From Candidatus Bathyarchaeota archaeon B24 (GTDB lineage Archaea; Thermoproteota; CALKCG01; B24), in NCBI GenBank assembly GCA_001593865.1, contig LUCB01000014.1, positions 1 through 37,081 on the forward strand: a stretch of 37,081 nucleotides of DNA. Direction: 5' to 3'. This document shows positions 1 to 37,081 of this stretch, in pieces (the stretch's first letter is position 1; each line of letters starts with the position of its first letter). Made by a program: the position numbers and the translations under genes. The notes under the pieces are model-generated. The model worked only from the letters and a program-made list of their open reading frames with translations. It was not told the DNA's origin and did not search any database.

Positions 1-340
1 ATTCTCTCTATGAGATTCGTGGATCCTGTCTTCGAGGCTTATAGGGTTGCAAGTGCTTCTTTCAATTCTCTCTATGAGATTCTCAAAAGAGATCCCGCCA
101 CAATACGAATCTACTTTGAGGATCTTTCAATTCTCTCTATGAGATTCCAAGGAGCAAAATGCAGAAAATGCAATAAAGAATTAGCTATCTTTCAATTCTC
201 TCTATGAGATTCTAAGCCGCTTTCACTTGAGGATTTGGTTTATTATCGTGCTACTTTCAATTCTCTCTATGAGATTCAGCTCATAATAAAACCCCTACAT
301 TTAACTGGGGTAGTAGCTTTCAATTCTCTCTATGAGATTC
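1..340 (-). CRISPR. CRISPR array end, 24-nt repeats, 6 repeats and 5 spacers visible
   Basis: Six copies of a 24-nt repeat (plus strand begins CTTTCAATTC, ends GAGATTC) lie at 1-18 (first copy, 6 nt cut off by the window edge), 59-82, 124-147, 189-212, 254-277 and 317-340. All visible repeat bases are identical. The five spacers are 39-41 nt (19-58, 83-123, 148-188, 213-253, 278-316) and all differ. On the minus strand the repeat ends in ATTGAAAG, the conserved 3' end that becomes the 5' handle of crRNAs, so the array is read leftwards and the leader lies to the right. The last repeat, next to the leader, shows no decay. The array continues beyond the left edge. No cas gene is present in the window, so the subtype cannot be read here; 24-nt repeats with this tag are common with archaeal type I and type III systems. 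Confidence 0.97.
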
Positions 341-470
341 CGACCTTTTTGGGGTTCTGTTTTTGTATTTTTGTCTGGTTTCTGCTTTTATGTTTTTCGT
401 CTGGTTTCGTGACTGTTGAATTTGTGTGGGTTTTATGGCTGGGTCACGAAGTCCTATTGTGTATATTTTT
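341..470 (-). promoter_or_regulatory. CRISPR leader
   Basis: This stretch between the last repeat and the trpB2 promoter is strongly strand-biased: T-rich on the plus strand, hence A-rich on the transcribed minus strand, as archaeal leaders usually are. A TATA-like box, AAAAATATAC, sits on the minus strand at 461-470 and would start transcription near 436-440, pointing into the array. The orientation follows from the repeat tag. The exact leader boundary and start site are inferred. Confidence 0.65.
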
Positions 471-481
471 GTACAGTAAAG

Positions 482-490
482 CTTAAAAGT
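482..490 (+). promoter_or_regulatory. TATA box of trpB2
   Basis: CTTAAAAGT lies with its centre about 27 nt upstream of the ATG at 513, the distance expected for a leaderless archaeal transcript. It is placed back to back with the CRISPR leader promoter, so the two divergent promoters share roughly 30 bp. Confidence 0.5.
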
Positions 491-512
491 ATCCTTTTGG
501 GTCTCTTCCTGT

Positions 513-1913
513 ATGTCTGAGATGGGTATGTATAAGGTGTTCCTAGACGAGGAGCTGATACCTAAGGAGTGGTATAACATACAGCCCGACCTGCCTGAGC
601 CTTTGCCTCCGCCGATAAACCCGGCGACCAGAGAGCCTGTCAAGCCTGAGGAGCTGGAGGTTATATTCGCCAAGGAGCTGGTGCGGCAGGAGGCTTCTCA
701 GGAGCGTTGGATACCTATACCTGAGGAGGTCAGGGATGTCTACCGCATGTGGAGACCCACGCCGCTTTACAGGGCCTACCGTCTCGAAAAGGCTTTGAAG
801 ACCCCTGCGAGGATCTACTTCAAGTACGAGGGTGTAAGCCCGCCTGGTAGCCACAAGCCGAATACCGCGGTGGCGCAGGCTTACTACAACCGTAAGGAGG
901 GGATCGAGAGACTCACCACGGAGACCGGTGCCGGACAGTGGGGTTCAGCCCTGGCGTTCGCGTGCATGACGTTCGAGATGAAATCGACCGTGTATATGGT
1001 TAAGGTCAGCTACGAGCAGAAGCCCTACAGGCGTGTGCTGATGGAGATGTGGGGCGCCGAGGTCCTACCAAGCCCGAGCGAAAGGACAGATTTCGGCAAG
1101 AGGATACTGAAAGACGACCCAGATAACCCTGGGAGTCTCGGGATCGCGATCAGCGAGGCGATCGAAGACGCGGTTAAAGACCCAAAGGCGAAGTACACCC
1201 TCGGAAGCGTCCTGAACCACGTGCTGCTACACCAGACGGTTATAGGGTTGGAGACCAAGAAGCAGCTTGAGCTGTTCGACGACTACCCCGACATGGTTAT
1301 CGGCTGCATAGGCGGAGGCAGCAGCTTCTCCGGGCTGTTCTGGCCCTTCTACCACGACGTCGTGACTGGGAAGGCTCCGAAGGACGTAAAGTTCATAGCG
1401 GTCGAGCCGACGGCCTGCCCCTCGATAACCAGGGGCTACTACACGTACGACCACGGAGACACCGCCAAGCTGACGCCTCTAATCAAGATGTACACCCTAG
1501 GCCACATGTTCATACCTCCGCCGATCCACGCAGGCGGGTTACGATACCACGGTAAAGCCCCTACGCTTTGCCTCCTAGCGCGGCACGGCATAGTCGAGGC
1601 GAGGGCCTACGACCAGGTCAGCGTCTTCGACGCGGCTGCCCTCTTCACGAGAACCGAGGGCTTCCTACCGGCGCCGGAGCCGAGCCACGCGATAAAGGCT
1701 GTCATAGACGAAGCCTTGAAATGCAGGGAAACCGGTGAGGAGAAGACCCTGCTCTTCCTGCTCTGCGGCCATGGGCTGCTGGACATGCAGGCCTTCGACG
1801 ACTACCTGAGAGGCAAGCTTAAACCGTACTACTACCCGAGGGAGAAGGTCCTAGAGGCCTTGAACGAGCTTAAGAAGCTGTATCCATGGCTCTTCAAGCA
1901 GCAATCTAGCTAA
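513..1913 (+). CDS. trpB2: Tryptophan synthase beta-like protein (TrpB2)
   Basis: PLP-dependent enzyme that condenses indole with serine to make tryptophan; TrpB2 proteins are thought to act without tight coupling to TrpA and may salvage indole. The 466 residues contain the SHKPNTA motif with the PLP lysine at 115, the catalytic-loop motif ETGAGQWG at 137-144 (tryptophan in place of the His of TrpB1), the glycine-rich phosphate-binding loop GGGSS at 267-271, and LRYHG at 343-347, which marks the TrpB2 branch. The N-terminal extension (about residues 1-75) is also typical of TrpB2 rather than TrpB1. The ATG at 513 fits the TATA box at 482; a second ATG at 522 is possible. No trpA or other trp gene is nearby. 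Its stop overlaps by 4 nt the stop of the convergent dehydrogenase gene. Confidence 0.95.
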
Positions 1914-2854
1914 GGAGATTCACCCATCTCCCCAATATTTTCTAACGCGACTAGGATCTTCTCGGCCAAAACCCTGGCTATACGCTTCTGAGCCTCCACG
2001 GTCGAAGCCCCCACGTGAGGGGTCAAGATCACGTTTTCCAACCCCGCTAGACGGCTGCTAGGCGGCTCCCTCTCATACACGTCCAAGGCAGCCCCGGCTA
2101 TCCACCCCCCCTCCAAAGCCCTCACTAAGGCTTCCTCGTCTACTATAGCGCCTCTAGCCGTGTTAACCAGATAAGCCGTAGGTTTCATCAGCCTAAGCTC
2201 CCTTTCGCCGATCATCCCCTCGGTCTCCTCGGTCAGAACGGCGTGTATCGACACGAAATCCGACTCCCTGAGAAGGTCTTCAAGCCTCTGCTTAAGCTCC
2301 ACACCCAGCCTCTCGGCCTTCTCCCTGCTCACATACGGGTCATAGGCTACGACACGCATACCGAAAACCCGGGCTAGCTCAGCTACCCTACTTCCTATCC
2401 TACCGAGCCCGATTATACCCAACGTCTTACCCCTGAGCTCCACGCCTGCCCCTGAGTTCTTACACCAGTTTCCACGTTTCATCTTTCTATCCAACTCGGT
2501 TATCCGTCTGGCGAGGGCTATCATAAGTCCTATGGTCAGCTCCGCCACGGCCTCCGTAGACGCGTCGCCGGTAGACAGGAGGGTTATGCCGCGTTTCACA
2601 GCGTAGTCGACGTCTACGTTATCCAGCCCGACGCCGGCTCTAGCGATCACCTTAAGCCGTGGAGCCCGGTCGATCGTACACCTATCTAACCTCCGCCTGC
2701 TCCTCACCACAACCACGTCTGCGTCCTTAAGAAGCTTGGCGAATTCCCCCTGGTCAAGCTCGTACGCCTTCACGAGAAAAGCCTTACCGCGTAAAAGCCT
2801 GAAGAACATCTCGTCTAAAGGGTCTCCGACGACTATCTTTGGGACTCGTTTCAT
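1910..2854 (-). CDS. serA: D-3-phosphoglycerate dehydrogenase family protein, short form
   Basis: NAD-dependent D-2-hydroxyacid dehydrogenase, probably oxidising 3-phosphoglycerate in serine synthesis; another 2-hydroxyacid substrate cannot be excluded. Counting from an upstream TTG, the Rossmann motif GLGRIG is at 150-155, and the catalytic triad of the family is present: Arg235 in NTARGA, Glu264 in YEREP, His281 in TPHVGAST. At about 314 residues it lacks the regulatory ACT domain of bacterial SerA, as many archaeal forms do. I start at the ATG at 2854; a TTG one codon upstream is the alternative. Serine is the co-substrate of the convergent TrpB2, which makes the pairing metabolically sensible. 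The 4-nt stop-to-stop overlap leaves no room for a separate terminator. Confidence 0.88.
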
Positions 2855-3016
2855 CAAGCATCCCCTTCAGACCGTCCTGGGGTGATAGACGGAAAAACCT
2901 ATACTGAGCAGAACGTTTTTAAATATTACTGTATAAAAATGTTCATCAATTCATACGGGTCGTGGAAAGTTTTATAGGAGACCGTTGGTTTTCTAGATAA
3001 ATCCGGTAGCAGAGTT

Positions 3017-3202
3017 ATGGCTAGGCTGGTGATGTGTCCCCGCTGCGGCCATAGGTTTAGCCTATCCTACGCTAGGCTTACCTCGTGCTCTGGATGCCGC
3101 TACAGCGTTTTCGGCGAGTGCGGCTACGTCAGGTGTCCCTACTGTGGACACGAGTTTCCCCTGAGCGGAGAGCCGGGCAACCCTGGAAAGCTGAGGCTAT
3201 AG
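3017..3202 (+). CDS. Small zinc-ribbon protein, function unknown
   Basis: A 61-residue protein with seven cysteines: CPRCGH at 7-12, CSGC at 24-27, Cys35, and CPYCGHEF at 40-47. The first and last CxxCGH knuckles look like a split zinc ribbon or two half-ribbons; the middle CSGC probably completes a metal site. I do not recognise a specific family. A TATA-like box (GTTTTATAG, about 2968-2976) lies upstream. It is on the same strand as hypA, 80 nt further on, so it may belong to the same metal-handling unit, but that is only inferred from position. Confidence 0.75.
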   Translation: MARLVMCPRCGHRFSLSYARLTSCSGCRYSVFGECGYVRCPYCGHEFPLSGEPGNPGKLRL

Positions 3203-3282
3203 GGCTGCGTTCTCTAGTTAGCTTTAAACGGGTGAGCCGCCGTTATTAACCTGCTTATCGAACGGTCGGGGTTTGGTCGTTC

Positions 3283-3678
3283 ATGCATGAGTGGGCTTTA
3301 GCGGAGGCCATAGTGGAAGCGGTCTGCGGATACCTATCTAAGAGGGGGGTGAATAGGGTGGCGTCTCTGAAGGTCGCCGTCGGTGAGCTTCAGTCGGTCG
3401 ACGAAGGTATCCTAAGGTTCGCGGTGGAGGAGCTTTTCAAAGGTAGGGGGGTTGAGGTGTCGAGTCTTGTCTTCGAAAAAGAGCCTGCGGTTTTCCGGTG
3501 CAACTCGTGCGGAAGAACTTGGAGGCTCGAAGACCTAGGCATACCGGAGGACGCTAGAGAGGCCATCCACTTCATCCCCGAGGTCTTCCACGTGTTCACT
3601 AGATGCCCACATTGCGGCTCCCAAGACCTAGAGATAATCCAGGGTAGAGGAGTCTACATAGGCTCCCTGGAGCTGTGA
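3283..3678 (+). CDS. hypA: Hydrogenase/nickel maturation metallochaperone HypA
   Basis: HypA binds nickel and hands it to the large subunit of [NiFe] hydrogenase. The 131-residue protein begins MHEWALAE, giving the conserved N-terminal Met-His-Glu nickel ligands. The zinc site is Cys73/Cys76 and Cys108/Cys111, separated by about 31 residues, the longer spacing typical of archaeal HypA. The next gene, a MinD-type ATPase, overlaps or abuts its stop, matching the known archaeal hypA-hypB(AT) arrangement. No hydrogenase structural genes are in the window, so the client enzyme is unknown. Confidence 0.94.
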   Translation: MHEWALAEAIVEAVCGYLSKRGVNRVASLKVAVGELQSVDEGILRFAVEELFKGRGVEVSSLVFEKEPAVFRCNSCGRTWRLEDLGIPEDAREAIHFIPEVFHVFTRCPHCGSQDLEIIQGRGVYIGSLEL

Positions 3679-4400
3679 ACATGGACCCGAGGCCACTCAT
3701 CATATCCGAGAGGCTTAAAGAAGTGAAGAGGGTTCTAGCCGTCGTCAGCGGTAAGGGCGGTGTCGGTAAAACCCTGGTCGCCTCCACCATGGCGCTTGCT
3801 CTGGCTGAAAGACGTATGCCCGTGGGTCTGCTCGACCTGGATGTCACAAACCCGTCCTGTCACGTGGTCCTAGGCGTGGAGCCTTCTAAGGAGACGCCGC
3901 CTGAGGATATGGGGGTTCTACCGGTCTCGGTACATGGTTTGAAGTTCATGTCCCTCGCCTTCTACACCCGTGGGGAGGCTCTTCCACTCAGGGGAGCAGG
4001 AGTGGACGACGTGTTTAAGGAGCTGCTCGCTATAACCCGTTGGGGTATGCTTGAGGCTCTGATCCTAGATACTCCCCCAGGTTTCGGGGATGTAATCCTC
4101 GACATAGCCAACTACATCCCCGGTGTAGGCTTCATAGCCGTGACCACCCCGAGCCGTTTAAGCGTCGAATCGCTGCGGAGACTGGCTAAAACCCACCTAG
4201 GAGGTAGGGTCGTAGGGGTCATAGTCAACATGGCTTGGAAGGGATACATCCCCGAAGACCTGGGGAAAACCGGGTTTAAACTCTTAACGATCATACCCTA
4301 CTATCCAGACCTCGAGGCATGTCTCGGAAACCCAGGTATGCTTCTCAAGACAGAGTTTGCGAAAAAAATAGATGAAGCCTTAAACCTGCTTTTAAAGTAA
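3675..4400 (+). CDS. hypB: MinD/Mrp-type P-loop ATPase, probable archaeal HypB
   Basis: A 241-residue SIMIBI-class ATPase with the deviant Walker A SGKGGVGKT at 25-33 and a Walker B-like DTPPG near 137. In Thermococcales the HypB role is filled by a MinD-family ATPase (HypB-AT) that boosts nickel loading of HypA; the direct linkage to hypA here makes that the best call. It is shorter than Mrp/ApbC and lacks their C-terminal CxxC, which argues against an iron-sulfur carrier. The GTG at 3675 overlaps the hypA stop by 4 nt, implying coupled translation; an ATG at 3681 is the alternative start. The gene symbol reflects role, not homology to the bacterial HypB GTPase. Confidence 0.82.
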   Translation: MNMDPRPLIISERLKEVKRVLAVVSGKGGVGKTLVASTMALALAERRMPVGLLDLDVTNPSCHVVLGVEPSKETPPEDMGVLPVSVHGLKFMSLAFYTRGEALPLRGAGVDDVFKELLAITRWGMLEALILDTPPGFGDVILDIANYIPGVGFIAVTTPSRLSVESLRRLAKTHLGGRVVGVIVNMAWKGYIPEDLGKTGFKLLTIIPYYPDLEACLGNPGMLLKTEFAKKIDEALNLLLK

Positions 4401-4418
4401 GCTTGGAAGCGTTACCGG

Positions 4419-5036
4419 TTATCGTTTACGGAACTCTATCCATCTCCCCGGGTCCTCTAAGATTATCCTAAACCTTATGATCCCCGCCTTCCTCAGCCAC
4501 TCCTCAGCCCTCCACCGCTCTGGGGGGTCGTATTTCCTGCCCTCGGGGCTACTGAACCACCGTCTTATCCGCTCCCTAAGCTCCACCCTAACCTCCTCCG
4601 GTAGGTTTCTTGAGAGCCCTCCGCCTATGAACGCCACCCCCGAGCCGGCCAATACTCTGTGAATCTCTCTGAACGCCTTAACCCTGTTCCTCCAGAAGGG
4701 GATCGAGCCTCTGCTGACGATTAGCTCCGCCACGTCAGGTCTGAACGGTAGGCTGTGTACGTCCGCCTGCACCGCGGATACCCTATGCCTCACCCCGAGG
4801 TATTCGGCGTTTCTCAACCCCCCGAGCAAGACATCCTTCCTCACGTCGACGAGGACCACGTCTAGCCGAGTTCTTCTAGCAAGCTCTATACCCAGCATAC
4901 CGACCCCGCTGCCGATGTCGAGGCAGAGACCTTCCCTGACGCCGTAGTCATCGATGAGCTGCTTAGCCAAAGCCTCATATACGATCAAGGGGTGGAGAGG
5001 GGGATAAGGCACGTCCTCCTCCTTCAAACCGCTCAT
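4419..5036 (-). CDS. Class I SAM-dependent methyltransferase (paralogue 1)
   Basis: About 205 residues with a Rossmann methyltransferase core: motif I LDIGSGVG at 39-46, an acidic strand end (VLVDVR) for the SAM ribose, and ADVHSLPF followed by a conserved SRGSIPFW segment after motif III. The substrate is unknown. I chose the ATG at 5036 because it overlaps the upstream gene's TGA as ATGA; an ATG at 5066 also exists. It is clearly a tandem duplicate of the next gene upstream (same DYG-x3-GLCLD, RG-x5-FWR and AFRE/KEVHRV-like landmarks). Third gene of the operon led by the substrate-binding protein, so it may modify a ligand that the binding protein captures. Confidence 0.85.
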   Translation of the reverse strand: MSGLKEEDVPYPPLHPLIVYEALAKQLIDDYGVREGLCLDIGSGVGMLGIELARRTRLDVVLVDVRKDVLLGGLRNAEYLGVRHRVSAVQADVHSLPFRPDVAELIVSRGSIPFWRNRVKAFREIHRVLAGSGVAFIGGGLSRNLPEEVRVELRERIRRWFSSPEGRKYDPPERWRAEEWLRKAGIIRFRIILEDPGRWIEFRKR

Positions 5037-5704
5037 GAACACCGACCTTTCCTGATCTCTATCCATATCCCCGGGGGATCCGGTATAAACCTAAACCCGT
5101 CTACGCCGGCTTTGTCGAGCCATTTAGTCAACCAGCCAGGCGTCCTCCTACGCCACCACTCCCTCTCCTTCTCAGCGCCGAGCTTTCTAACCTCTCTCTT
5201 AACGACCTCTATGATCCTAGCCCTCAAGCCGCTGGGCATGTATCTCCCGATCGCTCCTCCTAGAAAACCGACTGCCCCAGGCTTCATAACGCGGTAGACC
5301 TCCTTAAACGCCTTATCAGGTCTCCTCCAGAAAAACACGGCTCCCCTACATACGATGAGGCTCATGGTACGGTCTCTGAAAGGTAGGTGGTGGGCGTCCA
5401 CGAGCAGTAAACTCACCCGACCTCTAACTTTCTCCTTCAATGCGTTCTCTCTGGCCTTGAGCAGCTTATCACGGTCTATGTCGACTAGGAGAACCTCTAG
5501 GTCCGTGAGCTTCGCAAGCTCTATCCCGAACCAGCCCAAGCCGCATCCGAGGTCTAGACACAGCCCCTTATCGATTCCATAGTCGTCGAGAACCTGTCTA
5601 GCTAAGAGTTTGCAGGCAAACCTATGCCAGCCTCCATGTTTCTCCACGGTTCTCCAGTAAGGTGTGTCGGATAGGTCAACCTGGAACGGTGACACCGTAC
5701 TCAC
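5033..5704 (-). CDS. Class I SAM-dependent methyltransferase (paralogue 2)
   Basis: A 223-residue methyltransferase. Motif I is LDLGCGLG at 50-57, followed by VLLVDID and LVDAHHLPFRD, then the paralogue-specific CRGAVFFWR. It shares its whole domain order with the downstream paralogue. The start is a GTG at 5704 inside the end of the binding-protein gene (29-nt overlap); a second GTG at 5695 is preceded by GGTGAG and could be the true start. Substrate unknown; association with metal or cobalamin-type binding proteins suggests a chelate or cofactor, which is inference only. Confidence 0.85.
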   Translation of the reverse strand: MSTVSPFQVDLSDTPYWRTVEKHGGWHRFACKLLARQVLDDYGIDKGLCLDLGCGLGWFGIELAKLTDLEVLLVDIDRDKLLKARENALKEKVRGRVSLLLVDAHHLPFRDRTMSLIVCRGAVFFWRRPDKAFKEVYRVMKPGAVGFLGGAIGRYMPSGLRARIIEVVKREVRKLGAEKEREWWRRRTPGWLTKWLDKAGVDGFRFIPDPPGIWIEIRKGRCS

Positions 5705-7160
5705 CGCTCAGTATCTTAGCTAGCTCCTCCTCTGAAACCTCATACCCTAGAAACCTCTGATAGAACTGTTCAACCTCTGCCTCTATGTCGAAGTGGAACT
5801 TGTCGGGGTAAAGCTTCTCCGCGAGCCACATGACCCCTAGGATCGATTCAGGCTCCGGTAGGATCCAAGACCTGAGACCCCTAGGTATCACGTATATCCT
5901 CCCGTTTCTCACGGCGTCGATAGCCATCCACCTAGGGTCTGACATGATCGTCTCCTTCACCTGAGGGTCGAAGGCTAGTATCACCTGAGGATTCCACGTC
6001 AACAGCGTCTCCATGGAAACCGAGGCTATCGGAGGTCCTCCCGCCCCGGCGTACCCGGTCAGGTTCTCGGCGACGTTCAAACCTCCCGCCGCCTCGACGA
6101 TCGACATCGTCAGATACGCCCTGTGCGTCTTCAACCCATCCTGCATGGCCACGTAAACCCTCACCCTCTCATCCCTCGGTATCTTAGAGGTCACGTTCAA
6201 TATCTCGTTTAACCTCGTCTCGTAGTAGGACGCAAGCTCCTCAGCCTGCTCCTCTCTACCTAAAACCTCGCCTATGAGCCTGATGGCTTTGGGAAAGTCA
6301 CCGCAGCCCATGGACGCCATAGGTATACAGACCACGTTCAACCCCAGCTCCTCAAACCTATCCACCACTTCTCTAGGGGTGTCTAAGGTCAGCACCACGT
6401 CAGGCTGTAGGCTTAGGATGACCTCCTCGTTGACGCTCCAAGGTACGCCCACAACCGTCAGGTTTCTGATCTCAGGGTTCAACTTGGCTAGGAGTTCTGA
6501 GGTCGGGGATATCTGGTCTACCCCCACCAATAGGTCTTGGCCTCCTAGGAGGTGGACGATTATCGTCAGCATCGGCACGATCGATACGACCCTGTCCACG
6601 TGTTTAGGTAGGGTGACCTCTCTACCGGCCATGTCTACGATAGTCCTATACTCGACTACGAGCGTCTTAAGCTCCTCAGGCACTTCGCCAAATCCTTGGG
6701 CAGGCTTTAAAGGCGTAAACCCGAGGCTTTCGATGACCGTATCGTATTCACCGCTCAGTATCAGGCTTACGCATTCGATAGCCCAGCTGAGATGCCTCGC
6801 ATCCTTGACGACCGCTAAGCCGCATACCTTACCGTCTCCAGAAGCGAATTTAACATACCAGCCGACAACCCCCTCGTCGTAAAGCCTCCTAACCAACCCA
6901 TAGTCTCCGGCGAGGACAAGGTCTGCCTCCTGACCCGATAGAACGGCGCTTACGAGCTGTTCACCATCGAACAGCTTAACCTCCAGGGCCGTGAACATGT
7001 CCCTATGCTCTATGTCTCCTTTCAGAGCGTTCACAAGCTCCTCCATATCGTTGGTCGAGAAAACCACGACCCTCGTCACCCACGGCCTGGTGTAAGCGAT
7101 GAACCCCGCGACCAAAACGAGGGCTACGAGGAGTACGACCGCCGTAACCCCTCGGATCAT
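5676..7160 (-). CDS. Membrane-anchored substrate-binding protein: partial ModA-like domain fused to TroA/BtuF-like domain
   Basis: Residue numbers count from a GTG at 7169. An N-terminal hydrophobic segment (about 10-27) should anchor or export it. Residues 33-155 look like a shrunken type-2 binding protein: a ModA-like N lobe, then directly the family's C-terminal stretch (AVVKDA ... ESLGFTPL), with most of the second lobe missing. Residues 176-470 form a complete TroA/BtuF/FecB-like domain (DMAGREVTLP, VDRVVSIVP, LQPDVVL, GRIYVIPRG). Such C-domains bind metal chelates or cobalamin. No permease or ATPase gene follows; two methyltransferases do. I use the ATG at 7160; the GTG at 7169 would be leaderless relative to the TATA box at 7195-7203. 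Confidence 0.85.
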   Translation of the reverse strand: MIRGVTAVVLLVALVLVAGFIAYTRPWVTRVVVFSTNDMEELVNALKGDIEHRDMFTALEVKLFDGEQLVSAVLSGQEADLVLAGDYGLVRRLYDEGVVGWYVKFASGDGKVCGLAVVKDARHLSWAIECVSLILSGEYDTVIESLGFTPLKPAQGFGEVPEELKTLVVEYRTIVDMAGREVTLPKHVDRVVSIVPMLTIIVHLLGGQDLLVGVDQISPTSELLAKLNPEIRNLTVVGVPWSVNEEVILSLQPDVVLTLDTPREVVDRFEELGLNVVCIPMASMGCGDFPKAIRLIGEVLGREEQAEELASYYETRLNEILNVTSKIPRDERVRVYVAMQDGLKTHRAYLTMSIVEAAGGLNVAENLTGYAGAGGPPIASVSMETLLTWNPQVILAFDPQVKETIMSDPRWMAIDAVRNGRIYVIPRGLRSWILPEPESILGVMWLAEKLYPDKFHFDIEAEVEQFYQRFLGYEVSEEELAKILSGEYGVTVPG

Positions 7161-7178
7161 TTCATACACCTATTTTTA

Positions 7179-7203
7179 CTTTAAAAACTTTTACTTTTTA
7201 AAG
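7179..7203. promoter_or_regulatory. Perfect inverted repeat overlapping promoter (operator candidate)
   Basis: CTTTAAAAA (7179-7187) and TTTTTAAAG (7195-7203) form a perfect 9-bp inverted repeat around a 7-nt centre. The right arm reads as a TATA box on the minus strand, about 26-30 nt upstream of the start of the binding-protein gene. The left arm is not at a useful distance from the divergent MFS start at 7279, so it may be an operator half rather than a second promoter. A 25-nt stretch at 13524-13548, upstream of the ArsA-like gene, matches it at 20 of 25 positions. Confidence 0.45.
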
Positions 7204-7278
7204 TTTTCCCTTAATAAAGTTAAAACTCTCATAGGGATGGGTTAATTTATTAACCTTCTCCATTCAACCTTTAGTAGC

Positions 7279-8445
7279 ATGCAAGCTCACACGTCGTCGA
7301 CGTTATTCATCGATGGCTTTAGACGAAGCTCTTCTCTTGTTTTCACTACGATGTTCATCCTGTTCCTAGCTAAATGGATCACCGTTCCCTTCATCTCCGT
7401 CTACGTAAGGTCTCTAGGGTTATCCATCTACGAAACAGGAGTCGTGGCAGCCGCCTTGGGTGCTGGTTTGCTCGTGTTCGAGCCGATGTGGGGTGTTCTC
7501 TCTGATAAAGGATGGAAAACGAAGATCCTAATCTACTCCTGCCTCGCCCACCTCCTAACGTTCTACCTATTCAGTCAAGTAAGAGACCTTCCATCGTTAT
7601 CGGCTGTACGGCTTCTGGAGGGCTCCGCCGTATCGGCGACGGGTGTGTCTACGAGGTCTTTGATAGAAAGCCTATCCCAGAAAAAGGGAAGAGCCTTCGG
7701 TCTCTGGTGGGGTGTAGCAAGCTTAGCAAGCCTCGTCGGACCTATGGTCGGTGGGTACCTCGCAGGGATGGAATATCGTCTACTCTTTTACACCGGTATG
7801 GGATTGGCTGTTACGGCGCTACTCATGAGTCTCTTAATCCTAGAACCCAAGGTCGAACCGGTGGAGGCTGAAGAGAGCGAAAGCCGAGTCGGCTTCAAAG
7901 CCATCGCCATAGCTTCGTTCATAGTCATCTTCCCGTTCTTCAGCAGGTCTGTCGTAAACTCTTTCCTACCGGTCTACGTCAAGGAATCGGCTTCCTTTTC
8001 GGCTAGTGAACTTGAGATCGGTTTGATCTTTACGGTCATAGGGTTCACCGCGATCCCTGCGCAGACCGTTCTCGGTGAAGTCTCAGACAGGGTCGACAGG
8101 AGGCTTCTGATAAGCCCTGGGATGCTACTCAACTGCCTGGTTCTCGCTCTGATTCCTGCGGCTTCAGATATCGCTCAAATGTATCTGTTAGCCGTTCTAT
8201 ACTCGGTTTCAAGAGCTGCCGTAAATCCGCCTTTAATGGCTCTGATGGCTGAAAACGTCGCATCCTCGAAGAGGGGAACCGCTATAGGAATCTACGGAGC
8301 AGCCGAGGATATGGGACTGCTAATAGGCCCTTTAGTCGCAGGCTACACCTATCAAAACTATTCACCCGCGGCGGCTTTCCACCTATCCTCGGTTTTTATA
8401 CTTCTGGGAGCCGTCTGCACATACGCGTTGCTCAAGAAGATGTAG
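7279..8445 (+). CDS. Major facilitator superfamily transporter
   Basis: A 388-residue integral membrane protein with about 12 predicted hydrophobic segments and a charged central loop (PKVEPVEAEESESR, about 190-204) separating the two six-helix halves. MFS motif A is present between helices 2 and 3 as GVLSDKGWKTK (72-82), and a second copy-like LGEVSDRVDRR is in the C-terminal half. This looks most like the drug/sugar-efflux type of MFS; the substrate cannot be told. It is divergent from the substrate-binding protein operon and shares its 110-nt AT-rich promoter region. Confidence 0.88.
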   Translation: MQAHTSSTLFIDGFRRSSSLVFTTMFILFLAKWITVPFISVYVRSLGLSIYETGVVAAALGAGLLVFEPMWGVLSDKGWKTKILIYSCLAHLLTFYLFSQVRDLPSLSAVRLLEGSAVSATGVSTRSLIESLSQKKGRAFGLWWGVASLASLVGPMVGGYLAGMEYRLLFYTGMGLAVTALLMSLLILEPKVEPVEAEESESRVGFKAIAIASFIVIFPFFSRSVVNSFLPVYVKESASFSASELEIGLIFTVIGFTAIPAQTVLGEVSDRVDRRLLISPGMLLNCLVLALIPAASDIAQMYLLAVLYSVSRAAVNPPLMALMAENVASSKRGTAIGIYGAAEDMGLLIGPLVAGYTYQNYSPAAAFHLSSVFILLGAVCTYALLKKM

Positions 8446-8483
8446 CTTTAGACTTTTAGACCGTCCTCATCAGCCGATAAATG

Positions 8484-10094
8484 TTAAGTCGAATCTCCCT
8501 CAAACCTTACCCAGATCGGTGATGACCAAGCCATCTGCCCGTTCAGCTGAGTAACCCTGACGTAGTAGTAGCTCTCTCCTCTCTCAACTTCATCGTCTAG
8601 GTATGTGAATTTAACGTGGTATCCGTCGTAAGGTATGGCTCTATAGACCTTCATCTTCCAGGCGTTGTGCCAGTATATGTCCGGGTTTTCGACTTCTTCA
8701 GGGGTTAAGCCAAACTCTTCGCCTATGAGCTTCTCAGCCTCCTCTTTGAGGGCTATCACCCTCTCAGTCCTCAGAGCCTCCTCTAACGTGAAGCTTATGG
8801 TCTTATAGTCTGCCTGAATCGTGATCAAGCTTCTCAGAGGCGCCTCTAGCTCAAAGACCGCTCCCTGAAAGTTCAGCCTATGATGCTGCGCGAGTAGAGG
8901 AGCTAAGGGGCTTCGTGGCTGTGTCGTAAACGTGAAGTCGCACCTCCTATCGGAAACCCTATCCAGCCTCTGTCCGAAGAACGTGAAGCACGGCTCGATA
9001 GATAGGATCCTCCCCTCAGACAAAGTCAAAGAACCCCTCCAAACCTTGCTCCTAACTCTTCTAAACCGGTATGGGCTTCCAGGACCCCATCCGCACTTTA
9101 TCCTCAGCTTAGCCCGTATCGAACCGTCTTCATCCTCTGGGATACTCCATTTTCCTGAGTGGCAATACGTATAGAGAACCCGGCCGTTCTTGACTATCTC
9201 GACCCTATCTATGGCGTGGCTTCCGACGACCTCGACCTTTATATCGGCCGGGACTCTCGACGATAAAGCCTCACCCATTATGTGACCGTTTATCGAGAAG
9301 TATAGCTTAATCCTATCCCCCGTAACCCCGTAGACACGCCTCTTCTTGAAGGATTCCCATAAAGCCTCTCTAGTCAGCTCCTTCGCAAACACGGCCATGA
9401 GACCGTTACCCCATACACCCGGGTAGTCTCGATGGTTATCCCCGGAGGCTATTATGCCGAACTTATACCCTCTATTCAAGCCATCCTGAACCGTCCCGCC
9501 TGAGACCCTAGGCCCCATCGCGGGGTTGTAGTCTAGCGGGAACGGTGTGTCGCATCCCTCCGAAGACCCATGGCTTGAGTATATCTCCACGAAAGGCGAT
9601 AGCTCTTCGTCGAAATAACTCCAGTCCTTCCCCCTTTCACCGACCTGATAGCCTGTATGGTGGGGGATAGCTATGGCTTCTGTCTTCCTTAGGTTCTCGT
9701 AGAGCTCCGGTAGGCTTCTCGAACAGTCCAGCGGCTCGTAATCCCGCAGGTAATACACGTTATGGTCTCCGTAGCGTCTTCTATCGCCATGCCACTCGTA
9801 GCCGAGGAACGTCACGAACCTTCCAGGCTTATTAGCCTCCGCTACAGCCTCCTGTACAAGCTTCCAATCCTCCAGAAACCTATCTCTATGTCCGCAAGAC
9901 TCTATGAGGAACCCCTTCCTGTAATACCACTCGAAGGGATAGTAGGCTATCATCAGGAAATCTAGATGCTGCTCAGCAGCTTCCATAATTCTCCTAAGCC
10001 TCTCACGGGTAAGAGGAGGGAAGTTAACATCCTCCCCGTGAACGTTAGTATGCGAGTCACCCCAGAAGATCCTAAACCCCCTATACTCCTCCAT
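8484..10094 (-). CDS. DUF3604-like PHP-fold predicted metal-dependent hydrolase
   Basis: A 536-residue soluble protein. The N-terminal half shows PHP-like metal motifs: WGDSHTNVHG (11-20), GYEWHGD (98-104), IPHHTGY (143-149), EIYSSHG (170-176) and ASGDNHRDYPG (216-226), arranged as in DUF3604 proteins, where GDLHxHT-type motifs are usual. The C-terminal half is beta-rich and ends in a segment resembling a sugar- or polymer-processing accessory domain. No signal peptide is visible. The family has no assigned reaction that I can name with certainty; phosphoesterase or amidohydrolase chemistry is likely. It stands alone on the minus strand. Confidence 0.72.
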   Translation of the reverse strand: MEEYRGFRIFWGDSHTNVHGEDVNFPPLTRERLRRIMEAAEQHLDFLMIAYYPFEWYYRKGFLIESCGHRDRFLEDWKLVQEAVAEANKPGRFVTFLGYEWHGDRRRYGDHNVYYLRDYEPLDCSRSLPELYENLRKTEAIAIPHHTGYQVGERGKDWSYFDEELSPFVEIYSSHGSSEGCDTPFPLDYNPAMGPRVSGGTVQDGLNRGYKFGIIASGDNHRDYPGVWGNGLMAVFAKELTREALWESFKKRRVYGVTGDRIKLYFSINGHIMGEALSSRVPADIKVEVVGSHAIDRVEIVKNGRVLYTYCHSGKWSIPEDEDGSIRAKLRIKCGWGPGSPYRFRRVRSKVWRGSLTLSEGRILSIEPCFTFFGQRLDRVSDRRCDFTFTTQPRSPLAPLLAQHHRLNFQGAVFELEAPLRSLITIQADYKTISFTLEEALRTERVIALKEEAEKLIGEEFGLTPEEVENPDIYWHNAWKMKVYRAIPYDGYHVKFTYLDDEVERGESYYYVRVTQLNGQMAWSSPIWVRFEGDST

Positions 10095-10259
10095 AAACCC
10101 GACCCCTTCGCCGAGGAATACATCGACTCAGACACCATATAGGGTTTACCCACAACGCCGACCCAGGTTTACCACCCCTCTTAGGTTTTCTTACCGATAA
10201 TTCATCGTTAATACCGTCGAGCTATTCCATAGTTTTATGTTAAACATCTCTTAATGCTG

Positions 10260-10275
10260 AGTAGCCGGGGCTACT
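10260..10275. promoter_or_regulatory. Perfect 7-bp inverted repeat upstream of G3E GTPase gene
   Basis: AGTAGCC-GG-GGCTACT is a perfect palindrome with a 2-nt centre, GC-rich within an AT-rich promoter region and immediately next to a second inverted repeat (10275-10299). It could be an operator; the loop is too short for a good RNA hairpin. Confidence 0.35.
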
Positions 10276-10299
10276 TTTGTTAATATTATACGAACAAAA
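10275..10299. promoter_or_regulatory. Inverted repeat around TATA-like core, upstream of G3E GTPase gene
   Basis: TTTTGTT (10275-10281) and AACAAAA (10293-10299) are perfect inverted copies around an 11-nt AT-rich centre that contains a TATA-like core (AATATTATA). A repressor bound here would block the promoter, a layout typical of metal-responsive control of COG0523-type genes; the regulator is unknown. Confidence 0.4.
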
Positions 10300-10345
10300 T
10301 GCTTATAATTATTTAACAATAAGGACCTTTAATAGGGGTTTACAT

Positions 10346-11452
10346 ATGCCTGGTAGATTAAGACTGGCATGTATCGGAGGTTTCCTAGGCTCCGGAAAGA
10401 CCACCATGATGATAAACCTCGGTAGGAGGCTTGTAGAGAAGCATGGGAGACGCGTCGCCATAATAACGAACGACCAAGGCGATGTCCTCGTCGATTCAAA
10501 AGTAGTGAGGGACTTCGGCTTCGAATATGCCGAGGTTCTTCACGGATGTTTCTGTTGCCGTTTTCCAGAGTTCATAACATCGGTTCATGAGATAATGGCT
10601 AAGCTTCATCCTGACGTGGTGTTAGCCGAGCCGGTCGGGAGTTGTACAGACCTACTAGCGACGGTGTACGCGCCGCTTCGACGCTACTACAGCGGTGAGA
10701 TAACCCTTGCCCCATACACGGTCCTCGTAGATGCATCCACGGTCCTCAGATACCACAGGAAATACGACCTCTTATCGCCTAAAGACCCCCTCGGCTCCCT
10801 GCTCTCCTGGCAGATAAAGGAAGCCGAGATAATCGCCATAAACAAAGTGGACCTCGTGTCGGCCGAGAACCTAGCAGAGGTCGAAAACCTCGTTAGAAGG
10901 TTGAACAGCGAGGCTGAGGTCTTGCGTACTTCGGCTAAGACAGGCTATAATCTAGACGTGCTGACCGATATGTTGCTTAGCAGGGAGCATAAACCCCGAC
11001 CGACTATAGAGGTGGACTACGATACATACGGGACGGCCGAGGCCAAGCTCGGCTGGTTTAACGGCTCATGGAAATTGTCTTCGAAGCATAAGCTGAAGCT
11101 GGAGAACCTGATAAGCGACCTAGTTCTCGAGACGGCTAAGAGAATCGAAGACCTAGGCGGCTTGGTCGTTCATCTGAAAGTCAGCTTCTGGACCGGCGAA
11201 GGCTCGGCTAAGGCCAGCTACGTGCTGACCGAGGAGTCGGTAGACTTCACAGGTACGGTGCCTCCGCCGTCGGATGAGGTTGAGGTAATAATGAACATAC
11301 GGGCGCTGCTCGGACCTGAAGCCATAACCGACTGCGTTAAAAAAGCCCTCGAAGCCGTAGCTCTCAAATACGACGCCGAATACTCCGGCTGGGTCGCCAG
11401 TAGCTTCAAACCCTCCTATCCGAAACCCTACTATCGGCTACCACAAACATAG
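10346..11452 (+). CDS. CobW/COG0523-type G3E GTPase (metallochaperone)
   Basis: A 368-residue P-loop GTPase of the G3E group (relatives: CobW, HypB, UreG, ZNG1) that delivers or senses metal ions. Walker A is GGFLGSGKTT at 11-20; the metal-binding GCFCC motif is at 67-71; EPVGSC at 95-100 and NKVD at 166-169 complete the GTP site. The C-terminal 150 residues are not the usual CobW C domain, so the client may differ. I reject an in-frame ATG at 10277 because it lies in the AT-rich promoter; the ATG at 10346 has TAGGGGT about 10 nt upstream. The aquaporin gene follows after 16 nt on the same strand, so the two are probably one operon. Confidence 0.87.
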   Translation: MPGRLRLACIGGFLGSGKTTMMINLGRRLVEKHGRRVAIITNDQGDVLVDSKVVRDFGFEYAEVLHGCFCCRFPEFITSVHEIMAKLHPDVVLAEPVGSCTDLLATVYAPLRRYYSGEITLAPYTVLVDASTVLRYHRKYDLLSPKDPLGSLLSWQIKEAEIIAINKVDLVSAENLAEVENLVRRLNSEAEVLRTSAKTGYNLDVLTDMLLSREHKPRPTIEVDYDTYGTAEAKLGWFNGSWKLSSKHKLKLENLISDLVLETAKRIEDLGGLVVHLKVSFWTGEGSAKASYVLTEESVDFTGTVPPPSDEVEVIMNIRALLGPEAITDCVKKALEAVALKYDAEYSGWVASSFKPSYPKPYYRLPQT

Positions 11453-11468
11453 CAAGGAGAAGTGGTCG

Positions 11469-12140
11469 ATGTTAAAGCGTAAAACCCTTGCCGAGCTCCT
11501 AGGCTCCATGGTGTTAGTGGTGGTAGCGATCTCTCCTACCATATTGGCTTACGACATCTTAGGCTCGAGCATTCAGCTGGCGGTTCTTTACGACGGGGTC
11601 GCCGTAGGCTACGTACTGTTCGCCCTAGTCGAAAGCCTAGGCCCCATAAGCGGCTGCCACATAAACCCTGCGGTAACCCTAGCGATGGTCGTTACCAAAG
11701 ACCTGGACGCGAAAACAGGTGTCGCATACATCCTAGCTCAGATGTCAGGTGGTCTGCTAGGCGTCTTATGCTCGTCGCTCATGTTCTACGGCTTAAGCCC
11801 TAAATACTCAAAACTCTCATCGCTACTCACGATATCGAGTATCTCAAGACCCTCGGGATGCTACTTCGCAGAGTACCTGTGGACGTTCATACTCGTCCTA
11901 ACGGTCTACGGATGTAGCAGAAACGGTTCAAGGTTTACCGGACTAGCGGTCGGACTACTCGTAGGAGGAGCTATTATAACGACGTCGAGCACGATGTTCG
12001 CCAATCCGCAGGTGACGGTCGCGAGAATCTTCACCCCTGCGATAGCGGGTATACGGCCATTAGACGCGGCGTTCTTCGTACTGGCCGAGGTTCTAGGTGC
12101 TTTAACAGCTGCGAAACTATCCAAACATCTTTTCGGCTAA
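11469..12140 (+). CDS. MIP/aquaporin family channel with NPQV in place of NPAR (AqpS-like)
   Basis: A 223-residue six-helix channel. The first pore motif is normal (GCHINPAVT, NPA at 66-68). The second reads FANPQVTVARIFT, with NPQ at 179-181 and valine at 182 where water and glycerol channels have the selectivity-filter arginine. Arsenite-linked bacterial channels of the AqpS kind also replace that arginine, which widens the pore for neutral solutes such as As(OH)3. An ArsA-like ATPase and a thioredoxin-like protein are encoded just beyond, convergently. Role as a metalloid channel is therefore plausible but inferred; glycerol or another small neutral solute is the alternative. Confidence 0.85.
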   Translation: MLKRKTLAELLGSMVLVVVAISPTILAYDILGSSIQLAVLYDGVAVGYVLFALVESLGPISGCHINPAVTLAMVVTKDLDAKTGVAYILAQMSGGLLGVLCSSLMFYGLSPKYSKLSSLLTISSISRPSGCYFAEYLWTFILVLTVYGCSRNGSRFTGLAVGLLVGGAIITTSSTMFANPQVTVARIFTPAIAGIRPLDAAFFVLAEVLGALTAAKLSKHLFG

Positions 12141-12163
12141 AAATAGGATGGGTCTGAAAAAGT

Positions 12164-12520
12164 TTATGGTGTTTCCCCGACAGCCTCACTTATTTTTCGG
12201 TACAACGCCTCTTTATCGGGAACCGTTGTCACAAACGCTATCTTACCGTTTATAGCTATTATAGGTATCAGGTTTCTCATGACTTGAGGTCCAAGTCCCA
12301 TCTCCACGATACGTTTCTTCCCGCTGGCCTCTAGGATCTTCGCTAGCTTCTTCTGCGCCTCTAGGATCTTATCCCCATATTCGACAACATGTATCTCCAC
12401 AGCGTCACCGAAGTCTCTCTTAACCTCCCTCAGAAGCTCGAAGAGCCTCTCGTTCTCCCCCCTCCTCCTACCGCAGCCGCAAAGTCCGGTAGGGAATATG
12501 TCTAAAACCGCTTTACCCAT
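12164..12520 (-). CDS. Small thioredoxin-fold-like protein with CxC motif, linked to ArsA-like ATPase
   Basis: A 118-residue protein. After a short beta strand (VLDIFPTG) comes Cys14-Gly-Cys16 and a basic/acidic helix; later, LIPIIAINGKIAFVTTVPD resembles the strand and cis-proline side of a thioredoxin fold. ArsD, the arsenic chaperone of ArsA, has a thioredoxin fold with N-terminal cysteines, so an ArsD-like role is possible; the sequence is too divergent to name it ArsD. A strong ribosome-binding site (GGAGGTGA, 5 nt before the ATG) and the 6-nt gap after the ArsA-like gene show that it is the second gene of that operon. Confidence 0.7.
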   Translation of the reverse strand: MGKAVLDIFPTGLCGCGRRRGENERLFELLREVKRDFGDAVEIHVVEYGDKILEAQKKLAKILEASGKKRIVEMGLGPQVMRNLIPIIAINGKIAFVTTVPDKEALYRKISEAVGETP

Positions 12521-12526
12521 ATCCTC

Positions 12527-13471
12527 TCACCTCCCGTATATGAGGGTGCTAAGTCTCCGGACGTTCTCTAGCCCGACAACCTCCGTCTCTAGTAGAGGGA
12601 CCTCTACTATCGGCAGGTCTCCGAACTCCTTCTTAACAAGGTTGATATACTTCTCCTGTAGGAGCCTACGTTTAAGGAAGAACCCCTCCTTACAATACTC
12701 CTTCGGAAGGACAGAGTTTATGAAGACCCCTTTAACCCGGATACCATATGGCTTTAAGCTATCCTGAATCCTCCTGACCTCGTAGACCGGTAGCATCTCA
12801 GGCTGGGTCACGAGGAAGTAGACAGTCTGTTCGGAGGCGAGCTTCTTTATAGCCGCATAGCTCTCATCCCTAAGCTTTTCTAGAAGCTTGAGCTCGGCGA
12901 CTTTACCCGTCAAATCGACTATCTCCCTTTTAGCGGCTATAGCCATCTCCAAATTGTAAACATATCGCCATGGATAGTTCACCATCTCGAGGTTGTGGTA
13001 GCCCGGAGCGGTGTCGAAAACTATGGCGTCATACCTATCGGTGTTCATGTAGTGGATGAAGACGTTGTAGGACGCGGTTTCGCATGGGAGAACCGGGTTC
13101 CTCTCCCAATACTCCTTGAGAAACCTTATCTCAGCTTCGCTTATCCTCTCACCGGTCAGGTCTTTAAGCTCCTCTATCCTCCTCAAGACCTCGAGCTGAT
13201 GCTGCCTTATGCTCTCCTTCGGGTCCACGTTGATTATCCAGAGGTTCTCGACCTCCGGGATCTTGGTCTCCTCACCGCCGATCTCCCTCTGAAATATATC
13301 GTTCTGGCTCTTCTGGGTATCCGTCGACGCCAGCAAAGTCTTGTAGCCATGCTCAGCAAGCCAGACAGCGGTGGCAGCCGCTAAGCTACTTTTCCCGACG
13401 CCGCCCTTACCGCCGAAGAATATGAACTTCGGCCCCTCTCTCGGAAGAATCACCTCTCCTAACGAGGACAC
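12527..13471 (-). CDS. ArsA/GET3-family ATPase, divergent
   Basis: A 314-residue single-domain SIMIBI ATPase. Walker A is GGKGGVGKSS at 20-29; switch-like STDTQKSQNDIF (50-60) replaces the usual STDPAHSLSDAF, and the family signature DTAPTGHTLR is altered to DTAPGYHNLE (153-162). A lone Cys130 (in NPVLPCETAS) is near where E. coli ArsA has a metalloid-binding cysteine. It may energise export or deliver a cargo; tail-anchored protein targeting (GET3) is less likely given the altered signature and missing CxxC. The start is a GTG at 13471 with AGGTGG 9 nt upstream. First gene of a two-gene operon. Confidence 0.8.
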   Translation of the reverse strand: MSSLGEVILPREGPKFIFFGGKGGVGKSSLAAATAVWLAEHGYKTLLASTDTQKSQNDIFQREIGGEETKIPEVENLWIINVDPKESIRQHQLEVLRRIEELKDLTGERISEAEIRFLKEYWERNPVLPCETASYNVFIHYMNTDRYDAIVFDTAPGYHNLEMVNYPWRYVYNLEMAIAAKREIVDLTGKVAELKLLEKLRDESYAAIKKLASEQTVYFLVTQPEMLPVYEVRRIQDSLKPYGIRVKGVFINSVLPKEYCKEGFFLKRRLLQEKYINLVKKEFGDLPIVEVPLLETEVVGLENVRRLSTLIYGR

Positions 13472-13523
13472 TACTTAACACCACCTGGTAGATATGAATC
13501 CGATCCTAGAATAAAAATATTCG

Positions 13524-13548
13524 CTTTATAAAGTTTAACTTTAAAAAG
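13524..13548 (-). promoter_or_regulatory. Promoter element similar to that at 7179-7203
   Basis: The stretch starts with the palindrome CTTTATAAAG (13524-13533), followed by TTTAA and CTTTAAAAAG. It aligns without gaps to the inverted repeat at 7179-7203 with 20 of 25 identical bases. On the minus strand the CTTTATAAAG arm would set a start site near 13500, giving a short leader with the AGGTGG ribosome-binding site of the ArsA-like gene. It may be a shared operator or simply two AT-rich TATA boxes. Confidence 0.4.
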
Positions 13549-13655
13549 AATAACTATAACTTGGTAATATTGCTGGTAGCTCAGGCAGGTTATTAAAGGG
13601 TGTATCGTTAATATAGGTGCTCTATGTGTAAGGTTTTGGGAACAGGGGTAGTCGG

Positions 13656-13943
13656 ATGGATGGCGTAAGGGTTAAGGTGAGGTTCTACGCGCGTTTAAGG
13701 GAGCTTATAGGCGTTGAGGAACTTGTGTTAGAGCTTGATGATTCCGATTTCAGCTTTCTGATTGATAAGTTGAGGGAGGTTTTAGGTCGTAAAGCAGAGT
13801 ACATTTTCGCCGATGACCTAGCACCCCGGCACGGTCTTCTATTCTCTGTGAACGACAGGCTGATACATCCATCGAGACTTAAAAGCCTAGAACTGAAAGA
13901 CAGAGACATAGTAGACATCATGCCCCCTCCCTCCGGCGGCTGA
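13656..13943 (+). CDS. MoaD/ThiS-family ubiquitin-like sulfur carrier
   Basis: A 95-residue beta-grasp protein ending in the diagnostic Gly-Gly (94-95, PPPSGG), which an E1-like enzyme adenylates to form a thiocarboxylate for molybdopterin synthesis, or conjugates to proteins as an archaeal SAMP. VKVRFYARLRELIGVEEL at the N-terminus is typical of MoaD. No moaE, moeB or other cofactor gene is nearby, so molybdopterin, tungstopterin and SAMP roles cannot be separated. It is divergent from the ArsA-like operon. Confidence 0.88.
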   Translation: MDGVRVKVRFYARLRELIGVEELVLELDDSDFSFLIDKLREVLGRKAEYIFADDLAPRHGLLFSVNDRLIHPSRLKSLELKDRDIVDIMPPPSGG

Positions 13944-14021
13944 GACACTAATGGTAAAGTAGCTGTCACGGCTAGGGAGCTAAACCTCGTTATCTGGGTC
14001 TGAAACTAGTCTATACGGTCT

Positions 14022-14291
14022 TCAATAGGGCGGCGGGTGGAAGATCGAGATCAAAGTCTCCGTATGTAGTACGTTGGGATGTTGCTCGATCATCTCGTAG
14101 ATTATTCTCTTAAGGTCTTGAAGGTCCTTTGCCTCTACCACGAGGACGGCGTCGTATCTTCCCAATACTGAGTTGGCGATCTTGACGCCTCTGATCCTCC
14201 TAGACCTCACTATCTCCTCTGAGGTGCCGGGCTTCATGGTGACCAAGACGAAGGCGCGGATATATCTACGTCTCAAACCACTATACGACAC
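14022..14291 (-). CDS. Stand-alone Lrp/AsnC ligand-binding (RAM) domain protein, copy 1
   Basis: About 89 residues consisting only of the alpha-beta RAM/AsnC C-terminal domain that binds amino acids in Lrp regulators: strand FVLVTMKPG, helix, then GRYDAVLVVEAKD and HTETLISIF. There is no helix-turn-helix, so it cannot bind DNA alone; such small proteins oligomerise with Lrp partners or act as stand-alone amino-acid sensors. I chose the GTG at 14291 because AGGTGG sits 6 nt upstream; a TTG at 14297 would touch that site. The gene upstream is a paralogue 39 nt away on the same strand. Confidence 0.83.
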   Translation of the reverse strand: MSYSGLRRRYIRAFVLVTMKPGTSEEIVRSRRIRGVKIANSVLGRYDAVLVVEAKDLQDLKRIIYEMIEQHPNVLHTETLISIFHPPPY

Positions 14292-14330
14292 GTACAACCA
14301 CCTGTCTAAACGAATCCAACGGTTTACCTC

Positions 14331-14567
14331 TTAGGTCTCGGATAACACTATAGATGTCTCCGTGTGAACTATATCAGGGTCTCTACCGATAACCTTGTAG
14401 ACAAGCTCGTTTATACTCTCTAGGTCTGGGGCTTCGACCAGGACTACGGCGTCGAACCTACCATAGATAGAATCCGCCTGGATCACCCCCTTCACCTTAC
14501 TTCTGATTCTCCTGACAACCTCCTCAGAAGTACCAGGCCTAGTCCTTATGAATATATACGCCCTCAC
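14331..14567 (-). CDS. Stand-alone Lrp/AsnC ligand-binding (RAM) domain protein, copy 2
   Basis: A 78-residue RAM domain with the same landmarks as copy 1 (RPGTSEEVVR, GRFDAVVLVEAPD, HTETSIV). It starts at a GTG (14567) right at the domain boundary, so no DNA-binding part has been lost from this frame. The two copies are about half identical by eye and may form a hetero-oligomer. AT-rich promoter sequence (AAAGTAAAATAAAT on the minus strand, around 14600) lies upstream. Confidence 0.85.
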   Translation of the reverse strand: MRAYIFIRTRPGTSEEVVRRIRSKVKGVIQADSIYGRFDAVVLVEAPDLESINELVYKVIGRDPDIVHTETSIVLSET

Positions 14568-14976
14568 GTTCTACACCAAGATAGCTATAACACCTGGAAT
14601 TTATTTTACTTTAACCCCCTCTCTGATCGATTATTCCCCAAATTGAGGAGCTCTTAGAGGCCTACCGGAATCACCGTGTATCTAACCTGGTATAGCCCTC
14701 TCAGGGCTCTTATGCGGCTTATGAGACCCACGACCTCCTCTATTTCACCCTCGGCTATGAGAACCTCTACGCAGTAGTCTCCACGACAATATTAACCACT
14801 TCTTTCGACTCCCTTCGCTCTATGAGATAGACACGTTTCCCCTGCGATATACCTGCATAGTCGTTACTAAGCTTACACTAAGGTATATCCAGTGAAATTA
14901 TAACTTAGTTAGTTTTCTTGAAGCAAAGGCTTGCTGGAACATAGTAGCATGGAAGAAAAAAGGAGTCTATTTGACC
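14568..14976. other. 409-nt stretch without an intact gene
   Basis: Holds the promoter of the RAM-domain pair (about 14570-14620), the frameshifted NikR-like remnant (14654-14877), and a short AT-rich tail with an A6 run (14955-14960) beyond the end of the oxidoreductase gene. No RNA gene or repeat seen. Confidence 0.6.
14654..14877 (-). pseudogene. Remnant of a NikR-like C-terminal domain, frameshifted
   Basis: On the minus strand, one frame (14877 to the TAG at 14767) encodes YAGISQGKRVYLIERRES then KEVVNIVVETTA; a second frame (14791 to the TAA at 14654) encodes CRGDYCVEVLIAEGEIEEVV, then RALRGLYQVRYTVIP. Read across a single frameshift near 14770-14785 they resemble the ligand-binding domain of NikR (strand - helix - Cys-x-Glu strand - GD/GEIEE - LRG - terminal strand). 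There is no ribbon-helix-helix DNA-binding part upstream, and a stop codon (14878-14880) precedes the fragment. I read it as a decayed nickel-type regulator; an unrelated ACT-like fragment is possible. Confidence 0.38.
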
Positions 14977-16065
14977 TTACTCCTTTTGTTTAAGCCATAA
15001 GTCTATCGGTTTATCCGCGTCCATTGTGAACGGTAGACTCACTTTCCTACCTACGGCTGCCGAGTAGTATCCAGCCATTATAAGCTCCATGACGACTCTC
15101 CCATCCTCCCCGGTGACGAGCGGCTTCTCGTCTCTTTTAACGCACTCCACGAAATGAGCCATCTCTTGTGGGAATCCATACTGCCACAGCTCATCCGGGA
15201 CGCAGTATGTCCATCCCCTTGTGGTCGGAGCCTTTTCGACGGCGTATCCATAGCCTCTTTCGCTGTACACCAGAAGCGAGGAGCCCATGAGTAGGTCTGC
15301 GTATATAACGCCCTCTGAGCCATAGAACTCCGCCTTATCGTCCATACCTCCCCTCCTAGCCCAGCTGTCCTCGGCTAAACCTGTGACGCCGCCTTCAAAC
15401 TCGACGATCGCTATGCTGTTATCCTCTCCCTGCGTCTTATCACCGTGAACCTCCCTCGAGAAGTGGCAGTAGATGCTCTTAGGTCTCCTCCTGTCTACGA
15501 CCCAGTAGAAGAAGCATAGCGCATGGCAGCCCATATCCATGAACACACCTCCCCCGGATTTTTCGACATCCCAGAACCAATCCGAGTGAGGGCCGAAGTG
15601 CTTCTCACTCTGCTTCATGAGATAGAGGCTTCCTATAGCCCCCTCGTCTATAAGCTCCTTAGCCCTAACGTATTTCGGGGCGAAGCAGAGCTCCTCGGCA
15701 TACATGAGCTTTACCCCGTACCTCCTACACGCCGATATCATTTGATCGGCTTGCTTAAGGCTCATGGCGAAGGGCTTCTCCATGATCACATGCTTCCCTG
15801 CCTCAGCGGCCTCCACACATAACTTCGCGTGGAGATAGTTCGGGACACCTATGCTCACAAGCTCGACCTCATCCATCTCAAGCAGCTTACGGTAGTCTGT
15901 GAAGTAGTTCTTAATCCCATGTTTCTTAGCGAAGGCTTTGACATGGCTAAGCGTCGGGGAAGCTACAGCCACGATTTCGGCGTCTCTACACCGTTTAAAC
16001 GCGTCTGCATGGATATCGGCTACGAATCCACTACCTATAATCCCGACACACACTCTACGAGACAT
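14977..16065 (-). CDS. Gfo/Idh/MocA family NAD(P)-dependent oxidoreductase
   Basis: A 362-residue sugar or cyclitol dehydrogenase of the Gfo/Idh/MocA family. The N-terminal Rossmann fold has GIIGSGFVADIHA (8-20); the hallmark EKP is at 96-98 within HVIMEKPFA; the C-terminal alpha/beta domain carries GGGVFMDMGCH, whose histidine is at the place of the family's catalytic histidine. Likely substrates are sugars, inositols or their nucleotide forms, but none can be chosen. It stands alone, with an AT-rich promoter to its right (ATTTAATACTAAACG, about 16078-16092). Confidence 0.9.
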   Translation of the reverse strand: MSRRVCVGIIGSGFVADIHADAFKRCRDAEIVAVASPTLSHVKAFAKKHGIKNYFTDYRKLLEMDEVELVSIGVPNYLHAKLCVEAAEAGKHVIMEKPFAMSLKQADQMISACRRYGVKLMYAEELCFAPKYVRAKELIDEGAIGSLYLMKQSEKHFGPHSDWFWDVEKSGGGVFMDMGCHALCFFYWVVDRRRPKSIYCHFSREVHGDKTQGEDNSIAIVEFEGGVTGLAEDSWARRGGMDDKAEFYGSEGVIYADLLMGSSLLVYSERGYGYAVEKAPTTRGWTYCVPDELWQYGFPQEMAHFVECVKRDEKPLVTGEDGRVVMELIMAGYYSAAVGRKVSLPFTMDADKPIDLWLKQKE

Positions 16066-16258
16066 GGGTAGACCACAAATTTAATACTAAACGTAGATAG
16101 TTAAATCTGCTTGCCACCAATCTATGCGGTCGGTCTTCAAGTTTCCAGAGGCATAGCCCCCTCTCCCACACCATTCGAACTCTCTACAGAAATTTTTTGT
16201 TTAAATACAGGCGATCAAAATCGTTCATCGACGAGCCGTTAAGCCTGAGTATACAGGG

Positions 16259-16573
16259 ATGATCGTCTCCGACTCCGTTAAGCAGAGGCTTTTGGAGTTC
16301 GCTAAGCAGAAGGGCTACAGGTCTGTGAACCAATTTTTAGAAACATGGTTAGGGGTATACCCCGATGGAATTAAAAGAACTCTGAAAACATGCTCTTCTC
16401 AGAAACGGGATGCGGGGGACGGGATTCGTAGGACGGCGTCAAAGAGAAGGGGTGCTACAGGCCGTGATGGGTACTTCCTTCTCCCAGATAAACCCTGCAC
16501 CTACCTTAACCACACTAACCGTAAGCATCTCTATGCGGAGCTAGCGGCAGAGGGGGTACCTAAAAATTTTTAA
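16259..16573 (+). CDS. Hypothetical protein with ribbon-helix-helix-like N-terminus
   Basis: A 104-residue basic protein. The first 32 residues (VSDSVKQRLLEFAKQKGYR, then SVNQFLETWL) have the strand-helix-helix pattern of ribbon-helix-helix antitoxins and regulators; residues 45-75 are Lys/Arg-rich and low in hydrophobics, the rest is featureless. TATA-like TTTAAATAC lies at 16200-16208, about 55 nt upstream of the ATG. The composition of the second half is poor for a folded domain, so the true gene could end earlier through a frameshift. Family not recognised. Confidence 0.45.
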   Translation: MIVSDSVKQRLLEFAKQKGYRSVNQFLETWLGVYPDGIKRTLKTCSSQKRDAGDGIRRTASKRRGATGRDGYFLLPDKPCTYLNHTNRKHLYAELAAEGVPKNF

Positions 16574-16609
16574 CGTAGTTGACGTAGGAAGTATCGCAAG
16601 GGTTCCTCC

Positions 16610-17146
16610 ATGAAGCTCAGCACCCCAAGTAGGAAGATTCTTCACGCTGTAGTTGTCGTGGTCTTGGTCGTGGAGGCAGCTGGCTTAGCTTGGCTGTTCC
16701 TCGAGTACAGCGGCTTGAGCGACGAGCTTAGGTCTTCGGCCTGGAGCTTAGCGACTAAGAGCTTGCGTTACCTAGAAGGGGATGTAGAGCTCCTCATATA
16801 CCTCCTTGACGAAAACCCGGACATACACTTGATGGCGCTAACGGCTAGGAACGCTGCTGAACATGCATCGGTAACTGCGAGCGCTCTCTCCACACTCCAC
16901 GATCACGGAGGAAGGGACCACACGAAAACCTACGTATTAGGGGTAGCCGTAAGCAACATAGAAGCATACCTAAACACCCTCGCAAACAACCCCGATAAGG
17001 TGGCATCGCTGAAGGAGAACAAGGAGCTGCTTGAAGAAGCCGCATCGATCCTAAAGGAAATAGCGATGAAATATAGACAGGACCCAGAAGACATACCGAA
17101 GTCACTAATATCGAAACTACACAAAATATCAGAACAGCTACATTAA
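16610..17146 (+). CDS. Hypothetical protein with one N-terminal membrane segment
   Basis: A 178-residue protein: a short basic N-terminus, a hydrophobic segment at about 9-30 (ILHAVVVVVLVVEAAGLAWLF), then an extracytoplasmic helical domain of about 145 residues with amphipathic heptad-like stretches near the C-terminus. No catalytic motif or known family is visible. It follows the previous small gene by 36 nt and belongs to the variable patch left of the tRNA. Confidence 0.6.
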   Translation: MKLSTPSRKILHAVVVVVLVVEAAGLAWLFLEYSGLSDELRSSAWSLATKSLRYLEGDVELLIYLLDENPDIHLMALTARNAAEHASVTASALSTLHDHGGRDHTKTYVLGVAVSNIEAYLNTLANNPDKVASLKENKELLEEAASILKEIAMKYRQDPEDIPKSLISKLHKISEQLH

Positions 17147-17336
17147 CGACGATGTAAATAGCACTTTAGCAGCCTCTATCCGACCCGAGCCAGAGGGGGA
17201 GGAGGCCGTCGAGTACAGCGTTATGGTTAATTGGTTTAGAGTTTTAGGCGTGTGGTATTACAGGATCAGAAACCTCAGGCCACTACTACCCGTATCAGCT
17301 CAAGACAATACTGGAGGCTCGACGGATAGCGGTGCG

Positions 17337-17801
17337 TTAGCGGTAGTCTTCTAGGAAGAGGAGCTTGTAGTTTCTCTCCAGCTCGCCTATGTTTCTAAGC
17401 ATCTCCCTTTCACGTTTCTTGAAGACAGCTGTACAGCCGTATAGCTTCGAGACCGCTAGCACGTAGCAGTCCGTTAGGGCGAGGTTGTAGGCTAGCTTAA
17501 CCCCGCCAGCCTCAAGGGCCAGCTGGACGCCTTCGCCGACCACCCTGGCTGTTGGAAGCCTGTAAAGCCATTCCACGAGCTTCGAGGCGACAGCCTCAGC
17601 CCTCTCAACGCCCAGCGTGCGGTATATCTTAGTGGCTACGTAGAAGGTTTCAGCTAGAACAGCGTGCGGTATGAGTATCTCCAGCCTCCCGGCTAGGGCT
17701 GCGGAGAAGACGGCCTCCGCCTGCTCGTGAAGCTCACCCCTTAGGTCTATGTACTCTATGACGACGCTTGTATCTATGGCCGCCCTAGCCAACCTGGACA
17801 C
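17337..17801 (-). CDS. vapC: PIN-domain ribonuclease toxin (VapC)
   Basis: About 154 residues from the GTG at 17801, which overlaps the antitoxin gene by 17 nt. PIN-domain acidic residues: Asp10 in AAIDTSVVIEYID, Glu51 in AVLAETFY, Asp111 in LALTDCYVLA. The last acidic position, normally TRD, here reads FKKRERE, so Glu131 would have to serve or the site is weakened. VapC toxins cut tRNA or rRNA and are neutralised by the VapB partner. A longer reading up to 17891 exists but would run through the antitoxin gene without a domain to match. Confidence 0.9.
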   Translation of the reverse strand: MSRLARAAIDTSVVIEYIDLRGELHEQAEAVFSAALAGRLEILIPHAVLAETFYVATKIYRTLGVERAEAVASKLVEWLYRLPTARVVGEGVQLALEAGGVKLAYNLALTDCYVLAVSKLYGCTAVFKKREREMLRNIGELERNYKLLFLEDYR

Positions 17802-18045
17802 CCAGCTCTCTGAGGAGCCTGGCGGCCTTATCGCCCCCAGCCTTAGCCTCGCCCAGTATAGGCGCCGTAACCTCCGACCCCGCCTTAACAAACACCTCCG
17901 CCGGCGGCTCGCTTAAGGGCTCGAGAATCACCCTCTTACCCTCGACCCAAACCCTGAGAACTGTTCCCTTGGTTAAACCCATCCTGTCCCTGATCTCCTT
18001 GGGGATAACCACCTGCCCCTTCCTAGAAACCACTGTCTTCAACAA
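17785..18045 (-). CDS. vapB: AbrB/SpoVT-type antitoxin (VapB)
   Basis: About 86 residues. The swapped-hairpin AbrB DNA-binding domain is plain: KTVVSRKGQVVIPKEIRDR, then MGLTKGTVLRVWVEGKRVIL. The C-terminal part (about 55-86) should wrap around the VapC toxin. I take the TTG at 18045 as start because AGGTGG lies 5 nt upstream; a GTG at 18054 overlaps that site. The pair likely represses its own promoter, where TTTTAAGTAAG (about 18077-18087, minus strand) is a possible TATA box. Confidence 0.9.
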   Translation of the reverse strand: MLKTVVSRKGQVVIPKEIRDRMGLTKGTVLRVWVEGKRVILEPLSEPPAEVFVKAGSEVTAPILGEAKAGGDKAARLLRELGVQVG

Positions 18046-18177
18046 GGCGGCCACCTAAAATGGGTAAGAAAATGCTCTTACTTAAAATTTACCTCTTTAA
18101 CCCAAGACTGGGGCACGCGGTTGCGTGTATTTCCGTAGTCCAGTTTTAAGAGGGGGCGGCCTTCATAGTGGGTTGGA

Positions 18178-18593
18178 ATGGGCTTGTTTAAACGCTTGTT
18201 CGGCTGGCTTCCCGGCGATAGGGAGCTCGATGGGCTTATAGAAGGGCTTGCAAGCCAGCCTGAGTAGTCGGCTAGCGGGGATCCCGTCTGGCTTAACCGA
18301 GCGGATAGAACAAGCTCTCCCATATCCAGATGTCTTCAGGTCTAAGCTCGAAGAGAACGTAATCCCGGTAATGAGGAGGAAGACCTTAATAGATAGCTGG
18401 AGAGGCATCTTTGGGACGACCAAGTACGCAGAGGGGGATAAAGGAAAGGTCATCGAGGTATTAGAGAGGCTTCTCGAGGACAGGTGTCGAGGGAGGGCGC
18501 GAGCTTCTAGAGATGCCCCCTGTAGTGACGAAGGTCGGATACAGTTTTCACGGTTGGTTCTACGGCCTAGTCTTTACACGAAACCGTATGTAA
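18178..18593 (+). pseudogene. Unknown gene broken by two frameshifts
   Basis: Three successive frames give protein-like sequence. Frame 1 starts at the ATG at 18178 (MGLFKRLFGWLPGDRELDG) and stops at a TAG near 18267. Frame 2, readable from 18248, continues GIPSGLTERIEQALPYPDVF, then WRGIFGTTKYAEGDKGKVIE and VLERLLED to about 18480. Frame 3 from 18480 reads TGVEGGRELLEMPPVVTKVG, then YSFHGWFYGLVFTRNRM to the TAA at 18591-18593. Together about 135 residues. A TATA-like GTTTTAAG lies about 30 nt upstream of the ATG. Homology unknown. Either a decayed gene of the integrated patch or assembly errors; two independent shifts favour decay. Confidence 0.45.
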
Positions 18594-18599
18594 CATGAC

Positions 18600-18888
18600 A
18601 GAATAGGATATCCCGTGGAGATGCCCACAGACCCTCCGCGGCCACGTCCCTGGGGCTTGAAAAGTCGCGCAGATACCTCTCCGAGACATCCCTGGACTTC
18701 ATGTAGCTGACGAACCCATCCCTGACCCTAGGCCCCCCACCTAACCGAGAGCCTAGCCTCCTCACCCCTAAGAACCCTAAAAGCTATCTCGCAGGCCCTG
18801 GCAAGCTCCTCCAAACCCGAAACCCCCAGGGTACGGTCCCATCCATCCCCCAAAAAGAACCCCGGAGAACCCCCTTTCAGCCGAAAGA
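18600..18888 (-). pseudogene. Probable integrase N-terminal fragment (IntN scar), frameshifted
   Basis: Reading leftwards straight out of the tRNA-Gly gene, the minus strand encodes GLEELARACEIAFRVLRG, EEARLSVRWG in one frame; at a run of six G (about 18733-18738) the frame must change by one base to continue PRVRDGFVSYMKSRDVSERY, LRDFSSPRDV. The latter looks like the core-binding (SAM-like) domain at the start of archaeal tyrosine recombinases, which often begin inside or next to the tRNA they target. The catalytic domain is absent. Identification rests on pattern alone. The homopolymer could also hide a sequencing error. Confidence 0.42.
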
Positions 18889-18962
18889 TGCGGTGGGCGG
18901 GATTCGAACCCGCGAACCCCGCCGTGGCAGGGCGGTATCTTACCAGGCTAGACCACCACCGC
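18889..18962 (-). tRNA. tRNA-Gly (GCC anticodon)
   Basis: A full 74-nt cloverleaf on the minus strand. The acceptor arm pairs GCGGTGG with CCACCGC, with discriminator A; the anticodon stem CCGCC/GGCGG encloses CTGCCAC (anticodon GCC); the T arm is GCGGG-TTCGAAT-CCCGC. There is no intron and no encoded CCA. Immediately downstream come a small TTTC-GGCT-GAAA hairpin and then a T-rich run (TTCTTTTT, about 18851-18858), suitable for termination. An open frame continues from the 3' half into an integrase-like sequence, as expected of a tRNA used as an attachment site. Confidence 0.96.
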
Positions 18963-19095
18963 ACCTGAAAGTATCAGGGTAAGGGGGTCGATATAAATTT
19001 TAAACCTCTTTGCTTCGAGTAGGTGTTTTCCGCCGCTGTTATGGGGATAGAAGAAGGTTTTTCTTGGAGGGTTGTTTCTTGTTATTTTTCGAGGG

Positions 19096-20685
19096 ATGGC
19101 TGAGGCTTCTAGGGTTATAGTCGAAAGGCTGTTGGGTATGGAGCGTCTGTCTAGGGTGGATGTTGAACGGGTTAAGCTCGAGGTTTGTAGGGAGCTTGGT
19201 CTAGCTAGGATCCCGAGCAACTCCGAGCTTATAAGCGTCCTCAAACCCGGCGAAGAACGGCTTTTACCGGTTCTTAGGAGGAAACGGGTTCGGACGATAA
19301 GCGGCGTCACGATAATAGCGGTTATGACGAAGCCTCATCAATGCCCAAAGGATACCCCATGCATATACTGCCCCGGCGGCCCTGCCAGAGGCTCCCCGCA
19401 GAGCTACACCGGAAGAGAGCCCGCAGCCCTGAGGGGGGCTCAACACGGCTACGACCCCTATAAGCAGGTCTCAAGCCGCGTAGCGCAGCTCAGGGCTATA
19501 GGGCATAGAGTCGATAAGGTCGAGCTTATAATACTCGGTGGAACCTACACGGCTCTTCCGCTCGACTATAGGGTATGGTTTATGAAACGCTGCCTAGACG
19601 CGTTGAACGGCATAGAGGCCTCAGACTTCGAAGAAGCCAAACGGCTGGCGGAGGATGCTCCTATAAGGGTGTCTGGTGTAACGGTCGAGACTAGGCCAGA
19701 CTGGTGTATGGAGAAGCACGTAGACGAGATGCTCTGGCTAGGCGTAACCAGGGTCGAGCTGGGTGTTCAGACGGTCTACGAGGACGTTTATAGGCTTATC
19801 GAACGCGGACACGGTCTTGAGGAAGTAGTCGAAGCCACGAGGATAGCCAGAGACGCCGGTTTAAAGATAACCTACCATCTCATGCCCTGTCTACCCGGGT
19901 CTGACCCAGGTAGAGACTTAGAAATGTTCAAGACGGTCTTCAGAGACCCTGACTTGAGGCCTGATGCACTTAAGATATACCCATGTCTTGTCATCGAAGG
20001 TACAAAACTCCACGAGATGTGGGTTAAAGGCCTCTACAAGCCATACCCCGAGGAGGAAGTTATACGGGTTATCGCAGAGGCGCTCAAAGGGATTCCTAGG
20101 TATGTCAGGGTTCAGAGGGTTCAGAGAGATATACCGGCTCCGCTCATAGTGGACGGGGTTAAACACAGCAACCTCAGGGAGCTCGTCGAGGAGTATCTCC
20201 GATCCGAGGGCGCGGCCTGCCGTTGTATAAGATGCCGGGAGGCTGGGCATGTATACCTCAAGCACGGCGTTCAGCCAGACCCGGAGAACATCAAGCTTCT
20301 GAGGATGGACTACGATGCGGGCGGTGGGAGGGAGATATTCCTGTCGTTCGAAGACGTCGAGAAAGATATCCTCGTCGCGCTGCTCAGGCTAAGGATACCC
20401 TCCGAGAAGGCGCATAGGCCTGAGGTTCAAAACGCCGGTATCGTGAGGGAGCTGCACGTATATGGACCCATGGTCCCCGTCGGGTCTAACAGAAAAGACG
20501 CGTGGCAGCATAGAGGCTATGGAGCTAAGCTTCTCGAGGAGGCTGAGCGTATAACGTTCGAGGAATTCGGTAGACGTAAGCTCGTCGTCATAAGCGGCCT
20601 AGGAGTTAAGCCGTACTACAGGCGGCTAGGCTACAGGGATGACGGTCCGTATGTAAGCAAGCCTCTCGCTAGCAACGTATTTTAA
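19096..20685 (+). CDS. elp3: ELP3: radical SAM/GNAT tRNA uridine-34 modification enzyme
   Basis: Installs the carboxymethyl group on C5 of wobble uridine in tRNA; in archaea ELP3 works alone. Of 529 residues, the first ~75 are the tRNA-binding lead, followed by the radical-SAM cluster cysteines at 83, 89 and 92 (CPKDTPCIYC), the SAM domain with ELIILGGTYTALP and VTVETRPDWC, and a C-terminal GNAT domain with the acetyl-CoA loop QHRGYG at 471-476. The CRCIRCRE motif in between matches the zinc site of the family. I use the ATG at 19096; an upstream TTG at 19072 is less likely. The gene is divergent from the tRNA-Gly gene. Confidence 0.96.
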   Translation: MAEASRVIVERLLGMERLSRVDVERVKLEVCRELGLARIPSNSELISVLKPGEERLLPVLRRKRVRTISGVTIIAVMTKPHQCPKDTPCIYCPGGPARGSPQSYTGREPAALRGAQHGYDPYKQVSSRVAQLRAIGHRVDKVELIILGGTYTALPLDYRVWFMKRCLDALNGIEASDFEEAKRLAEDAPIRVSGVTVETRPDWCMEKHVDEMLWLGVTRVELGVQTVYEDVYRLIERGHGLEEVVEATRIARDAGLKITYHLMPCLPGSDPGRDLEMFKTVFRDPDLRPDALKIYPCLVIEGTKLHEMWVKGLYKPYPEEEVIRVIAEALKGIPRYVRVQRVQRDIPAPLIVDGVKHSNLRELVEEYLRSEGAACRCIRCREAGHVYLKHGVQPDPENIKLLRMDYDAGGGREIFLSFEDVEKDILVALLRLRIPSEKAHRPEVQNAGIVRELHVYGPMVPVGSNRKDAWQHRGYGAKLLEEAERITFEEFGRRKLVVISGLGVKPYYRRLGYRDDGPYVSKPLASNVF

Positions 20686-20721
20686 GACCATCTGCTAAAA
20701 ATCTTAGCCGGTGAACCGGTT

Positions 20722-21762
20722 ATGAGCTTGTTCTTAGACGAGGCATATGGTCAGCCTAAGGCGATCAGAGACACCGTAGCCTCCTACTTCGAGGTTAGAG
20801 ACGGGTTAAAACCGGTGCTTGAAGATGCCAAAAAAGGCAAGTTTCGCAGGATAGTCATGACAGGTATGGGCAACTCGTACTATGCTCTGCTACCGTCATG
20901 GATCCGCCTGAACAAGGCCGGCTTCAACGTTCAGATGGTCGAAACGTCGGAGCTTCTACACTACATGGTGGACATACTCGAGGAGTCGCTGCTGGTTATA
21001 GTCTCTAGGTCCGGTGAGACTGTTGAAGTCGTGAGGCTCCTCGACGCAGCTCCAAGTAGAGTATTCACACTCGCCATAACAGACAACCCGTCTAGCACGT
21101 TGGCCTCCAGAAGCAAACTCACGATCCCCACGAAAGCCGGAGAGGAACATCTCGCGGCTTCGAAAAGCCACCTAGCTCTCCTCACAGCATTACACTTGTT
21201 GTCCGCAGACCTAGCCGGGGTCGACCTGGAATCTGAGAAACGTAAGCTTCTAGAGGCCGCCGACATAGTGGAGAATTACCAGCGTAGAGGGCTTGACGAG
21301 GCGAAACCCATGGGTGAGCGTTTATCCGAGTGCAGCTCGCTGGTGATCGTCTCCAGAGGACCTACGGTCTCCTCGGCTTACACAGGAGCCTTGATCATGA
21401 AGGAGATGGCTAAGATCCACTGCGAGGGATACTCCGCAGCTCAGTTCCGACACGGTCCGATGGAAATAGTGAACCCGAAGGTGGGGGTCATAGTCATGGC
21501 CGGCCCAGCTGAGACCAGGGGCTTGAACGTTAAGATGGCATCTGAGACCGCGAAGCTCGGTGCTCCGACGATCTTGATAGACTATGGTGAAGCAGAGGGT
21601 TGTGAAGGTTGCATGGTGATAAAGGTCGGTGCACCTCCAGACGGCTACGTAGACCCCTTGATAGAGCTCCCGCCGATATACATGATAACATATCATCTAG
21701 CGTTGAAGAGAGGAGCGCCCTTGAAGTTCGTCAAGACGGGGAAAGTCACCCTCGTCGAGTAG
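20722..21762 (+). CDS. Double-SIS sugar-phosphate isomerase/deaminase (GlmS isomerase-like)
   Basis: A 346-residue protein with two SIS domains and no glutaminase part. The first has GMGNSYYA (48-55) and the phosphate-binding SRSGET (95-100); the second has SRGPTVSSAY (211-220) and QFRHGPME (241-248), the last typical of GlmS-type isomerases. In archaea such proteins include the ammonia-dependent glucosamine-6-phosphate deaminase GlmD. A role in amino-sugar metabolism fits the nearby aglB, whose glycan donors contain N-acetylated sugars, but the linkage is only neighbourly. It starts 36 nt after elp3. Confidence 0.85.
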   Translation: MSLFLDEAYGQPKAIRDTVASYFEVRDGLKPVLEDAKKGKFRRIVMTGMGNSYYALLPSWIRLNKAGFNVQMVETSELLHYMVDILEESLLVIVSRSGETVEVVRLLDAAPSRVFTLAITDNPSSTLASRSKLTIPTKAGEEHLAASKSHLALLTALHLLSADLAGVDLESEKRKLLEAADIVENYQRRGLDEAKPMGERLSECSSLVIVSRGPTVSSAYTGALIMKEMAKIHCEGYSAAQFRHGPMEIVNPKVGVIVMAGPAETRGLNVKMASETAKLGAPTILIDYGEAEGCEGCMVIKVGAPPDGYVDPLIELPPIYMITYHLALKRGAPLKFVKTGKVTLVE

Positions 21763-21825
21763 GGCTTTGCCCCCCTCGAAAACCGATAAAGTTTAATTAA
21801 CTAAACCACTTTTCATTTTTCTGGC

Positions 21826-21996
21826 ATGCCTCAAAAGATCGTTTGTAGCAACTGTAAATTCGTCCTCTACTATGGAGACGACCTCATCTACCCCGAGGAT
21901 GTGCTCAAAAAATACGGGTATCGATGCCCCCAATGCGGTAAGTCCCTAAAACTAGACCCTGAGAAGATCGAGGTCCGAAAGGTTTCAAGAACCTAG
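21826..21996 (+). CDS. Small zinc-ribbon protein upstream of aglB
   Basis: A 56-residue protein, below usual length cut-offs. Two CxxC knuckles, CSNC at 7-10 and CPQC at 34-37, separated by a short beta/helix linker (FVLYYGDDLIYPEDVLKKYG), make a classical zinc ribbon; a basic tail follows. A TATA-like AAAGTTTAATTAA (21788-21800) lies about 30 nt upstream, which makes the ATG at 21826 nearly leaderless. It is 55 nt before aglB on the same strand. Its job is unknown; the domain type suggests nucleic-acid or protein contacts. Confidence 0.8.
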   Translation: MPQKIVCSNCKFVLYYGDDLIYPEDVLKKYGYRCPQCGKSLKLDPEKIEVRKVSRT

Positions 21997-22051
21997 ACGT
22001 GTCGGATTAAGCATTTAAATAACACATCTGCTTTATATCGAAGAGACCGGT

Positions 22052-24139
22052 ATGCGGTTTAGGGAGACGCTTACGGATATACTGGAGCCCTTCACCCGTT
22101 TAAAGGAGCTTAAAATCTCCCGTGAAAGGGCTAAAAACATACTTCTGCTATCCGCTTTAGGTCTGATCTTCGCGGCGGCGTTCCTGATTAGAATACTACC
22201 GGCTAAATGGGGTGTATACCTACACGAGTTCGACCCATACCTACAGTATAGGGTGACCAAGAGGATCATCGATAAAGGCTTTACCTCGTGGCTGAACTGG
22301 AGAGACTACAAATCGTGGTATCCCTACGGTAGGGATATGACCCGGAGCATATACCCCGGCTTACCTATGACGGCCGCGGTCTTCTACCTAGTGGCCAACG
22401 CCATAGGGGTTTCGATACCGCTTCAGGAGTTCCTATGCTACTTCCCCCCGATCATGGCAGTGTTAACGTGTATGGTAGTGTTCTACCTGGGTAAGGAATA
22501 CGGTGGAATACCTATGGCCCTTCTCTCGGCGCTGTTCATGGCTGTATGCCCCGCCTACATATCTAGGACCCACCTGGGGTGGTTCGACGACGAGACGGTC
22601 GGGATCTTCGCCCTATCCCTCATATCGCTGTTCTACGTGAGAACCGTAGACCCCCAGAGAAGCCTAAGAGAGTCGCTGATATACGGAGTCTTGACGGGGC
22701 TCACGCTTGGATATCTCTTCGCATCCTGGGGTACGGCTAGATACGCTTTAGGGCTCATAGCGTTGACGACTCTCCTGATAGCGCTGCGAGACTATCGGCC
22801 TAAACACGTCGCGACATACGGGGTCATCGTATGTCTCGGCCTCGCCATAGCCGTTAACGTCCCCAGGCTGGGTATAAAAGTCGTTAGAGAGATCACGGGA
22901 GTAGCCTCCTTAGGGGTTTTTGTGCTTCTAGCTTATGGGCTTCTGCTTCGAAGGGTTAGAGGAAACTGGAAGCGGCTGATTATGACGGCCGGGTTTATAG
23001 GGTGTGGGGCTCTGATACTGTATGGTGCGTGGTCGCTAGGCTACATAAGCGGGCTACCGACGAAATACTACGCGGTTTTAGAGCCTCTATCGAGACTTTC
23101 GATACCGCTCATACAGTCTGTCGGCGAGCATAGGCCTGCGACCTGGAACAGCCTATTCACGAGCCTCGGCTTTCTCCTAGCCTTCATCCCGGTTTACGTT
23201 TTCATGGCGGTTCAAGAGCTCGACAACAAACATCTATTCCTGTTAACCTATCTCTTGACATCCCTTTATTCAGCGGCTTCCTACGTCAGGCTCGAGCTTG
23301 TGTTGGCAGCTCCTGCGTGTCTAGCGGGAGCATATGTAATATATAGGCTCTCCTCGTCGATGGCTAGGATGGTTAAGTTTAGAACGGCCACCCGAAAACT
23401 GGCCGGTGTTTTAAGTAAGGAGGCTGCCATCGCTTTCACTATACTCCTCCTCTTAGTGTCTGTGGCACCTTTGGTGTACTTCGGGGTGAGGACGGCTAAT
23501 ACCCCTGTTACCATAGCAGCATCGTCGATCCCGGTCGGCGAGTTCAGGGGCGACTGGCTTGAGGCTTTGAAGTGGCTCAAGGAGAACGTTCCAGACGACG
23601 CCGTGGTCATGTCGTGGTGGGACTATGGATACTGGCTGACGATAGTAGGCAACAAGACCACGCTGGCGGACAACGCGACCCTTAACTCTACCCAGATCGC
23701 GGTCATAGCCCGTACCTTCATGTCCCCTGAAGAAGAGGCGTTGAAGACCATGAAGCGGTACCATGTGAATTACGTCGTGTTGTTCGTGGACTTCATAGTC
23801 TACAGCTACGGAGGATACTACTATTACATCCCAGAGGGCTTCGGGGAGGAGAACAAGTTCATATGGATGATCCGTATAGCGGGTTTAAACGAGTCGGACT
23901 ATATAGTCGACGGGAAACCGACGATGAACTTCACAGAATCGCTGATAGGTAAGCTTATCCCCTTCAAGTACTACGAGATGGGCGGAGGCATATATATAGG
24001 ACCAAGCTACTACCGCTCCAAATACATAGAGCCGGTATTCTACTCCAGCAGTCTAGAGACCGGCGGCTACAACGGAAGGGTCACAGGCGTCGTCATATAC
24101 AAAGTAACCTATCCTCCTGAAGAAAAAACGGCTGAATAG
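22052..24139 (+). CDS. aglB: Oligosaccharyltransferase STT3/AglB
   Basis: Transfers a lipid-linked glycan to Asn in N-x-S/T sites of exported proteins. The 695-residue protein has an N-terminal membrane domain of about 13 helices beginning near residue 30, with the metal-binding acidic loop HEFDPY (58-63), a second acidic loop HLGWFDDE, and a C-terminal extracytoplasmic domain with the catalytic-pocket motif WWDYG at 522-526. Several N-x-S/T sites are visible in its own C-domain (for example NKT, NAT, NST after 530). Its likely substrates would include exported proteins such as the anchored protein of the neighbouring operon. Downstream the strand switches. Confidence 0.96.
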   Translation: MRFRETLTDILEPFTRLKELKISRERAKNILLLSALGLIFAAAFLIRILPAKWGVYLHEFDPYLQYRVTKRIIDKGFTSWLNWRDYKSWYPYGRDMTRSIYPGLPMTAAVFYLVANAIGVSIPLQEFLCYFPPIMAVLTCMVVFYLGKEYGGIPMALLSALFMAVCPAYISRTHLGWFDDETVGIFALSLISLFYVRTVDPQRSLRESLIYGVLTGLTLGYLFASWGTARYALGLIALTTLLIALRDYRPKHVATYGVIVCLGLAIAVNVPRLGIKVVREITGVASLGVFVLLAYGLLLRRVRGNWKRLIMTAGFIGCGALILYGAWSLGYISGLPTKYYAVLEPLSRLSIPLIQSVGEHRPATWNSLFTSLGFLLAFIPVYVFMAVQELDNKHLFLLTYLLTSLYSAASYVRLELVLAAPACLAGAYVIYRLSSSMARMVKFRTATRKLAGVLSKEAAIAFTILLLLVSVAPLVYFGVRTANTPVTIAASSIPVGEFRGDWLEALKWLKENVPDDAVVMSWWDYGYWLTIVGNKTTLADNATLNSTQIAVIARTFMSPEEEALKTMKRYHVNYVVLFVDFIVYSYGGYYYYIPEGFGEENKFIWMIRIAGLNESDYIVDGKPTMNFTESLIGKLIPFKYYEMGGGIYIGPSYYRSKYIEPVFYSSSLETGGYNGRVTGVVIYKVTYPPEEKTAE

Positions 24140-24148
24140 TCGATTCTT

Positions 24149-24259
24149 TTAACGAAGCCTTCTATAGCATCGTTGGCATACCACCGAGCCATCCGGCTTT
24201 TTCACTACTTTCGTTTCACCACAATAGGGACAGTACATCAGGTACAGGGGTTCTTCCAC
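24149..24259 (-). CDS. Very small zinc-ribbon protein at the end of the FtsZ-like operon
   Basis: About 36 residues from a GTG at 24259 (29 from the ATG at 24238). It has CPYCGE, then after 15-20 residues CQRC, followed by a basic YRRLR end: a minimal zinc ribbon. It lies 41 nt after the last long gene of the minus-strand operon. The spacing of the cysteine pairs and the clean end support a real peptide, but at this length chance cannot be ruled out. Confidence 0.45.
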   Translation of the reverse strand: MEEPLYLMYCPYCGETKVVKKPDGSVVCQRCYRRLR

Positions 24260-24300
24260 ATCCTTTCTTCGTTTTCTTCAGGCGGAGGCCCCTTACGCAC

Positions 24301-25038
24301 CTATTTAACAGTTTCACGTTTTTCCTCCATGAAGGTTCTTTGTTGATGAGAAAAACTTAAACGAGAAGAAATTCGCTCAACAATTTTATCTATGGATTTT
24401 TCTACAAAAGCCATAACACTATCCATTATCTCTAAGATTTTCCCATAATCATAAGACTCGAGTAGAGAATCCTGCTTAGACACAGCCTCTTTGAGAATTT
24501 TTAATACCTCCTCTCTTCTTTCTGGACTTATCGACTCTAAAGACTTTGTAAAATCAGAAACCTTCTCAAAGATCGACTTTTTTAGAAGTTCAAAGACATC
24601 TATAGGATCTTTCACTTTTATGATATCTTCCGGAAGATAATATGCAGCATCGACATAATGTATATCGTTAGCATATCTTGCATACATAGTATACCATAGC
24701 CTCAATTTCAAAATTTCAAAAAGTGCGGGTTTTATGGCTGAGTTTAAAAGTCTAACATCTCTTCTAATCTTTTCGTCTTTCTCCCGCTTTTTAAGAATTT
24801 CTTCAACAGTATTTTTGAGCAGGTTATACCTACTCCAGTCAGGTATTTTAAATAAAAAGTTTTTATATTGAACTTCCCTTGTTTCATCATTAAAAACAGC
24901 GTTAGATGCAAACTCCTCCAAACTAAATATTCCTACTTGTTCCGTGAAGAACATTCGTTTTACCCTTAAAGTTAAAACTACTCCATCTGTACTGATAATA
25001 TACTTCTTTTTGTTATGTTCAGCAATTATCTTGAACAT
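24301..25038 (-). CDS. Hypothetical soluble protein of the FtsZ-like operon
   Basis: A 245-residue protein with no signal peptide or membrane segment. Residues 1-70 alternate short beta strands (FKIIAEHNKKKYIISTDG, VVLTLRVKRMFF) and end in an amphipathic helix, a pattern compatible with a small PH-like or beta-sandwich adaptor domain. The rest (75-235) is helical and highly charged, with a likely coiled coil at about 150-225. It begins 1 nt after the preceding stop, so it is coupled. The DNA here is visibly richer in A and T than the rest of the operon. I do not recognise the family; a cytosolic adaptor for the polymer or for the membrane protein is a guess. Confidence 0.7.
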   Translation of the reverse strand: MFKIIAEHNKKKYIISTDGVVLTLRVKRMFFTEQVGIFSLEEFASNAVFNDETREVQYKNFLFKIPDWSRYNLLKNTVEEILKKREKDEKIRRDVRLLNSAIKPALFEILKLRLWYTMYARYANDIHYVDAAYYLPEDIIKVKDPIDVFELLKKSIFEKVSDFTKSLESISPERREEVLKILKEAVSKQDSLLESYDYGKILEIMDSVMAFVEKSIDKIVERISSRLSFSHQQRTFMEEKRETVK

Positions 25039-25039
25039 A

Positions 25040-26029
25040 TTATTTCAACCCCAAAAATTCAAGAACCTCGATAGCTGGTGAAAGGTCTTCTACCACATTC
25101 TTAATAGAGAAGCATTTTTCGCTAATATATCTGTATTTTTCCGGATCAAGCCTTTTTACTCCTAAAAAGAGCACAATTCTTCTTTTATCTCCATATCTAC
25201 AGATTATATCTAAATCTACCAGGTTTTTAAAGTTCAAAGCCCATTCCTGAAATTCATGAACCACCTTATCTTCGTTCTTCTCGAACCCTGTCCCATAAAC
25301 ATATAGAAGCGCATATTCCACGTCTTCTCTCTTGTAGCCGGTCAATACCGTATATTCGATTATTCTAAGCATACCCTTCAGACTATCGAAGACTTCGTCG
25401 CTTACACTGTACATAATCGCGGGTATGAACAATCGTATCTGAAACTTCTTCAACTTCTCATAAACTTCTTCGTTTAACATGGTCGGAAGAACAGTGGATA
25501 AGAGGTCTACGATCACTTGACGCGGTGTTTTACGTTTACCTGAGTCTATAAGGATCATCTCATTCCATAATCTATCGTGGTCTATCAACACGGTTACGCC
25601 GCACCGATCTACAAGCGGTGAGCCGCATAATGTCGCATATATCCTATACGGTGTCTCGTCTCTGGATGGTAAAGTGCTCACGTAGACGTTCAGTTTGCCA
25701 GGATACCTCTCTTTAACAATAGATGTCATAAGTCTTACAAGCCTATCTCCTGCCACACCAGCCACCGCCACTTTTTTAACGTGTTTAAACCCTAGGCAGG
25801 CTATCCACGTGCCGACAACTTTTCTAGCTTCGTCTTCACCTAATTCCTCTACATCGATAAATAGGTCGCCGTTCTCGACCCTAGTTCTCTCATCCTCTAA
25901 TACGTTGAAGATGTCGTTGCCGCTATGTGCTCTTGTGAGGTTCACCGCTATCCCGAGTCTCCTAGGTATGGTGAAACGCCTCTCCGGTAGTCTCAGTATA
26001 CCCATCAGCTCCTCGTCCAGTTCGGTCAC
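25040..26029 (-). CDS. Predicted degenerate FtsZ/tubulin-fold protein
   Basis: A 329-residue soluble protein. I see the FtsZ order of elements: strand VAVAGVAGDRLVRLM (87-101) where the T4 loop GGGTGSG should be, strand YVSTLPSRDE (116-125) where FtsZ has VTKPFxFEG, then CGVTVLIDHDRLW (143-155) matching FtsZ's VDTLIVIPNDKLL, and a C-terminal domain with ALLYVYGTG (240-248) and DIICRYGDKRRIVLFLGVKR (274-293), matching INITGG and VRVTVIATG. The glycines for nucleotide and the acidic T7 loop are missing, so it should not hydrolyse GTP. Its GTG start overlaps the upstream stop by 4 nt. This is pattern-based inference without a search. Confidence 0.6.
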   Translation of the reverse strand: MTELDEELMGILRLPERRFTIPRRLGIAVNLTRAHSGNDIFNVLEDERTRVENGDLFIDVEELGEDEARKVVGTWIACLGFKHVKKVAVAGVAGDRLVRLMTSIVKERYPGKLNVYVSTLPSRDETPYRIYATLCGSPLVDRCGVTVLIDHDRLWNEMILIDSGKRKTPRQVIVDLLSTVLPTMLNEEVYEKLKKFQIRLFIPAIMYSVSDEVFDSLKGMLRIIEYTVLTGYKREDVEYALLYVYGTGFEKNEDKVVHEFQEWALNFKNLVDLDIICRYGDKRRIVLFLGVKRLDPEKYRYISEKCFSIKNVVEDLSPAIEVLEFLGLK

Positions 26030-28482
26030 CCCCTCGGCATTATAACACCAAACTGGTTTACCGAATACTCGTAATTCTTCTGGACGAACAGGTTGACGAA
26101 AACCGTTAGATGGCTCTCTGTCAGAGGTATGTCTCTGACGTCGATCTTTCCGTATCGTCTGATAGCGTCTTTAACGTATCTCTCGAGAATCGGGAAGATG
26201 CTCGCGACATCTGCTAGAACCTTATCTTTCTTGAGGGACTCGTCAAGCCCTCTTCTGAGTTCTATGTACATCGTTAACGTGGAGAATAGTTCATCTCCGC
26301 TTCTCCAGTTGAGTAGAGCATCTCTCATTCTTTCAAGTTCCTTCGCATAGGCGTTTGACTCTGTTTTTGTGAAAACAGACTCTATACCTGAACCTTTTAG
26401 TATATCTTTGATTAAACTATTTAACCTATCGATCCTATCTAGGATCTCGTCGATTTCAGCGGTCATATCCGCGATTTTCTCATCTACCTTTTCGACGAAA
26501 ATGTCGACGTTAAATATATTCTTAGATTCTTCGGTTAATTCGATGCCGAGTAGCCTAGAGAGCTTCTCCAGAAGATCCAAGTATTTCTTCTCATAACTGT
26601 TGCTAAGGCTTATGAGCGTTCTTCTTATGAATATATCTAGGCTAAACGGGTCTTCCTCTATACTATCTATGCTGATAGATGGGTGGGTTAGATGAGCCTC
26701 CGGTATGAGTCTTCCAAGCGCCTCTAAAACACTGTTATATCTCAATATGATGACCTTTGCAAAGTCTAGAAAGTTATCTCTAACCACCGCGTATTTTCCT
26801 AGAGCTCCGTCGAAATCCAGCTCCTCAACCTTGACCTCTGACGGTTTAAGCAACTTCTCGATGTCGGCCCAAGAGTGTTTCTCCTTAAACTTCTCCAGGG
26901 CTGTATCTAGTTTAAACCCTACTTCTTCAAGCTCGTTAGCGATTGTGCTGTGAAGCTCTATAAGCGCCTTAATCCTGAGCTTTACATCGGTCTCCAACCT
27001 GTTCATGAGCTTTTTCAAGTTCGAGTGTTTATCCCTGATACTAGCCATTATGCTTTCTAAAATGGGGGCCGTCGTGACGGTTTCGGCTCTTTTCACGTCG
27101 CTTTCGACACTCTCGAAGAGTTTTCTGGCGACTATAACCTCAGACGGCTCTATCCCCGCCTTCGTCCGAAGGGCCTTACATTTTTCAGAGAAATGTTCAT
27201 ATAGCTTTTTGAAAAGCGCACCTACATCCATTATCTCAGTCTTAAGCCTTAAAACCTCTCTAAGGTTGTCTTCGTAGTAATCTCTTAGAGAGATCAGGGC
27301 GCCGAAGACGATCGTGAAAGACATCGTGTACTGGAAGCCGCCGCCTGCAAATGTCAAGTCCGTAGTATAGGAGAGAGGTGCTCCTAAAGCTTCTACAAGA
27401 TAAACTGTTATCAGAAAAAAGAGTACCACCGCGAAGAGGCTGGAAAACGCCTTTATTCTTGGATAGATTTTCTCAAGCCTAACGGCGATCAGGTCTCTGA
27501 TAAACCCTCCGAGGACCAAGGAGACTCCTATGACTCCCCCTATCAGGAGAACTATTATGAGAATTGTGAGGATATAGCTTAGTACAAAGCGCATGAACAT
27601 GGCAATTTCATTAGAGTCGTCGGTCAAAGCATGCATCCAATATGAGGCGAAGCTAGGTGAAAATATCGACTCCGCATCTATATCGATAAAGCATCCATGT
27701 GTTCTGCAGTAGACTCTCTTTAAGTCGTCCAGCCCCTCAGCCATCACCTGGTTTTCGCCATAAGTAGTCTTTGAAACACCGAAGACCCTAGCCATGAGCT
27801 CCCAGAGGCTTTGAGCCGGAGTGATCAGTGGAATAGGTCTGTCTCTAGAGCCTCTTCCAAGCAGGTAGGAGTATGAGCCATGAAAGCTTGTGCTCGGTAT
27901 GGAGAAAACCCGGTATACTGGCTGGTTTTCCACGAAATGTGGATTGGCTATATTCATGGCGATTATGAAAGGCGTACATATCATCGTAAACACCAGCGCT
28001 ATCGAAAGAGCGGAGCGGACCTTCATCCTCTCGAACGCCATGGTAAGTATCAGCACCGGTATGGAGAATATGAAGAGTGTCGGATGAAGGGGAAGAGACG
28101 CTGCTAGAAACGTTAGAAAGACAGTGCTCGTTCTCGCGTTAAGTAGCGTGGCTGACGAAAACGCTATGAGCACCAATAGCAGCTGTATCGGTAGGAGAAG
28201 CTGCAGAGTCGAATAGACTGAGGCTACATTCAAGATTATGACCGTGACTGCGAATAGGTAGAAGATCTTGACCGCAGCCCCTTCTCTTCCTTGAAAAACC
28301 AGTATACCTATCATTAAGGATATCACTAACGGTAGGACGTAGTTTCCTCCTATAGGGAGGAGAGGGTAGATGAAAAAGATGGCGTAAGACGAGATGAAGG
28401 CTATTACACTATCTAATATCCTATATATACGGTCTAGTAGAGCTTTCTCAGGTAGGCTAAGGTGATCACCCTCCTTCTTCAA
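26026..28482 (-). CDS. Polytopic membrane protein with long cytoplasmic helical tail
   Basis: An 818-residue protein. Hydrophobic segments lie at about 22-42, 47-64, 72-90, 94-113, 118-150, 158-177, 297-327, 345-366 and 384-399. Between 181 and 296 is a soluble, probably external loop with two cysteines (259 and 264) that could form a disulfide. Residues 400-818 are charged and mostly helical with coiled-coil character, probably cytoplasmic, and could bind the FtsZ-like filament. The start is a TTG at 28482 (AGGGG six nt upstream), overlapping the GTPase gene by 17 nt. I recognise no named family. It is the best candidate for the membrane hub of the system. Confidence 0.8.
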   Translation of the reverse strand: MKKEGDHLSLPEKALLDRIYRILDSVIAFISSYAIFFIYPLLPIGGNYVLPLVISLMIGILVFQGREGAAVKIFYLFAVTVIILNVASVYSTLQLLLPIQLLLVLIAFSSATLLNARTSTVFLTFLAASLPLHPTLFIFSIPVLILTMAFERMKVRSALSIALVFTMICTPFIIAMNIANPHFVENQPVYRVFSIPSTSFHGSYSYLLGRGSRDRPIPLITPAQSLWELMARVFGVSKTTYGENQVMAEGLDDLKRVYCRTHGCFIDIDAESIFSPSFASYWMHALTDDSNEIAMFMRFVLSYILTILIIVLLIGGVIGVSLVLGGFIRDLIAVRLEKIYPRIKAFSSLFAVVLFFLITVYLVEALGAPLSYTTDLTFAGGGFQYTMSFTIVFGALISLRDYYEDNLREVLRLKTEIMDVGALFKKLYEHFSEKCKALRTKAGIEPSEVIVARKLFESVESDVKRAETVTTAPILESIMASIRDKHSNLKKLMNRLETDVKLRIKALIELHSTIANELEEVGFKLDTALEKFKEKHSWADIEKLLKPSEVKVEELDFDGALGKYAVVRDNFLDFAKVIILRYNSVLEALGRLIPEAHLTHPSISIDSIEEDPFSLDIFIRRTLISLSNSYEKKYLDLLEKLSRLLGIELTEESKNIFNVDIFVEKVDEKIADMTAEIDEILDRIDRLNSLIKDILKGSGIESVFTKTESNAYAKELERMRDALLNWRSGDELFSTLTMYIELRRGLDESLKKDKVLADVASIFPILERYVKDAIRRYGKIDVRDIPLTESHLTVFVNLFVQKNYEYSVNQFGVIMPRG

Positions 28483-31087
28483 TGGCTTCCCCTCGGGCTA
28501 AGATAACCCTGAAACCATGCTCCAGTAGAAACGATGAGAACATGCTTTTATCTATTACCTGCTCCGCGTTGACTTTTATCGACTCGTAGATCTCCAGGTC
28601 CTCCGGTCTGGCTTTGGCACATATAACCATGAACTGTATGGTCCAGGGGTCTAGGCTCTCTATGGGTCTTATGTTGACCCCTATCCCCGCCTCTACGGAT
28701 GAGTATATCGCTAGGGTATTCCTCAACGCCTCTTCTAGGTCCTTGTCCCATATTATCGGCGTAGCCACTATGGCCCATATGACGTCGCTCCTATAGGTGT
28801 CTTTGAGACCTAGGATCCCAGGGACGGCGAACGTCTTTATGTAGCTTCTCAAAATATCCTTAAACCTGCTTAGGTTTATTATGTTCATGATCTCCGTCGA
28901 ATCCTTAAGCTTATCCTCCTCCTCCTTGAGTATCACGTCTAAGATCTTAAGCCTCTCCTCCTCTGTAAGCTCTATAACCCGCTCATAGTACCTCTCAGAC
29001 TTAGTGGCCTCGCTCATCTTCCTAGCGTAGTCGATCTCGATCATGCTCAGCTGGTTAAGCAGCTTTCTATAGTCGCTGTTGAGGTCGACGCTATTGATTA
29101 TATCCTTCACGGCGGAAGACATTTCTTCTATATGCTCTCTGATGGAGTTGTAGTGTTCAAGCTCTGTTCTAAGCCTACTTATCTCCTCCCTAAGGTCAGC
29201 CATCTCGGCATTCAACCTCTTCCTTTTTCCCGTAAAGTCAAACCTGATCTTAGATAACGCCCTCTCTAACTGGTCTAACCGGGTCTTCCTCTCAGCCAGA
29301 TGTCTCTCGATGCTCTCCAGGTTTATAAGCACCATACCTCTCTTAGCGTCTATAGCCCTTTTAGCCATGATCAGCGAGGTCAAAGCCTGGTCTATGGTTC
29401 TAAACTCTTTACTAGGTTTCTCAGCCATCGTTAGCACGAGCTTATACAAAGCTATCAAGAGGTTCGTGTAATCGTTAACCGTCTTGGTAAGCTCCTCGTC
29501 CGTTTTACTGTATATGATCCTGAGCTCTTCGGCTATATGCCTCGCCTTAAGGTAGGAGTCGAGAAACTTCAACGTACACTTGATAAACATCATGGTAGTC
29601 AGTATCCTACTAAGGTAGATCTTCTGCCTAGAAGAAAACTCCTTAACGGTCTCGAGTCCTAAGCCAAGTTCCCTAACATGCTGCTCGATGGAATCTATGT
29701 AGTCCTTCGAATAGTTAGCAGCCGGCTTGAAACAGTACTCGACGACTTCCTTAACCTTATTCAAATAAGACCTAGCGATCGTCCCTTCTTTGAAACTCAT
29801 GGACCTGAGAGGAAGTATCAGCATCTTCGTTAACTCAGCAAGCGCGAGCTCGAAAGCCTTAAGGTTTTCTGAGAACTCCGCCTCAAGCCTCCCCCCTCTA
29901 TGCGAAATATCTGAGATATACCTCTCTACATCCGTGTCTAACCTATTCTCGACGATGTACCTTCTTAGATAGGTCTTAAGCTCTTCATAGACCCTATCGA
30001 CGATCGAGAGGGCTTTTTCGACGATCTTCACCTTATGCTCTATTAAATTGCTCAGCAGATTCGCCTCCTCGAGGATCATCTTGGAAAGTTCGACATACTC
30101 GTCCACGGGGAACCTTATCTTAAGGAGCCCTATGAGGTTTAGGAACGAGTCTCCCGGGTCTACGCTTGAACCTATAGACGCCACCAGGTCGGCGATGTCG
30201 AAGCTAGAAAGCATCCTTATGATCTCGACTATCGCATCGTCTATCTGCTTCTTAGCCTCGATTAGTGTGCCTTCTTTGGTATGCGTCACCGCGACCTGTA
30301 ACGGTATGAACAACGCAAGGCTGAACGGGTTCTTATACTTCTCCCCATATCTTTTAACGATCTCTTTGTTAAGCTCTAGGTTGAATATGTACCTAAGCTC
30401 TTGGAGGGCTAAAAACGGCGATATTCCCTTGGCAAGCGAGTCGTCCAAGGTGGCTGGTAGAACCGAAAGCATTATTATCGGTACACCGCTACCTAGCTTC
30501 TCCCTCAGATGCCTACTTAGGTCGAATAGCACCCCGCTGCCCGTACCACCGCCCAAGCCGAAAACTATGTACACCAGAGGCGAAACGATCGACGAGAAGA
30601 CCCGGTCCCTAAATTCGTTCATGTAATTGCCAAGCTGCGCCAGGTGATAGTAGTTTAACGCGTAAACCGCCTTAGCCAAGGCCCTCTGCCTACCTGCCCC
30701 ACCTGCGAGCGAAGGTATTTTAGTCCTGAAGGTTATCCAGCTTCTGTAGTTCTTCGCTTTTATCCCCTCTTTCAACAGGTACCTAGGATACATGGACATG
30801 AAGTCGAATAGGATGTCTGGGCTTGAGAACTTGATGGTTAACGCCCTTAGCCTAATCCTATCTAAGGGGATGCCGTTCATCCGCATCTCTTCTTGAAGCT
30901 TCAGATACTCGTTCTTAAGCTCCATTATATCTCCGTCGGCTATATCTATGGCTAGAAAGGCGGGTCTGAAATCCTCCAGGTTAAAAAGCATCTCCTTAAA
31001 ACTCGGGTGTCTCAGAAAGGTCGTTATCACGTTAGCGCCGGTTCCACCCAAACCGACTATGTGAAACTGACTATGAAGCTTCATCAT
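28466..31087 (-). CDS. Large FtsZ/tubulin-like GTPase (FtsZl-type)
   Basis: An 873-residue protein of the FtsZ-tubulin superfamily. T1 loop GLGGTGAN at 12-19, the T4 signature FGLGGGTGSG at 176-185, and a T7-like SSVDPGDS at 307-314 comparable to FtsZ's NVDFAD; all the pieces for GTP binding and hydrolysis seem intact. Residues about 330-740 are a long helical, coiled-coil-rich insertion, and about 755-860 (SDVIWAIVATPIIWD ... IQFMVICAKARP) look like the C-terminal activation domain. Twice the length of FtsZ (about 350-400), so it is not the division protein. Large FtsZ-like proteins have been described in bacteria and archaea and proposed to remodel membranes. ATG overlaps the upstream stop (ATGA); a second ATG follows directly. 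Confidence 0.88.
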   Translation of the reverse strand: MMKLHSQFHIVGLGGTGANVITTFLRHPSFKEMLFNLEDFRPAFLAIDIADGDIMELKNEYLKLQEEMRMNGIPLDRIRLRALTIKFSSPDILFDFMSMYPRYLLKEGIKAKNYRSWITFRTKIPSLAGGAGRQRALAKAVYALNYYHLAQLGNYMNEFRDRVFSSIVSPLVYIVFGLGGGTGSGVLFDLSRHLREKLGSGVPIIMLSVLPATLDDSLAKGISPFLALQELRYIFNLELNKEIVKRYGEKYKNPFSLALFIPLQVAVTHTKEGTLIEAKKQIDDAIVEIIRMLSSFDIADLVASIGSSVDPGDSFLNLIGLLKIRFPVDEYVELSKMILEEANLLSNLIEHKVKIVEKALSIVDRVYEELKTYLRRYIVENRLDTDVERYISDISHRGGRLEAEFSENLKAFELALAELTKMLILPLRSMSFKEGTIARSYLNKVKEVVEYCFKPAANYSKDYIDSIEQHVRELGLGLETVKEFSSRQKIYLSRILTTMMFIKCTLKFLDSYLKARHIAEELRIIYSKTDEELTKTVNDYTNLLIALYKLVLTMAEKPSKEFRTIDQALTSLIMAKRAIDAKRGMVLINLESIERHLAERKTRLDQLERALSKIRFDFTGKRKRLNAEMADLREEISRLRTELEHYNSIREHIEEMSSAVKDIINSVDLNSDYRKLLNQLSMIEIDYARKMSEATKSERYYERVIELTEEERLKILDVILKEEEDKLKDSTEIMNIINLSRFKDILRSYIKTFAVPGILGLKDTYRSDVIWAIVATPIIWDKDLEEALRNTLAIYSSVEAGIGVNIRPIESLDPWTIQFMVICAKARPEDLEIYESIKVNAEQVIDKSMFSSFLLEHGFRVILARGEAIEEGG

Positions 31088-32019
31088 TTCTCAATCCTCC
31101 GAAGCCTCTCGGCGATATCTGAAAGATTTTTCGCAAGCCTAGTATCGATTTTGTCAAGAGAGGTTTTCACAGCCGCTATATCGACGAGAGCAGAGTCGAC
31201 TATGTGCTTAACATACGCATTCTCTCCTCTAGCCCTAGCATACATCGCAAAGCCCACGAGCGTTAGGATGCCGAGAACCACAGACGTAGCCGCCAAACCA
31301 TAGGTGAGCATGGGGCTCGGGGGTTTAGGAAACTCCAAGCTTAAAAGCGAATCCACGATCGATATAGCGTATTCTGTTAAACCCGCCTCGTTGAGCCTGT
31401 TCGATTCGTCGATGACCGCATCGACTATGCTTCTGTACTCAGGTGGTATATCGGCTGACTGAAGCTCCTTAACCTTCGTCTCATAATCGTAGACTTTAGA
31501 GGACGTGAGCCTAAAGGTCACGCTGCCGACGGGATTACCCTCGAACATGATGGAAACGAGAACATAGCTATCCTTCACGTCGTAGATGTGGTAGCTAGCA
31601 CCGTTAGGTGCATTAATCGTGTAAACCACTATGTTTTCCGACGGTATCCTAAATTTAACCTTGAGCCTAAGCTCTCCCTTGAACACCCTAAACGTTATCG
31701 TCCTATCCGCCAGCTCTTTCATGGTTTCCTCGTCGACGCCTGCATAATCGTTAGTTATCTCCCAGAAGGGGGTCGTCGGGGTTAGAGGCTCATGATTACT
31801 CGGGATCTCTACGCTAAAGCGTTTGTCGGTTAAGTTGAAGGGAACGTTAATCACCATCTCGACCTCGTAGTCTGTGTCTGCAAATATCGTATCGTCGACT
31901 GGTTTATTCGCGCCTACGAACTCATAGGACGTCAGCCAACTCTCTTGACATAGGGAGGTTGAAGCTAGAGCCGCTATAGCCATTAGGAATAGTATTATCA
32001 ACAATTTTTTAGAGACCAT
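31084..32019 (-). CDS. Exported protein with C-terminal membrane anchor, first gene of the FtsZ-like operon
   Basis: About 311 residues. The N-terminus (MVSKKLLIILFLMAIAALAS) is a signal peptide; the next ~210 residues form a beta-rich external domain with one NLT glycosylation site; a single membrane helix lies at about 238-261 (YGLAATSVVLGILTLVGFAM), followed by a ~50-residue cytoplasmic tail that is helical (LVDIAAVKTSLDKIDTRLAK ... ERLRRIEK). The topology puts the tail within reach of the GTPase. I use the ATG at 32019; a TTG at 32031 is possible. No family recognised. Its stop overlaps the GTPase start by 4 nt. Confidence 0.8.
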   Translation of the reverse strand: MVSKKLLIILFLMAIAALASTSLCQESWLTSYEFVGANKPVDDTIFADTDYEVEMVINVPFNLTDKRFSVEIPSNHEPLTPTTPFWEITNDYAGVDEETMKELADRTITFRVFKGELRLKVKFRIPSENIVVYTINAPNGASYHIYDVKDSYVLVSIMFEGNPVGSVTFRLTSSKVYDYETKVKELQSADIPPEYRSIVDAVIDESNRLNEAGLTEYAISIVDSLLSLEFPKPPSPMLTYGLAATSVVLGILTLVGFAMYARARGENAYVKHIVDSALVDIAAVKTSLDKIDTRLAKNLSDIAERLRRIEK

Positions 32020-32095
32020 GACCTTTCTCAACTGGTTATTAGTTTTAGCCCCACGATCGTTTTAAGTTTTACCTAGAATTTCTTGTATGCACGGC

Positions 32096-32105
32096 CTTTA
32101 TATAG
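32096..32105 (-). promoter_or_regulatory. TATA box of the FtsZ-like operon
   Basis: CTATATAAAG on the minus strand, the strongest TATA match in the 245-nt intergenic region, about 77 nt before the first ATG; it would give a leader of roughly 50 nt. A weaker AACTTAAAAC at about 32060-32070 could give a nearly leaderless transcript. Confidence 0.5.
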
Positions 32106-32207
32106 CCGCTCGAATAGACGCATTAGGCTCTCCAAGATTATATTCGCTTATCTAGATAAAATTTGAACGTTGAGTGCCCGCTCCATCGGCTAGAGCCTTT
32201 GTAATAA

Positions 32208-32217
32208 CCCTTATAAC
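32208..32217 (+). promoter_or_regulatory. TATA-like box and ribosome-binding site of pcn
   Basis: CCCTTATAAC at 32208-32217 would place a start near 32240, followed by GGAGGTG at 32247-32253, 11 nt before the ATG at 32265. The region is shared with the divergent promoter of the FtsZ-like operon about 100 nt away. Confidence 0.45.
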
Positions 32218-32264
32218 GCTCCTCGGATGGTTTATTCTTCGAGCTTGGAGGTGTATCTTGGGAG

Positions 32265-33011
32265 ATGGTTCTACGTTTAAGGATGGCTGAGGCTAAGACC
32301 TGGAAGAACATGCTAAACTCGTTGTCAGCTTTGGTAGACGAGGTCTGTATAACGGCTGATGAGGAGGGGCTTAAGGTGAAGGCTATGGACCCCAGCCACG
32401 TATCTATGGTGGACTTCGAGTGGAGCCGAAGCGCCTTCGACGAGTATGAGGTCGATAAGCCGACGACCATAGGTTTGAATATCAAGGAGGTCTTGAAGCT
32501 TCTGAGGAGGATCAGCGGTGAAAGCATGGAGCTTAGCTTCGACGAATCTACCGGTAGGCTTGAGATGAAGCTTATCGGAAGGTATACCCGAAGGTTTACG
32601 GTATCCACCCTACAGCTTACGGGTGAGGAGATCCCGCCTCTTAGGGTCGAGTTCGACGTTTCGGCTAAGGTGACATCAAGCTGCCTTGAGAGAACCGTGG
32701 TCGACGCCGCTACCGTAAGCGATATACTGAAGTTTAAGGCTACCGAAGATGTATTCGTCATGGAGGCGAGCGGCGAGCTCGGAGAGGTTACGGTCGAGCT
32801 CGATAGGACTAGCGAAGCCCTCCTCGACCTACAGGTTAGACAGCCCAGCGAGGCGAGCTACAGCCTAACGTTTCTAGAGGATATCGTTAAGTCTGCCTCT
32901 GATCTGGCTGGGACGGTTAGCGTCGAGTTCAGCACGGATAAGCCGCTTAAACTGAACTTCGATGTGCTTCAGGGTAAGCTCATATACTATATAGCCCCGT
33001 ATGTGGAGTAA
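32265..33011 (+). CDS. pcn: DNA polymerase sliding clamp PCNA
   Basis: A 248-residue clamp subunit; the ring encircles DNA and tethers polymerases, ligase and FEN1. Two repeated beta-alpha-beta clamp folds are visible: residues 1-120 (LRMAEAKTWKNMLNSLSALV, GLKVKAMDPSHVSMVDFEW, the PCNA hallmark) and 125-248, ending KLIYYIAPYVE, the typical C-terminus near the PIP-binding pocket. The MVLRLRMAEAK start matches other archaeal clamps, so I keep the ATG at 32265. First gene of the cluster pcn-priL-priS-gins15, which recurs in archaea. Only one pcn is in the window. Confidence 0.97.
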   Translation: MVLRLRMAEAKTWKNMLNSLSALVDEVCITADEEGLKVKAMDPSHVSMVDFEWSRSAFDEYEVDKPTTIGLNIKEVLKLLRRISGESMELSFDESTGRLEMKLIGRYTRRFTVSTLQLTGEEIPPLRVEFDVSAKVTSSCLERTVVDAATVSDILKFKATEDVFVMEASGELGEVTVELDRTSEALLDLQVRQPSEASYSLTFLEDIVKSASDLAGTVSVEFSTDKPLKLNFDVLQGKLIYYIAPYVE

Positions 33012-33020
33012 AGGAAGGTC

Positions 33021-34106
33021 ATGGAGGTTTCAAGGGAGAAGCTTGCCCGCTACCCCTTCACGTCTGAGGCTGCCGAATACATTAAGGCTAGAGGTCTTTT
33101 TCTATCCGATTTCGAGAAGCCTGAGTTTCAGGTAGTGGTCGAGAGGGCTGAAGAGAGGATTCGGGAAGCCCTTGAGAAAGGAGTCGTAAGCTATAGGGGC
33201 GACGTAGTAGCGGATGTCGAGATCTTATCTTTCCCTCTGGCTCTTGCGTTGGTAAACTCGATCCAAGATAATTTCCTCAAACACCGGTATGCTCTGGCGG
33301 AGTCTGAAAGGGCTAGACGTATCTTAGCCAACGAGGAGCCTCGGGTTGTCTTAGAAGTCGCCCGCGATGCTTTAGGCTGGAAGGCGAGGTTCGTAGGCTC
33401 CAAGCTCATGTACGATTATGCGTTAGACCTAGGAAGCTACCTAGAGGTTGCCTCTGTTTTCCACCACGAACGTTGGAAGCTTGTGAATAGACCTGTTAAG
33501 GATGGATACGTCTACCTGACGAGTAGAGAGTTTACGAGGCTTATCGCGGAGGGTATTAAGGGGATAATAGAGGATGAGATCGAAGCCAGCCCTAGGGGAA
33601 GGTTGCCCCCTAAGCTTGGAGAGGTCGCGGATAGGATCCGTCGTCTTCTCTCTGAGAAGAGGCCTGCGTCTGAGGTGACAGAGGTTGTTAAAGGTAGGGT
33701 AGTCGTGGAGGCGTTTCCGCCCTGTATAAAGAGCTTCTACCAAGCTCTGCTTAAAGGAGAGCATCTGCCTCATGTCGCTAGGTTCGCTATAACGAGTTTT
33801 CTACTGAACATAGGGGTCGAGGTGGAAGAGGTTGTTAAGCTGTTTACGAGGATACCTGACGCCAACGAGAGAATAACCAGGTATCAGGTCGAGCATATAG
33901 CGGGTTTACGAGGCTCTAAGACGAAGTATACGCCTCCTAAATGTGAAACCCTTAAGACCCATGGTCTATGCGTCGAGGGTGGGCGTTTTTGCGGGAGGGT
34001 TAAACATCCCCTCACATACTACAGGAGGGCTTTAAGGAGGTTTGGGAGGGTTGGAGAGAGGGAGAAACCTGAGCTTTCTGAGGAGCCTATTCAGGAAGTT
34101 TTATGA
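33021..34106 (+). CDS. priL: DNA primase large subunit PriL
   Basis: A 361-residue accessory subunit of archaeal/eukaryotic primase that stabilises PriS and helps start and hand over primers. The N-terminal domain (about 1-210) is mostly helical; the C-terminal iron-sulfur domain has the four expected cysteines at 235 (FPPCIKSFY), 308, 317 and 324, consistent with a [4Fe-4S] cluster, followed by the conserved HPLTYYRRA. It starts 9 nt after pcn. The last ~55-65 nt overlap the N-terminus of priS, showing tight coupling. Confidence 0.95.
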   Translation: MEVSREKLARYPFTSEAAEYIKARGLFLSDFEKPEFQVVVERAEERIREALEKGVVSYRGDVVADVEILSFPLALALVNSIQDNFLKHRYALAESERARRILANEEPRVVLEVARDALGWKARFVGSKLMYDYALDLGSYLEVASVFHHERWKLVNRPVKDGYVYLTSREFTRLIAEGIKGIIEDEIEASPRGRLPPKLGEVADRIRRLLSEKRPASEVTEVVKGRVVVEAFPPCIKSFYQALLKGEHLPHVARFAITSFLLNIGVEVEEVVKLFTRIPDANERITRYQVEHIAGLRGSKTKYTPPKCETLKTHGLCVEGGRFCGRVKHPLTYYRRALRRFGRVGEREKPELSEEPIQEVL

Positions 34107-35283
34107 AGAGAACGGGGCTCTTCTGGAGACTCCGAGCAGTATGGAGCGTAGAGAATTCGGTTTTCTGACCCTCGATAGGCGTATAATGGTCAGGCATCTA
34201 TCCTTTGAAAAAAAGGATGAACTCCTCGAGTTCATAGTGGATAGGGTTCCGTCAGACTGCTACCGCTCCGCAGCCTACTACATGGACCCTGGGGCTCCTG
34301 AGATGTCGGGTAAGGGCTGGCTCGGCGCGGACTTGGTCTTCGACATAGATGCAGACCATATTCCCTCGCCGTGTAAAGAGGAACATGATAGGTGGAGGTG
34401 TCTAGACTGTGGCGAGGAGGGTAAAGGAACGGCACCGGATCTATGTCCTAGATGCGGCTCCAAGCGAATCGAGGAGCGGCTCTGGTTCTGCTCCCGATGC
34501 TTGGAGGCGGCTAAGCTTGAGACTGTTAAGCTGTTAGACTTCCTGACGTCAGACTTCGGTCTGACGTATGACGAGCTGAAGGTCTACTTCTCGGGGCACC
34601 GGGGTTACCACGTTCACGTAGAGTCTGAGGCGCTTAGGTCCCTAGGTCAAGACGCTAGGAGAGAGATAGCCGATTACATAACAGGGTTGGGTATAGACCC
34701 CTCTATGCATGGTCTACTCCACCTAAGGGGGGAGGATGAGCTGTCTAAGCTTTTGGAGTGTTCTTCATGGGCTGGTAGGCTTATGAGGGGTGGGTATGAG
34801 TTTATCCTCGAAGGGTCTGTAGAAGATTTCGTGAGAATCGGTTTAAGTAAGTATCAGGCCTCAGCGTTGGTCGAGAACAGAGATGTGGTCTTAGAGTCTT
34901 GGTGGAAAGGCGGTTTTCTGAAGTCTGTCAAGGGTCTAGGTAGGAGGGGATGGGCAAAGGTCTTTCTAGAGGCTGCTAGAAGAGAGGCTGCTTTGATAGA
35001 CACGGTCGTCACGACAGATGTGCATAGGCTTATAAGGCTGGAGGGGTCGCTCCACGGCAAGACCGGTTTCAGAAAAACCAGGGTGTCGGGAAGTCTAGAG
35101 TCCTTCGACCCTCTGAAGGAGGCCATAGCTTTTAATCGAGGTGAGGTTCGGATTTACGTGGAGAAGGCGCCGGAGTTCAGGGTCGGAGACTCCATCTATG
35201 GCCCCTACAGCGATGAAGATGTCGAACTACCCACTGCGGCCGCGGTTCTATTGGTCTGTAAGGGCCTAGCGTATGTGGTTTAA
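34051..35283 (+). CDS. priS: DNA primase catalytic subunit PriS
   Basis: About 410 residues; synthesises RNA/DNA primers. The catalytic acidic motif DIDAD is at 98-102 with the family's REFGF and MVRHLSF just before; SGHRGYHVHV (181-190) holds the nucleotide-binding Ser-Gly-His. A zinc knuckle is formed by cysteines at about 117, 120, 132 and 135, with a further CSRC at 147-150. The start lies inside priL: AAGGAGG at 34034-34040 points to the TTG at 34051 (10-nt spacing); a TTG at 34042 is also possible. No ATG fits before the conserved FRKFYEE. Confidence 0.95.
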   Translation: MERGRNLSFLRSLFRKFYEENGALLETPSSMERREFGFLTLDRRIMVRHLSFEKKDELLEFIVDRVPSDCYRSAAYYMDPGAPEMSGKGWLGADLVFDIDADHIPSPCKEEHDRWRCLDCGEEGKGTAPDLCPRCGSKRIEERLWFCSRCLEAAKLETVKLLDFLTSDFGLTYDELKVYFSGHRGYHVHVESEALRSLGQDARREIADYITGLGIDPSMHGLLHLRGEDELSKLLECSSWAGRLMRGGYEFILEGSVEDFVRIGLSKYQASALVENRDVVLESWWKGGFLKSVKGLGRRGWAKVFLEAARREAALIDTVVTTDVHRLIRLEGSLHGKTGFRKTRVSGSLESFDPLKEAIAFNRGEVRIYVEKAPEFRVGDSIYGPYSDEDVELPTAAAVLLVCKGLAYVV

Positions 35284-35300
35284 GAGGAGGGTCTATCGTT

Positions 35301-35852
35301 TTGTACAAGGAGCTTCTTGAAGCCTGGATACGGGAAAGAGATGGTGAAGAGCTTCAACCACTCCCTAAAGATTTCTACAAGAGACTAAGCTCATACTTCC
35401 GACGTAGGGTCGAGAGTTCTAGAATAGTCGACCCCAGGAGCATATCTGCACGGCTCATACGGACGGAGACAGCGAACGCCTTGAGGCTTTTCACCAAGCT
35501 CTACGAGCTTAGACTTCGTAAAATCATGTCTATGGCTCTCGAGGCCATGGATGTTCCGCGTTCGAACTTAACCGAGGAGGAGGCTGAGCTATTAAACTAT
35601 ATAGAGGCTTTCAAAGAGGCACGTGATAAGCTGGCGGAAACTATAGCGGATGGTCGAGAGCCTAAAGTGACTCCTCTAAAGTCTAGGAAGATGGCCCTAG
35701 TTAGGTTTCTGAAGGAGAGCCCCGCTATCGTAGGAGTAGACTTGAAGAGCTATGGTCCGTTTAAACCCGAAGACGTAGCTTATATCCCTAAAGAGAACGC
35801 TGAAGTTCTTGAAAAAAGAGGAGTAGTCGTCAAGTTAGACGTTGAAAGTTAA
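35301..35852 (+). CDS. gins15: GINS complex subunit Gins15 (Gins51)
   Basis: A 183-residue subunit of the GINS complex that joins MCM helicase and GAN/Cdc45 in the replicative CMG-like machine. The order is helical A domain first (about 1-120), then a small C-terminal B domain (VGVDLKSYGPFKPEDVAYIP, 143-162, then NAEVLEKRGVVVKL), which is the Gins15/Sld5-Psf1 arrangement rather than Gins23. The start is a TTG at 35301 with GAGGAGGG about 7 nt upstream. It lies 17 nt after priS, completing the replication cluster. Confidence 0.9.
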   Translation: MYKELLEAWIRERDGEELQPLPKDFYKRLSSYFRRRVESSRIVDPRSISARLIRTETANALRLFTKLYELRLRKIMSMALEAMDVPRSNLTEEEAELLNYIEAFKEARDKLAETIADGREPKVTPLKSRKMALVRFLKESPAIVGVDLKSYGPFKPEDVAYIPKENAEVLEKRGVVVKLDVES

Positions 35853-35902
35853 TATGCGACCTGTCATCTTATCAGAGGTGCGTCGGGGGAGATGAGGCTA
35901 CT

Positions 35903-37018
35903 ATGTCTGTGAAGTGTGAGGTTATCGAGAATAAAGATGGAACGCATAGGGTGCAGACCTCTGTCGACGGACGAAGTGTAAGCTGGTTAACGATCATAGA
36001 CCTCAAGATGCATTACGGTGCTTCTAAACTGGATGTGGGCGGTATAGCCGGTGTGTATACAGAAAGGGAGTTTAGGGGAAGAGGGTACTCTAGAAGGACG
36101 ATGAACCATGCTTTAGAATGGATGTGTTCTCGTGGATACCCGCTCACAGCCTTGTTCGGAATCCATGAATACTACCACAGATACAGCTTCGCCACGTTCA
36201 TGGGCGAACACCGCGCTAGGATATCTCTGAGAAACCTCTCTAGGGTTGAGGCTTCAGATGAATACCAAGTGGTCCTACACGACGAACCCGACTATAAGTC
36301 GGAGGAAATAGCTAGGCTCTACGAAGAAATGAACGTGGACAGGGTTGCCTCAAGGGTGAGGGCTCCAGGCTCTTGGAAGGGGTTCAGGAAGGGGGTGGCA
36401 TGGGGACATAGTCCCAGAGTTTTAGTGGCCGAGGAGCATGGTAAGGTCATGGGCTACGCCGTAGTCGAGAGGTGGCCTCCTCCAGACGAGCTTCCTATAG
36501 CCGAGGTCAACGCCTTAAACCATAGCTACCATGTATACAGGTCTCTGCTTAAAGAGATCTACCATGTTATGGCCGAAGACCTCAAGACCTCGGCGGTATT
36601 TTACGTTCCACCAGACCATCCCATAGTGGACGTTTTAAAGACATACGGCTGCCGTTTTGAAAGCAGTTATCCGTGGAAGGGAGACGGAATGGCTAGGGTT
36701 TTAAACCTTAAGCTACTCCTAGCATCCATCGAGGCGGAGCTTGAACGAAGGTCTAAAGGTGTGAATGGAGCTGTTTGCATAAAACTTCCAGGTGAGGCTG
36801 TGACGCTCGTCGTCGATGACGGGTCTGTAAAGGTTAAAGAAGGTATTAACGCGGTTAACGTCGTCAAGCTCGGATACGGAGAGGCTGCCCAATTAATCCT
36901 CGGGTATCGGAACCCCTATGAGCTTCTATCCACGGTCGAGACACATGGCAACGTCGGGATACTAGCGAAACTGTTTCCTAAGCGAATACCATATGTTTGG
37001 CAGCCTGATAGATGGTGA
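35903..37018 (+). CDS. Eis-like GNAT acetyltransferase with SCP2-like C-terminus
   Basis: A 371-residue protein with the three-part build of the Eis family. GNAT domain 1 has GGIAGVYTEREFRGRGYSRR (46-65), where the arginine-glycine loop binds acetyl-CoA, and GIHEYYHRYSF. A second, degenerate GNAT-like domain spans about 110-260, and a sterol-carrier-like domain about 265-371 (VCIKLPGEAVTLVVDDGSV). Eis relatives acetylate amines such as aminoglycosides or protein lysines; the archaeal substrate is unknown. It lies 50 nt after gins15 and may be transcribed with it. Confidence 0.85.
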   Translation: MSVKCEVIENKDGTHRVQTSVDGRSVSWLTIIDLKMHYGASKLDVGGIAGVYTEREFRGRGYSRRTMNHALEWMCSRGYPLTALFGIHEYYHRYSFATFMGEHRARISLRNLSRVEASDEYQVVLHDEPDYKSEEIARLYEEMNVDRVASRVRAPGSWKGFRKGVAWGHSPRVLVAEEHGKVMGYAVVERWPPPDELPIAEVNALNHSYHVYRSLLKEIYHVMAEDLKTSAVFYVPPDHPIVDVLKTYGCRFESSYPWKGDGMARVLNLKLLLASIEAELERRSKGVNGAVCIKLPGEAVTLVVDDGSVKVKEGINAVNVVKLGYGEAAQLILGYRNPYELLSTVETHGNVGILAKLFPKRIPYVWQPDRW

Positions 37019-37034
37019 CGACGCTTTTATTAGG

Positions 37035-37080
37035 TTACAGGAGTTCCTTATAATTCTCAGCTACTTTTCTGAAGGCTTCG
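37035..37080 (-). CDS. 3' end of a minus-strand gene, cut by the window edge
   Basis: The minus strand from the right edge reads EAFRKVAENYKELL and ends in TAA at 37037-37035. The sequence is a plausible amphipathic C-terminal helix with archaeal codon choice, and it ends 16 nt from the convergent acetyltransferase stop. Too short to identify. Confidence 0.5.
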   Translation of the reverse strand, partial: EAFRKVAENYKELL

Positions 37081-37081
37081 A

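Follow-up and report, generated by a model that had tools for sequence, protein, structure and literature searches.

Mobile elements, one at the least and probably two, have left their remains beside the tRNA-Gly(GCC) gene of Candidatus Bathyarchaeota archaeon B24 in the DNA analysed here (37,081 nt of contig LUCB01000014.1, called the window). In our best reading, to which we give a probability of about 0.68, two tandem elements entered at this gene, an older element B, represented by an IntN piece, and a newer element A, represented by an integrase scar and probably by a VapBC pair, and both have since decayed. Direct support comes from the recombinase similarity of the scar, from a repeat of the tRNA 3′ end, from the breakpoint of a sister genome, which coincides with this repeat, and from the position of an IntN-like protein family at the ends of tRNA genes. 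The features at the tRNA gene are:

18887–18963, minus strand: tRNA-Gly(GCC), called by ARAGORN, the putative restored integration target
18728–18961, minus strand: first open frame, spanning the tRNA gene and sequence beyond it, 77 codons and a TAG counted from 18961
18577–18783, minus strand: second frame, by profile search the remnant of the core-binding domain of a PF16795-class tyrosine recombinase, the proposed scar of element A
18733–18738, minus strand: C6 run (G6 on the minus strand) in the overlap of the two frames, read from the sequence

The original prediction was that an open frame runs out of the tRNA gene into integrase-like sequence and is broken near a G6 run, and ARAGORN, the frames and the profile scores given below agree with it. 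The first frame, which has 81 open codons in a separate count of open frames, stops at the TAG at 18730–18728, and the second is open from 18783 to 18577 for 69 codons on the same strand as the tRNA. The change of frame can be placed only within the overlap of both frames, 18731–18783, where the G6 run is likely the obvious point for it. Taken alone, an open frame of such length leading out of a tRNA gene is weak evidence. The sister genome G001 matches the window over 2.9 kb at 97.4% identity and also carries the G6 run; because it shares both overlapping frames and the TAG, the frame break is older than the split of the two genomes. The first frame is open in the sister too, and the one insertion and one deletion that separate the genomes jointly preserve it. 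The scar is present in two of 101 genomes, these being B24 (G000) and G001. No empty site was found among the relatives, and the tRNA genes of G002 and G003 have other neighbours. In G004, which is from the same order, a decayed L023-type integrase of another subfamily comes directly after tRNA-Gly(GCC), on the strand of the tRNA, and its catalytic part is still matched (5.8e-32); therefore the site has been used in another family of the order.

To place the scar, we used profiles of related recombinases. A PF16795 search gave matches in 20 of 61 genomes, and a decayed integrase relic of G004 found in this way was picked as query for its weak resemblance to the scar. This relic gave a match in 16 of 398 genomes, and the core-binding profile was built from G004 and seven of the 15 other matched genomes, the rest being broken or more distant and omitted. 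The second frame alone scored 18.2 bits against it (E 1.1e-4 at Z=1000) and ranked first of the 567 frames of the window (stop-to-stop, at least 30 aa), the best unrelated frame reaching 7.0 bits. When the G004 domain was removed from the profile, the second frame again scored 18.2 bits and the joined frames, whose comparison with tyrosine recombinases had been proposed at the outset, scored 21.0 bits, whereas 20,000 shuffled versions of the joined frames scored 9.6 bits at most. With eight leave-one-out profiles the scar scored 18.7–25.4 bits, compared with 17.6–37.2 bits for the first 45 aa of real members. A larger control profile, extended by three viral members and by one of B24 itself, still placed the scar first, at lower scores (19.5 bits joined, 15.0 bits single). 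By its similarity to class members, the scar belongs to the PF16795 recombinase class through its core-binding domain only.

No catalytic domain follows the scar, as had been predicted: neither PF00589 nor PF16795 matched anywhere on the window contig, the matches in this genome being on C7, C25 and C19, and three integrase profiles gave no hit in the window. Perhaps about a third of the integrase remains. The scar had been taken for an integrase N-terminus, and this we revise, as the piece adjoining the tRNA gene is core-binding sequence, that is the start of the IntC side, and the likely IntN is at 16241–16408, outside the repeat. Broader searches with the scar gave nothing that we retain: Pfam and PHROGs scans of the joined frame gave no match, the best hits in phage and plasmid protein collections (E 0.07 and 0.2) are chance, and the single locus of a viral-contig scan, L104, where the match covers 12 residues of a frame unlike a recombinase, was dismissed as chance. 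A viral scan with integrase alignment A1 gave six loci, each with its match at a contig end and with no N-terminal part seen; three of them are the viral members of the larger control profile. The integrase at L090 was classed as pT26-2-like. Elsewhere in the B24 genome, locus L012 on C7 holds a recombinase frame of 212 aa (PF00589 over cut-off) that overlaps, at its 3′ end, tRNA-Arg(CCG) of the opposite strand. At L085 on C19 (1671–2594, minus strand) a frame of 308 aa is open, begins in a tRNA-like way (GFEPAT) and has a sub-cut-off PF16795 match; it looks like an IntC.

In SSV1 the integrase and the tRNA sequence of the att site are read in opposite directions, whereas the scar is read in the tRNA sense; it is the IntN-like piece that does read antisense. 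The SSV-type pattern of a split integrase, as originally predicted, is thus upheld in its recombinase similarity and att-like repeat and departed from in the sense of the scar. An integrase piece directly after the tRNA and on its strand is the layout of pNOB8-type (type II) elements, as described in the text that we consulted of PMC3293823, and a single element of this layout, with 16241–16408 as an unrelated small host gene, would account for the scar without a second insertion. The tRNA-Gly of G004 has such an arrangement, and L023, which gives its integrase type the name, matches the pNOB8 integrase (E 1e-10). The scar, however, matches the type I-class profile and does not figure in the seven frames (E up to 7.6) listed for a pNOB8-like profile of six core-binding domains, which was used without a leave-one-out control. 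Unlike in pNOB8-type elements, the gene is moreover not intact, having a broken frame and no catalytic part, which decay after integration could have caused. The family of 16241–16408 also has 10 of its 12 places elsewhere at tRNA 3′ ends, and in the window it adjoins a tRNA copy; we therefore regard the single same-strand element as unlikely, and prefer the reading with two.

The far boundary of the remains is marked by the following features:

16409–16428, minus strand: att′, a copy of the tRNA-Gly 3′ end with 18 of 20 bases identical, oriented as the tRNA and found by sequence search 2.48 kb to its left
16429–16557, no strand: 129 bases with no match in six relatives (G001–G006) by DNA comparison

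The copy of the tRNA 3′ half that was to be sought on the left is therefore present, as a direct repeat at the far end, and is longer in the sister. At 20 nt, the window repeat taken alone is weak, and its score of 30 was reached by two of 1000 random sequences with matched dinucleotide composition. The copy in G001 (L079, about 2057–2092) covers, with two gaps, the tRNA from its anticodon loop onwards and two bases after its end, and scores 43 against the tRNA 3′ half; none of 1000 dinucleotide-matched random sequences reached this score (largest 28). Natural DNA was the more demanding control: among 64 strands, from 32 loci, three scored 42, close to the 43 of the sister, and seven reached 30; the loci of these seven comprise two that hold tRNA-Leu genes and five recombinase loci in which ARAGORN found no tRNA. 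A review, from the literature drawn on here that includes PMC8371274 and PMC6972569, describes suicidal integrases as being split upon integration and their att sites as usually 40–50 bp. Likenesses to G002 in the tRNA trailer and to G004 in the att′ flank are too short to carry weight.

The position of the sister breakpoint is a stronger argument than the score of the repeat. G001 matches window positions 18990–16558 on its contig C71 and 16428–14906 on C63, so that homology to the left flank begins exactly at 16428, which is the repeat, and the right-side homology stops at 16558. Two close genomes differ precisely at the repeat, as an integration boundary would predict; C71 and C63 are separate contigs, which would be joined across the repeat. 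On the inner side of its repeat G001 has at least 2 kb with different genes (a DUF6884 protein and an AGOG-type DNA glycosylase; L079 440–1796, C63), and C63 1–2073 had no match at E 0.001 in G000 or in G002–G006. Among the seven genomes searched, these two genes near att′ occur only in the sister. A 64-aa ORF before the att of G001 was considered as the IntN of A and set aside as unsupported, with no Pfam match. Scar and repeat might both be products of chance, with VapBC and its neighbours as ordinary chromosomal genes, and the uninformative open frame and the modest window repeat would suit this explanation. It is already contradicted by the sister breakpoint at 16428 and the profile score, and neither the shuffles nor the longer sister repeat agree with it, and we hold it to be very improbable.

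The piece beyond the repeat belongs to a family of its own:

16241–16408, plus strand: IntN-like fragment reading rightwards into att′ (proposed element B); profile match at 16241–16402, family members at tRNA 3′ ends

The ORF at 16259–16573 (plus strand) crosses the repeat from the left, and the part that recurs elsewhere is its beginning. At E 0.001 the family was found at 14 places in eight of 398 genomes, and two of these places are those of G000 and G001. Ten of the 12 others read toward the 3′ end of a tRNA gene 10–123 nt away (Phe, Asn, Pro, Thr, Gly-GCC, Gly-CCC, three Ala and Gln); of the remaining two, one is beside tRNA-Ser, on the tRNA strand, and the other, in G352 (L154), has no tRNA and was rejected, being part of a 421-aa ORF unlike an integrase. 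The copies at Thr and Gly-GCC are broken and lie farthest from their tRNA genes; the IntN-like remnant near the tRNA-Gly(GCC) of G212 is weak and broken (E 3.1e-4). At five loci (L129, L130, L131, L146 and L165) the ORF keeps its frame while crossing the tRNA antisense, a trait of the IntN of suicidal integrases. With the threshold relaxed to E 0.05, 17 of 398 genomes matched; L132 and L134 were the only weaker places checked, and both are without tRNA. At L168 of G002 (C48, 5511–5732, minus strand) a different 73-aa ORF reads antisense into tRNA-Pro and is possibly another IntN family.

We infer from its position that the family of 16241–16408 is an integrase N-terminus. A joined IntN–IntC, or an intact integrase with the IntN-like domain, was not found, and viral-contig scans with the peptide and with the alignment gave no relative. 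Three integrase profiles found no IntC near the IntN-like copies in 11 stretches, several of which are shortened by contig ends. At L162 an ORF resembling a different recombinase comes after a second tRNA, and A1-type integrases occur elsewhere in G212 and G099. By our own reading, a tRNA-like stretch comes after a small N-terminal domain in the integrases of pT26-2 and pGE2; a profile comparison of this domain with the family was not significant (probability about 1%, E 0.057). Pfam gave the family only a match below cut-off, and a PDB search with its alignment gave nothing convincing (best E 0.13). Over 37 codons, six pairs of G002 and G003 copies had dN/dS values of 0.17–0.32, which once-active integrase copies would also show. 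The family could instead be a small protein gene that was retained after loss of the element, has its 3′ end encoded by the tRNA antisense and perhaps blocks or regulates re-integration; the copies stand at tRNA genes for Phe, Asn, Pro, Ala, Gly, Thr and Gln in a few members of this archaeal phylum, and the stretches fetched around them showed no IntC, which would fit this, and we think it improbable.

An IntN that reads rightwards into the left-facing 3′ end of a tRNA gene belongs to an element on its left. Here 16241–16408 has this position relative to att′ and not to the tRNA gene, which points to a second element, as if A had entered later, between B and the tRNA. The IntN-like piece reads into att′ and the core-binding piece comes after the tRNA, and their orientations do not fit two halves of a single gene. 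The tRNA-Gly(GCC) 3′ half would have served as integration site more than once. Arrays of elements that re-use one site are described in PMC6563490. In the order of events that we propose, B would have entered the tRNA gene by an archaeal type I ‘suicidal’ tyrosine recombinase and left its IntN reading into the 3′ end; A, with a PF16795-class recombinase, would later have inserted into the restored tRNA gene and shifted the IntN of B 2.5 kb off, the repeat at 16409–16428 being the presumed junction of A and B. Both would then have decayed, A to the core-binding piece, probably VapBC and two ORFs, and B to the IntN only. Neither an IntC of B nor a far repeat or second att was seen left of att′ in the window.

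The locus resembles type I (SSV-type, ‘suicidal’) systems such as SSV1, pT26-2 and pTN3 in that the core-binding sequence of the scar groups with the PF16795 class, an N-terminal-like piece reads into a tRNA-derived repeat, and the sister repeat reaches from the anticodon loop to the 3′ end; it differs from them in having no catalytic domain and an IntN-like piece outside the repeat. A single type I element that underwent internal inversion or shuffling, leaving IntC to read away from the tRNA, would explain why the scar reads tRNA sequence in one sense and the IntN-like piece in the other, and inversions between integrated elements are discussed for Thermococcales in the sections of PMC8371274 used here. 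A simple inversion between the repeats would, however, keep the IntN inside the element and not beyond att′, and L088 has a related integrase on the strand of its tRNA, so that the orientation needs no inversion; this course of events is quite improbable in our view, and two successive insertions remain preferred. The genes inside and beside the bounded 2.5 kb are:

18248–18598, plus strand: ORF of 116 aa, no Pfam, PHROGs or NCBIfam match
17785–18054, minus strand: AbrB/MazE-type antitoxin (VapB), PF04014 6.4e-10 and TIGR01439 2.8e-13
17337–17891, minus strand: PIN-domain toxin (VapC), longest ORF, PF01850 8.3e-15
16610–17146, plus strand: orf16610, 178 aa, with matches that are only weak or below curated cut-offs
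14977–16065, minus strand: flanking oxidoreductase, apparently chromosomal, 76% DNA identity in G002 C64

The AbrB/MazE-like antitoxin adjoins the PIN-domain toxin, and the two are predicted from their sequences to form a VapBC pair. It had been supposed that this patch of VapBC and small genes is residue of the element, and VapBC does lie inside the bounded 2.5 kb; that it arrived with A is probable. The genes left of 16241 look chromosomal. Differences between G000 and G001 amount to 5 of 718 positions in the VapBC stretch (17337–18054), 31 of 1089 in the oxidoreductase, 19 of 537 in orf16610 and 1 of 168 in the IntN-like piece, VapBC thus being far more alike between the sisters than the oxidoreductase or orf16610.

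Relics of this kind are known, as solitary intN fragments at tRNA genes are already published for Sulfolobus. The parts of PMC3718332 that we drew on report intN fragments at tRNA-Glu, Ala and Pro together with strongly degenerated elements in S. islandicus, and the resemblance lies in short N-terminal integrase remnants at tRNA genes with little else. That lineage is another one, and the fragment in B24 would differ in having been moved off its tRNA by a later insertion. Neither this locus nor the IntN-like family was met in the literature searched, which does not prove their absence from it. In kind, the locus is an ordinary genome fossil that is unusually readable, and the combination of a core-binding profile, a sister strain for the repeat and a protein family at tRNA ends offers a way to interpret integration sites in advanced decay. 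With its ten places at tRNA 3′ ends and no IntC in the searched stretches, the IntN-like family may serve to mark old integrations in Thermoproteota that are little known, and as a test case of whether solitary IntN pieces are only fossils.

Among named genomes, the nearest matches of the Elp3 protein are Bathyarchaeota MAGs, with 56–59% identity. Two further observations concern other parts of the window. At the contig end (1–340) there is a CRISPR-like array in which a repeat around CTTTCAATTCTCTCTATGAGATTC occurs six times at a spacing of 63–65 nt, its first copy being truncated by the contig end. At 24301–32031 (minus strand) a five-gene run, which looks like an unusual tubulin-like cluster, includes an 873-aa protein matching Tubulin_2 (PF13809, 1.1e-11), a 329-aa protein with a weak, sub-cut-off Tubulin match, and proteins of 818 and 315 aa without Pfam match.

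Follow-up and report, generated by a model that had tools for sequence, protein, structure and literature searches.

The window analyzed here, a stretch of 37,081 nucleotides from an archaeal genome assembly (1.73 Mb, 90% complete), carries five long genes in the order A-Z-M-D-E, all on the minus strand and situated between STT3 and PCNA (Table 1). The genes are closely packed: A and Z overlap by 4 nt, Z and M by 17 nt, and M and D by 4 nt, and a 1-nt gap separates D from E. The five ORFs, their order, the overlaps and the gap had been described in a first-pass annotation and were all confirmed at the same positions. Neither the two flanking genes nor the genes downstream of PCNA (primase large and small subunits and a Gins51-like gene) are part of the system.

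Table 1. Features of the A-Z-M-D-E locus and its flanks (window coordinates).
Feature	Coordinates	Strand	Description
Gene A	31084..32019	-	ORF from ATG; alternative TTG start at 32031
Gene Z	28466..31087	-	873-aa FtsZl1/Tubulin_2 GTPase (by profile) with predicted helical C-terminal part
Gene M	26026..28482	-	Polytopic membrane protein; ORF and hydropathy
Gene D	25040..26029	-	Degenerate tubulin/FtsZ-fold protein; profile similarity
Gene E	24301..25038	-	Soluble, mostly helical, 245 aa
Tiny ORF, possible zinc ribbon	24149..24238	-	29 aa from ATG; 36 aa from GTG at 24259
STT3/AglB oligosaccharyltransferase, left flank	22052..24139	+	Outside system; PF02516, E 1e-42
PCNA, right flank	32265..33011	+	Outside system; PF00705/PF02747

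Gene Z scored 45.1 bits against PF13809 (Tubulin_2; curated cut-off 27), and 10 out of 10 aligned members among its relatives matched the same family at E ≤ 1e-5. The motifs proposed earlier, T1 (GLGGTG), T4 (GGGTGSG) and a T7-like FDIAD, were found to be present and conserved in an alignment of 32 homologues. T4 was kept as GGGTGSG in 30 of the 32 distinct sequences and read GGGSGSG or GGGSGGG in the remaining two, and D297 and D300 of the FDxAD (or IDxAD) motif were invariant in 32/32. In hhalign, the FDxAD stretch pairs with LDYADL, which is the T7 loop in canonical archaeal FtsZ, and the T7 assignment in Z is that of this one profile alignment. Residues of about 540–710 gave coiled-coil-type database matches, and the C-terminal region is conserved. 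On the evidence of profiles and motifs, we assign Z to the FtsZl1/Tubulin_2 GTPases of the tubulin superfamily. The PF13809 score above cut-off and the alignment to FtsZ through T7 bear out its initial reading as a large FtsZ-like GTPase; the outcome named in advance as fatal to the proposed operon, a non-tubulin GTPase, did not occur, Z being tubulin-like by profile. A pattern search with a T4-type DNA motif returned no match and was uninformative. In the Z tree, the window copy grouped with L007 (a genus-mate, with 95% identity in Z) and L033, and next with L053 and L056; a Chloroflexi copy (L070) fell on a long branch and its placement is unsure. In L048 a stop splits Z into two ORFs, so one lineage may be losing the gene.

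The FtsZl1 family and its predicted membrane-remodeling role go back to Makarova and Koonin (2010; PMC2875224), and the family is linked to PF13809 in PMC9871819. The membrane-remodeling idea attached to this locus in the first-pass annotation stems from that 2010 paper and is not new here. Z resembles the family described in 2010 in its N-terminal FtsZ-like GTPase domain and probably in a coiled coil and a helical C-terminal part, and the locus resembles it in the membrane proteins nearby and the predicted membrane remodeling. The 2010 paper lists vWA proteins, protein kinases, P-loop GTPases and OmpA-type proteins in FtsZl1 operons, the other companions being lineage-specific and lacking recognizable domains; in contrast, no vWA, kinase, P-loop GTPase or OmpA-type domain was found in A, M, D or E. 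It also states that the C-terminal parts of FtsZl1 are unlike those of polymerizing FtsZ and that the T6-H7 elements and T7 could not be identified, whereas Z has a T7-like FDxAD with two invariant aspartates. At the level of sequence alignment, the T7 assignment in the FtsZl1 family is an advance over 2010. A second, degenerate tubulin such as D is not mentioned in the accessible part of that paper (PMC2875224).

Taken alone, D of the window matched PF00091 at E 0.0028, below cut-off, and 6 of 13 members of the D family were matched by PF00091. A profile of 13 members found the FtsZ-annotated chain 4b45 in the PDB at 5.5e-6. With a profile of 22 members, 4b45 was again the best match (E 1e-6), and 102 PDB sequences were found at E ≤ 0.1, all FtsZ, TubZ or tubulin among the 60 of 102 listed. 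Part of the gain with the larger profile comes from a Chloroflexi member that it includes; the profile of 13, built without this member, was already significant. PDB entry 4b45 was deposited as cell division protein FtsZ; we take it to be a CetZ. The Chloroflexi D contains intact GTGSVG and GGGTGSG and reached 39 bits against PF00091 (cut-off 33). Most archaeal members have WDGxGSA, or less, at the T4 position (GVAGDRL in the window copy), and no recognizable GTP-binding loop was seen in archaeal D in the alignment, the intact GGGTGSG being found in Chloroflexi D only. The PDB profile matches and the Chloroflexi score over the PF00091 cut-off uphold the proposed FtsZ-fold similarity of this partner gene, and by these profile comparisons D is a degenerate FtsZ/tubulin fold. 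Because Chloroflexi D keeps an intact T4, the family appears to derive from an active type, and archaeal D, probably without nucleotide binding, is best read as a pseudo-GTPase from an active ancestor.

Weak D matches (E 1e-5 to 1e-8) were also obtained in 18 genomes of the phylum set that have no Z. They were rejected as cases of D without Z: six of the 18 loci were read, and A, M and E were absent nearby. In five of the six there was an FtsZ-like protein in a shared neighborhood, thaumarchaeal-looking by eye, and the sixth encoded an FtsZ-like protein with GGGTGSG. As FtsZ-like proteins without A, M and E nearby, the six are taken as remote superfamily members.

Genes A and M encode the two membrane proteins. 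The predicted layout of A runs from a signal helix through a beta-sandwich ectodomain and a small bundle of helices to a single membrane anchor (at about residues 240–263), after which come about 45 residues of helical tail in the cytoplasm. Hydropathy gave a signal-type helix plus one anchor, and the AF2 model (mean pLDDT 85.5) agreed, so that the predicted topology matches the exported protein with one membrane anchor that had been proposed. In five of the six copies that were checked, the stretch after the anchor is positively charged on balance, which fits the positive-inside rule. A matched no Pfam family and no PDB family. Foldseek with the model returned adhesin- and pilin-type sandwiches at low TM-scores, which therefore only indicate the fold class. 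M has about eight TM segments by hydropathy, an extracellular loop and, from about residue 390, a helical tail of ∼430 residues that is confident in the AF2 model; hydropathy and model together support the predicted polytopic protein with a long helical tail. The tail terminates in a conserved helix-helix-beta element, and the C-terminal end is conserved from Bathyarchaeia through Chloroflexi. AF2 modeled the membrane part poorly (block pLDDT about 32–68 over residues 180–390), and the M model, poor in this part, found no fold match in the PDB. M matched no Pfam family, and its profile matched helical and designed proteins only among PDB sequences.

The remaining two ORFs are weakly supported members. 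E has a beta-rich N-terminus (by eye) and is AT-rich (GC 33%). Homologues were detected in L033 and L051 only, which represent one other family, at the same position and with E of about 1e-20; the genes after M in other lineages showed no detectable homology to E. E probably assists the system as a lineage-specific member only. The tiny ORF, proposed as a possible sixth gene, does exist (translation MYCPYCGETKVVKKPDGSVVCQRCYRRLR), but its status as a gene is unproven: L033, the closest full relative, has no counterpart, and the genus-mate locus ends before the site. However, D carries an N-terminal zinc-ribbon fusion in four loci (L048, L053, L056, and L070) and Z a C-terminal one in a single locus (L008), and a zinc-ribbon component of the system is plausible for this reason. 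Of the suggestion that E and a zinc ribbon belong to the system, the fusions lend credit to the second, with no direct homologue of the tiny ORF itself, and the single other family with E makes the first a weak case. Of the 14 genomes in families f4 and f61 that have Z, 10 also contain a separate family, A9, which is linked to the cluster in three.

We examined the distribution of the genes in 398 genomes of the phylum. Z was detected in 21 of them, A and M in 18 each and D in 19 (strong matches, E below 1e-70), and no genome among the 398 had A, M or a strong D without Z. Companions lacking the GTPase, a finding that would have weighed against a single system, were thus not encountered. Fisher tests for co-occurrence with Z gave p of about 1e-28 to 1e-30 over the 398 genomes; these values are not corrected for shared ancestry, and the occurrence in six different families (f1, f4, f20, f55, f61, and f65) weighs more than they do. 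In one genome (G023) Z was found alone, with A, M and D not detected, so Z can exist alone; three others (G284, G165, and G394) have incomplete sets, with contig ends near Z. Relatives with Z are found among Bathyarchaeia, Thermoprotei and Thaumarchaeota records, which places the window genome in the TACK/Thermoproteota group, and the cluster was found in Bathyarchaeia, Desulfurococcales and Thaumarchaeota and on one contig labeled Chloroflexi, whose neighbor genes are bacterial by eye. Two arrangements were observed: co-directional A-Z-M-D (the window, L007, L033, L048, L053, L056, and L070), and A-Z followed by D on the opposite strand and then M (Bathyarchaeia, L034, and Desulfurococcales-type). 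The linkage survives the strand inversion of D, which argues for joint function. The cluster is well beyond chance, judging from the 95% identity of Z in the genus-mate, the joint recurrence of A, Z, M and D across many genomes and the depth of each alignment. The expected recurrent co-location of the GTPase with its companions was found for A, M and D, which supports A, Z, M and D as one recurrent genetic unit on comparative grounds.

From the families, motifs, linkage, co-occurrence and predicted topology we infer an assembly, a Z-D contact, a tethering and a function. The reading we lean towards, with modest confidence, is that A-Z-M-D constitutes an accessory, membrane-anchored, GTP-driven tubulin machine with active and inactive tubulin-fold subunits. 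Z would bind GTP through T1 and T4 and supply the T7-type acidic residues. In FtsZ and tubulin, the T7 acidic residues hydrolyze the GTP of the next subunit. Given these features of Z, it would most likely form head-to-tail assemblies on the cytoplasmic side of the membrane, with GTP hydrolysis across subunits driving turnover. D would most likely be a non-hydrolyzing partner or cap, placed within the Z assembly or at its end, and set how long the assembly becomes or how it turns over. Through their helical tails in the cytoplasm, M and A may hold the assembly at the membrane, and A may relay a signal or force to its extracellular beta-sandwich, which would bind an outside partner. The net outcome would be local scaffolding or reshaping of the envelope. 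Points that speak against this reading are the genome with Z alone, the split Z of L048, the C-terminal difference between FtsZl1 and polymerizing FtsZ (PMC2875224), the poorly modeled and unmatched membrane part of M and the low TM-scores of the A ectodomain; linkage of the genes, moreover, does not by itself establish a physical complex. A bolder form of this reading, which we put forward only tentatively, is a previously undescribed two-tubulin envelope machine in which, independently of alpha/beta tubulin, an active FtsZl1 GTPase works with an obligate pseudo-tubulin that lost GTP binding in archaea, coupled outward via two new membrane-protein families.

Z could instead be a GTP-driven switch that forms no filament and gates M, as a channel, transporter or flippase-like core, in a signaling or transport complex in which A serves as receptor or adhesin outside the cell and D as a pseudo-GTPase regulator. 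The polytopic nature of M, with its eight or so TM segments and extracellular loop, and the adhesin-like fold class of the A ectodomain would suit such a complex, as would the lack of the C-terminal domain of FtsZ in FtsZl1 (PMC2875224). M, however, matches no transporter family or fold (its membrane model being poor), and Z has invariant residues of the T7 type, whose action in FtsZ and tubulin is between subunits. We consider the switch rather unlikely.

We also looked at the STT3/PCNA junction and the division genes of the host. In a sister genus (G002 and G003), STT3 and PCNA are adjacent, about 1.08 kb apart, the cluster is absent and the gap holds a PIG-L deacetylase; the cluster is therefore present or absent at a fixed junction, in keeping with an accessory nature. 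The GC content of the cluster is 45% vs. 51–52% in the flanks. Z was the sole match to the Tubulin family PF00091, below cut-off, in the window genome and the genus-mate. No canonical FtsZ over the PF00091 cut-off and no match to SepF were found in these two genomes; Snf7 (ESCRT-III-type) gave two matches in the window genome. Two Bathyarchaeia (G327 and G339) have canonical FtsZ, SepF and Snf7 together with the cluster, which thus coexists with division machinery. A-Z-M-D is probably not the main division machine, given the ESCRT-III-type genes of the window genome and the presence of the cluster in related archaea that possess canonical FtsZ.

The patchy presence of the cluster, the variable STT3/PCNA junction with its PIG-L deacetylase in the sister genus, the occurrence in one bacterium and the GC lower than that of the neighbors are what one might expect of a conflict or stress module, that is, an anti-phage or envelope-stress cassette of accessory nature. 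Against this, the only PADLOC matches were weak and fell in helical regions, neither an effector domain nor a nuclease or toxin was recognized, and no relatives were found in phage records or in viral contigs (the latter scanned without D), and we regard a conflict module as improbable. That independent genes were clustered by chance, with companions unrelated to Z, could draw on the one Z-only genome and the poor conservation of E, but is essentially refuted for A, M and D by their exceptionless co-occurrence with Z in the 398 genomes and by an adjacency kept through inversion and across phyla, and we assign it a negligible probability.

The membrane-anchored tubulin machine that we favor may be compared with known systems. 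Archaeal FtsZ with its SepF anchor (PMC8178401) likewise combines a tubulin-fold GTPase with a dedicated membrane tether, here a candidate one, but Z is not a canonical FtsZ and the candidate anchors are A and M instead of SepF. CetZ is, similarly, an archaeal tubulin-family protein outside division; it differs in that archaeal D is without GTP-binding loops and that Z carries a predicted helical extension of about 500 residues. We know of no A- or M-like genes co-encoded with CetZ. Alpha/beta tubulin, BtubA/B and other two-subunit tubulins also consist of two tubulin-fold proteins, one non-catalytic, and the BtubA/B genes are co-encoded as well. In contrast to these, Z and D come from different branches and their heterodimer is putative. 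We found no description of A, M, D or an A-Z-M-D module in the openly accessible literature, where FtsZl1 itself is discussed in few papers. The impression that the companion genes are undescribed stands to this extent, no publication on A, M or D having come up in a mostly open-access literature.

With A, M and D, the long-orphan FtsZl1 would gain a fixed partner set, and interactions within it are directly testable. The Chloroflexi D with its intact loop offers a way to ask how a tubulin becomes a pseudo-tubulin subunit. The pairing of a catalytic with a non-catalytic tubulin is otherwise best known from microtubules. If the reading favored here is true, some archaea in which no canonical FtsZ is detected would still run a tubulin-family machine at the membrane, with a catalytic and a non-catalytic tubulin.

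Among the 398 genomes of the phylum, five that encode the FtsZl1/Tubulin_2 GTPase Z (G023, G111, G183, G308, and G347) gave a SepF match, and canonical FtsZ was not detected in these five. Their tubulin-family matches were confined to Z and, in some, the degenerate tubulin-fold protein D.

The sole bacterial copy of the module among those found is located on a Chloroflexi contig, and its D retains an intact GGGTGSG motif. Rhodococcus plasmid pN9T4-1 carries a further FtsZl1-type locus that encodes two tubulin-like proteins.

Loci and genes of the module and related tubulin-like genes
Feature	Coordinates	Content
Chloroflexi module	L070:8974-17445	A, Z, M, additional 355-aa gene, D
pN9T4-1 locus	L139:8833-12468	Tandem tubulin-like (Tubulin_2-type) genes, small gene in between
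Divided Z	L048:9014-11670	Two ORFs separated by a stop
E	window 24301-25038	GC 33%, GC3 29%

Between STT3 and PCNA, where the window has the A-Z-M-D-E cluster, the sister genus (L134) has a gene for a PIG-L deacetylase. E, which encodes a soluble, mostly helical protein, is markedly AT-rich (neighbouring genes outside the cluster, ∼52%).

Makarova and Koonin (2010; PMC2875224) reported a disrupted FtsZl1 copy in S. solfataricus. The two-ORF Z of L048 may reflect decay or a natural split.
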